A stretch of DNA of 41,487 nt from Akkermansiaceae bacterium (GTDB lineage: Bacteria; Verrucomicrobiota; Verrucomicrobiia; Verrucomicrobiales; Akkermansiaceae), in NCBI GenBank assembly GCA_013001695.1, contig JABDMC010000120.1, positions 1-41,487 of the forward strand, in the 5' to 3' direction. Under the pieces are notes generated by a model. That model searched no databases and had not been told where the DNA came from. It saw only the letters and a program-made list of their open reading frames with translations. Position 1 is the first letter of the stretch. Each line of letters starts with the position of its first letter. Position numbers and translations under genes: made by a program. Below are positions 1 to 41,487 of this stretch, piece by piece.

Positions 1-186
1 ATCCTGCGGAGGTATTATTTCCCCACCAGTGACCGGGCCGGACGGGGTGACGCAGCCCGCGGGGAGGTCCGAGCGTATCTATCAAGGGGTCAATCCGGGA
101 TGACCGGGAGAGGGCGGCGAGAGCGGAGCGGGGTCGCGGCGGTGGATGGAGACAAAACTCCTTGATGCGCAGTGGCTGGAGGGCGT

Positions 187-201
187 AATTCGGGCCGAAT
201 T
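187..201. promoter_or_regulatory. Short perfect palindrome upstream of the metzincin gene
   Basis: AATTCGG-G-CCGAATT is a perfect inverted repeat with a one-base centre, about 50 bases before the chosen ATG at 253. It could be an operator or lie in the 5' leader. Nothing else in bases 1-252 was recognised; no convincing -35/-10 pair is claimed. The functional reading is inference only. Confidence 0.2.
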
Positions 202-252
202 CGTGCCCGCCGCACCCCGGCGTCCCTGAACCCTGGCACGGAGCATCAACCC

Positions 253-3200
253 ATGAATGTCCCCAAGCTTCTTCCCCTCCTTGCGTGGGCCGTGGTGGCC
301 CCGGTCCTGGGAGCCTCCCCGGCGACCCTCGTTCAGTCCGTCACCCACGACGGGGAAACCATCACGCTGCGCCTGACGCTCGAGGACCTGCGCGGGGCGC
401 ACTTCGAGCTGTGGGCCCAGAATGCGACGGGCGGCTACGACGTCATCACCCCGGTGGACGAGCGATCCTACCTCGGGACCGTCGATGAATATCCGGGCGC
501 GGTGGCCTCCGGGATTCTCCAGGACGACGGGACCTTCCGCGGCGCGGTCTACTTCGACCGCGGCGGATCGTGGTTCACGCTCGGCTCGGCGGTGCAGTAC
601 ACGCGGGGCATCAACCAGCCGTCGTCGTTCGGCTTTCCGGCCTACTCGGCGACGCCCGGCCAGGCGGGGACGACCATGTACGGATTCGACGTGGGGATCG
701 ACGCCGACTACGACTACTTCAGCGTGCGGGCCGGAAGCGACATCGCGCGGACCTTCGAGTACATCGAGTTCAGCGTGGCGGCGACGCGGGCGCTCTACAT
801 GCAGAACGCGCTCCTGAGGCCCTACCTCGGGCGGGTCATCATCCGCGCCGACCAGGGGCAGGACCCCGCCGACGGCCTGACCGGGGGGAGCTACCTCGAC
901 GCGCTCCGGAACGAATGGAACACGAACCACACCGACGCGGACCGGGACGTGGTCGGCGGCATCTCGGCATCCGACGTGGGGGGCGGGCTGGCGTGGGTCG
1001 GGGTGATCGGCACCAGCAGCGCCTACTCGGTCAACGACAGCGGCGGCGACGGCGAGTTCACCATCATCTGGCGGCACGAGCTCGGCCACAACTGGGGCCT
1101 GGGCCACTTCGACGGCGGGTCGCCGGAGGGCCCCACCATCAACAGCGGCAACCAGTACGCGCGCATGAGCGGGCCGGAGCTGGACAGGGCGCTGAACCAC
1201 CGCGACGGGCGGCTCGGGATTTTCGACAACGAGGGCACCTACACGACGGTCAATCTGCCTCCCTACGCCGCGATCGATTCGGCGGTCTTCGTGCAGACCG
1301 TCAGCGGGTCGGTCGTGATCGACGTCCTTGCAAACGACCACGATCCGAACGGCCACACCCTGAGTGTGGGCGGTTTTGACGCCACCACGGCCAAGGGCGG
1401 CACGGTGAGCCAGCAGGGGCAGGACCTTGTTTACACCGCGCCGGGGAACCTCGTGGGGAGCGACTGGTTCAGCTACACCGTCGCGGACAGCAGCGGGCAG
1501 ACCGCCACCGCGGCGGTGGTGGTCAACGTCCAGCCCAACGATTCCCTGCGCCTCTACCTTCCCCTGGACGAGACGTCCGGGACGACCGCGGCGGATCTCT
1601 CGGTGTACGAAAACAGCGGGTCCCTGGCGGGCACCGACTTTGCGACGGCGAGCGGCCCCGGCGTGTTCGGCAACGCCCCGACCCTCGACGGGTCCGACGA
1701 CTCGATCTCGGTGTCCGGGGTGCAGCTGAACTCGAATACCGTGACGCTGACGGCGTGGATCAAGCCGGGCGCCACGTCCAACGCGTGGTCCGGAATCATC
1801 TTCGACCGCACCGGCGGCGCGGCCGGCTTGAACATCGGGAGCGGCCCGGAGCTGCGCTACCATTGGAACGACGCCCAGTGGCCGTGGAATTCGGGGTTGG
1901 TGCCGCCGGCCGACACCTGGAGCTTCGTGGCGCTGGTGGTGGAGCCGACGCGGGCGACCATCCACATGAACAGCGGCGCCGGCTTCGTGTCCGCCACCAA
2001 CATCGCCACCCACGCTCCGGCCGCCTTCGGAACGACCTACGTCGGCCGGGATCCCAGCGGCGGATCACGTCATTTCAACGGCGCCATCGACGAGGCGCGC
2101 ATCTACGACTTCGCCATGAACCTGGCGGAACTGCAGGCCATCATGGACGGGGGCGGCGCGGAGGCCCCGCGGCCGTTCGATGGCGCCACCGGCGTGGCCG
2201 AGCCGGACGGAAGCTGGGCGTCGGCGGGCGGGGCCACCGCCTACGAGGTCTACCTCGGCACCGACCAGACATCGGTGGCGGCGGCGACCACCGCCTCCGC
2301 GGAGTTCCTCGGATCGACCCCCGACCCGGGCTGGATCTTCGACCTGCAGCCCGACACGCAGTACTTTTGGCGGGTCGACACGGTGAAGGCCGCCGGAATC
2401 GTCGCCGGGCCGGTATGGACCTTCACGACCGCGAGCACCGTCTTCGAGCACGGCCTCGTGGCGCATTGGAAGCTCGACGAGGGAAGCGGGACGACCACCG
2501 CCGACTGCTCGATCAACAACAACCCCGGGACGCTGAACGGCCCCGCGTGGAGCCCCGGATTTTCCGGGAACGCGCTCACCTTCGACGGGGTGGATGATTC
2601 CGTGACCTTCGGAAACGGGCCGTCGCTGGGCGGCAAGACGGACTTCACGGTGGCGGCGTGGATCAAGACGACGGCCACCAGCGAGCAGGTCATCCTGCAG
2701 CAGCGCAACGGCGGCTTCAACGGGCAGTGGCAATTCCGGGTCGCGGCGAACGGGACGGTGAACTTCTACGTCTACGGGAACCTCGCCGAGCAGTTCAACT
2801 TCAACACCACCACCACCGTGAACGACGGGGAGTGGCACTACGTGGTGGCGGTGCGCGACGGGGAGAACGGGTTCATCTACATCGACGGCAACCCGGTTCC
2901 GGCGGCGACCGCCAGCGGGACGGTCCGCGACCTGAACGCCTCGATCGCGATTGGCATGGGCCGCGACATCCGCGACAACAACCGCCCGTTCAACGGCATG
3001 ATCGACGAGGCGAAGATCTACCGGGTGGCGCGGAGCGGCGAGGAGATCGCGGCGGCCTACAACGACTACCTCGGCGGCGGCAATGCCCCGGAATGGACCG
3101 CCAGCCCGGTCACCGAGGCGGATGCCATCAAGGGGGCGGCCTACAGCGCCACCCTTGCGGACGACGCCAGCGACGCGGACGGGCACTCCCTGCTCTTCAG

Positions 3201-4527
3201 CAAGGTGTCCGGCCCGGCATGGTTGACCGTGGCCGCGGACGGGACCCTGGGCGGGACGCCCCTCGCGGGCGACGTCGGCCCCAACACCTGGACGGTGGAG
3301 GTCAGCGACGGGTTCACCCCGCCCGTGCAGGAAACCCTCGAGATCAACGTGCTGGATGCGGTGGACGTCGCGAACTTCAGCTTCGAGCTCCCCGGGACGA
3401 CCAAGCAGCAGAACTGGGAGAACGTTCCCGGGTGGAGCAGCGACTCGCTGGCGGTGGATTCCGGGGTGGAAACCGGACAGGGGGCCACCGACGGAGCCTG
3501 GACCGGCTTCCTCGGGTTCATCGACCCGTCGGTGTGGAACCTGACCGACCACGTCATCGGGGCGGGCGAGTCATTCACGCTGCTGGCGGACGCCCGCATC
3601 ACCGGTTCGGGCGACGGCCTGCGTCTCATGCTCTACTACGACGACGCCGGGACGCGGGTCACGGTGGCCACCGTCGACGCGCCGCTGACCGGTTCGATGC
3701 AGGAGTTTTCCCTGCAGTTCAACGCCGATGACGTTCCGGCCGCGGTCGGGAAGCGCATCGGCGTCGAGCTCGACAACGTCTCCGTCGGGTGGGTCGGCTT
3801 CGACAACATCCGCCTCGTGCGGGTGGCGCCCGTGAACCTCCCGCCGGAATGGGCCGCAAGCCCCGTCGATGAGCTTCCCGCGATCGAGGGGGTGGCGTAT
3901 GATTCCACCCTCGCCGACGACGCCTCCGATCCCGACGGCGACCCGTTGACCTTCGCGGTGGTGTCCGGACCGGCGTGGTTGAATGTCGCCACGGACGGCG
4001 GCCTGACCGGCACCCCGGGGACCGGCGACACCGGCCCGAGCAGCTGGACGGTCTCGGTGAGCGACGGCACCGCGCCGGCGGTGGAGGTCACCTTGAACAT
4101 CACGGTGCAGCCGGACAACGACGGCGACGGCATCCCCGACGGCACCGATCCCGACGACGACAACGACGGGATGCCCGATTCGTGGGAATCCGCGAACTCG
4201 CTCGATCCCTTCACCGACGACCGGGACGGCGACCCCGACCGTGACGGCCGGGACAACTGGAGCGAATACGTGGCCGACACCGACCCGCAGGACCCCGCCT
4301 CGAGGCAGTTCCTCACGGTCGAGCCGGATCCGACCACGGGCAATCCGCGGATCCGGTTCTCGTCATCCGCGGCGCGCCGCTACACCGTCGAGTACAGCGA
4401 CACCGCCACGCCGGGAAGCTGGCAGGACCTGGCCCCCACCATGATGGGCACCGGCTCCGAGATGACCGTGATCGATCCCTCCGGCGTGCCGCGGCGGTTC
4501 TACCGGCTCCGCATCGAGCTGCCCTGA
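253..4527 (+). CDS. Secreted metzincin-type metalloprotease with LamG, cadherin-like and Ca-binding domains
   Basis: This is a 1424-aa secreted protein, probably a zinc endopeptidase acting outside the cell. The ATG at 253 is chosen because it gives a signal peptide (MNVPKLLPLLAWAVVAPVLG); the frame is open further upstream. A catalytic zinc motif HELGHNWGLGH lies at residues 275-285 (zinc ligands His275, His279, His285; general base Glu276), followed by a possible Met-turn at Met305, which fits the metzincin clan. Downstream come a cadherin/Ig-like domain (about 337-430), a LamG/concanavalin-like domain (433-635), an Fn3-like domain (640-728), a second LamG (734-940), and two He_PIG/cadherin-like domains (944-1035 and 1196-1290) around another beta-sandwich (1039-1193). 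A Asp-rich thrombospondin-3-like calcium region (about 1289-1345) and a final beta domain ending FYRLRIELP follow. The N-terminal 270 residues resemble the pro/insert regions of such proteases but I cannot assign them. The substrate is unknown. It stands alone and converges with the downstream permease. Confidence 0.88.
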   Translation: MNVPKLLPLLAWAVVAPVLGASPATLVQSVTHDGETITLRLTLEDLRGAHFELWAQNATGGYDVITPVDERSYLGTVDEYPGAVASGILQDDGTFRGAVYFDRGGSWFTLGSAVQYTRGINQPSSFGFPAYSATPGQAGTTMYGFDVGIDADYDYFSVRAGSDIARTFEYIEFSVAATRALYMQNALLRPYLGRVIIRADQGQDPADGLTGGSYLDALRNEWNTNHTDADRDVVGGISASDVGGGLAWVGVIGTSSAYSVNDSGGDGEFTIIWRHELGHNWGLGHFDGGSPEGPTINSGNQYARMSGPELDRALNHRDGRLGIFDNEGTYTTVNLPPYAAIDSAVFVQTVSGSVVIDVLANDHDPNGHTLSVGGFDATTAKGGTVSQQGQDLVYTAPGNLVGSDWFSYTVADSSGQTATAAVVVNVQPNDSLRLYLPLDETSGTTAADLSVYENSGSLAGTDFATASGPGVFGNAPTLDGSDDSISVSGVQLNSNTVTLTAWIKPGATSNAWSGIIFDRTGGAAGLNIGSGPELRYHWNDAQWPWNSGLVPPADTWSFVALVVEPTRATIHMNSGAGFVSATNIATHAPAAFGTTYVGRDPSGGSRHFNGAIDEARIYDFAMNLAELQAIMDGGGAEAPRPFDGATGVAEPDGSWASAGGATAYEVYLGTDQTSVAAATTASAEFLGSTPDPGWIFDLQPDTQYFWRVDTVKAAGIVAGPVWTFTTASTVFEHGLVAHWKLDEGSGTTTADCSINNNPGTLNGPAWSPGFSGNALTFDGVDDSVTFGNGPSLGGKTDFTVAAWIKTTATSEQVILQQRNGGFNGQWQFRVAANGTVNFYVYGNLAEQFNFNTTTTVNDGEWHYVVAVRDGENGFIYIDGNPVPAATASGTVRDLNASIAIGMGRDIRDNNRPFNGMIDEAKIYRVARSGEEIAAAYNDYLGGGNAPEWTASPVTEADAIKGAAYSATLADDASDADGHSLLFSKVSGPAWLTVAADGTLGGTPLAGDVGPNTWTVEVSDGFTPPVQETLEINVLDAVDVANFSFELPGTTKQQNWENVPGWSSDSLAVDSGVETGQGATDGAWTGFLGFIDPSVWNLTDHVIGAGESFTLLADARITGSGDGLRLMLYYDDAGTRVTVATVDAPLTGSMQEFSLQFNADDVPAAVGKRIGVELDNVSVGWVGFDNIRLVRVAPVNLPPEWAASPVDELPAIEGVAYDSTLADDASDPDGDPLTFAVVSGPAWLNVATDGGLTGTPGTGDTGPSSWTVSVSDGTAPAVEVTLNITVQPDNDGDGIPDGTDPDDDNDGMPDSWESANSLDPFTDDRDGDPDRDGRDNWSEYVADTDPQDPASRQFLTVEPDPTTGNPRIRFSSSAARRYTVEYSDTATPGSWQDLAPTMMGTGSEMTVIDPSGVPRRFYRLRIELP

Positions 4528-4532
4528 CGGAA

Positions 4533-4567
4533 GCGGGCCCGCGGCCGGAGGAGGCCCGCGAGCCCGC
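4533..4567. terminator. GC-rich hairpin between convergent genes
   Basis: Six bases after the stop codon at 4527, GCGGGC-C-CGCGG pairs with the complementary CCCGCG-A-GCCCGC, leaving a GGAGGA loop. There is no T-run on either side. A second hairpin (CCGGGAC at 4572-4578 with GTCCCGG at 4592-4598) follows. Together they fill the gap between two convergent genes and plausibly serve as a bidirectional transcription block, but without T-tracts this is weaker than a classical intrinsic terminator. Confidence 0.4.
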
Positions 4568-4607
4568 TCGGCCGGGACGATGCGATGCGGTGTCCCGGAT
4601 GCGTCGC

Positions 4608-5372
4608 TCAGGCCATGGCCGCCCAGCGCCAGAGGAGACGCAGGGCGACGTAGAGGACGAGCACCCCGGTGAGAGCCCGGATCCCGCGGGCCGGCAATCG
4701 GCGCGATCCGATGCGGCTGCCGATCTGGCCGCCGGCCAGCACCGCGGGCAGGAGCAACCAGTAGGGCTCGAGGTCGCGGAGGCGCCCGAGATCCCCGAGT
4801 TTCGTCAACTGCCCGGCGAGCCCCGCGATGGAGTTGACGAGGATGAAGAGGCTGCTCGCGGCGGCGACGGCGCGGGCCGTTCCCCAGTTCATGAGGTACA
4901 AGACGGGCGCCAGGAAGATCCCGCCGCCGATGCCGACGATGCCGGACAGCAGGCCGATGGCGGCCCCGGTCGGCAGGGCCACCAGCCACGCGGACCGGCC
5001 CGGGGCGGACGGCGGCCCGGCGCTGCCGACGGGTTGACGGATCAGCATGCCGAGGGCGGTGGCGAGGAGCGCGAGCCCCAGCAGGCCGACGAAGAGACGC
5101 TCCGCGACCGGCAAGCGGCCGCCCAGCCACGCCATGGGCACCGAGAGACACACGAAGGGAAGGAGCGCCGGCCAGCGCACCCCCTCCGCGCGCGAGAAAT
5201 GGTAGGCGCCCCCCGAGACGACGATGATGTTGCAGGCGAGGGCGAGGCTCGGCAGGAGGCGGTAGTCGGTGTCCGCCAGCACGAGGAGGGCGTTGTAGGT
5301 CGATCCGCCCCCGAAGCCGACCATGGCGTAGAGGATGGCGGTCACGAAGAACGCGGGGATCAGCGTGGTCAC
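4608..5372 (-). CDS. TauE/SafE family membrane permease
   Basis: This is a predicted inner-membrane protein of 254 aa, the usual length of the TauE/SafE (DUF81) family of anion exporters, whose members move sulfite, sulfoacetate or other organosulfur anions. The GTG at 5372 is preferred: it starts directly at the first membrane helix (VTTLIPAFFVTAILYAMVGF), whereas the upstream open frame is proline- and arginine-rich non-membrane sequence. The family's repeated glycine-rich signature occurs in both halves: GFGGGS near residues 19-24 and GIVGIGGGIFLAP near 140-155. About seven to eight hydrophobic segments are visible, ending in a basic-aromatic tail (LLWRWAAMA). It is divergent from the FG-GAP gene at 5651 and convergent with the metzincin gene. 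The neighbours do not reveal a substrate. Confidence 0.88.
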   Translation of the reverse strand: MTTLIPAFFVTAILYAMVGFGGGSTYNALLVLADTDYRLLPSLALACNIIVVSGGAYHFSRAEGVRWPALLPFVCLSVPMAWLGGRLPVAERLFVGLLGLALLATALGMLIRQPVGSAGPPSAPGRSAWLVALPTGAAIGLLSGIVGIGGGIFLAPVLYLMNWGTARAVAAASSLFILVNSIAGLAGQLTKLGDLGRLRDLEPYWLLLPAVLAGGQIGSRIGSRRLPARGIRALTGVLVLYVALRLLWRWAAMA

Positions 5373-5468
5373 GGTTGCGGGGCCGTCGGGCCGGGGCGGT
5401 GCGTGGGCGAGTCGTTGCTCATGGGCTGGGGGCGAGGCTATCGGCCGGGGACCGGCCGCCACGATGCA

Positions 5469-5482
5469 ATTCTCCGGAGAAT
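5469..5482. promoter_or_regulatory. 14-bp perfect palindrome in a divergent intergenic region
   Basis: ATTCTCCGGAGAAT is a perfect dyad in the 278-bp space between the divergent TauE/SafE gene (start 5372) and the FG-GAP gene (start 5651). A dimeric regulator site controlling one or both genes is a reasonable but untested reading. Confidence 0.25.
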
Positions 5483-5650
5483 CTCCGCGGAATGGCCGGT
5501 CTCCTCGTTCCGGTGCGCGCGGCCGGGCCATTGCCCTTGCGGCAGGCCGCGGCGGATGGAAAAGTCCGGGTGGTCATGGCGCGATCCTCGTCCGCGGGTC
5601 GTGCCGCCGGATGGAAGATTGCCATGTTCGCCACGGGAAGGAATCCAGCG

Positions 5651-8600
5651 ATGCGGGTGGGTCGATGGGCCCTGGCCCTCGTGCCCTGCGCGCTCTGGGG
5701 GGACGCGCCGCCCACCGCGGGGTTCACCCACCTTGATCCGGAGCGCACCGGGATCAGCTTTGCGAACCGGATCGACCCGGCGACGGTGCAGGAGTTCGCC
5801 AACATCATGCCCAGCGGGGTGGCGGCGGGCGACATTGACGGCGACGGGCGGGTCGACCTCTACTTCTGCTCGCTGGACGGCGCGAATGTCCTCTACCGCA
5901 ATCTCGGCGAATGGCGCTTTGTCGACCAGACGGCGCGGGCCGGGGTGGCCTGCGCGGGGCAACGCTCGTTGAGCGCGGCCTTTGCGGATCTCGACGGGGA
6001 CGCGGACCTCGATCTCCTCGTCGGGTCGCGCGGCGGTCCGTGCCGGTTGTTCCGGAACGACGGGAGCGGGAAGTTCACCGAGGACGCGGACTTTCCCGGG
6101 CGGAAGCGGGAGCGGGCCACCACCTCGATCGCGGTGGCGGACATCGACGGCAATGGCAGCCTCGACGTGTATCTCTCGAACCACCGCGCCCGGTCGTTTT
6201 TGGACAGCGCGCGCCCGCTGGCGGACGACCCGAAGCTGCAGGCCGAACTGGCGGCGATCCGGAACGGCGGGACGCCCTCGGCCTGGTTCCGGGAGCGGTT
6301 CTACCCGGCCTTCGGCGGCTACCAGGAACAAGGGGAGGCCGACGAGCTGCTCGTCAACGACGGGGCGGGGGGCTTCACGCCGGCCGGGGCGGACCGCTTC
6401 GCCATGCCCGCGGGCGACGGGCCGCCGGCCCTGAACGGCTGGGGACTGGGGGTGCAGTTCCGGGACCTCACCGGCGACGGCGCCCCCGAACTCTACGTCT
6501 GCAACGACTTCCACACGCCCGACCGGCTGTGGATCAACGACGGGAGCGGCCGCTTCACGCTCGCGCCGCCGTTCACGCAGCGCAAGATGTCGTGGTTCTC
6601 GATGGCGGTCGATTTTGCCGACCTCGACGCCGACGGCGACCTCGACTTTTTCGTGACCGACATGCTGAGCCGCGACCACGCGCGCCGGAAGCGCCAGATG
6701 GGCGACATGGTGACCAACACGCCGCAGAGCGACCCGCTCGGGGCCTGTCCGCAGGTCATGCAGAACACGCTCTTCCTGAACCGGGGCGACGAGACCTTCG
6801 CGGAGATCTCGGCGCACGCCGGGCTGCGTGCCAGCGAGTGGACGTGGGGGGCGGTCTTTTCGGACGTCGACCTCGACGGCCGTCCCGACCTGCTGGTTTC
6901 GTGCGGGATGATCCACGACATGATGGATGCCGACGTGTCGGCGCGGATCTCGGCGACCAACCCGAGCCCGGAGGAGATCCGGGCCAACCGGGTGAATTTC
7001 CCCCCGCTCAAGACGCGCAACCTCCTGTTTCTGAACCGCGGGGGCTTGCGGTTCGAGGAGGCCGGCGAGCGGTTCGGGCTGGCCCGGCGCGAGGTGTCGG
7101 GGGGGCTGGTCTTCGCGGACCTCGACGGCGACCACGACCTCGACCTCGTGATTGCGAATACCGGGGCGCCCCCGGAGATCTACCGGAACGAGGTCGCCGC
7201 ACCGCGGATCGCGGTGCGTCTGCGGGGCCGCGCGCCGAACACCGCCGGCATCGGGGCGGTGGTGGAACTGCACAACGGCGCGGGGAAGGTCGGCCGGCAG
7301 GAGGTCGTGGCGGGGGGACGTCTCACCTCGGCCTGCGATCCCCTCGTGGTGTTTCCCGCGCCGGATGGCGGGGGCCCCTTCGACCTGCGGGTCCGGTGGC
7401 GGGACGGCCGGGTGAGCACCGTGCCGGGCGTGGAGCCGAACGGACTGCACCTCGTCGATGAGAAGACGTCCGTTCCGGCGAAGCCCGCGGTGGCGGTCCG
7501 GCCGGATCCGCTTTTCGAGGATGCCAGCGAGCGCCTTGGTCATCGTCACCGCGAGAATGCCTTCGACGATTTCGCGCTGCAGCCCTTGTTGCCGAACCGC
7601 CTGAGCCGGCTCGGCCCCGGGGCGAGCTGGATCGATCTCGACGGGGACGGCGACGACGACGTCTGCCTCGGGGCCTCGGGCGGGGAGGCTCCCGCCATCT
7701 ACGAGAACCGCGGCGACGGGTCCTTCGCGCCGCTGGCGGGGGGCGCCGGGCCGGGGCCGATGGACGGCGATCTCACCACCATTCTCGGCTACGGTGCCGC
7801 GGGGGAGGACGGCCTGCTGGTGTGCGGCGTGTCGTCCTGGGAGAACCCCGGCGTGGCGAGCGCCATCCGGGTCTTTCATCGCGGCGCCACCGGGGGCTTC
7901 ACCATGGCCGGGGCGGTGCCGGGCGATACGAATACCATCGGGCCGCTGGCGATGGCGGACGTCGACGCGGACGGGGACCTCGACATCTTCGCGGGCGGCC
8001 GCGTCCGGCGGGGACGCTACCCGGAGCCGGCCCAATCGCGGCTGGTGATCAATTCCGCGGTGGCCGCCGGGGGGGAGCCCTTCGAGGTGGCGGCGCTCGA
8101 GCGTCTCGGGCTGGCGAGCGGCGCGGTCTTCGCGGATCTCGACGACGACGGCGATCCGGATCTCGTGGTGGCGCGCGAGTGGGCTCCGCCCGCGGTGCTC
8201 ATCAACACCGGGACGGGATTCGATGATGTCACCGCGGCGTGGGGACTGGGCGCCTCGAGCGGCTGGTGGAACGGGGTGACGGCCGGCGACTTCGACGGCG
8301 ACGGGCGGATCGACATCCTCGCCACGAACTGGGGGACGAACAGCAAGTACGAAGGCGCCTACGGCGAGGACAGTCCGTTGCGCGTCTACTACGGCGACCT
8401 CGACGCGAGCGGGTCCTTCGACATCGTCGAGGCGCACCGCGACAAGTTCACCGGCAAGCTCGTGCCGGAACGCGGGCTGTCGTGCAGCTCGAACGCGATG
8501 CCCTTCGTGCGGCGCAAGATGCCCACCTTTGCGCAGTTCGGGATGGCGGAGCTCGACGAGATTTACGGCGATCGCCTCGCGCGGGCGCAGGTCCACGAGG

Positions 8601-9268
8601 CGCGCGAGTTGCGGCACCTCGTCCTGCTGAACCGCGGGGGGCGGTTCGAGGCGAAGCCCCTGCCGCTCGAGGCCCAGCTGGCCCCGGCCTTCGCGGCGGC
8701 GGTGGCGGATTTCGACGGCGACGGGCGACTCGACGCGGCCCTGGCGCAGAACTTCTTTGCGGTCCAGATCGAGACCCCGCGCAACGACGCCGGGCGGGGA
8801 TTGCTGTTGCGCGGCGACGGCCGGGGCGGGTTTGCGGCGGTGCCGGCCGGGGAGTCCGGGGTGGTGGCCTGGGGCGAGGGCCGGGCCTGCGCCGTTTCCG
8901 ACTTCGACCGGGACGGCCGCCCGGATCTTCTCATGACCCAGTGCGACGGTGAAACGAAGCTGTGGCGCAACCGGAGGGGCCGGCCGGGCCTGCGGGTGCG
9001 TCTCGCCGGCGGCGTTCACAACCCGCATTGTTTCGGGGCGAGCGTGCGGGCCGTGACCGCGCGCGGCCCGGGACCGCGGGTGCCCGTCACCGGCGGGACC
9101 GCTTACTGGTCGCAGGATTCCGCGACCCGCGTCCTCACCGCGGGGGATCCCATCGTGGCGGTCGAAGTCCGCTGGCCGGATGGGACCGCCGGGAAATTCG
9201 ACGTCCCCGAAGGTGCCGCCGAACTTGTGTTGCGGCGGGACGCGCCCCCGGTGGTCGTGCCGAAGTAA
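5651..9268 (+). CDS. FG-GAP/VCBS repeat protein with two ASPIC/UnbV domains (paralogue 1)
   Basis: This is a 1205-aa exported beta-propeller protein. The ATG at 5651 is chosen because AAGGA lies 8 bases upstream and the new N-terminus is a short signal sequence (MRVGRWALALVPCALWGDA). The body is built of FG-GAP/VCBS-type repeats with calcium-loop signatures such as DIDGDGRVDLYF, DLDGDADLDLLV and DFDGDGRIDILA, organised as two large propeller halves. An ASPIC/UnbV domain lies at about 520-595 (NTAGIGAVVEL, then VRWRDG) and a second one closes the protein at about 1113-1190 (VRWPDGTAG). Members of this CRTAC1-like group are secreted or surface proteins of unknown biochemical role, often linked to carbohydrate or adhesion functions. 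A full-length paralogue lies at 21348-24989 on the other strand. Long open frames on the antisense strand here are GC shadows. Confidence 0.9.
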   Translation: MRVGRWALALVPCALWGDAPPTAGFTHLDPERTGISFANRIDPATVQEFANIMPSGVAAGDIDGDGRVDLYFCSLDGANVLYRNLGEWRFVDQTARAGVACAGQRSLSAAFADLDGDADLDLLVGSRGGPCRLFRNDGSGKFTEDADFPGRKRERATTSIAVADIDGNGSLDVYLSNHRARSFLDSARPLADDPKLQAELAAIRNGGTPSAWFRERFYPAFGGYQEQGEADELLVNDGAGGFTPAGADRFAMPAGDGPPALNGWGLGVQFRDLTGDGAPELYVCNDFHTPDRLWINDGSGRFTLAPPFTQRKMSWFSMAVDFADLDADGDLDFFVTDMLSRDHARRKRQMGDMVTNTPQSDPLGACPQVMQNTLFLNRGDETFAEISAHAGLRASEWTWGAVFSDVDLDGRPDLLVSCGMIHDMMDADVSARISATNPSPEEIRANRVNFPPLKTRNLLFLNRGGLRFEEAGERFGLARREVSGGLVFADLDGDHDLDLVIANTGAPPEIYRNEVAAPRIAVRLRGRAPNTAGIGAVVELHNGAGKVGRQEVVAGGRLTSACDPLVVFPAPDGGGPFDLRVRWRDGRVSTVPGVEPNGLHLVDEKTSVPAKPAVAVRPDPLFEDASERLGHRHRENAFDDFALQPLLPNRLSRLGPGASWIDLDGDGDDDVCLGASGGEAPAIYENRGDGSFAPLAGGAGPGPMDGDLTTILGYGAAGEDGLLVCGVSSWENPGVASAIRVFHRGATGGFTMAGAVPGDTNTIGPLAMADVDADGDLDIFAGGRVRRGRYPEPAQSRLVINSAVAAGGEPFEVAALERLGLASGAVFADLDDDGDPDLVVAREWAPPAVLINTGTGFDDVTAAWGLGASSGWWNGVTAGDFDGDGRIDILATNWGTNSKYEGAYGEDSPLRVYYGDLDASGSFDIVEAHRDKFTGKLVPERGLSCSSNAMPFVRRKMPTFAQFGMAELDEIYGDRLARAQVHEARELRHLVLLNRGGRFEAKPLPLEAQLAPAFAAAVADFDGDGRLDAALAQNFFAVQIETPRNDAGRGLLLRGDGRGGFAAVPAGESGVVAWGEGRACAVSDFDRDGRPDLLMTQCDGETKLWRNRRGRPGLRVRLAGGVHNPHCFGASVRAVTARGPGPRVPVTGGTAYWSQDSATRVLTAGDPIVAVEVRWPDGTAGKFDVPEGAAELVLRRDAPPVVVPK

Positions 9269-9329
9269 GGCGGATGCGCTGGGGAGTCGGGGCGGGGGGA
9301 CTGCGTTTTGATTGGCGGTGTCTTGTGAG

Positions 9330-9445
9330 TTTTTGACCGCAGAGAGCGCAGAGGTCGCAGAGGGGAGGGAGTTTTGGGGGTGTGTCTGTTCCCGGTTGGA
9401 GGTGGCTTGCGGTTTTTGACCGCAGAGAGCGCAGAGGTCGCAGAG
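9330..9445. repeat. Two exact 33-bp copies of a CGCAGAG-type intergenic repeat
   Basis: The 33-bp sequence starting TTTTTGACCGCAGAGAGCGC occurs at 9330-9362 and again, identical, at 9413-9445. It is built from the heptamer-like motif CGCAGAG or GCAGAGG. Related intergenic repeats are scattered in many environmental bacteria, notably PVC members. Mechanism of spread is unknown to me. Confidence 0.8.
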
Positions 9446-9593
9446 TGTAATGGCTCCGTGCACTCTGTGGGCTTTGTGGTGAAACTTCAGCTCAGTCCGG
9501 ATCAGCGCGTGGTGAGGGGTGGTCATCGAGAGTGACACGGGCGTCTCGCCGGTGAGGTCACCGGCGGGACGCCGATAGTGTTCGGCATGTAGA

Positions 9594-9835
9594 ATGCTGA
9601 ATCCCAACGGAATTCCGTCACATAGCCCAGGGTTGGAACCAACCCCGGGATTCGTTGAGCGGGGCGAGATCCAACGCCGAAGGTGTTGGGGAGTTGGGAA
9701 CAGTCCACCGCCGCCCCCGCGTTCCACCGTCCGGCCTGCACAACCGCGTTGCGGTTGGGTCCTCCCACCCATGCAAGGTCCCCGGGTTGTCCCAACCCGG
9801 GGCTGAGATCCGGAAGCCTTTCAGGCTTCCAGGCG
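9594..9835. repeat. Cluster of palindromic intergenic elements
   Basis: Three hairpins are visible. CCCAGGGTTGG-AA-CCAACCCCGGG (9626-9649) has one mismatched position. CCCGGGTTG-TCC-CAACCCGGG (9781-9801) is a perfect 9-bp stem. GGAAGCCT-TTC-AGGCTTCC (9812-9830) is a perfect 8-bp stem. The first two share the GGGTTGG/CCAACCC core, so this looks like two ends or two copies of one repeat family rather than independent regulatory sites. Confidence 0.6.
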
Positions 9836-9984
9836 CGCCATCGGCCGGGCCTCGGCAGGCGGAGCGCCCGCCCTATAACGGCGAAACGGGTGACGGCCCG
9901 GCCGCGTCAATCTGACGGAACCACCGGCGGGACGCCCGTGTCACACTTCAGGTCAGCCCGGCGACCATGTTCGCGACCTCGGCG

Positions 9985-10023
9985 AAAAAAAAGCGGGCCG
10001 CCGGAATGCACCGGCGGCCCGCT
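9985..10023 (-). terminator. Strong intrinsic terminator of the beta-helix gene
   Basis: On the minus strand a perfect 13-bp stem (AGCGGGCCGCCGG with CCGGCGGCCCGCT) and a 6-base loop are followed by a run of eight T residues (A-run at 9985-9992 on the plus strand). It begins about 30 bases after the stop codon of the 10052-14920 gene. Confidence 0.9.
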
Positions 10024-10051
10024 TGTGGATTGCCCCTTGTCGGGGATGAGA

Positions 10052-13000
10052 TCAGTTGGCGACGACCCGCACGAACAGGACCGGGTTGGCCAGGAGTCCG
10101 GCCGGGACGGTCACGACCACGGTCTGGACCGGCGACCCGCTCGGGGCTTCCGCGTCCGGCGTGAACGCCGTCCAACCGGCCACCGTCAACGTCGTCGACG
10201 AGTCGTAGGTGTAGGTCAGGCCGGTGAGGCTCGGATCACGCCGCGTGTAGCTGAAGGTGCCCGTGGCCTGGTCCAGCGGCACGAAGATGGCGTTCGCGGA
10301 GCCGGGGTCGGTGGGATCGAGCGCGAAGGCGTATTCCTCGCTGTTGGGCACGCCGTCGCCGTCCGGATCGGCACCGGGGGCGCCGTCGGTCAGCGGGTCG
10401 AGCCCGAAGCTCGCGGCCCACGTGTCGTAGTCGTTGGCGCTCACGATCTCGAGGGTGCCGCTTCCGGAGAAGTGCACGTCGTCGATGTTGGTCGCGCCGG
10501 ATCCGGTGGCCCCGTAGGTCCCCGCGGCCTGCGCGACGCCGTCGATGAGGAGCTCGCCGATGACGTCGTTGGCTCCGTGATTGAGGTCGATCTTGCCGGT
10601 GCCGTTGATGAGCACCGAGGCGGAGTCATCGATGGTCGGAAGGCTCATCACGAGGGTGGCTCCGGTCTCCACGGTGGTGGCGCCGGTGTAGGTGTTGGCG
10701 CCGCCGAGGTCGAGGCGACCGGCATTGACCGTCACGGTGGCGTCGCCGCCGATGGCGCCGTTCAGCACGAGGCGGCCCGCGCCGTTCTTGATGACCGGCT
10801 GGTTCACGGTGCCGCCGGAGGGGCTCATGGTCAGGACCGCCCCCGCGTTGACGATGTCAAAGGTGCCGCTCTGGCCCGCGGCGTCGATCCAGAGGATGCG
10901 GTTCGTGGCCTCGATTCCGGTGCCGAGGTATTCGAGGGTGCCGTTCTTGAGGGCGAGGTAGCCGCTGCCGATGCCGGCATCGACCATGGACGTCGCCTCG
11001 AGGGTGCCGCCCGTGACCTCGTAGCCGCCGGTGCGCGCGCTGTTGTCACCGGTCATCGCAAGGCGCCCTTCGGGGAGGAAGATCGGCCCGGTGCTGGAGT
11101 TGGCTCCCGACGAGACCACGCGGCCGGGTCCGGAGAACGTCAGGCCGGCGCCACCCACGATGGCGCCGCTGATGAGGAGGTCCGGATCGGCGGCGCCGTC
11201 CGCCACCTGGATCGTCTTGCCGCCCACCATGTTCAGGCGGGCGCCCATGACGGAGGGATTCGCATCGGCGTTGACGGTGTAGATGCCGCCGCCGATGGTC
11301 CGCAGTTCCCCGGGTCCGGTGGTGGTGCCCGCGGTGAAGTTCACGACGTTCATGTACTGCTCGTTGTTGAAGAACCACGTCCCCCCGTTGAGGTTGACCT
11401 CGCTGGGCAGGGTGGCGCCGCCGAGACCGCCCATCGAGTGGGTCACGGTGTCGAGGGTGCCGCCGCTGTTGACGGTGATGGGATTCCCGCCGTTGAAGCT
11501 GGTCGGCCAATTGCCGCCGCGGGCGAGGAGGGTGCCGTCGTTGATCACCATCGCCACCGCGTTGTTGGAGGAGGTCACGGTGAGGTTGTTGGCGCCGTTC
11601 TTCACGAGGGTGCCGCCGCCGGTGTTGGTCCGGTCGAGGGTCTTGGCATCGGAGTGGTTGAAGACGAGCTGCGCACCGGGGGCCACCGTGGTGGTGCCGC
11701 CGGAGGCGAAGGATCCGGTCGTGCCGCCATCCCCCATCTGGATGGTGCCCTCCTGGATGTCGACCCCACCGGTGAAGGTGTTGTCGTTGGTGAAGATCAC
11801 GGTTCCGGGGCCGGTCTTGGTGAGGCCGCCGAGGCCGCTGATCGGGTCGCCGGAGATGGTGAAGGTGGTGGTCGTGGTGCTGAACATCATCGACGCCGGG
11901 GAAATCGCGCCGGCGGAGTCGTCGACCACCACGCTTTCATTGGCGTTGACGGTATCGATGAAGTTCACGATGTCGGCATCGTAGAACAGCGAGGCCAGGG
12001 TGCCGTCGTCCCAGTTGACCGCGGTGAAGTCCCAGGCCGTGCCGGCCGCACCGGTCCAGGTGATCTCGGTGATGTCGTCCACGCTGACGTCGACGCTCGT
12101 GTTGGCGGAGTTGTCGACGAGGCTCAGCATGTAGTGCGGGTTCGGGAAGGCCGCGGCCGTGAAGCCCGCGAACCCGAGACCCTGGATGGTCCCGTCGTAG
12201 TCGATGAGCGTGAATTGCTCGCCGACCGCGAGGGTGCCCACCGGCTGGAACGAGATGGTGTGATTCCCGGTCACGTTGAGGCCGTCGGTCTGGAAGACAT
12301 CGATGAGGTCGCTGCTGCCGTTGCCGAGCCGGAAGCTCGAGGAACTGCCGGCGGCGAGCTCGAGGGATTCCACGATGGCGGATCCCTGGTTGGTCGGGCT
12401 GCCCGCCCCGATCGAAGCCCCGGTGGCCACGAGCACCGCGGAGGTGCTGGAGGCGTCGCCGGAGAAGAAGAGCGTCCCGTCGAGTACCTGGGTGCTTCCG
12501 GAGTAGGTTCCGGGGGTGCCGGCGATGGCGAGGGTTCCGGTGCCGGTCTTGATCAGCCCGCCCGGTCCGCTCAGGGCGCCGGTCAGGTTGATGGTGTCGC
12601 TGCCGTTGGCGGTGATGGTGGCGTCGCCATTGACGCCGGACAGCACGAGCGGCTTGGCGCTCGACCACGAGGCGAGGGACCCGAGGGTGCCGCCGCCGAC
12701 GTTGACGGTCTTGTTGGAGGCGTTGGTGATGCCGTTGGCGCCGATGTTCAGGGTGCCGCCCTCGAGGTTGTAGGTGGCGGCGTTGTTGCGGCCGTTGGCG
12801 AGGTCGAGGCCGAGGAGGTTGGCGGTGCCCCCGGTCTGGTTCATGGTGACGTTCGCCGAGTCCCAACCGAAGCTCATCTCCGCGCCGAGGGAGTTGAGTT
12901 CGCCGGCGGAGAGGTTGTAGGTCGAGGACGCGGCTCCGGCGCCCCAGTGGCCGAAGAGGATCGAGGCCCCGGTGTTGTTGGCGTTGTTGGTGCCGATGAC

Positions 13001-14920
13001 GTTCAGGATGCCGCCGTCATGGGTGATGGTCGACTGGGCGCTGCCGCCGTCGGCGGTGACGATGCGGTTGGTGGTGATGTTCGCGCCGGGGCCGATTCGC
13101 AGCGTGCTCGTGCCGGTCAACCGGAGGTTGTCGGAGTTCGAGATCGTGCCGCCCACGTCGAGGGTGCCGCCTTCCACGCGGGTGTCCCCGTCGTGGGTCG
13201 AGGTGCCGTTGAAGACGAGGGTCCCGCCGTCGCTCTTGGTGAGGTTGGCGGTGCCGTCGATGTCGCCGTTCACCGTCATGGTGAATCCCGTCCATGTGTG
13301 GAAGCCGCTGTTGCCGCCGTCGAGGGCGATGCCGCGGTTGGCGTCGAGGGTGACGTCGGCGCCCCCGAAGCTGTCGCCGCCCTGCAGGCGGGCCCCGCCG
13401 CTCAGGGTGATGTGGTCGGCCACCGGGCTGGCCGGGGTGTCGCCGAGGGTGTCCTGGCTGGGGATGCGGAGGAAGCCGCCGCTGACGATGGTCTTGCCGG
13501 TGAAGGCGGTGTTGGTGGTGGTGTCGATGGCGAGGGTGCCGCCGCCGGTCTTCTCGAGGGTGCCGGCGCCGGCCAGGGTCCAGTTGGCGTTGCCGCCGCC
13601 GGTGAGGGTCAGCTTGCCGTCCGCGACGGTGAGGCCGTCGAGGGTGTCGAGGACGTTCCCGAGGGTGAGGGTCCCGCTGCCGGTCTTGACGAGGGAGCTG
13701 CCGATATTGCCGATGATGCTGGGTCCGAAGCTGTCGGTGGCGTCGCCGGCCGTCAGGGTGTAGGCGTCGAGGTCGAGAGTTCCGCCGCCGCCGACCTGTC
13801 CCCAGGTGTTGTCGGCGCCCAGGAGGGTCTCGCCGTTGATGGACATCAGGCCGGTGATGTTGTTGCCGGACCCGTTGAGGGTCACGTTGCCGGAGGTGCT
13901 GACGTTCGTGCCGGTGACGGTGGAGTCGATCACGAGGCCGTCGAAGATCGCGAGGGGGTCATCGCCCCGCAGGATTCCGCTGCCGCCCAGGGCGACCGTT
14001 CCGCCGGTGAGAGTCACGAGACCTTCCTGGACCCAGATGGCGTCCACGTTTTCGGTTCCGCTGAGGGTGACGGTGTAGACGCCGGTGGCATCGGCGCCCG
14101 CCGCGAAGACCGCGGCGTCGCCGCTCGTCCAGGTCGAGGTGACGGCGTCCCCCGCCGCGCTGGCTGACCAGTTCGCGTCCGCCCAGTTGCCGGCGGGGCT
14201 CGCTCCCCCGGCCCCGGCGGTGGTGCTGTCGATGTCCCAGTAGCTCAGGGTGCCGGTGTAGGCGTTTTCGACCTGCAGGCCGGCGAGCGAGGCGCGCCCC
14301 GGGCTCGACGCGAACGTCTGCACGCTGACACTCGGCTGGCTGAGCACCTTGATGTAGTTGTCACTCTCGATGAGGGTGTCGGCGGTGGAGAAGGGGGGAG
14401 CCGACCATGAATCGCCGCTGCCCGAAGCGACCACGGTTCCACCGGCGCCGTTCCCCTTGTAGAAGGTGCCGTTGACCGAGACCGCCGAGATCACCGCCGG
14501 GTTGGCCTGGTCGGTCCCGTGCATGACGTAGATGTCGTTGAGCAGGTAGGGAGAATTGAAGTTGATGTTCACGCCCCCGCCATCGTCGAGGTAGCCCTTG
14601 GTGAGGGCGCCATTCTCGGAGGTCGCCGTCGCGCCGGTCGAGGCCGAGCGCCAGGTGTTGTTCGAGGACCAACTGACCGTGACATCGCTGAGGGCATTGC
14701 CATCGTTATCGGTGATGACCGAGACGGCCGATCCGTTGGCGCCCGGCAGGTTGTTCCAATTGGAGCCGGCCACCGCGATGGCTCCGGCGGTGTTGGTGGT
14801 GTTGGCGATTTCGCTGGTGGCACCCGAATCATCGGATGCGAAGTTCAGGCTGATGCCATCGGCGAATGCGGCCCCGGAGGCCAGCAGCAGGCAGGTGGTA
14901 ATGACGACGGTGGATTTCAT
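10052..14920 (-). CDS. Giant secreted beta-helix protein with autotransporter-associated repeats
   Basis: This is a 1622-aa surface or secreted protein. The ATG at 14920 opens a clear signal peptide (MKSTVVITTCLLLASGAAFA). Residues 23-215 form a lectin-like beta domain. From about 220 (SYWDIDSTTAG, then GNWADANW) to about 1460 the chain is made of autotransporter-associated beta-strand repeats (TIGR02601/PF12951 type) of the form GGLxKTGxGTLxxxG...YSGxTxVxxGTL, for example GGLIKTGTGTLAIAG and GGLTKTGPGTVIFTN. Such repeats build right-handed beta-helices. No C-terminal outer-membrane barrel and no PEP-CTERM tail is present. Instead there is a Ca-binding-like DPDGDGVPNSEEYAFALDP segment near 1510-1530 and a beta domain ending FVRVVAN, similar to two other proteins in this window. 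A strong terminator follows. A 79-bp direct duplication lies just upstream. The ligand or role is unknown; adhesin or matrix protein is the likely class. Confidence 0.88.
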   Translation of the reverse strand: MKSTVVITTCLLLASGAAFADGISLNFASDDSGATSEIANTTNTAGAIAVAGSNWNNLPGANGSAVSVITDNDGNALSDVTVSWSSNNTWRSASTGATATSENGALTKGYLDDGGGVNINFNSPYLLNDIYVMHGTDQANPAVISAVSVNGTFYKGNGAGGTVVASGSGDSWSAPPFSTADTLIESDNYIKVLSQPSVSVQTFASSPGRASLAGLQVENAYTGTLSYWDIDSTTAGAGGASPAGNWADANWSASAAGDAVTSTWTSGDAAVFAAGADATGVYTVTLSGTENVDAIWVQEGLVTLTGGTVALGGSGILRGDDPLAIFDGLVIDSTVTGTNVSTSGNVTLNGSGNNITGLMSINGETLLGADNTWGQVGGGGTLDLDAYTLTAGDATDSFGPSIIGNIGSSLVKTGSGTLTLGNVLDTLDGLTVADGKLTLTGGGNANWTLAGAGTLEKTGGGTLAIDTTTNTAFTGKTIVSGGFLRIPSQDTLGDTPASPVADHITLSGGARLQGGDSFGGADVTLDANRGIALDGGNSGFHTWTGFTMTVNGDIDGTANLTKSDGGTLVFNGTSTHDGDTRVEGGTLDVGGTISNSDNLRLTGTSTLRIGPGANITTNRIVTADGGSAQSTITHDGGILNVIGTNNANNTGASILFGHWGAGAASSTYNLSAGELNSLGAEMSFGWDSANVTMNQTGGTANLLGLDLANGRNNAATYNLEGGTLNIGANGITNASNKTVNVGGGTLGSLASWSSAKPLVLSGVNGDATITANGSDTINLTGALSGPGGLIKTGTGTLAIAGTPGTYSGSTQVLDGTLFFSGDASSTSAVLVATGASIGAGSPTNQGSAIVESLELAAGSSSSFRLGNGSSDLIDVFQTDGLNVTGNHTISFQPVGTLAVGEQFTLIDYDGTIQGLGFAGFTAAAFPNPHYMLSLVDNSANTSVDVSVDDITEITWTGAAGTAWDFTAVNWDDGTLASLFYDADIVNFIDTVNANESVVVDDSAGAISPASMMFSTTTTTFTISGDPISGLGGLTKTGPGTVIFTNDNTFTGGVDIQEGTIQMGDGGTTGSFASGGTTTVAPGAQLVFNHSDAKTLDRTNTGGGTLVKNGANNLTVTSSNNAVAMVINDGTLLARGGNWPTSFNGGNPITVNSGGTLDTVTHSMGGLGGATLPSEVNLNGGTWFFNNEQYMNVVNFTAGTTTGPGELRTIGGGIYTVNADANPSVMGARLNMVGGKTIQVADGAADPDLLISGAIVGGAGLTFSGPGRVVSSGANSSTGPIFLPEGRLAMTGDNSARTGGYEVTGGTLEATSMVDAGIGSGYLALKNGTLEYLGTGIEATNRILWIDAAGQSGTFDIVNAGAVLTMSPSGGTVNQPVIKNGAGRLVLNGAIGGDATVTVNAGRLDLGGANTYTGATTVETGATLVMSLPTIDDSASVLINGTGKIDLNHGANDVIGELLIDGVAQAAGTYGATGSGATNIDDVHFSGSGTLEIVSANDYDTWAASFGLDPLTDGAPGADPDGDGVPNSEEYAFALDPTDPGSANAIFVPLDQATGTFSYTRRDPSLTGLTYTYDSSTTLTVAGWTAFTPDAEAPSGSPVQTVVVTVPAGLLANPVLFVRVVAN

Positions 14921-14929
14921 GATTAGAAT

Positions 14930-15076
14930 CGATGGGTTGGGGACGAGGGAGGAGGGTTCAGGACGCAGGGCGTCATGATCGGGCGAGCGTATCGCTCGTG
15001 GGTTTGTTCGATGGGTTGGGTAGCAGGGTGATGGGTTCGGAACGCAGGGCGCAATGGACGGGCGAGCGAATCGCCC
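14930..15076. repeat. 79-bp tandem duplication upstream of the beta-helix gene
   Basis: Two diverged copies sit at exactly 79-bp offset with no net indel: both begin CGATGGGTTGGG/G (14930 and 15009), share a GGTTC..GACGCAGGGCG or GAACGCAGGGCG core, and end with GGGCGAGCG.ATCGC (14981 and 15060). The pair occupies the leader or promoter region immediately before the ATG at 14920. The rest of the 314-bp gap to the YdjY gene stop (15235) holds nothing I recognise. Confidence 0.7.
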
Positions 15077-15234
15077 CACCGCTGCTCATGGGACTTCAAT
15101 TTCGATGAATCGGGCGCGGGTTGTCCAGAGTGAATATCTGGTAGGCTGAGTCCACCACTACGGCCGTGGGCTTGGGCTTGATGGGCGAAGGCGCCAAATA
15201 ATCAAGAACGCCAAATGAACGGGCGTACTCGCGG

Positions 15235-16047
15235 CTACGGCACCTTCAGGATGATGCGCACCGGATGGCCGGTCTTGGGGAGACGGGCCGCATGGGGCGT
15301 GTGGATCTCATCGTTATCGCGGGACGGGCCGCGGTAGTTGATGAGGGCGTCGGGGTCGCGGATGACCGAGATGATCGATCCCGATCGGGAGGCTGCGAAG
15401 GCCCCCCCGGCCGGGGTGATGGATCCGTTGTAGAGCCAGGCCCCGGCGGCGAGGGTGCCTGCCACCGCCGCGGCGGACGGATTGGCGACGGCCACGACTT
15501 CGTGGAGCGGCAATTTGGCCGGGGGGCCGTTGCGGTCCCATTCGACCCACGCCTTCAGGGCGCCGGGTTCCCCGGCCTTGGCGGCGGCCCGGTCGGGTCC
15601 GAGGTCCGGCTGGGGTTTCATCCCGAGGAGGAGGGCCGCGACGTGCAGGTCGCGCGGGTTGATGGGCGAGGTGAACACGGCCTCGTGGATCTTTCCCTGC
15701 GAGGTGACGAGGACGTACTCCACCGGCCCTTCGCGCATGTGCATCGTGGCGGGCACGGTGATGAGCCGGGACTTGCTGTCGAAGCGGACGAGGCCGACGC
15801 GGAAGCGTCCCTCGCCGAGATCCTGCACCGGGGCCGGCTCGGTTGGGGCCGTTGCGCCCGGCTTGGCGGCGGCCTCCCCCCGGGGATCCGCGAGTTGGCC
15901 GCCTCCCACCTTCGGGGGGGGTGGGGGAGGATCGGTGGGGGGTGGCTCGTCGGCGTGGAGTGGCGCCATGACGGCGAGCGCCACGGCCGCCCGGACACGC
16001 CGTGCGGCCTGAGACACAGGAGATAGCGCCCGTTGCCGAAGCCTCAT
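15235..16047 (-). CDS. YdjY-domain exported protein
   Basis: This is a 270-aa protein with an N-terminal export signal (basic MRLRQRALSPVSQAARR, then AAVALAVMAPLHA). A proline-rich linker (residues about 34-46) separates it from a globular domain. The domain matches my recollection of the YdjY-like proteins common in Verrucomicrobiota and Planctomycetota: the segments VEYVLVTSQGKIHEAVF, DLHVAALLLGMKP, VEWDRNG, an AWLYNGS strand and the closing VIRDPDALINYRGPSRDND are in the expected order. The biochemical function of the family is not known. It is divergent from the DUF6288 fusion gene, with 113 bp between the two starts, so the two may share a regulatory region. Confidence 0.85.
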   Translation of the reverse strand: MRLRQRALSPVSQAARRVRAAVALAVMAPLHADEPPPTDPPPPPPKVGGGQLADPRGEAAAKPGATAPTEPAPVQDLGEGRFRVGLVRFDSKSRLITVPATMHMREGPVEYVLVTSQGKIHEAVFTSPINPRDLHVAALLLGMKPQPDLGPDRAAAKAGEPGALKAWVEWDRNGPPAKLPLHEVVAVANPSAAAVAGTLAAGAWLYNGSITPAGGAFAASRSGSIISVIRDPDALINYRGPSRDNDEIHTPHAARLPKTGHPVRIILKVP

Positions 16048-16160
16048 GGCGTAGTTTCCGCCGCGGGGTGGAAGGCCACAAGGGGAAAGGCGGGCGAGGG
16101 GGCCGCCGGATTCGTTCCCTTGTCTTGCCCGGCTTTAGATTGTAGATGGCACCCTCATCC

Positions 16161-19100
16161 ATGAACCCCTTTCCCCGACCCACCGGCCCCCTCCGGGCGC
16201 TCACCCTCCTGGCCTTTGTCCTCCTTGCCATCCCAACTGCGACGGCGGTCGCCGTTCCGCTCGGGCCGATCGGGGGGACCTGCGAACCGGTCCCCGGGAC
16301 CGGCCTCGTGCGGGTCCTGACGGTCACGGCCGGCGGACCCGGGGCGCTCGCCGGTTTGCAGTCCGGCGACTTCATCCGCGGGGCGGAGGGCAGCGCGTTC
16401 AACCCGACCTCCACGAGCTCCAACGACGGCTACCTCGGGGCCATCCAGGACCTCGCCATGGCGATCGACCGGGCCGAGGGCGGCGGTGGCCAATTGACCC
16501 TGAACGTGTTGCGCAGCGGGACGGGCGGGTTGGACCTCGCCGTGAATGTCGGCACGGCCGGTTCCTTCGGTCCGGCGTGGCCGGCCGGGAGCGCCAAGGC
16601 GGACGGCATCTTCGAATGGTGCGCCGCCGAGGTCCACGCCAAGACGCAGGCGAGTTCCGACGGCAACTTCGGTTACAACAGCGGCTGGTTCGGAATGATC
16701 CTGCTGGCCCATCCGTCATGGAATTCCACCAGCGGCGCGAAGCCCTACCGCAACTCGATCGACAAGTTGCGGACCCGCTGCGAGAACTACCTGAACAGCC
16801 GCGTCCTCGAGCCGGCCGAGGCCTTCTACTGGAACGGCAGCGACGTCGTCGCCAACCCGGCCTACGTGAGCCCCGGGCTCGAGAACTGGGACGTTTGTTC
16901 CAGCGCCATGTTCCTCGCGGCCTACCGGACCAGGACCGGCGATGCCAGCGCCGACGCGATCGTGCAGCGCGCCGCCGAGATGATCGCGCACCGCGTCCAG
17001 AGCTGGAACCAGTACGACGACCCGGGTGAGCCGCACGTGCTCGGCGGGGGGCTCGGACGCATGGGGCACGGCGGGGTGCACGGCGACTATTCGCATTACA
17101 ATCGCACCGGCGCGCTGAACATCATCAATGCCCATGCCCTGCCGGCCCTGGCACTCCTGAAGGATGCCGGCGCCAACATGAACCTGAACCTCGGCCAAAG
17201 CATCAACAGCTTCGCCTACGACACCCACAACCTGTCCCCGACCATCGAGGAGAAGTTCCGCATCTGCTGGGACTGGGTGAAGCAGGCGACCAATGCGGGC
17301 GGCGGCGCGGACGACGGGAACGTGGGGTATGTCGGCACCCAGGGCGGGGGTGACAGCGCGGGCCGGACCGGCGGGTGCTACGCCGGCTGGCACCTCTACG
17401 GGATGGCGGCCAATGCCGACGACACCGACAAGGCGGACCGGCAGGGGGCCTACATCGCGCGCCGTTGGTTCCGCCAGCAGCACGCCCACGCCTACACGCT
17501 CGGCGGGGTGGTCCTGTCCCAGATGGCGATGCCGTTCATGGATGACCGCTCCGAGCGGTTTTTCCAGGAGAACACGCGTTTGTATCCCGCCCTTGCGAGG
17601 CAGCCGGACGGGTCGCTGGCCTACTTCCCCGGCCGCCAGAACAACGGGGGCGACAGCTACCTGAACTTCACGAACGTCGGGATCATCAACGCCGCCATGC
17701 CGATGGCGATCCGCTCCGGGAACCTGCCCGGCTTCGCCGCTCCCGACCCGGCCCGCATCCACGCGTGGATGTGCTCCCCGGTGAACTCCTGGCCGGCGCT
17801 CGAGGCGCGGCTGGCCAGGCTTGAAGGGGGGTTGAGCCATTCCCTCGACGTCGACGTCACCGACGCCGACGGCAACGTCCTGCTCCCCGCGGACTACAGC
17901 GCGACGTGGAGCCACGTCAGCGGGCCGGGAACGGTCACCTTCGGATCGCCGAATGCCGCCAGCACCACCGTGGACGTCCCCCAGGACGGCACCTACCGGG
18001 TGGAACTGGAGGTCACCCGCGGGGCCTACACGCTCACCGAGCCGTACGACCTCGTGGTGGTGAGCGACCCGCCTCCGCCGGGCGTGGCGCCCTACGTGGT
18101 GTCCGAGCCGTCGCCGCAATCCGCCGAGCAGGGGGACAGCGTGACCTTCACGGTGGATGCCCAGGGGACAACCCCCCTGCTCTATCAATGGCGGCAGAAC
18201 GGCGTGGAGGTCGGGGATCCCTCGACCAGCCCGCAGTTCACGATCGACAGCGTGTCCGCCGGATCGGCGGGCGACTACGACTGCGTGATCACGAATGCCC
18301 ACGGCACGGCCACCAGCGCCACGGCGGCGCTGACCGTGAACGGCGTGGGGAGCTTCGCGTGGGGCGGGCTGTGGCGGGACGTCTTCACCGGCATCGGCGG
18401 GAGCACGGCCTCCGACCTGGTGGCGGCGCCGAACTACCCGAACTTCCCGGACGCCAGCGGCGTGATCACCAATGCCGAGTCGCCGAGCAGCTACGGCGAC
18501 AACTACGGGCAGCGGTGGAGCGGGTGGATCACCCCGCCGGAAACCGGGAACTACCGGTTCTACCTGGCCACCGACGACGGGTCGCAGCTGTGGCTCTCGA
18601 CGACCGCGATGCGCGCCGACCGGGTGCTGCGCGCCGAGAAGTTCGGCTGGACGACGGAGCGCAACTACAGCGGGGCGGCGACCTCCGCGCAGATCGCGAT
18701 GGTCGGCGGGCAGCGGTATTATTTCGAGGTCCTCCACAAGGAAGGCGGCGGGGGCGACAATGCCGCCCTGACGTGGGACTGGCTCTCGCCGGGCGTGTGG
18801 GGGACCCCGGCGAACGGGAGCGATCCGTTGCCGGGCGCGGTCCTCGAGTACCAGGTCGGCGGGACCCTCGACGACAACGTCGCCCCGCCGGACAACTACC
18901 CGCCGGTCGCGCACGAGCAGTTCATCGTCGTTTACGGCGGGGCGGCCACCGCCGTGACGCTCACCGGGGAGGATTTCGAGACGTCCTCGCTGTCGTTCAC
19001 GGTGACCGCGAACCCGGCGAAGGGGGTGCTCAGCGGCACCGCCCCGAACCTCACCTACACGCCGAATGGCGGGGCCACGGGGTCCGATCAGTTCACCTTC

Positions 19101-20951
19101 ACGGTGAATGACGGCAGCTTGGACTCGCCGGAAGCGACCGTGACGCTGTCCCTCGTCCCCCAGTCGGGCGGCGACCTGAAGGTGTGGGACGGATCGGAGA
19201 GCGACACCTGGCCGACCGGCGGAAACTGGGTCGGGGGCACCGCGCCGGACGCGAACGACGCCGTGATCTTCAACGCCAGCTCGACCGGCAATCTCTCGAC
19301 GACCCTCGGCGGGAACCGGACCATCGCGAACCTGATCGTCGAGGACCCGGCCGGGCCGCTGGGCATCGCGGAAGACACCCTGACGATCACCGGCGGGGTC
19401 GAAATGCGGCCCGCGGCCGAGGACCTCACGATCGCCTCGGCGGTGGTGCTCGGCGGCAGCCAGGAATGGTGCGCGGCCGACGGGCGCACCCTGGTCGTCA
19501 GCGGCGGCATCTCCGGAAGCGGGATCCTCACCAAGACCGGGGGCGGCACCCTCAGCATGCGGGCCGTCAGCTCGCGGAACGAGGAGACCGTCGTGGCGAA
19601 CGGCACCCTCGAGCTCGACGGCGGCGGCTGGTACGCCGGCTACGTCGGCGGCAGCGGCATGCTGACCATCAGGGAAGGCGGCACCGCGGTGAACATGCAG
19701 GCCCATTCCTTCGGGAGCAGCAATAACGCGAACCGCGACATCACCCTCGACGGCGGCCGGTTCCGGCTGCGGCGGGAGACCTACGTGGACGACATCTTCA
19801 TGACGGCGGGGACGATCGATCATGTTCCCGGCGGGAGCGGCGACCTCCGGGCCCGCAGCGGATCGTCGACGGTCCTGACGGTGCTTGCTTCCGACGAGCC
19901 GTCGGTCATCGCGACGCCGTTTAACTTTGTCGGCAGCGCGGTCATCAACGTCGAGGACGGCGCGGCCGATCCGGACCTGTTGGTCAGCGGCGCCCTGACG
20001 GGAGGGTCGGCCTGCACGAAGGACGGCGACGGCCGCATGACCCTTTCCGGGTTGTGCACCCACAGCGGCCCGCTGACGATCATGCTCGGCAACGTGGCCG
20101 TGACGGGATCGCTCGCGGCGTCGAGCGCCGTGACGGTCGAGGGGGGCAGCACCCTCGAAGGCACCGGCCAGATCCAGGGGAGCGTCAGCAACGACGGACT
20201 CGTCGCCCCCGGAGTCGACGGCGTGGCGGTTCTCACGGTCGGGAGTTTCGTGCAGTCGGCGGCGGCGTCGACCGCGATGGAGCTTGCCGGGCCGACGGTG
20301 GGCAGCGGCCATGACCAGCTCGCCGTGACCGGCGCCGCCACCCTGGCCGGCGGGCTCGACGTGGTCCTGTCGCCCGGGTTCACCCCGGAAGTCGGCGACG
20401 CCTTCCTGGTGCTGACCTGCGGGAGCCGGACCGGGACCTTCGACACGATCAACCTCCCGCCGCTTCCCGCCGATCGCGAGTGGGTGACGACCTACGACCC
20501 GGCCGGATCGCCGGGACTCGAGGCCTCGGTGGTCGCGGTGTCGCCGTACGCCCAGTGGCAGGCGATCTGGTTCGGCGCGGAGGCCGGCAATCCCGCGATC
20601 TCCGGCGAGACCGCCGACCCGGATGCGGATTTCATCGAAAACCTCCTCGAGTATGCCCTGAACCTCAATCCGGTCGACGGACCGCCGAACGCCGCGGGTG
20701 GTCCCTATGGCGGACTGCCGGTCTCGGAAATGGACGGCGACGAGTTTGTGTTCATCTACCGTCGCAACCTCTCCGCCACCGACGTGACCTACGAGGTCGA
20801 GGAAAGCGACGACATCGGGGTCACCGACCCGTGGTCCCCCGCGGCGGTGACCGAGTCGATCATCAGTGACGACGGGCAAACCCGCGTCATCCGCGCCAGC
20901 CTGCCCGCCACCGCCCCCGCGAAGTTCGTGCGGCTCAAGGTGACGAAGTAG
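16161..20951 (+). CDS. Giant secreted DUF6288 protein fused to Ig, PA14, cadherin-like and beta-helix modules
   Basis: This protein has 1596 aa if it starts at ATG 16161; an in-frame ATG at 16146 adds five residues and cannot be excluded. A signal peptide (LRALTLLAFVLLAIPTATA) is followed by a PDZ-like domain (about 35-130, LGPIGG and GLQSGDFIRGA) and a long helical DUF6288-type region (about 150-570, including GRMGHGGVHGDYSHYNRTGA and FFQENTRLYPALARQPDGS). Then come an Ig-like domain (about 644-728, YQWRQNGVEV, AGDYDCVITNAHG), a PA14-like carbohydrate-binding domain (730-885, GYRF-type NYRFYLATDDGSQLWL), a cadherin-like domain (914-1000), autotransporter-associated beta-helix repeats (1007-1440, GILTKTGGGTLSM) and a C-terminal cassette (1463-1596) with DPDADFIENLLEYALNLNP and the end FVRLKVTK. 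The role is probably extracellular polymer binding; enzymatic activity is unproven. Confidence 0.87.
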   Translation: MNPFPRPTGPLRALTLLAFVLLAIPTATAVAVPLGPIGGTCEPVPGTGLVRVLTVTAGGPGALAGLQSGDFIRGAEGSAFNPTSTSSNDGYLGAIQDLAMAIDRAEGGGGQLTLNVLRSGTGGLDLAVNVGTAGSFGPAWPAGSAKADGIFEWCAAEVHAKTQASSDGNFGYNSGWFGMILLAHPSWNSTSGAKPYRNSIDKLRTRCENYLNSRVLEPAEAFYWNGSDVVANPAYVSPGLENWDVCSSAMFLAAYRTRTGDASADAIVQRAAEMIAHRVQSWNQYDDPGEPHVLGGGLGRMGHGGVHGDYSHYNRTGALNIINAHALPALALLKDAGANMNLNLGQSINSFAYDTHNLSPTIEEKFRICWDWVKQATNAGGGADDGNVGYVGTQGGGDSAGRTGGCYAGWHLYGMAANADDTDKADRQGAYIARRWFRQQHAHAYTLGGVVLSQMAMPFMDDRSERFFQENTRLYPALARQPDGSLAYFPGRQNNGGDSYLNFTNVGIINAAMPMAIRSGNLPGFAAPDPARIHAWMCSPVNSWPALEARLARLEGGLSHSLDVDVTDADGNVLLPADYSATWSHVSGPGTVTFGSPNAASTTVDVPQDGTYRVELEVTRGAYTLTEPYDLVVVSDPPPPGVAPYVVSEPSPQSAEQGDSVTFTVDAQGTTPLLYQWRQNGVEVGDPSTSPQFTIDSVSAGSAGDYDCVITNAHGTATSATAALTVNGVGSFAWGGLWRDVFTGIGGSTASDLVAAPNYPNFPDASGVITNAESPSSYGDNYGQRWSGWITPPETGNYRFYLATDDGSQLWLSTTAMRADRVLRAEKFGWTTERNYSGAATSAQIAMVGGQRYYFEVLHKEGGGGDNAALTWDWLSPGVWGTPANGSDPLPGAVLEYQVGGTLDDNVAPPDNYPPVAHEQFIVVYGGAATAVTLTGEDFETSSLSFTVTANPAKGVLSGTAPNLTYTPNGGATGSDQFTFTVNDGSLDSPEATVTLSLVPQSGGDLKVWDGSESDTWPTGGNWVGGTAPDANDAVIFNASSTGNLSTTLGGNRTIANLIVEDPAGPLGIAEDTLTITGGVEMRPAAEDLTIASAVVLGGSQEWCAADGRTLVVSGGISGSGILTKTGGGTLSMRAVSSRNEETVVANGTLELDGGGWYAGYVGGSGMLTIREGGTAVNMQAHSFGSSNNANRDITLDGGRFRLRRETYVDDIFMTAGTIDHVPGGSGDLRARSGSSTVLTVLASDEPSVIATPFNFVGSAVINVEDGAADPDLLVSGALTGGSACTKDGDGRMTLSGLCTHSGPLTIMLGNVAVTGSLAASSAVTVEGGSTLEGTGQIQGSVSNDGLVAPGVDGVAVLTVGSFVQSAAASTAMELAGPTVGSGHDQLAVTGAATLAGGLDVVLSPGFTPEVGDAFLVLTCGSRTGTFDTINLPPLPADREWVTTYDPAGSPGLEASVVAVSPYAQWQAIWFGAEAGNPAISGETADPDADFIENLLEYALNLNPVDGPPNAAGGPYGGLPVSEMDGDEFVFIYRRNLSATDVTYEVEESDDIGVTDPWSPAAVTESIISDDGQTRVIRASLPATAPAKFVRLKVTK

Positions 20952-21347
20952 CGGAGGGCTTCGTGCCTCCCCACCGGGCTTGTCCCGGTGGAAGGGAACG
21001 GCCCGGGATCAACTTCCCCCTCCCCACCGGGCTTGTCCCGGTGGAAGGAACGGCCGGGATCAACTTCGCCCTCCCCACCGGGCGTGTCCCGGTAGAAGGG
21101 AACGGCCGGGATCAACTTCACCCTCCCCACCGGGCTTGCCCCGGTGGAAGGGAACGGCCCGGGATCAACTTCCCCCTCCCCACCGGGCTTGCCCCGGTGG
21201 AAGGCGATGGCGCCAAACTGCACCCCTCCCCACCGGGCTTGTCCCGGTGGAAGGGAACGGCCCGAGTCCTCTGCGGCTCGCCCACCGCTCATGACCGGGA
21301 CGGTCATGCCACTAACACCCCGCCCCTGAACGGCCGGTCATGCCCCG
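20952..21347. other. Intergenic region between convergent giant genes
   Basis: This 396-bp gap separates the stop of the DUF6288 fusion gene from the stop of FG-GAP paralogue 2. Most of it is the six-copy palindromic array at 20963-21258. The remaining 90 bp contain GACCGGGACGGTC near 21294-21306, a short dyad. All frames through the array are open, producing pseudo-peptides rich in Pro-Gly-Gly; none is supported as a gene. Confidence 0.7.
20963..21258. repeat. Six-copy tandem array of a 50-53 bp palindromic unit
   Basis: The core CCACCGGG-CTTGT-CCCGGTGG (8-bp stem) begins at 20971, 21024, 21075, 21127, 21180 and 21230, giving spacings of 53, 51, 52, 53 and 50 bp. Between cores the sequence GAAGGGAACGGCC(C)GGGATCAACTTC is conserved, so the whole unit is repeated, not just the hairpin. 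Copy 3 has a disrupted stem (GGCGTGTCCCGGTAG); copies 4 and 5 read CTTGC in the loop. Situated between two convergent genes, it could also act as a transcription end. Confidence 0.92.
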
Positions 21348-24300
21348 TCACTGATCCCGCTGGAGGCGGACCTCGCGGGCGCCCTTTGGCACGGGATGGC
21401 GGGTCGTGGCGCCGCCGGGCCAGGCGACCTCGACCTCCGTGACATCGCCGGGCGCGGTGACGACCAGCGCCGGGCTGTTCTGCGACCAGTATCCGCTGCC
21501 GGCGGTGACGACCTGCGCCGGTCCCGGGCCCGCCGCGGTGTGCGGCCGCACGGTGGCGCCGATGCCGGCCGGGTTGCCCGGTCCGCCGTCGAGACGGACG
21601 CGAATCCCGGGCCGGCCGGTGGCATTCCGGAAGAGGCGCAGGGGGCCGTCGTTCTGCGCGACGACGAGATCGCTCCGCCCGTCCCGGTCGAAGTCGGCGG
21701 TGGCGCAGGCCCGTTGCTCGCCGTAGATCGCGATCCCGGAGCGCGGCGCGTCCGCCACCCGGAACGACCCGTCGCCGTTGCCGAGCACGAGCATCCCGCG
21801 CCCGCCGTCGTTGCGGGGGGCCTCCGGCTGGGTCGAGAAGAAGTTCTGCGCGAGGAAGGCATCGAGGCGGCCGTCGCCGTCGAAGTCGGCCACCGTCACT
21901 CCGAAGGCCGGCGCCCACTGGGATTCGCGCGGCAGCGGGCGGAACTCGAACTGATCGCCGCGATTCAGGAAGACGCCGTGCCGCAGTTCCGCCGCGGAGG
22001 CGGTGCGCATCTTCTGCAAGCCGTCCCCGAAGATGCCCGGCAGGTCGGATTCGCCGAAGGCGCGGTAACTCGCGATGCGTTTCCGGATGAACGGCATCGC
22101 CCCGGAGCTGCACGAGAGGCCGCGCTCCGGAACCAGCTTGCCGGTCGCCTTGTCGCGATGCGCCTCGATGACGTCGAACGATCCGTTGCCGTCGATGTCG
22201 CCGTAGCGCACCATGAGCGGGTGGTCCGGCCCGGGCGAGCGGCCGTACTTGCTGTTTTCGCCCCAGTTGGTGGCGATGAGGTCGAGCCGCCCGTCCCCGT
22301 CGAAGTCGCCGGCGGCGATCCCGTTCCACCAGCCGGAGTGCGCGGCGAGCCCGTGGCTGGCGCTCGCATCGTCGAATCCGGCGCCGTTGTTGAGCATGAC
22401 CGCCGGGGCGGCCCACTCGCGGGCGAGGGCGATATCGAGGTCGCCATCGCGATCGAGGTCGGCCATGACCGCCCCGCTCACCAGCCCGATGTCCTTGAAG
22501 GCCCGCGACCAGCGTTCCGGATCGGGATCGCCGGCGCCGGGGCCCTCGTTGAGCAGGATGTTGCTGCTGGCAGGTTCCGGGTAACGGCCCCGCACCATGC
22601 GCCCGCCGACGAAGATGTCCGGGCGGCCGTCGCCGTTCACGTCGCCGAGCGCGAGCGGTCCGCTGGCGACGTCGTCGCCGGTCGCCTCGCCCTCCAGCTT
22701 CCATTCGCCGCCGGCGGTCCGCTGCAGGATGTGGATCGACGGCACGCCGCTTTCGCTTTCCCAGTTGCTGACGCCGAGGAAGACGCGGCGGCTGCCGTCG
22801 CTGCCTGGCAGGGTGACCGCGGTGGTGCTGTCGCCGGCGACGCGCAGGGCCCCGCCGGGCGCCGCCACGGGCCGGAACCGCCCGCCGTCGTTGGCGAGCA
22901 CGGCGAGGGCGCCGCCGGCCGCCGCGCCGGCGAGGAGGTCGTCATCGCCGTCGGCATCGACATCGCACCACGAGACTCCGGGACCGAGGCGGCCGAGACG
23001 GTTCGGCAGGAGCGGTTGCCGGGCGAAATCGTCGAACGGGTTCTCGTGGTGCACGTGCTGCAGACGGCCCGGGTCCTCGGCGAAGAGCGGCGGGGCAGGG
23101 GAGGCGGGCGGCGCCGGTGTCGTCCGGCCCGCGACGTCCTGCGTCACGGTCACCAGGGAATTGCCCGTCACATCCGGGACCTCGCTCATCGATCCGTCGC
23201 GCCAGAAGACCCGCAGGGTGCAGGGGCCGCTGCCGGCCGGCGCCGCGAACACGAGGAGGTCGTCGCAGTGCGAGGCGTAGCGGCCCCCGGCGAGGACCTC
23301 CCCCTGCTGGAAGGACCCGCCCGTTCCGGCGGGGGACTTCCCGCCGTGGAGTTCGACCCGGGCGCCGACCGCCCGGGTGTTGGGGGCCTTGCCCTTGAGG
23401 CGCACCGCGATGCGGCCGCCCGCGGCGTCGTTGCGGTAGACCTCGGCGGCATCCCCGATGTTGTTGAAGACGAGGTCGAGGTCCCCGTCGTTGTCGAGGT
23501 CCGCCGACACCACCCCCCCGCACACCGCCTCGCGGTCGAATCCGAGGCTGCGGCCGGCTTCCTCGAAGGTGTGGTCGCCCCTGTTCCGGAAGACGAGGTT
23601 GCGCGTCCGGAGCGACGGGAACTCGCTGCGGCGCCTCTGGACCTCCTCGATCGGGGCGTCCCCCGGCTGCAGCGCGATCCGGCTGTCGGCATCCATCCAG
23701 TCGTGCACCATGCCGGTGGCGGTGACGAGGTCCGGGAGGCCGTCGAGGTCGATGTCCATGAAGAGCGCCCCCCAGGTCCATTCGGACGCCCGGAGTCCCG
23801 CGAACTGGGCGATCTCGGCGTAGGTTTCGTCGCCCCGGTTGCGGAAGAGCGTGTTCTGCATGACCTGCGGGACGGCGGTGAAATGGCCGGTTTGCGGGGC
23901 CAGCTCGCCCATGGCGCCCATCTGGCGTTTCCGCCGGGCGTGGTCGCGGCTCATCATGTCGGCGACGAAGATGTCGAGATGCCCGTCGCGGTCGATGTCG
24001 GCCATGTCGACGGCCATCGCGTAGTAGCTCTGGCGCCGCTGGGCGTGTTCCGGCGCGTGGACGAGCCGGCCGCCGGCGTTGATCCACATGCGGTCGGGGG
24101 TGTGGAAGTCATTGCAGACGTAGAGGTCGGGATCGCCGTCGCGGTCGCGGTCGCGCCACTGCGCGCAGAGCCCCCACCCCTCGAGGGCCCCCGGGGCGGA
24201 CGGCGCCGCTCCGAGGAGCCCGGACGGGGCCGCCGTGAACCCCCCGTCGCCGTCATTGAGGAGGAGGTCGTCGGCCTCGCCCTTCTCCTGGATCTGCCCG

Positions 24301-24989
24301 CGATGGAGAAAAAACTGCGCCGCGAACTTCGCATCGACCGGTTCGTCGGCCTTCAGTCGCTTGATGTTTTCGGAGAGCCAGGCGTCCGGGCGGTCGACGA
24401 CGTGGTCGTCGCCGTACGCCTTCCCGCGGTAGTTGGCGACGTAGAGGTCGAGGTCGCCGTCGCCGTCGAGATCCGCGAGGGCGGGGGTGGTCCCGGCCCG
24501 GACCTTGTCGGCCAGCGGGAACGTCTTGTCTTCGCGGAACTTCCCGGTGCCGTCGTTGATGAAGAGGGACGTCGGCCCGCGCCGGGCGGTGGTGATGAGA
24601 TCGAGGTCGCCGTCGCCGTCGGTGTCCGCGAAGGCGGCCCCGATCGAGTGGCGGTCCGCCGCGGCCACCCCGGCCTTTGCGGTGACGTCCTCGAACTTCC
24701 ACCCGCCGAGATTCCGGAAGAGCGCGTTGGGCCCGTCGATCCGGCAAAAGTAGAGGTCGCACCACCCGTCGCCGTCGACGTCGCCCGCCGCGAGGCCGCT
24801 CGCGATCAGGGTGGCATGCCGCCCGACGGTTTCGGCGGAGATGCGGTTCGCGAAGGCGAGGCCGGAGCGGGCCGGGTCGACGAGGTGGAACCCGCCGTCT
24901 CCCGCCGGGGTGAGGGCGCGCTTCCCGACCGGCGCGGCGGCAGCCACCGCGGCCATCGCCACGGCCGCCGGGATGAGGCGGGTGAACAT
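21348..24989 (-). CDS. FG-GAP/VCBS repeat protein with two ASPIC/UnbV domains (paralogue 2)
   Basis: This is a 1213-aa exported propeller protein. The ATG at 24989 is chosen because it begins a signal peptide (MFTRLIPAAVAMAAVAAAAP); the upstream frame is GC-rich low-complexity sequence. FG-GAP repeats with DxDGDGxxD loops run through most of the chain (DVDGDGWCDLYF, DTDGDGDLDLIT, DFDGDGRLDAFL). ASPIC/UnbV domains lie at about 525-600 (NTRAVGARVELHG) and about 1129-1205 (NPAGIGATVRPH, then VEVAWPGGATTRH). It is collinear with paralogue 1 over its full length: both have a FANRI segment after the signal, CNDFHTPDR..WIN, SRDHARRKRQMG, LVPERGLSCSS.AMPF and FDGDGRLDA.LAQNFF. The function is unknown beyond a secreted or surface propeller. 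It is divergent from the DUF892 gene. Confidence 0.9.
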   Translation of the reverse strand: MFTRLIPAAVAMAAVAAAAPVGKRALTPAGDGGFHLVDPARSGLAFANRISAETVGRHATLIASGLAAGDVDGDGWCDLYFCRIDGPNALFRNLGGWKFEDVTAKAGVAAADRHSIGAAFADTDGDGDLDLITTARRGPTSLFINDGTGKFREDKTFPLADKVRAGTTPALADLDGDGDLDLYVANYRGKAYGDDHVVDRPDAWLSENIKRLKADEPVDAKFAAQFFLHRGQIQEKGEADDLLLNDGDGGFTAAPSGLLGAAPSAPGALEGWGLCAQWRDRDRDGDPDLYVCNDFHTPDRMWINAGGRLVHAPEHAQRRQSYYAMAVDMADIDRDGHLDIFVADMMSRDHARRKRQMGAMGELAPQTGHFTAVPQVMQNTLFRNRGDETYAEIAQFAGLRASEWTWGALFMDIDLDGLPDLVTATGMVHDWMDADSRIALQPGDAPIEEVQRRRSEFPSLRTRNLVFRNRGDHTFEEAGRSLGFDREAVCGGVVSADLDNDGDLDLVFNNIGDAAEVYRNDAAGGRIAVRLKGKAPNTRAVGARVELHGGKSPAGTGGSFQQGEVLAGGRYASHCDDLLVFAAPAGSGPCTLRVFWRDGSMSEVPDVTGNSLVTVTQDVAGRTTPAPPASPAPPLFAEDPGRLQHVHHENPFDDFARQPLLPNRLGRLGPGVSWCDVDADGDDDLLAGAAAGGALAVLANDGGRFRPVAAPGGALRVAGDSTTAVTLPGSDGSRRVFLGVSNWESESGVPSIHILQRTAGGEWKLEGEATGDDVASGPLALGDVNGDGRPDIFVGGRMVRGRYPEPASSNILLNEGPGAGDPDPERWSRAFKDIGLVSGAVMADLDRDGDLDIALAREWAAPAVMLNNGAGFDDASASHGLAAHSGWWNGIAAGDFDGDGRLDLIATNWGENSKYGRSPGPDHPLMVRYGDIDGNGSFDVIEAHRDKATGKLVPERGLSCSSGAMPFIRKRIASYRAFGESDLPGIFGDGLQKMRTASAAELRHGVFLNRGDQFEFRPLPRESQWAPAFGVTVADFDGDGRLDAFLAQNFFSTQPEAPRNDGGRGMLVLGNGDGSFRVADAPRSGIAIYGEQRACATADFDRDGRSDLVVAQNDGPLRLFRNATGRPGIRVRLDGGPGNPAGIGATVRPHTAAGPGPAQVVTAGSGYWSQNSPALVVTAPGDVTEVEVAWPGGATTRHPVPKGAREVRLQRDQ

Positions 24990-25329
24990 GGGACCGAACC
25001 TGGACAGCAGGGCAAACACGACGGCGCGCAATCTCGCATCGCCCCGTCGGCCATGGCAACGGGAATCGCGCGCCGGATTGCGCGACGGGACGGGCGGCCG
25101 CCCCGCCCCCGTTTCCGGCTGGGTCCGCACCGTCCCGCGGCCGTGCAGGATGCGCGGCCCGGGGGCGGCCGAGGGTGCGATTCGCATGGGTGGCGTCCCG
25201 AAATCCCGCCGCCCGGGCGGAGGGCGCGGGGGAGGCGGGCCCGCCGACGGCAAGGCCCGCGGGGCCGCGGACGGCGTGCGCCGGACCCGGTCCGCCCGTT
25301 CGGCACGCATCCTGCAAATTGAAACCGTC
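24990..25329. other. Divergent intergenic region
   Basis: These 340 bp lie between FG-GAP paralogue 2 and the DUF892 gene, so promoters for both should be here. The sequence is very GC-rich. A perfect 9-bp inverted repeat, CGCGCAATC (25025-25033) with GATTGCGCG (25076-25084), is 42 bp apart. I see no gene and no convincing promoter hexamers. Confidence 0.5.
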
Positions 25330-25827
25330 ATGAAAATTGATTCCCTCGAAAAACTACTCATTCACGAACTGAAGGATCTCTACAGCGCCGAGACCCAGAT
25401 TCTCGACGCCCTTCCCAAGATGGAGGAGGCCGCCTCGAACGAGGAACTGAAAACGGCCTTCCGCGAGCACCACCAGGAAACCAAGGGGCAGAAGAAGCGT
25501 CTCGAACAGATTTTCGAAGGTCTGGAGTTCGAACCCCGCGGCGAGCGCTGCGAGGCTGCCGAAGGCCTGGTCAAGGAAGGCGAGGAGGTCATCGAAAAGA
25601 TCGACAAGGGCGACGTGCGGGACGCGGCCCTGATCGGCGCCGCCCAGCGGGTCGAGCACTACGAGATGGCCGGCTACGGGACCGCGGTCGCCTTTGCCCG
25701 CAAGCTCGGCAAGCACGATGTGGCCGATACGCTCACCCAGACCCTCGAGGAGGAAGGCAAGACTGACCGGAACCTCACCCGCCTCGCGGAGCGGGTCCTG
25801 AACTTCAAGGCGATGGCGATCGCCTGA
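25330..25827 (+). CDS. DUF892 (YciE/YciF-like) ferritin-like protein
   Basis: This is a 165-aa cytoplasmic protein, the normal length for the DUF892 family, which folds as a four-helix ferritin-like bundle and is linked to stress responses; the enzymatic role is not established. The ATG at 25330 gives the canonical start MKIDSLEKLLIHELKDLYSAE. The family's metal-ligand-type acidic and histidine residues are visible: Glu13 and Glu21 in helix 1, the EHHQET segment at 46-51 in helix 2, the VEHYEMAGYGTA motif in helix 3 and EEEGKTDRNLT in helix 4. It is the only obviously cytosolic stress-type protein in the window and seems to be transcribed alone: it is divergent from FG-GAP paralogue 2 and followed by a terminator at 25888. 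Confidence 0.93.
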   Translation: MKIDSLEKLLIHELKDLYSAETQILDALPKMEEAASNEELKTAFREHHQETKGQKKRLEQIFEGLEFEPRGERCEAAEGLVKEGEEVIEKIDKGDVRDAALIGAAQRVEHYEMAGYGTAVAFARKLGKHDVADTLTQTLEEEGKTDRNLTRLAERVLNFKAMAIA

Positions 25828-25887
25828 TCGATCCCCTTGCCCATGGGGCGCGCGCCTTGAGCGCCGCGCCCCGGGGCGATCCCGCGA

Positions 25888-25919
25888 CGGGCCGGAGCCG
25901 GAAGGTTCCGGCCCGTTTT
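25888..25919 (+). terminator. Intrinsic terminator after the DUF892 gene
   Basis: CGGGCCGGAGCC pairs with GGTTCCGGCCCG (one G-T position) across a GGAA loop and is followed by TTTT at 25916-25919. It lies 60 bases after the DUF892 stop codon and separates it from the PQQ-like gene at 26071. Confidence 0.85.
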
Positions 25920-26070
25920 CGCGCTGCCCCCCGGCCGGATGCCGATCGCGACGGGGGTGGCGGCGGGGCGCGGGCCCCCTCCCGGCGCCGCCCGGGACGC
26001 CCGGAGGCGGGAGTTTCCTTGCCCGGGGGGAACGGCCGGAGATGATGTGAGTCCGTCCCGCTCCCGTCCT

Positions 26071-27330
26071 ATGAAACGATTCCATCACCTCTTCCGTCCC
26101 GTGGTCATCGGCCTGGCCGCCTTCGCCGCCTGGTCACCGGGATCCGGACTGCGCGCCGAGGACCACTGGCCGCAATTTCGCGGACCGACCGGGCGCGGGC
26201 ACTCCACGGCCAAGGGCGTGCCGTTGAAGTGGAATGCGGCCTCCGTCGCCTGGAAGACGAAACTCAAGGGCGAAGGGCAGTCGTCCCCGGTGAACTGGGG
26301 CGACCGCCTCTTTCTCACGAGCGCGTCCGGCGACGGCCGGCAACGGCACGTGATCTGTGTCGACCGGACCAGCGGGGACGTCCTCTGGGAGCGGACCGTG
26401 GCGTGCGACGGCCCGGAGCATCCGCACCGGATGAACAGCTTCGCGACGCCGACCTGCGCCACCGACGGGAAGCATGTGGTCGCCTTCTTCGGCCCCGGCG
26501 GAATCCACTGTTTCGATCTCGAGGGGGAGAAGAAGTGGTCGCGCGACCTGGGCGATTTCCCCGGCCCCTGGGGCGTGGCGGCCTCGCCGGTCATCGTCGG
26601 CAACAAGGTCATCCAGAACTGCGACGCGGAGGGGCCGTCGTCGCTGGTGGCCCTGGACCTGGACAGCGGCGAGCCGATGTGGACGACGGAGCGCGAACCG
26701 AAACCGCGCGGCGGGTGGAGCACGCCCATCTTGATCGACGCCGGAGGGCGGAGGGAACTGGTCCTCAACGGCGAGTTCGGGGTGCGGGGCTACGACCCGG
26801 AGACCGGCAAGGAGCTGTGGTTCTGCAAGGGCTTCAACGGCCGGGGGGCCCCGGTGCCGGAATTCGCGAACGGCCTGCTGCACGTCGTCAACGGCAAGCC
26901 CGGCGACACCTACGCGGTGAAGCCGGGCGGGACGGGAAATGTGACCGATTCCCGCATGGTGTGGCACACCAAGCGGCGCGGCGGGCGCGACCTGCCCTCG
27001 CCGGTGGTCGTCGACGGCTTCCTGCTCGTGGTCTCCATGTCCGGGACCGCCTCGTGTTACGACGCGCGGACCGGGAAGCTGCACTACGAGGAGAAGCTCG
27101 GCGTGAAGGGCGAGTTCGCCGCCTCCCCGCTGGTGGTCGACGGTCACATCCTGATCCAGAACGTCTACGGCGGCGCGACGGTGGTGATCAAGCCCGGCAA
27201 AAAGCTCGAGATCGTGTCGATCAACGAATTGGGCGCGGATGTCTCGGAGATCTTCCGGGCCACGCTCGCCCCGGTGCGGGGCGAGATCTTCGCGCGCTCG
27301 CTGTCGACGCTGTATTGTATCAGGCCGTAG
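26071..27330 (+). CDS. Exported PQQ-like beta-propeller protein (copy 1)
   Basis: This is a 419-aa secreted or periplasmic protein. The ATG at 26071 gives a signal peptide (MKRFHHLFRPVVIGLAAFAA, cleavage probably near LRAED). The mature start DHWPQFRGPTGRGHS is the signature opening of the PQQ-binding-like/PQQ_2 propellers abundant in Planctomycetota and Verrucomicrobiota. Blades show the usual CVDRTSGDVLWERTV, ALDLDSGEPMWTTE, GYDPETGKELWFCKG and CYDARTGKLHYEEKL pattern (Tyr/Asp-x-x-(T/S)G-x-x-x-W). These proteins need not bind PQQ; many are thought to be scaffolds or binding proteins. No dehydrogenase catalytic residues are identifiable. It is preceded by a terminator and stands as its own unit or with the small gene at 27411. 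Confidence 0.9.
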   Translation: MKRFHHLFRPVVIGLAAFAAWSPGSGLRAEDHWPQFRGPTGRGHSTAKGVPLKWNAASVAWKTKLKGEGQSSPVNWGDRLFLTSASGDGRQRHVICVDRTSGDVLWERTVACDGPEHPHRMNSFATPTCATDGKHVVAFFGPGGIHCFDLEGEKKWSRDLGDFPGPWGVAASPVIVGNKVIQNCDAEGPSSLVALDLDSGEPMWTTEREPKPRGGWSTPILIDAGGRRELVLNGEFGVRGYDPETGKELWFCKGFNGRGAPVPEFANGLLHVVNGKPGDTYAVKPGGTGNVTDSRMVWHTKRRGGRDLPSPVVVDGFLLVVSMSGTASCYDARTGKLHYEEKLGVKGEFAASPLVVDGHILIQNVYGGATVVIKPGKKLEIVSINELGADVSEIFRATLAPVRGEIFARSLSTLYCIRP

Positions 27331-27410
27331 GCGCCCCTTGTTGACGCGGGGCGTGGCCGCCGGTCTTGGAGATTGCACATCGGCGCGATTTGCGGTTGTC
27401 TCGGGAGTCG

Positions 27411-27668
27411 ATGAAGCTGTTTCAAGTCCTCTCGTCCGGAAAGCCGATTTGCTTCTTCGAGGTAGAGCCCGAGTTCGCCGACGACGAACCGAGTGAGCGC
27501 AACCTCGAGCTCGCCGCGAACGTCGCCACCGCGCTGGGCCTGGAAGACCACGGCCCCAAGTTTGTTCCGCAGTTGCTTTCCCGGCTCCCGCTGGTCATCA
27601 CCGATCGCGAACCGGACCACGCCCAGCCCGGGCTGAAGGCATGGGTTTCGCCGAAGCTCAAGCGGTGA
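27411..27668 (+). CDS. Small unknown protein
   Basis: This is an 85-aa predicted soluble protein that I do not recognise. The ATG at 27411 is preferred over an upstream TTG at 27366; GGGAG at 27403-27407 is unusually close (3 bases). The protein starts MKLFQVLSSGKPICFFEVEP, is acidic in its first half (EFADDEPSERNLE), and ends basic (KAWVSPKLKR). It has no signal peptide or membrane segment. Composition and codon positions look like real coding sequence, not a shadow. It lies 80 bases after the PQQ-like gene and converges with the TauE/SafE gene 25 bases further on. Confidence 0.6.
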   Translation: MKLFQVLSSGKPICFFEVEPEFADDEPSERNLELAANVATALGLEDHGPKFVPQLLSRLPLVITDREPDHAQPGLKAWVSPKLKR

Positions 27669-27693
27669 CCGTGCGACGGGCGTCCCCGGAGGA

Positions 27694-28692
27694 TCACTTC
27701 CGCGCGCGCCGGAAGGCGGCATGCCGCCGGTGGAGCATCCATGCAAAGTACACGGTGGACCCGAGCGCCACGGCGCACCCCAGCCCGAGGGAAGAACCGC
27801 TCCAGCCGATCAGGGTGGTGGTCGTGACGGCCTCGAGGACGATCAGGAGAACCAGGACGCCGACAATGACGTCGCGGTGGGTGCGGCTGGCGACCCAGGC
27901 ACCGAGCGGCGCGCCGCAGGCCACCACCGGGACGCTGACGAGCCAGTAAGGAAAGGCCGGCGCGAGGGTGGGGTCGCCGCGGAGGAGGAGGGCGATGGTG
28001 CCGGCCACCGAGACGGCGGCCATGATGATGACGGTGGTCGGGATGGCATGGCGTTCGTGGAGGCCGAAGGCGAGGGTGAGGCCGATGAAGATGAGGAGAT
28101 CGGTGCCGGATCCGACGAGGCTGGAGACGTAGCCGCCGAGCACGCCCAGGGCGATGAGGTGCCAGTGGCCGCCGTGATCGGGGGGCAGCTCGGCGGTTTC
28201 CGGACACGGTGACCAGCGGAGGACCCAGTGGGAGACGCCCATGGCCGCCGCGAAGACGACGGCCACCACCGTGAAGAGGAGCCGCGGGTAGGGATCCGGC
28301 GGGACCAGCCCGAAGACCCCGATGAGCACCCCCGGGATCCCCCCCGCCAGCCCGAGACGGATCGCGCGCCAGGCGACGGGAATGCGCCGCGAGATGATGA
28401 AGATGCCGGCCATGGTCATCCCGATACCCTGGATCATGAGACCGAAGGTGCGGGCCACCGGGGCGTCGATGCCGAGCGCCTTGGTGAACACCGGGAAGGC
28501 CACCGCGCCGCCGCCGGCCGGGGTGGAACCGGCGATGAAGGAGCCGGCGGCCATGGTGAGGGCCGCGGGCCAGGCCTCGGGCCATACGCCCCAGTGATCG
28601 CCGGCGGTCATCAGCACCGCCCACGTCGTCAACAGCGCGGCCAGGACGGCGGGATAGACCCACCAGCGGCGGGAATGGCGCGGAACCGGCAT
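27694..28692 (-). CDS. TauE/SafE family membrane permease (second, longer type)
   Basis: This is a 332-aa polytopic inner-membrane protein of the TauE/SafE (DUF81) superfamily, longer than the 254-aa copy at 4608-5372 and not close to it in sequence. Features: a first hydrophobic segment (WVYPAVLAALLTTWAVLM, about 11-28), the repeat-1 signature GSFIAGSTPAGGGAVAFP at about 50-67, and the repeat-2 signature GGYVSSLVGSGTDLLIF at about 187-203. About eight to nine membrane helices are separated by a Cys/Pro/His-containing loop (SPCPETAELPPDHGGHWH). The C-terminus is cytosolic and basic (HRRHAAFRRARK). Family members export sulfite and related anions; the substrate here is unknown. It is divergent from the DUF1579 gene. 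Confidence 0.88.
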   Translation of the reverse strand: MPVPRHSRRWWVYPAVLAALLTTWAVLMTAGDHWGVWPEAWPAALTMAAGSFIAGSTPAGGGAVAFPVFTKALGIDAPVARTFGLMIQGIGMTMAGIFIISRRIPVAWRAIRLGLAGGIPGVLIGVFGLVPPDPYPRLLFTVVAVVFAAAMGVSHWVLRWSPCPETAELPPDHGGHWHLIALGVLGGYVSSLVGSGTDLLIFIGLTLAFGLHERHAIPTTVIIMAAVSVAGTIALLLRGDPTLAPAFPYWLVSVPVVACGAPLGAWVASRTHRDVIVGVLVLLIVLEAVTTTTLIGWSGSSLGLGCAVALGSTVYFAWMLHRRHAAFRRARK

Positions 28693-28871
28693 CGGTGGCC
28701 GGAGGAAAGCTGTTTCTGGCGGAAGGGCAACCGTGAATCACGCCCTGTCTGCGATCCGGCCGATTCCCGCCGCGGGCGGTGGGGAGGCCGCCGGGCTCCG
28801 CACGGTTGATTCTTGCCGCGATCCCGCCCGCGTGGTGGAATGCACACAATGCCGTGAATCGGCCCGAAGCC

Positions 28872-29417
28872 ATGCATCCCAGACGACTCATCCTGCCAGC
28901 CGTTTTCGTATTCGCCCTCGCGGCGGTTTCCGCGGAGGAAGACGCCGCACCGAAGCCGGCCGAACTGGAGTTCCTGAAATCCGCGGTCGGGGTGTGGGAC
29001 GCCAGGATCGAAGTCTGGGCGCAGGGTCCCGAGGCCCCGCCGATCAAGTTCGAGGGGGTGGAAACCAACCGCGCCTACGGGGACCACTGGCTCTCGTCGG
29101 ACTTTGAATCCGAGTTCCAGGGGCAGACCATGAAGGTCCATTCCATCGTCGGTTACGACCGGGAAAAGAAGCGCATGACCGGCATGATCATCGATGACGG
29201 CCCCTACGCCGCCCGGATGACCGGCGTCTACGACAAGGGGTCGCAGACCGTCCACTGGAAGACGGTCGCGAGGGGCGCGGATGGCACCCCCATGTTCCAG
29301 GAGACCAGCGTCACGCAGCAGGGACCCGACCAGCGCGTCCTCGAGCTTGCGGTGAGCGGTGAGAAAGAGGGACCGTTCACGAAGTTCATGCGGATTGAGT
29401 TCGTCCGGCGGAAGTAG
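28872..29417 (+). CDS. Exported DUF1579-family protein
   Basis: This is a 181-aa protein with a signal peptide (MHPRRLILPAVFVFALAAVSAEE). The mature region begins with the typical DUF1579 pattern of a first helix and strand (PAELEFLKSAVGVWDARIEVW), then EGVETNRAYGDHWLSSDFESEFQGQ, GYDREKKRMTGMIID and HWKTVARGADG, ending FMRIEFVRRK. The family is a small lipocalin-like or beta-barrel-like domain with no known reaction. The start at ATG 28872 removes an upstream frame that is repeat-like. No SD is visible. A GC-rich dyad (GCCGGCCGGC) follows the stop codon. Confidence 0.85.
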   Translation: MHPRRLILPAVFVFALAAVSAEEDAAPKPAELEFLKSAVGVWDARIEVWAQGPEAPPIKFEGVETNRAYGDHWLSSDFESEFQGQTMKVHSIVGYDREKKRMTGMIIDDGPYAARMTGVYDKGSQTVHWKTVARGADGTPMFQETSVTQQGPDQRVLELAVSGEKEGPFTKFMRIEFVRRK

Positions 29418-29834
29418 GAGGACGCCGGCCGGCGGTTCGTCTTCCGGCGCCGCGGGGTGGTGAATGATGCGCCCGTGGACCGCATGATTCGTGAACCACG
29501 CCGTTCATCATCCGGCGTTCGTTGGCCGCGCGGTGAACGGAGCGACGATGAGGCGTGTCACGGATTCATGCTGATGATCCGCATCTGCAAATATTAAATC
29601 AGACCTGCGTGCTGCGTGATTTCCCCGCGTGCTGGCAGGGGTTCCTGGCGAGGGTTCGGACCGCGCCGTGGCGCGCCGTTCCGGCGCCCGGAGAGAGTGC
29701 CGAAAAGGCTCGCCACCAATTGGGGCTGTTCCTAAAAACAGCGCTCTCACGCTTGGTCGAGACGGCGATGGCCCATTGACCAGCTGACGAGGGTTTCAAC
29801 CGCCACAATCACCCCACTCGTATGCGCACTGCAA
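29418..29834. other. Intergenic region between DUF1579 and PEP-CTERM genes
   Basis: These 417 bp contain the 90-bp imperfect hairpin at 29482-29571 and then an AT-richer patch (CAAATATTAAATC near 29587-29599), out of keeping with the surrounding GC content. A 74-codon open frame at 29555-29779 overlaps the hairpin and has no recognisable product; I do not call it. The stretch could be a remnant of a mobile sequence. Confidence 0.5.
29482..29571. repeat. 90-bp imperfect inverted repeat (long hairpin)
   Basis: The outer arms GCATGATTCGTGAACCACGC (29482-29501) and GCGTGTCACGGATTCATGC (29553-29571) are complementary except for a T-T mismatch and small bulges. Pairing continues inward with TTCATCATC against the GACGATGA segment and CGTTC against GAACG, leaving a GC-rich loop near 29523-29533. 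About 30 pairs can form. It may be a small non-autonomous mobile element or a structured RNA leader for the gene at 29835. Confidence 0.6.
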
Positions 29835-30512
29835 ATGAAACCACTTCAATTCCCGTCCATGAGTCTCGGGCTTCTCGCCCTGGCTTCCCTCGCTGCCCCG
29901 GCAGCCACCCTCGTCGAGTTCGACTTCGATGACCAGAACTCCGCCGCGAGCGTCGAGGCGGCTGCTCTCCTCGATGCCGGCGACTTCACGTCGAACAACG
30001 TCACCGACCTCGGCTATTACCATCGTGCCGGCGCGGACTTTGAGCGCCTCCTGAGCGCTTGGGGAGACGACCCCGGCGAGCCGGCCGATTCAAATGAGTA
30101 CGTCGAGTTCGCCTCGACGGTCACCGGCGAGAGCGTGACCCTCGAGCGGTTCTCGTTCAGTCTCCAGCATTCCGCCGCCGGGCGGACCAGCAGCGACCAG
30201 ATCCAGGTCGCGTGGGACCTCAACGGCGGCGGGTTCCAAACGATCGGGATGGGCGGTTTGGACGTCCGCGGCGAGGATGAACCGCTCTTCACCTACAACT
30301 TCCTGCTCGGAATGGCCCCCGCGCTCGGGGACCTCCAGACCGCTGACGTCGTCACCTTCCGCATCTACGGCGACCTGCGTGACGACACCACCGCCTACCG
30401 GTTCGACAACGTCAGGCTCTTCGGCCACGGCGTCCCGCTTCCGGTCCCGGAGCCGTCGGCGCTCGCCATGCTGGGGGCCGCCCTTGGGTTCGCCTTCCGG
30501 CGGCGGCGGTGA
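29835..30512 (+). CDS. PEP-CTERM sorting-domain protein
   Basis: This is a 225-aa exported protein. The N-terminal signal is MKPLQFPSMSLGLLALASLAAPAA. The mature part is a jelly-roll-like beta domain (LVEFDFDDQNSAAS, EYVEFASTVTGESVTLERFSFSL, AYRFDNVRLFGHG). The C-terminus is a complete PEP-CTERM signal: the PEP triplet at residues 205-207, a hydrophobic helix (SALAMLGAALGFAF) and the basic tail RRRR. Such tails are recognised by an exosortase/EpsH-type enzyme, which is expected elsewhere in the genome but is not in this window. The role is probably extracellular matrix or surface display. It converges with the DUF1080 gene 38 bases downstream. Confidence 0.92.
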   Translation: MKPLQFPSMSLGLLALASLAAPAATLVEFDFDDQNSAASVEAAALLDAGDFTSNNVTDLGYYHRAGADFERLLSAWGDDPGEPADSNEYVEFASTVTGESVTLERFSFSLQHSAAGRTSSDQIQVAWDLNGGGFQTIGMGGLDVRGEDEPLFTYNFLLGMAPALGDLQTADVVTFRIYGDLRDDTTAYRFDNVRLFGHGVPLPVPEPSALAMLGAALGFAFRRRR

Positions 30513-30550
30513 GTCGCGACCGGCAGGCGGCCGGGGAATGGCGCCGGGCT

Positions 30551-31390
30551 TCAGTCCGCGATGGGCTGGATCCAGATGTTGCGGAAGCGGACCGGGTTCC
30601 CGTGGTCCTGCATCTGGATGGGGCCCTTGTCGGGGTGCTTCTTGTATTCCGAGATCGAGTGCGGCCCGCGCCACCCGGTCCCCCCGGACAGCTCGAGGTT
30701 GTCGTGGATGACGTGTCCGTTGTGGATGACGTGGAACCTGGCGCGGCGGGTGACCTTGCCGTCGTCGTCGAAGTGCGGGCGATGGAAGGTGATGTCGAAG
30801 GTCTGCCATTCACCCGGCCCGCGGCAGGCGTTCACGAGCGGCTTGGCGCGCCCGTAGAGGGCGCCGCACTGCCCGTCGGGGTAGGTCTGGTTCTCGAAGC
30901 TGTCGAGCACCTGGATCTCGTATTGGCCCATCAGGAAGACGCCGCTGTTGCCCCGTCCCTGGCCGTTGCCCTTCACGTTCTTCGGGGTGGCGAACTCGAT
31001 ATGCAGCCGGCAGGATCCGAACTCGTCCTTGCTGCGTATGGGCCCGCGGCCCGACTCGAGGGCGCCGTCGACGAGCTTCCAGGTGGTCGGCTTGCCGCCA
31101 TTCGTGGTCCAGTTGTCCATGGTGGCTTCGGTTCCGTCGAAGAGGACGATGGCATCCTTCGGGGCCTTGGCGGCCTCGGCGTCGTAGGGCTTCGGCTTGA
31201 CGACCGGCGGCTGCGGCTGTTTTTCCGGATCGGTCTCGTGCACCTTGATGCCGTCGATGAACATGTACTCGACCTTCTTGCCGTTCTCCTCGCGGATTTC
31301 CTTGCGGATCTCCGGCTCCGCGGCGGTGGCGGGGCAGGCAAGGCCGGCGGCGAGCAGCGCCGGGAGGGCGAATCGGGTGGAAATGGTCAT
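30551..31390 (-). CDS. Secreted DUF1080 protein (3-keto-disaccharide hydrolase domain)
   Basis: This is a 279-aa protein with a signal peptide (MTISTRFALPALLAAGLACPATAA). A charged spacer with EIREENGKKVEYMFIDGIKVHETDPEK precedes the DUF1080 domain, a concanavalin-like beta-sandwich (about 78-277): IVLFDGTEATMDNWTTNGG, WKLVDGALESG, GRGNSGVFLMGQYEIQVLDSF, CGALYGRAKPLVNACRGPGEWQTFDITF, and the closing IQMQDHGNPVRFRNIWIQPI. Proteins of this family include 3-keto-disaccharide hydrolases acting on oxidised sugars; many PVC genomes encode dozens. Whether this one has hydrolase activity is inferred from the family only. It is divergent from the PQQ-like gene at 31467, 76 bases apart. Confidence 0.93.
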   Translation of the reverse strand: MTISTRFALPALLAAGLACPATAAEPEIRKEIREENGKKVEYMFIDGIKVHETDPEKQPQPPVVKPKPYDAEAAKAPKDAIVLFDGTEATMDNWTTNGGKPTTWKLVDGALESGRGPIRSKDEFGSCRLHIEFATPKNVKGNGQGRGNSGVFLMGQYEIQVLDSFENQTYPDGQCGALYGRAKPLVNACRGPGEWQTFDITFHRPHFDDDGKVTRRARFHVIHNGHVIHDNLELSGGTGWRGPHSISEYKKHPDKGPIQMQDHGNPVRFRNIWIQPIAD

Positions 31391-31466
31391 GGCGGAATTG
31401 TTGGGAATCTCGGGCCGCCGTCAAGACCGGGGGCGTGCCAGTCGGGTCTGGCAATGCGGCGCCGGA

Positions 31467-32825
31467 ATGGCTAGGTTTCTTCTTCCCCGCACCTTGAAAA
31501 CGCCCGTCCTGCTGCTTCTTCTCGCCGCGCCCGCGCTCGCCGCGGCCCCGCAGGCGTTTGACCGGCTCACCTTCCATGCCGCGCCGAAGCCGCTGGCAGC
31601 CGGCGCCACCACCGAAGACTGGCCGCGCTTCCTGGGACCGCGGCACGATCTGCACTCGAGGGAAACCAGGTTGCTGAAATCGTGGCCGGCCGCCGGTCCG
31701 AAGATGGTCTGGGAGGTCGCGCGGGGGACCGGCCACGCCCCGGCCGTCGTGGCCGGCGACCACCTCGTGATGATCCACGCCATGGACGGGCGGGAAGTAA
31801 TCGAATGCCTGCACCCGGCGACCGGCCAGCGTTACTGGAAGTTCGACTACGCGGTGACGCTCGGGTCGAACTACGGGATGTCGGACGCCCCGCGCGCCGG
31901 ACCGGTGATCGACGGTGATTTGGTGTTCACGGTGGGGGTGCGCGGCGACCTGCACTGTCTCCGCCTGGAGACCGGCCAAGTCGCCTGGAAGGTGAATCTC
32001 GACGAGGAGCACGGCCCGGCGCCGCTCTTTTTCGGGCGGGGGAGTTGCCCGCTGGTCGATGGCGACCGGCTCATCGTCAACGTCGGCGGCAAGCATTGCG
32101 TGGCCGCGTTCGACAAGCGCACCGGGGATTTGCTCTGGAGCGCGAAGCACCCGTGGCACGCGAGCTATGCCTCCCCGGTGCCGGCCATGATCCACGGCAA
32201 GAAGCGCGTCCTCGTGTTCGCGGGCGGCAAGACCGAGCCGCCGGCGGGAGGGCTCCTCAGTCTCGACCCGGGGACCGGGGCCATCGACGGGGAGTTTCCG
32301 TGGCGGGCCCGGATGTTCGCCTCCGTGAATGCGGCCTCGCCGGTGGTGGTCGGCAATGCGGCCTTCGTGACGGAGAGTTACACCGAGGGCGGAGCCATGG
32401 TCGACTTCGCCGCAGACGGATCCGCCAAGCTGCGCTGGAAGGCGGAGCGCTTCGCCAGCCAGTTCACCACCCCGGTGGCGCACGACGGCTACCTCTACGG
32501 TGTCGACGGCACCGCGGGCACCGAGATGGTGTGCTACGACGCGAAGACCGGCCGCGAAATGTGGCGCGACAGCATCGACATGGAGGGAGCGCGGCTGGGA
32601 CGAGCCAGCCTCGTCCATCTCGACGGCGCCTTCCTGTGTCTCGGCGCGCAGGGCACCCTCCTCTGGCTCGACCTCTCTCCGAAGGGGGCCACGATTCTCG
32701 CCCAGGCCCAGCTCTTCCGGGCCCCGGAAACCTGGGGCGTCCCGACCGTCAGCCGCGGCCTGCTATTCGTGAACCAGAACGCCATGGGGTCGCGGCTCAT
32801 CTGCTACGACCTGCGCGGCGAGTAG
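31467..32825 (+). CDS. Exported PQQ-like beta-propeller protein (copy 2)
   Basis: This is a 452-aa secreted or periplasmic protein. The ATG at 31467 gives a signal peptide (RTLKTPVLLLLLAAPALAAA). The mature region starts with the same type of motif as copy 1 (DWPRFLGPRHDLHS), then blades such as CLHPATGQRYWKFDY, CLRLETGQVAWKVNLDE, AFDKRTGDLLWSAKH and CYDAKTGREMWRDSI, ending SRLICYDLRGE. The family has a PQQ-like eight-bladed propeller, without evidence here of dehydrogenase residues. It is transcribed divergently from the DUF1080 gene. Overall similarity to copy 1 is limited to the propeller pattern, so this is not a recent duplicate. Confidence 0.9.
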   Translation: MARFLLPRTLKTPVLLLLLAAPALAAAPQAFDRLTFHAAPKPLAAGATTEDWPRFLGPRHDLHSRETRLLKSWPAAGPKMVWEVARGTGHAPAVVAGDHLVMIHAMDGREVIECLHPATGQRYWKFDYAVTLGSNYGMSDAPRAGPVIDGDLVFTVGVRGDLHCLRLETGQVAWKVNLDEEHGPAPLFFGRGSCPLVDGDRLIVNVGGKHCVAAFDKRTGDLLWSAKHPWHASYASPVPAMIHGKKRVLVFAGGKTEPPAGGLLSLDPGTGAIDGEFPWRARMFASVNAASPVVVGNAAFVTESYTEGGAMVDFAADGSAKLRWKAERFASQFTTPVAHDGYLYGVDGTAGTEMVCYDAKTGREMWRDSIDMEGARLGRASLVHLDGAFLCLGAQGTLLWLDLSPKGATILAQAQLFRAPETWGVPTVSRGLLFVNQNAMGSRLICYDLRGE

Positions 32826-32867
32826 GGCCTTCGCAGTGGCCCGGCCCGGCCTGGCCTCCCCTGTGGC

Positions 32868-32918
32868 GAATTCCCCGGGGAATTCCGGGTTGATTTTGCG
32901 GCACCGGTGACCCGGAAT
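32868..32918. promoter_or_regulatory. Overlapping palindromes upstream of the motor operon
   Basis: GAATTCCCCGGGGAATTC (32868-32885) is an 18-bp perfect palindrome. Its right edge overlaps the left arm of ATTCCGGGT (32882-32890), which pairs with ACCCGGAAT (32910-32918) 19 bases away, with CACCGGTG between them. The two hairpins share bases, so they exclude each other. They lie 42 bases after the stop of the PQQ-like gene and about 100 bases before the ATG of the channel gene. They may terminate the upstream transcript or form a regulatory switch or protein site. Confidence 0.45.
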
Positions 32919-33018
32919 GGGGTGCATCGCAGCCGGGCGGCGGACAGCCTTCCACGATTGCGCTGTTAGAATGCCCGCATCTGCGATTGGATCCAGCAAC
33001 CCATCATTCCAACCCATC

Positions 33019-34311
33019 ATGCTCGTCGCCTGCCCGAACTGCAAAGCCAGCCTGGATGTCGCCCCCGAACACTACGGCCACACCGTCCAGTGCCCGGCGT
33101 GTTCCGAGAAACTCACCATCCAGCCCCCCGCGGAGTCGTCCTCGAAGTCGGGCGGCGGGAGGCCCGAGCGCGCCGGCTGGGCCGAGGAGGATCACGCCAA
33201 CATCAACCTCCTGAAGAGCTTCGCCATCGGGCTCGGAATCACGGTCGTCTTCCTCGGTCTCATGTTCCCGTTGAAGGGAACCCGCCTCGGCGACATCTTC
33301 CTCGACCGGGGCTGGGTGAACTACGCGGAATCCCTCCTCTTTTTCTGGGGCCTCGCCATGCTCGGGATGAAGGTCATCAAGAACCGCCAACAGGAGCGGG
33401 CCGCGATCCTGAACCTCTTCCCCGAACACCTCGGCAAGGAGATCCATTCCGGAAACGTCGATGGCTTCATCGAGAACCTCTACAAGACGCCCCTCACCCT
33501 CCGCGACAGCATCATCGTCAACCGCATCCGCAAGGCCCTCGAGCTCTTCGAGATCCGCAATGACAACGCCGAGATCGCGGCCTTCCTGGAAACCCAGTCG
33601 GACCTCGATGCCAACCGCTCGACGGGATCCTACACCCTGCTCAAGATCTTCCTCTGGGCGATTCCCATTCTCGGATTCATCGGCACCGTCATGGGGCTTT
33701 CGACCGCGGTGGGGGCCCTCGACATCGGCGAGGCCAGCGGCGACCCGGAGGCGCTGAAGGGCGCCATCAGCGACCTCACCGGCGGGCTCGGCATCGCCTT
33801 CGACACCACCCTGCTCGGTCTCATCCTGTCGCTCCTGCTCAACTTCCCGCTGGCGGCGGTCCAGAAGAAGGAAGAGGAGACGCTCACCATCATCGACACC
33901 TTCTGCACCGAGAAGCTCCTGCCCAAGCTCAACGACAGCAAGGCCTCCTCGAACGAGGAGATCCTGCAGCAGGCCGACAGTCTTCCGGAACTCGTCGGGT
34001 CGCTGGCGCGGGCCCACGAGACATTCCTGGAGAACCTCAATTCCTCGACGACGCAGATCCGCGAGACCTCGGAGATGCTCCACAACAACCTCGCGCGGCA
34101 CCAGCAAACCCTCGAGACGGCCTTCACCGGGGCGGCCGAGAAGCTCAGCGAGTCGAGCAGCGAGATCTTCATGAAGTCCCACGCCGAGCTCGAGCAGACC
34201 TTCCAGCGCATCTCGACCGGGATCGACCTCATCAACAAGTCCCTCCGGGACCTCGGCGAGCGCCAGATCCCCAACGACGCCAGAAAAAAGAAGGGATTCT
34301 TCAGCCGCTGA
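33019..34311 (+). CDS. MotA/TolQ/ExbB-type channel subunit with N-terminal zinc ribbon
   Basis: This is a 430-aa inner-membrane protein, probably the ion-channel (stator) subunit of an energy-transducing motor. The ATG at 33019 gives a start with a zinc ribbon: Cys5-Pro-Asn-Cys8 and Cys25-Pro-Ala-Cys28. Four hydrophobic segments follow: about 66-86, 104-120, 209-233 and 256-281. Segment 3 has the TolQ/ExbB signature IPILGFIGTVMGLSTAVGAL (residues 215-234) and segment 4 the typical GGLGIAFDTTLLGLILSLLL (255-274, including Asp262-Thr263-Thr264). A long soluble C-terminal tail with helical, coiled-coil-like sequence (about 282-430, with EKLSESSSEIFMKSHAELEQTFQRI) resembles tails that extend from the channel in other motors. 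It is the first gene of a three-gene operon (18-bp and 6-bp gaps). The driven partner is unknown. Confidence 0.9.
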   Translation: MLVACPNCKASLDVAPEHYGHTVQCPACSEKLTIQPPAESSSKSGGGRPERAGWAEEDHANINLLKSFAIGLGITVVFLGLMFPLKGTRLGDIFLDRGWVNYAESLLFFWGLAMLGMKVIKNRQQERAAILNLFPEHLGKEIHSGNVDGFIENLYKTPLTLRDSIIVNRIRKALELFEIRNDNAEIAAFLETQSDLDANRSTGSYTLLKIFLWAIPILGFIGTVMGLSTAVGALDIGEASGDPEALKGAISDLTGGLGIAFDTTLLGLILSLLLNFPLAAVQKKEEETLTIIDTFCTEKLLPKLNDSKASSNEEILQQADSLPELVGSLARAHETFLENLNSSTTQIRETSEMLHNNLARHQQTLETAFTGAAEKLSESSSEIFMKSHAELEQTFQRISTGIDLINKSLRDLGERQIPNDARKKKGFFSR

Positions 34312-34329
34312 TGTAGCCTGAACCACGCC

Positions 34330-35145
34330 ATGCCCCGCCGCCGGAAAACAGACCATGGAGGAGTGTCCCTCTTCCCCTTCATGAGCATTCTCGCGAGTCT
34401 CATCGGCGTGCTCACCCTGCTCATCAGCGTCAACATGATCATCAAGGAGAAGGAGCGGGATGACCTCACCCAGGAGGAATTCGACCGCGCCAAGCTCAAC
34501 CAGACGCTCAAGACGCGGATTGCGAAGCTCGAGAAGGACCTGCAGAAGCTCGAGGAGCAGGTCAAGAAGGAGAAGACCACCACCGTGGAGCTCATGAAGC
34601 TCAAGGAGCGGGAGATCGCCCTGCGCAAGAAGCTGGAGGAGATCGCGAAGGCGAAGGACCCGAAGCAGACCGACGCCGAACTCCAGAAGATCCTCGAGAA
34701 CCTCGAGATCGAAACCAAGGCGCTGGTGAGCGGCCAGCCCCCGCTGACCAAGAGGCGCGATGAGCTCCTGGCCGAGCTCAAGCGGATGCAGACGCCCCCG
34801 AAGGACGCCGAGCGCGTCGTGATCCGGCCGGGCGGGGTCGGGTCACGGACCGCCCGGAACATCTTCTTCGTGGAGTGCAACTCGACGGGCATCGTGATCC
34901 GGCAGGAGGACGCCGAACCGGTTCCGGTGCCGACCGGGGCGATCACGAAGAACGACGCCTACGGGGACTTCCTCGAGAAGGTCAAGAAGACCCGCGACTC
35001 GATGGTCCTCTTCCTCGTCCGGAAGGCCGGCAACACCGCCTACCTGTGGGCGGCGGGCCACGCCGAAACGCAATTTGAAGTGAACACCGGCAAGCTGCCC
35101 GTCCCGAAGGACGGGGAGATCGACCTCTCCCTCTTCGACCTCTGA
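34330..35145 (+). CDS. ExbD/MotB-like subunit lacking a membrane aspartate
   Basis: This is a 271-aa single-pass protein. The N-terminus is basic and cytosolic (MPRRRKTD), then a membrane helix from about Phe15 to Ile38 (FPFMSILASLIGVLTLLIS), then a long charged coiled coil (about 40-155), then a periplasmic domain (about 176-271, NIFFVECNSTGIVIRQ and FLVRKAGNTAYLWAAGHAE). The layout is that of ExbD/TolR/MotB-type partners of the channel gene just upstream. In ExbD the membrane helix contains a conserved proton-carrying Asp; here the equivalent FMSILAS stretch has Ser and no Asp in the helix. It overlaps no gene and is separated from the next one by 6 bp. Molecular load unknown. Confidence 0.82.
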   Translation: MPRRRKTDHGGVSLFPFMSILASLIGVLTLLISVNMIIKEKERDDLTQEEFDRAKLNQTLKTRIAKLEKDLQKLEEQVKKEKTTTVELMKLKEREIALRKKLEEIAKAKDPKQTDAELQKILENLEIETKALVSGQPPLTKRRDELLAELKRMQTPPKDAERVVIRPGGVGSRTARNIFFVECNSTGIVIRQEDAEPVPVPTGAITKNDAYGDFLEKVKKTRDSMVLFLVRKAGNTAYLWAAGHAETQFEVNTGKLPVPKDGEIDLSLFDL

Positions 35146-35151
35146 CGACCC

Positions 35152-36264
35152 ATGGCCCGCCGATCCAAAGTCTCCGGAGACGCCGTCAACCTGGACTCCC
35201 TGATGGACGCCCTCACCAACGTGGTGGCGGTGCTCATCCTCGTCCTGATTCTCGTCCAGACCGAGGTGACCCAGAAGGTGGCGGAATTCTTCGAGAACCT
35301 CGAACCGGCCACCCCCGAGCAGGTCGAAGCGGCCCAGGAAAAGCTCGAGGAACTCCGGGAGCAGGAGGAACAGCGCCGGGACCTCCTCAAGGAGGATCCG
35401 CCCACGCCCCAGCAGATCGAGGAGGAAAAGCGCAAGCTGGCCCTGCTCGAGAAGAACGTGAAGCTCGACGAGACGCTCCTCATCGAGCTCGAGAAGCTCC
35501 GCAAGCTGGAGAAGGAGGCCCGCGAGAAGCGCGACGTCGAGTTGAAGGAAACGAACATCCTGCAGGAAGAGATCGCGAAGCTCGAGGCCCGGATCGACAC
35601 CACGCCGGACCTTTCGGCGGCTCCGCCAACGGTGGTCACCATCCCGAACAGCCGTCCCATCCCGTCGAATGCCAAGGTCTATTACGCTATCGTCCGCGGG
35701 AACCGGGTGCACTTCATCGACCCGCACACGCCGGCCGAGATGTTCTACGATGAACTCAAGGACAACCGGCGCGAGTTGTACCTCGAGCGCATCAAGGCCA
35801 AGGGGGCGGACATCCAGGTGTATAACCACCAGAAGACCCGCGATCATTTCAAGGACTTCGACTTCAAGAACGGCCGCGACCAGAAGGTCGTCATCACCAG
35901 CATCCCGACGCACAAGTATCTGGCGCTCGACATCATCCCCGATCTGAAGAACGGCGGCACCTCCCTGGAGGAGCTGGAAGCGCCCGACAACCGCTTCATC
36001 GGCATTCTCAAGACGCTGCGGAACGACCGGAAGAACGTGCTCTTTTTCCGGGTCCACCCCGACAGCTTCAACACCTACCTCGTGGCCCGCGCCCTGGCCG
36101 ACAAGGCCGGGGTCCCCGCGGGCTGGGAGGTCCACACCAACCCGATGTTCCGGCACATGCTCACCGAGGTGGAGGTGAACCGCCTCAAGAAGCCGGACCC
36201 GCCGGACCCGAATGCTCCCAAGCCTCCGGCCCGGCCGCCGAGGATCGGGCCCAAGCTCGATTGA
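35152..36264 (+). CDS. ExbD/MotB-like subunit with membrane aspartate
   Basis: This is a 370-aa single-pass protein and the third gene of the motor operon. Its N-terminus (NLDSLMDALTNVVAVLILVLILV) has the ExbD pattern: Asp15 and Asp19 at the start of the membrane helix (Asp19 aligns best with the proton-carrying Asp of ExbD). A long coiled coil follows (about 45-150, LEKEAREKRDVELKET). The C-terminal globular domain (about 173-345) has VYYAIVRGNRVHFIDPHTP, VLFFRVHPDSFNTYLVARALADKAG and VPAGWEVHTNP; its strand order resembles the end of the preceding protein (IFFVEC then VLFLVRK and AYLW), so the two C-domains are probably related. The tail is proline-rich and basic. It converges with the DUF1501 gene 21 bases downstream. 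Confidence 0.83.
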   Translation: MARRSKVSGDAVNLDSLMDALTNVVAVLILVLILVQTEVTQKVAEFFENLEPATPEQVEAAQEKLEELREQEEQRRDLLKEDPPTPQQIEEEKRKLALLEKNVKLDETLLIELEKLRKLEKEAREKRDVELKETNILQEEIAKLEARIDTTPDLSAAPPTVVTIPNSRPIPSNAKVYYAIVRGNRVHFIDPHTPAEMFYDELKDNRRELYLERIKAKGADIQVYNHQKTRDHFKDFDFKNGRDQKVVITSIPTHKYLALDIIPDLKNGGTSLEELEAPDNRFIGILKTLRNDRKNVLFFRVHPDSFNTYLVARALADKAGVPAGWEVHTNPMFRHMLTEVEVNRLKKPDPPDPNAPKPPARPPRIGPKLD

Positions 36265-36285
36265 CCGGCCCGCGGCTGGCCCGGA

Positions 36286-37728
36286 TCAGGCGATGAGCTC
36301 CGGAATGATTTGCCCGCCGAACTGCGAGAGCTGCTTGTAGCGGCCGGCGTGGAAGTAGGTGAGCTTGTTGTCGTCGAGGCCGAGGAGGTGCAGGAGGGTG
36401 ACGTGGACGTCGCGGATGGGGTGCGCGCAATCGACGGCCATGGCGCCGAGTTCGTCGGTGGCGCCGACCACGCCGGGTTTCACGCCGCCGCCGGCGAAGA
36501 GCATCGTCATGGCGTCGATGTTGTGCCCGCGGCCGAGCGAGTATACGCCGCCGCGCCGGTTGTTGTCGGGGGTGCGGCCGAACTCGCCGGTCCAGATGAC
36601 GAGGGTGTCGTCGAGCATGCCGCGCTGCTTGAGATCCCTGATGAGGGCCGCCATCGGCTGGTCGACGCTCCGGATGCGGGCGGAGTGGCCGCGCTCGAGG
36701 TAGTCGTGGCTGTCCCAGCCGCCGGAGAAGATCTGCACGAAGCGGACCCCCTCTTCCACCATGCGGCGGGCCATGAGGCACTGCCTTCCGAAGTCGGCGG
36801 TCTCCTTCCGGTTCATGCCGTACATCTCGCGGATGTATTCGGGTTCGCTTTTCAGGTCGATGACGTCCGGCACCTCCATCTGCATGCGGTAGGCGAGCTC
36901 GTAGGACTCCATGCGGGCCGCGAGGTCGGCGTGCTCGGGGTGGTTCGCGGCGTGCCGGGCATTCATGAACGCCAGGGCGTCGAGCGTCTTGCGCTGGTGC
37001 TGGCGCGACTTCCACGGTTGCGACTGGAGGTCGAGGATCGGCGATCCCTGCGGGCGCAGGCGCGTGCCCTGGTAGTGGGCGGGGAGGAAGCCGTTCGACC
37101 AGTTCCGCGAGCCGCCCTGCGGGAGGGCGAGTTCGGTCATCACGACGTAGCCGGGGAGGTTCTGATTGACGCTGCCCAGCCCGTAGGTTGCCCATGCCCC
37201 GAGGGCCGGGTCGGCGCCGAGGCGGCTGCCGGTGTTCATGTGGAAGAGGGCCTCGGGGTGGTTCAGCGACTCGGCCTGGCAGCCGCGGAAGTTGCACAGT
37301 TCATTGGCCACTTCCGGGTCGGCGAGGAACTTCCACTGGTCGCACATCTCGATGCCGGTGTCGCCGACCTTGCGGAACTTGAACGGGCTGCCGACATAGA
37401 ACTGGAAGGTTCCGGCGGCGAGGCCACGGTCGTTCTTCGATTCGGTCTTGTGGAGTTCGTTGAGCTTCGGCTTCGGGTCGAAGGTGTCCATGTGGCCCGG
37501 GCCGCCTTCCATGAAGAGCATGATGACATTCCTGGCGCGCGCCGGGAGCATCGGCCGCTTCGGGGCAAGCGGACCCGCCTCCGCCATGGCGCCGGCAGGC
37601 AGGCTCTCCCTGGCGAGGAGGCTGGTCATGGCGACGGACCCGAGCGAGGCGCCGAGGCCGTAAAGGGCCTGGCGCCGGGAGAGCACCGCTGATGCCCGCT
37701 GATGAGCGCTGATGTTTGTTTCAGTCAT
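36286..37728 (-). CDS. DUF1501 protein, Tat-exported, sulfatase-like fold
   Basis: This is a 480-aa protein from ATG 37728. The N-terminus has a twin-arginine signal (SRRQALYGLGASLGSVAM, Arg18-Arg19). The DUF1501 domain (alkaline-phosphatase/sulfatase-like) follows, with GGPGHMDTFDPKP at residues 75-87 and the usual GGWDSHDYLERGH, VIWTGEFGRTPDNNRRGG and HAGRYKQLSQFGG segments. Its partner is normally PSD1 (DUF1549/DUF1553), which precedes it here but is separated by the GxxExxY unit. Codons 6-16 are part of a 31-bp inverted repeat, so the sequence NISAHQRASAV is repeat-derived; a GTG at codon 15 (37686) would give a shorter Tat signal starting (V/M)LSRRQ. Its role, with PSD1, is generally thought to be in extracellular polymer metabolism, but the reaction is unknown. 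Confidence 0.93.
   Translation of the reverse strand: MTETNISAHQRASAVLSRRQALYGLGASLGSVAMTSLLARESLPAGAMAEAGPLAPKRPMLPARARNVIMLFMEGGPGHMDTFDPKPKLNELHKTESKNDRGLAAGTFQFYVGSPFKFRKVGDTGIEMCDQWKFLADPEVANELCNFRGCQAESLNHPEALFHMNTGSRLGADPALGAWATYGLGSVNQNLPGYVVMTELALPQGGSRNWSNGFLPAHYQGTRLRPQGSPILDLQSQPWKSRQHQRKTLDALAFMNARHAANHPEHADLAARMESYELAYRMQMEVPDVIDLKSEPEYIREMYGMNRKETADFGRQCLMARRMVEEGVRFVQIFSGGWDSHDYLERGHSARIRSVDQPMAALIRDLKQRGMLDDTLVIWTGEFGRTPDNNRRGGVYSLGRGHNIDAMTMLFAGGGVKPGVVGATDELGAMAVDCAHPIRDVHVTLLHLLGLDDNKLTYFHAGRYKQLSQFGGQIIPELIA
37683..37713. repeat. Left inverted repeat of the GxxExxY unit
   Basis: Three CGCTGATG motifs at 37687, 37697 and 37707, with outer end GCACC. It overlaps codons 6-16 of the DUF1501 gene. 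Matches the reverse complement of 38211-38241 at 27/31 positions (differences at positions 12-14 and 24). Confidence 0.88.
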
Positions 37729-37796
37729 GGGAATCCAAATTGTATGGGAGTTTGGCGGGGTCAGAGAGGAAATCCGATAATCAACACGGGGTGTCT

Positions 37797-38204
37797 TCAG
37801 CGCATCTCCGGGTCGAGATGCTCGCGGATCACAAAACGCTTCCATTCGACTTCCTTGATGGGCCCGAAATTAACCAGGTAGCCGACGGGCATTCGTGTGA
37901 TGCGCATGTAGTTGAGGAGTTGGGCTTCGTGTTCCGGAGCCAGTGCGGATACGGATTTCAGCTCAACGACGATCTTTCCGAAGACCACGATGTCGGGGAT
38001 GTAGCGCTTCTTCAGTTCTTGTCCTTTGTAATAAACCCGCAGTCCCTGCTTTGGCTGGCACGGGATCCCCTGGGCCTTCAGTTCGAGTTCGAGGCTTTCC
38101 TGGTAAATCTCCTCGAGGAGGCCGCCGCCAAGATCGTTGTGGACCTCAAAAACAGCCCCCATCAAGTCGTAGCCTTCCTTGGCCAGTGGTTTCGTCGTGC
38201 TCAT
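37797..38204 (-). CDS. GxxExxY family protein (PD-(D/E)XK nuclease fold)
   Basis: This is a 135-aa protein from ATG 38204; an in-frame ATG at 38222 inside the right repeat would add six residues. The name-giving motif is Gly28-Leu-Leu-Glu31-Glu-Ile-Tyr34 in the first helix, followed by LELELKAQGIPC. A PD-(D/E)XK core is visible: Pro70-Asp71 in YIPDIVVFG, then Glu81-Leu-Lys83 in VVELKS, and a helix with AQLLNYMR. The length and motifs match the family (related to PDDEXK_3). The cellular role of the family is unknown; the fold suggests DNA cleavage or binding, which is not shown. The gene is visibly more A/T-rich than its neighbours and lies inside a unit bounded by inverted repeats, so it was probably acquired separately. 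It has the same orientation as the interrupted operon. Confidence 0.93.
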   Translation of the reverse strand: MSTTKPLAKEGYDLMGAVFEVHNDLGGGLLEEIYQESLELELKAQGIPCQPKQGLRVYYKGQELKKRYIPDIVVFGKIVVELKSVSALAPEHEAQLLNYMRITRMPVGYLVNFGPIKEVEWKRFVIREHLDPEMR

Positions 38205-38210
38205 TTCCTT

Positions 38211-38241
38211 ATCAGCGATCATCAGCGTCTATCAGCGGTGC
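38211..38241. repeat. Right inverted repeat of the GxxExxY unit
   Basis: Three ATCAGCG motifs at 38211, 38221 and 38231 (exact 10-bp period), outer end GGTGC. It begins 7 bases upstream of the preferred start codon of the GxxExxY gene. The PSD1 stop codon is at 38251-38253, only 9 bp beyond its outer end. Confidence 0.88.
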
Positions 38242-38250
38242 CTCTTCCCA

Positions 38251-41205
38251 TCAATACAGATAGATGAACTCATTCGAGTTGAACAGCACCAGGCAGAGGT
38301 CGGCGAGGGCTCTTGTGTCGGGGGGGACGTCGGCGGCGTGCGGGTCGGGGGTGTAGTTCTCGAAGGCCGGGAGGATCTCCTCGTACTCGAAGGTGTCGCC
38401 GGTGAATTCCTCGACGAGGGAACGGGTGATCCGGGTGGGGAACTCCGGGCGTTCGGGGCGGACGTCGCGGTGGTACTTCCGCATCTCGTTGACGTAGGCG
38501 ACAAGCCTGTCGAGTTCCTGCGGCGCGGGATTGCGGACGAAGGCGAGGCGCACGGCGCGCTTCACCTGATCCTCCAGCGTGTTGGCTTCCCTTTCGAGTC
38601 GCTGCGCGAAGGCGATGGAGCGGGCCGTGGCGACGTCGCTGTTCATGAGCGTGAAGGCCTGCGGCGAGACCGAGGCCGAGTCGCGGTCCGCGCACGAGTC
38701 ATTCGGGCTCGGCCGGTTGAAGGTTTCGAGGAACGGGTTCGCGAGGCCGCGCACCCGGTAGGCGTAGATGCTGCGGCGGTTGCGCTGCCCGGGGGTGGGC
38801 GACGGCTGGTAGGCGGGCGCGATCGAGAACTGGATCATGCGCGGCTGCAGGGCGACCTCCATGTTCATCTGCGGCCTGGCCGGCAGGCCCCCGGTATCCG
38901 GGTTCAGCTCGCCGGTGATCTTGAGGATGCCGTCGCGGATCTCCTCGGCGCTGAGGCGGCGGATCGGGAAAAAGGCGAAGAGGTCGTTGTCGGGGTCCTC
39001 GTTGGCGAGCTTCCCGTGTGCCGGGTGCCGGCCGGACTGCTGGTAGGTCTCCGACATCATAATGAGCTTGTGGAGGCGCCTGAACGTCCAGCCGTTCTCG
39101 ACGAAGTCGGCGGCCAGCCAGTCGAGCAGTTCCGGGTGGGTCGGCTTGGCGCCTTTCACGCCGAAGTTGTTCGGGTTCCCGGCGATCGGCTTGCCGAAGT
39201 GATACTGCCAGATGCGGTTCACGATGGATCGCGTGGTGAGTTGGTTGCGCGGGTCGGCGATCCACCTCGCGACGGCCAGCCGGCGGCCGTCGAGCTTGTC
39301 GGTGACGCCGTAGGGGTCGCCGCGCGGATTCTCGACCGGCACCCCGAGGGCGCTGAAGACGCCCGGGGTGACTTTCTCGCCCGGCGCGGTGAGCGCCCCC
39401 CCGCCGAGGATGCGGCTGTCGGGCCGCCAGTCGGCGTCGCCCCTGGTGTTGATCCGCAGCTTGCGGGCGTTGAGGCTCTTCGGATCGGGCCCGTTGTAGA
39501 CCGACTGCACCATCGGTTCGTAGCGCTCGAGGCGGCGCTTCCAGATCCACTCGTCCTGCTCGCGCACCTTGAGGCGGCCCTGCTCCTCGGGGCTCAAGCC
39601 GACATGGCGCGGCGGCTTTTCGTCGTCCGGGAGGGCCTTGCGGTCCGCGTGGGAGACGTACTCCTTGTTGTTCCGGCGGTACCACTCGCGGGCCGCGGAC
39701 TCGCGCTTCTCGCAGAGTTCCCGGCGCTTCTCGTCGGCAAACTCGTGAAGGCGCTTCGCCATCGCCCTGCTTTCCTTGAAGCCGTTGCGGTTCTCTTCGC
39801 CGAGGAAGGGGGCGGGACGCTCGGCGAGCTGGGTCGCGGCGAAGGCGGCATACATGCGGTAGTAGTCGCGCGCCGGAAGCGGGTCGAACTTGTGGTCGTG
39901 GCACTTGAAGCAGCGCATGGTGGTCGCCAGGAAGGTCTGGCCGACGGAATTGATGACATCGTCGATGTAGAGCTGGCGGGCTTCGGGGGCCTTCACCATG
40001 GCGGGATCCCACGGTCCCATCCGGAGGAAGGAGCTCGCCACGAGCATCTCGGCTTCATCGGCATTGTACTGATCTCCCTTCTCGCGCGCCTCCTGGAACT
40101 TATTCCAGTCCTTGAGGCGCTTCCGCAGGGAGGCGTCGGCCAGCTCGTCGCCGGCGATTTGCTCGATGACGAACTCATTGTAGGGCTTGTCGTCGTTGAA
40201 GGCGCGGATGACGTAGTCGCGGTAGCGCCAGGCGTTGGACCGCTCGTAGTCGTTCGAAAAGCCGCCGGTGTCGGCGTAGCGGGCCACGTCGAGCCAGTGC
40301 TGCGCCCAGCGCTCGCCGTAACGCGGGCTTTCCAGGAGGCGGTCGAGGAGGTCGCTCCATGCCGTCGCCGGGTCCCCCTCCCAGGCGAGGGCGAACTCGC
40401 GGACTTCCTTCGGGGTCGGCGGCAGGCCGGTGAGGTCCCAGGTGGCGCGGCGAATGAGCGTCGTGTAGCCCGCCCGCGGCGCGGGCTCGTAACCGGCGCT
40501 CTTCAGTTTCGTGCGGACGAAGGCATCGACGGGATTCGCGGTTCCGGGTAACTGCGGCTTGACCACCGGGCGGAACGCCCAGACGTCTTCCGGCTTGTAG
40601 CGGCGGTAGGTCCAGTCGTCGCTGAGTCCGCCGGAAGTCTCCACGAGGACGCCGTCCTCGGTGACCTCGCGCTGCCGTTCCGCGAGGCGGATGGTTTCCT
40701 GGGCGGCATCGTCCGGCCACGGGGCGCCGAGGTTGATCCATTGTTCAACGAGGGCGATCTGCTCCTCGGTGAGGCGGTCGTTCTCCTTCGGCGGCATCTC
40801 GAAGTCGGGGTCCTCCCACTTGATGGCGGTGATGAGGAAGCTCTTCGAGGCGTCGCCCGGGACGAGGAGGTCGTCGATGAACTCGCCGCCCTTCAGGATC
40901 GCCTCGCGGGTCCGCATGTCGAGGCCGCCCTTGAACTCCTCCTCGCCCGTCTTCGGGTCGATCCCGTGACACACCATGCACTTATCGGCGAGGAGCGGCT
41001 TGATCTTCAGCGTGAAGAGGCGGTCCCCCTGCGCCAAGGCTTCGGAGGCCGAGTCCCCCTCGCCGGGCCCGGCGGGTAGTTCCTCCTTGGCCACCGCTAC
41101 GGTGGACAAGGAGGCCAGGAGCAGGAAGAGGGAGAGCGGGTGTTTCCTCGCGTTGGTGGAAAAAAAGCCCCGGCAGCGGCGAGATATCCCAGCCGCGGGT
41201 GCCAA
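38251..41205 (-). CDS. PSD1/DUF1549-DUF1553 protein with planctomycete cytochrome c domain
   Basis: This is about 984 aa if read from a TTG at 41205; the true start is uncertain. The frame is open upstream to an ATG at 41439 and beyond, but that part reads through palindromic repeats and has no coding character. A signal segment (HPLSLFLLLASLSTVAVAKEE) lies soon after the TTG. Then come a PSCyt1-type domain with a heme-binding-like CMVCH (about residue 76), DUF1549 (PSCyt2, about 226-430; FVRTKLKSAGYEPAPRA, RRATWDLTGLPPTPKEV, RYGERWAQHWLDVARYAD), a second CxxCH (CFKCHDHKFDPLPARDYY, about residue 432), and DUF1553 (PSD1, about 639-900; RRLAVARWIADPRNQLTTRS, NRIWQYHFGKPIAGNPNNFG). It ends NSNEFIYLY. 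Such proteins are exported and co-occur with DUF1501; electron transfer or polysaccharide metabolism is suggested for the family. It precedes DUF1501 in the same direction, with the GxxExxY unit between. Confidence 0.9.
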   Translation of the reverse strand: MAPAAGISRRCRGFFSTNARKHPLSLFLLLASLSTVAVAKEELPAGPGEGDSASEALAQGDRLFTLKIKPLLADKCMVCHGIDPKTGEEEFKGGLDMRTREAILKGGEFIDDLLVPGDASKSFLITAIKWEDPDFEMPPKENDRLTEEQIALVEQWINLGAPWPDDAAQETIRLAERQREVTEDGVLVETSGGLSDDWTYRRYKPEDVWAFRPVVKPQLPGTANPVDAFVRTKLKSAGYEPAPRAGYTTLIRRATWDLTGLPPTPKEVREFALAWEGDPATAWSDLLDRLLESPRYGERWAQHWLDVARYADTGGFSNDYERSNAWRYRDYVIRAFNDDKPYNEFVIEQIAGDELADASLRKRLKDWNKFQEAREKGDQYNADEAEMLVASSFLRMGPWDPAMVKAPEARQLYIDDVINSVGQTFLATTMRCFKCHDHKFDPLPARDYYRMYAAFAATQLAERPAPFLGEENRNGFKESRAMAKRLHEFADEKRRELCEKRESAAREWYRRNNKEYVSHADRKALPDDEKPPRHVGLSPEEQGRLKVREQDEWIWKRRLERYEPMVQSVYNGPDPKSLNARKLRINTRGDADWRPDSRILGGGALTAPGEKVTPGVFSALGVPVENPRGDPYGVTDKLDGRRLAVARWIADPRNQLTTRSIVNRIWQYHFGKPIAGNPNNFGVKGAKPTHPELLDWLAADFVENGWTFRRLHKLIMMSETYQQSGRHPAHGKLANEDPDNDLFAFFPIRRLSAEEIRDGILKITGELNPDTGGLPARPQMNMEVALQPRMIQFSIAPAYQPSPTPGQRNRRSIYAYRVRGLANPFLETFNRPSPNDSCADRDSASVSPQAFTLMNSDVATARSIAFAQRLEREANTLEDQVKRAVRLAFVRNPAPQELDRLVAYVNEMRKYHRDVRPERPEFPTRITRSLVEEFTGDTFEYEEILPAFENYTPDPHAADVPPDTRALADLCLVLFNSNEFIYLY

Positions 41206-41400
41206 CCCGCGGACAGGACGGGAACAAAAGACAGAGAGCCCCGGGAGGGGCGAAGCAAAAAGGTATCGTGGGAGCAAGTGGTGAATCCGGCGGGTTGTGT
41301 CGCCCCTGCCGGGGCTCTGGAAATTTGGACCTCCATGTTCCGCGGGTTGGCACCCGCGGCTAAGATGTTTGGCCCCTGCCGGGGCGGTGCTTGGCCGGCC
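41182..41400. repeat. Palindromic repeat cluster at the 5' end of the PSD1 gene
   Basis: Two copies of CCGCGGGT-N4-ACCCGCGG lie at 41193-41212 and 41340-41359 (loops GCCA and TGGC, so the copies are inverted relative to each other). Around and between them are three GCCCC-N4-GGGGC hairpins (41238-41251, 41302-41315, 41372-41385). The cluster looks like a composite intergenic repeat and runs into the likely translation start of PSD1. Confidence 0.8.
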
Positions 41401-41447
41401 AGGATATGTTGCCGCCGGGGCTTGGGCATCGCGTTTCATGGTAGCAG

Positions 41448-41487
41448 TCAATTCGGCGACCCGGCGTCGTGCATCTCCTGGATTTCG
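41448..41487 (-). CDS. Possible 3' end of a gene upstream of PSD1 (partial)
   Basis: On the minus strand one frame enters from the window edge and reads EIQEMHDAGSPN before a TGA at 41450-41448. Twelve residues are too few to identify a family; the sequence looks like an ordinary C-terminus. If real, it is a same-direction gene ending just before the repeat cluster and would support a PSD1 start downstream of the repeats. Confidence 0.22.
   Translation of the reverse strand, partial: EIQEMHDAGSPN

Follow-up and report, generated by a model that had tools for sequence, protein, structure and literature searches.

Can an ion-driven motor of the TolQ/ExbB type be built around two unlike partners, only one of which carries the aspartate at the start of its membrane helix? 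TolQR and ExbBD are 5:2 motors, and the question is raised by a cassette at positions 33019–36264 of the 41,487-nucleotide stretch of Akkermansiaceae DNA analyzed here (the window). The cassette consists of three open reading frames, A, B, and C, which lie in this order on the plus strand (Table 1). An earlier note on this DNA had described them as a channel gene followed by two single-pass partners with coiled coils. The reading frames and a Pfam match agree with that description, and its coordinates and residues are right.

The channel assignment of A is based on a match to MotA_ExbB (PF01618), whose 38.7 bits pass the Pfam gathering cut-off of 22.9. The ATG at 33019 is the start that agrees with the homologues; an upstream ATG at 32917 also gives an open frame. 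The protein consists of an N-terminal zinc-ribbon-like segment with four cysteines (aa 1–34), the membrane core, and a helical C-terminal tail (about aa 310–430). A Zn_ribbon_4 match to aa 1–31 is sub-threshold, and the cysteine pairs are kept in most homologues in the alignment. Thr223 and Thr264 are invariant among the aligned homologues and fall on T158 and T186 of PomA, that is, on the pore threonines of TM3 and TM4. A is present in one copy in the source genome. In four homologues (L109, L112, L122, and L124) the open frame of A is about 950–1000 aa long and apparently has a longer C-terminal tail, as in ZorA.

The profile of B matches C proteins and vice versa, which means that the two partners are related. 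Each has a coiled coil of about 100 residues and, as the earlier note had said of the C-terminal domains, the two resemble each other there, now in predicted fold. For both AlphaFold models (mean pLDDT 84.1 for B and 83.7 for C) the best structural match is the TolR structure 5by4. For B this match has a Z of 7.6 and an rmsd of 2.5 over 81 aligned residues, with three ExbD structures in the next five rows; for C the values are 8.2, 2.4, and 87, with the next row at 6.2. Hence, a TolR/ExbD-like periplasmic domain is predicted at the C-terminus of B as well as of C, with a large insert in the latter; the Z values are middling and say nothing on function. By sequence, neither B nor C matches PF02472 (ExbD/TolR), and a whole-genome search with this profile gives nine other ExbD proteins. 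PDB sequence searches with B and C return coiled coils and chance-level matches only. The claim that the partners have no recognizable peptidoglycan-binding domain is therefore correct for the sequence and does not hold for the predicted fold.

The membrane helices begin close to the N-termini, which read ...VSLFPFMSILAS in B and ...VNLDSLMDALTN in C. Position 19 of B and position 19 of C are equivalent in the alignment of the two helices. C has the aspartate that ExbD and TolR proteins have at the start of the helix, and it has a second carboxylate, Asp15, one helical turn away. B has a serine instead, in the window as well as in 108 other loci. That only the second partner of the window carries an aspartate was thus read correctly from the start.

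Table 1. Positions of the cassette genes and of the residues discussed in the text, in window coordinates.
Feature	Position	Strand	Basis or remark
A, MotA/TolQ/ExbB-type channel, 430 aa	33019..34311	+	Pfam MotA_ExbB, alignments, PomA alignment
Two CxxC pairs of A (Cys5/Cys8, Cys25/Cys28), zinc-ribbon-like N-terminus	33031..33102	+	Sequence
Codon of A Ile210, TM3 position before LWAIP	33646..33648	+	Profile column 236; mostly Val in S, Ala in D
Codons of A Thr263-Thr264, aligned with PomA T185-T186	33805..33810	+	Thr263 to Ala in state D
B, first partner, 271 aa; TM helix 15–44, coiled coil ending near 153, TolR-like domain predicted at 177–257	34330..35145	+	
Codon of B Ser19, position of the ion-carrying Asp in TolR/ExbD/MotB	34384..34386	+	
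C, second partner, 370 aa; TM helix from 14, coil to about 150, predicted TolR-like domain 175–337	35152..36264	+	
Codons of C Asp15-Ser16-Leu17-Met18-Asp19	35194..35208	+	

Our survey covered 240 genomes of the source's order, and a genome was counted as a carrier if it had a match to A at E 1e-60 or better. The cassette is present in 137 of these genomes, usually with a single full-length copy. We found 177 distinct loci with a readable B, 160 of which are of the full type, and these 160 fall into two states. State S, which is that of the window, comprises 109 loci and combines Ser in B with Asp15 and Asp19 in C and Thr263 in A. Both aspartates are present in S loci wherever C is readable, save for one C that is truncated at 15; three S loci carry Ala16 in C. 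State D comprises the other 51 loci and combines Asp in B with Ala210 and Ala263 in A and, where C is readable, with Val15, Ala16, and Asp19 in C. The pore residues of the channel co-vary with the state of B and C, and not one of the 160 loci is mixed. Asp19 of C is kept in every full-type locus read. With 109 distinct loci showing the same gene order and the same Ser/Asp pattern, the arrangement is not due to chance. The pairing of a partner with Asp and a partner without it is conserved to this extent; it falls short of being universal, since B and C both have Asp in the 51 sister loci.

Some genomes in the survey deserve a separate remark. One of them (G672) contains both cassettes, one in state D and one in state S (L240 and L241). 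Seven loci (L112; L084, L085, L088, L124, L131, and L135) carry the labels Klebsiella pneumoniae or Akkermansia muciniphila, which conflict with their cassettes and their lake-type sample names. They are probably mislabelled metagenome bins. Habitat, as far as it can be read from such titles, was too unreliable to be used.

The cassette resembles TolQR and ExbBD in its PF01618 channel, the single N-terminal helix of each partner, the Asp in C, and the predicted TolR-like domain in both partners. It differs from them in having two unlike partners, a Ser for the Asp in B, coils of about 100 residues, and a zinc-ribbon-like segment on A, as well as in lacking a PF02472 match and a conserved neighbor. 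The source genome also contains six ordinary ExbB/ExbD clusters (contigs C27, C49, C109, C138, C342, and C365; L294–L308), three of them with two ExbD genes. In two of these two-ExbD operons (C138 and C109) both partners have Asp. The same is true of AglQ and AglS of Myxococcus, which both match PF02472 (PMC9389320; PMC3169522). The AglR-AglQ-AglS system is like the cassette in that one channel gene is followed by two TolR-like genes, whereas B has Ser in state S and a PF02472 match is lacking in B and in C. A review (PMC9389320) names it as an open point whether AglQ pairs with AglS in a heterodimer. For the PVC group, the passages of PMC12204202 (Mol Biol Evol 2025) read here describe tolQ with paired unlike tolR-like genes, with vWA/TPR neighbors or vWA partners with one Asp each. 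These tolQ-tolR-tolR-vWA arrangements share with the cassette the superphylum and the combination of a TolQ-like gene with an unlike partner pair, but the cassette has no conserved vWA or TPR neighbor. A Ser/Asp pairing with an exchangeable core is not found in these passages. In the open-licence papers searched, we found neither the Ser/Asp pairing nor the S/D dimorphism nor an exchangeable core described.

How often did the state change? The columns that are diagnostic for S or D (16 in A, 9 in B, and 11 in C) are confined to the membrane parts and adjoining segments. The tree built from the membrane core of all three proteins contains a single S/D change, even with all diagnostic columns removed. 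A tree of the output parts (the tail of A and the periplasmic parts of B and C) contains nine changes, at least seven of which are forced by supported branches. The output parts are incompatible with one D clade in the AU test (delta lnL 1110, p-AU 6.5e-42). The core, in turn, rejects the output-tree clade L092/L093/L098/L118 (p-AU 2.7e-30) and the output groups L041/L042 (p-AU 2.2e-4) and L091/L136 (p-AU 0.018). A short piece of the core, columns 85–180 of A alone, gives two S/D changes, not one. In seven of seven independent pairs A, B, and C change state together. The membrane parts of the three proteins thus form a matched unit that changed between S and D once. Because the core changed only once, co-evolution residue by residue can account for one event only, and we rejected the idea that the S/D coupling is built on many independent residue changes. 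The repeated events are, judging from the sequences, recombination or shuffling of output parts against the core.

Some S and D cassettes share a chromosomal site. L093 (S) and L118 (D) are flanked by six reading frames that are 87–97% identical, and L091 (S) and L136 (D) by four that are 82–99% identical. The core of L118 is 85% identical to that of another D locus and 64% identical to that of the S locus at its own site. In the DNA of L118, the A core, the B helix, and the C helix are closest to the D relative; the A N-terminus, the A tail, and parts of B and C are closest to the S relative with the same flanks. Along the cassette, identity therefore alternates between the two relatives. One could argue that this mosaic is an artefact of tree building or a result of convergence, since the core proteins are conserved and short and quick trees were used. 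We consider this very unlikely: the core grouping survives the removal of every diagnostic column, the AU tests reject both single-tree alternatives, the flanking genes place S and D at the same site, and the core of L118 has its closer relative at a different locus. Segment exchange is the reading we keep. The core segments alternate with the other parts in gene order and have always stayed matched through repeated exchange, which points to selection for a matched set.

The order of the changes can be put forward from the trees and from more distant relatives. The short-channel relatives have Asp in B, so Asp in both partners is probably the older condition. The core tree places D as a single clade within S, which means that D would have regained its Asp. 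The sequence of states was thus probably Asp in both partners, then S, then D. Four of the loci with short channels (L057–L060) lack the zinc-ribbon-like segment and continue with two single-helix partners that have Asp in both where read; an extra gene is conserved alongside in all four. Two other distant short channels (L061 and L062) adjoin genes that look FHA-domain-like by eye.

What kind of machine would such a cassette encode? We think it probable, if by no great measure, that the three proteins form a heterodimeric, ion-driven motor of the 5:2 type, A5:B1:C1, whose pore would have a single Asp position in state S and two of them in state D. Stoichiometry, ion use, and rotation are what we infer here. 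B and C would form a heterodimeric central shaft within a pentamer of A, and each would contribute one helix to the pore. In state S the ion-carrying carboxylate would then be on C only (Asp19, with Asp15 a turn below), facing a Ser on B. Ions would be transferred via one chain of the shaft, giving about five ion steps per turn as compared to ten. In state D, B has an Asp as well, while C loses Asp15 and Thr263 of the channel becomes Ala. Force would run along both coiled coils, which are nearly equal in length, to the TolR-like domain of each partner in the periplasm, and also to the tail of A in the cytoplasm.

One argument for a heterodimer comes from state S. An A5B2 homodimer would lack Asp in this state, which argues for a heterodimer and is no proof of it. 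With B2 as the shaft, the ion position would be left without a carboxylate, hence a functional motor needs C. In addition, B is kept in S and has Asp in D alongside the changes in A and C, which favors a shared pore. However, if A served two homodimers, B and C would each be expected to co-vary with A in the same way. Two further tests of the heterodimer were dropped. Coil lengths of B and C correlate with a rho of 0.26, and lengths that barely vary carry little information; the charge trend of the coils, basic in B and acidic in C, is weak (65 of 76).

It is also conceivable that one channel serves two complexes, with A5C2 as the motor and A5B2 as a non-conducting or structural partner. A B2 complex without Asp would be inert in S, and the matched core is accounted for as well, since A would need to fit B and C alike. 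Yet the Asp of B in state D is at exactly the in-pore position while C loses Asp15, which is simplest if both share one pore, and the coils of B and C are near equal in length and their predicted folds are the same. We regard two complexes as unlikely. Still less probable, in our view, is that B sits outside the pore, as a TonB/TolA-like force transducer bound to the periphery of an A5C2 motor. The missing Asp in S would fit this role, and edge-bound transducers beside TolQ-like motors have been described in this superphylum (PMC12204202). However, B and C profiles match each other, the C-terminal domain of B matches TolR, and the helix of B aligns at the Asp position and has the Asp in 51 sister loci.

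If a heterodimeric shaft turns in the pore of A, which ion drives it? Thr223, Thr263, and Thr264 of A align with T158, T185, and T186 of PomA, which form the Na+ filter of PomAB and are conserved in Na+ stators, while H+ stators have Ala at PomA positions 158 and 185 (PMC10374538). Unlike PomAB, the cassette has no MotB-type partner and no rotor coupling. S could be a Na+-type motor and D an H+-type motor, a reading that concerns the ion only and is compatible with the A5:B1:C1 motor. The PomA alignment backs the residue mapping, and S combines the Thr triad with Ser16 (at the PomB T21 position) and Asp15 in C, where D has Ala263, Ala16, and Val15. We nevertheless find such an ion switch somewhat doubtful, because Thr223 is retained in both states, Leu268 of A is at the PomA Ala190 position in both, and C has Ala16 in the three S loci mentioned above. 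The ordinary ExbB-type channels of the source genome share the Thr-Thr pair, which weakens it as a Na+ signature and makes it non-diagnostic on its own. Energetics are of no help, as nqrB, our marker for Na+ energetics, was found in 1 of 80 genomes and is uninformative. Ala263 and the loss of Ser16 in C do suggest a different ion site in D.

We found no conserved neighbor gene: the largest family accounts for 11 of the 146 genes on the upstream side and for 12 of the 128 on the downstream side. Hence, the cassette stands alone. In the window itself, two genes on the minus strand that are convergent with the cassette (36286–37845 and 38251–41451) look by eye like DUF1501 and a planctomycete-type cytochrome c (DUF1549/DUF1553). 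Also by eye, 37797–38222 on the minus strand looks like a GxxExxY-type protein. Upstream, 29835–30512 on the plus strand looks by eye like a small secreted protein whose end (VPEPSALAMLGAALGFAFRRRR) resembles PEP-CTERM.

Could the cassette be a Zorya-like anti-phage system? The ZorA profiles of PADLOC do find A, with a best E of 1.8e-10, and ZorA and A are alike in being channels with a helical cytoplasmic tail. In the PDB search the nearest solved channel sequence is 8vvn, a long-tailed MotA/TolQ/ExbB-domain protein, and ZorA entries come next with the full-length profile. The similarity of the channels is general only, though, as the match spans the general channel core and the helical tail. 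There is no ZorB-type partner either: the OmpA-type ZorB match is at noise level, and B and C have no Pfam domain and match TolR instead. Nor is there a conserved fourth gene beside the cassette. A role in defense of this kind is therefore extremely unlikely. For the task of the proposed A5:B1:C1 motor, the closest analogues would be devices such as TolQR and AglRQS, which transmit force across the envelope.

Our full proposal, which we put forward tentatively, goes further than the heterodimer itself. The shaft would have one Asp position, and two in the derived state; the two states would differ in the number of ions per turn or in the ions used; and the core would be inherited and exchanged as a matched unit apart from the output parts.

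If a natural motor that has one Asp position is indeed widespread, then the role of the second carboxylate becomes testable without mutants. The natural S/D pair, which close relatives carry at one and the same site of the chromosome, is a ready-made comparison. Matched inheritance is an argument that paired partners can act as one unit, as could be asked of AglQ and AglS. The membrane parts of three proteins that change as a matched set are a natural test of how such motors turn.
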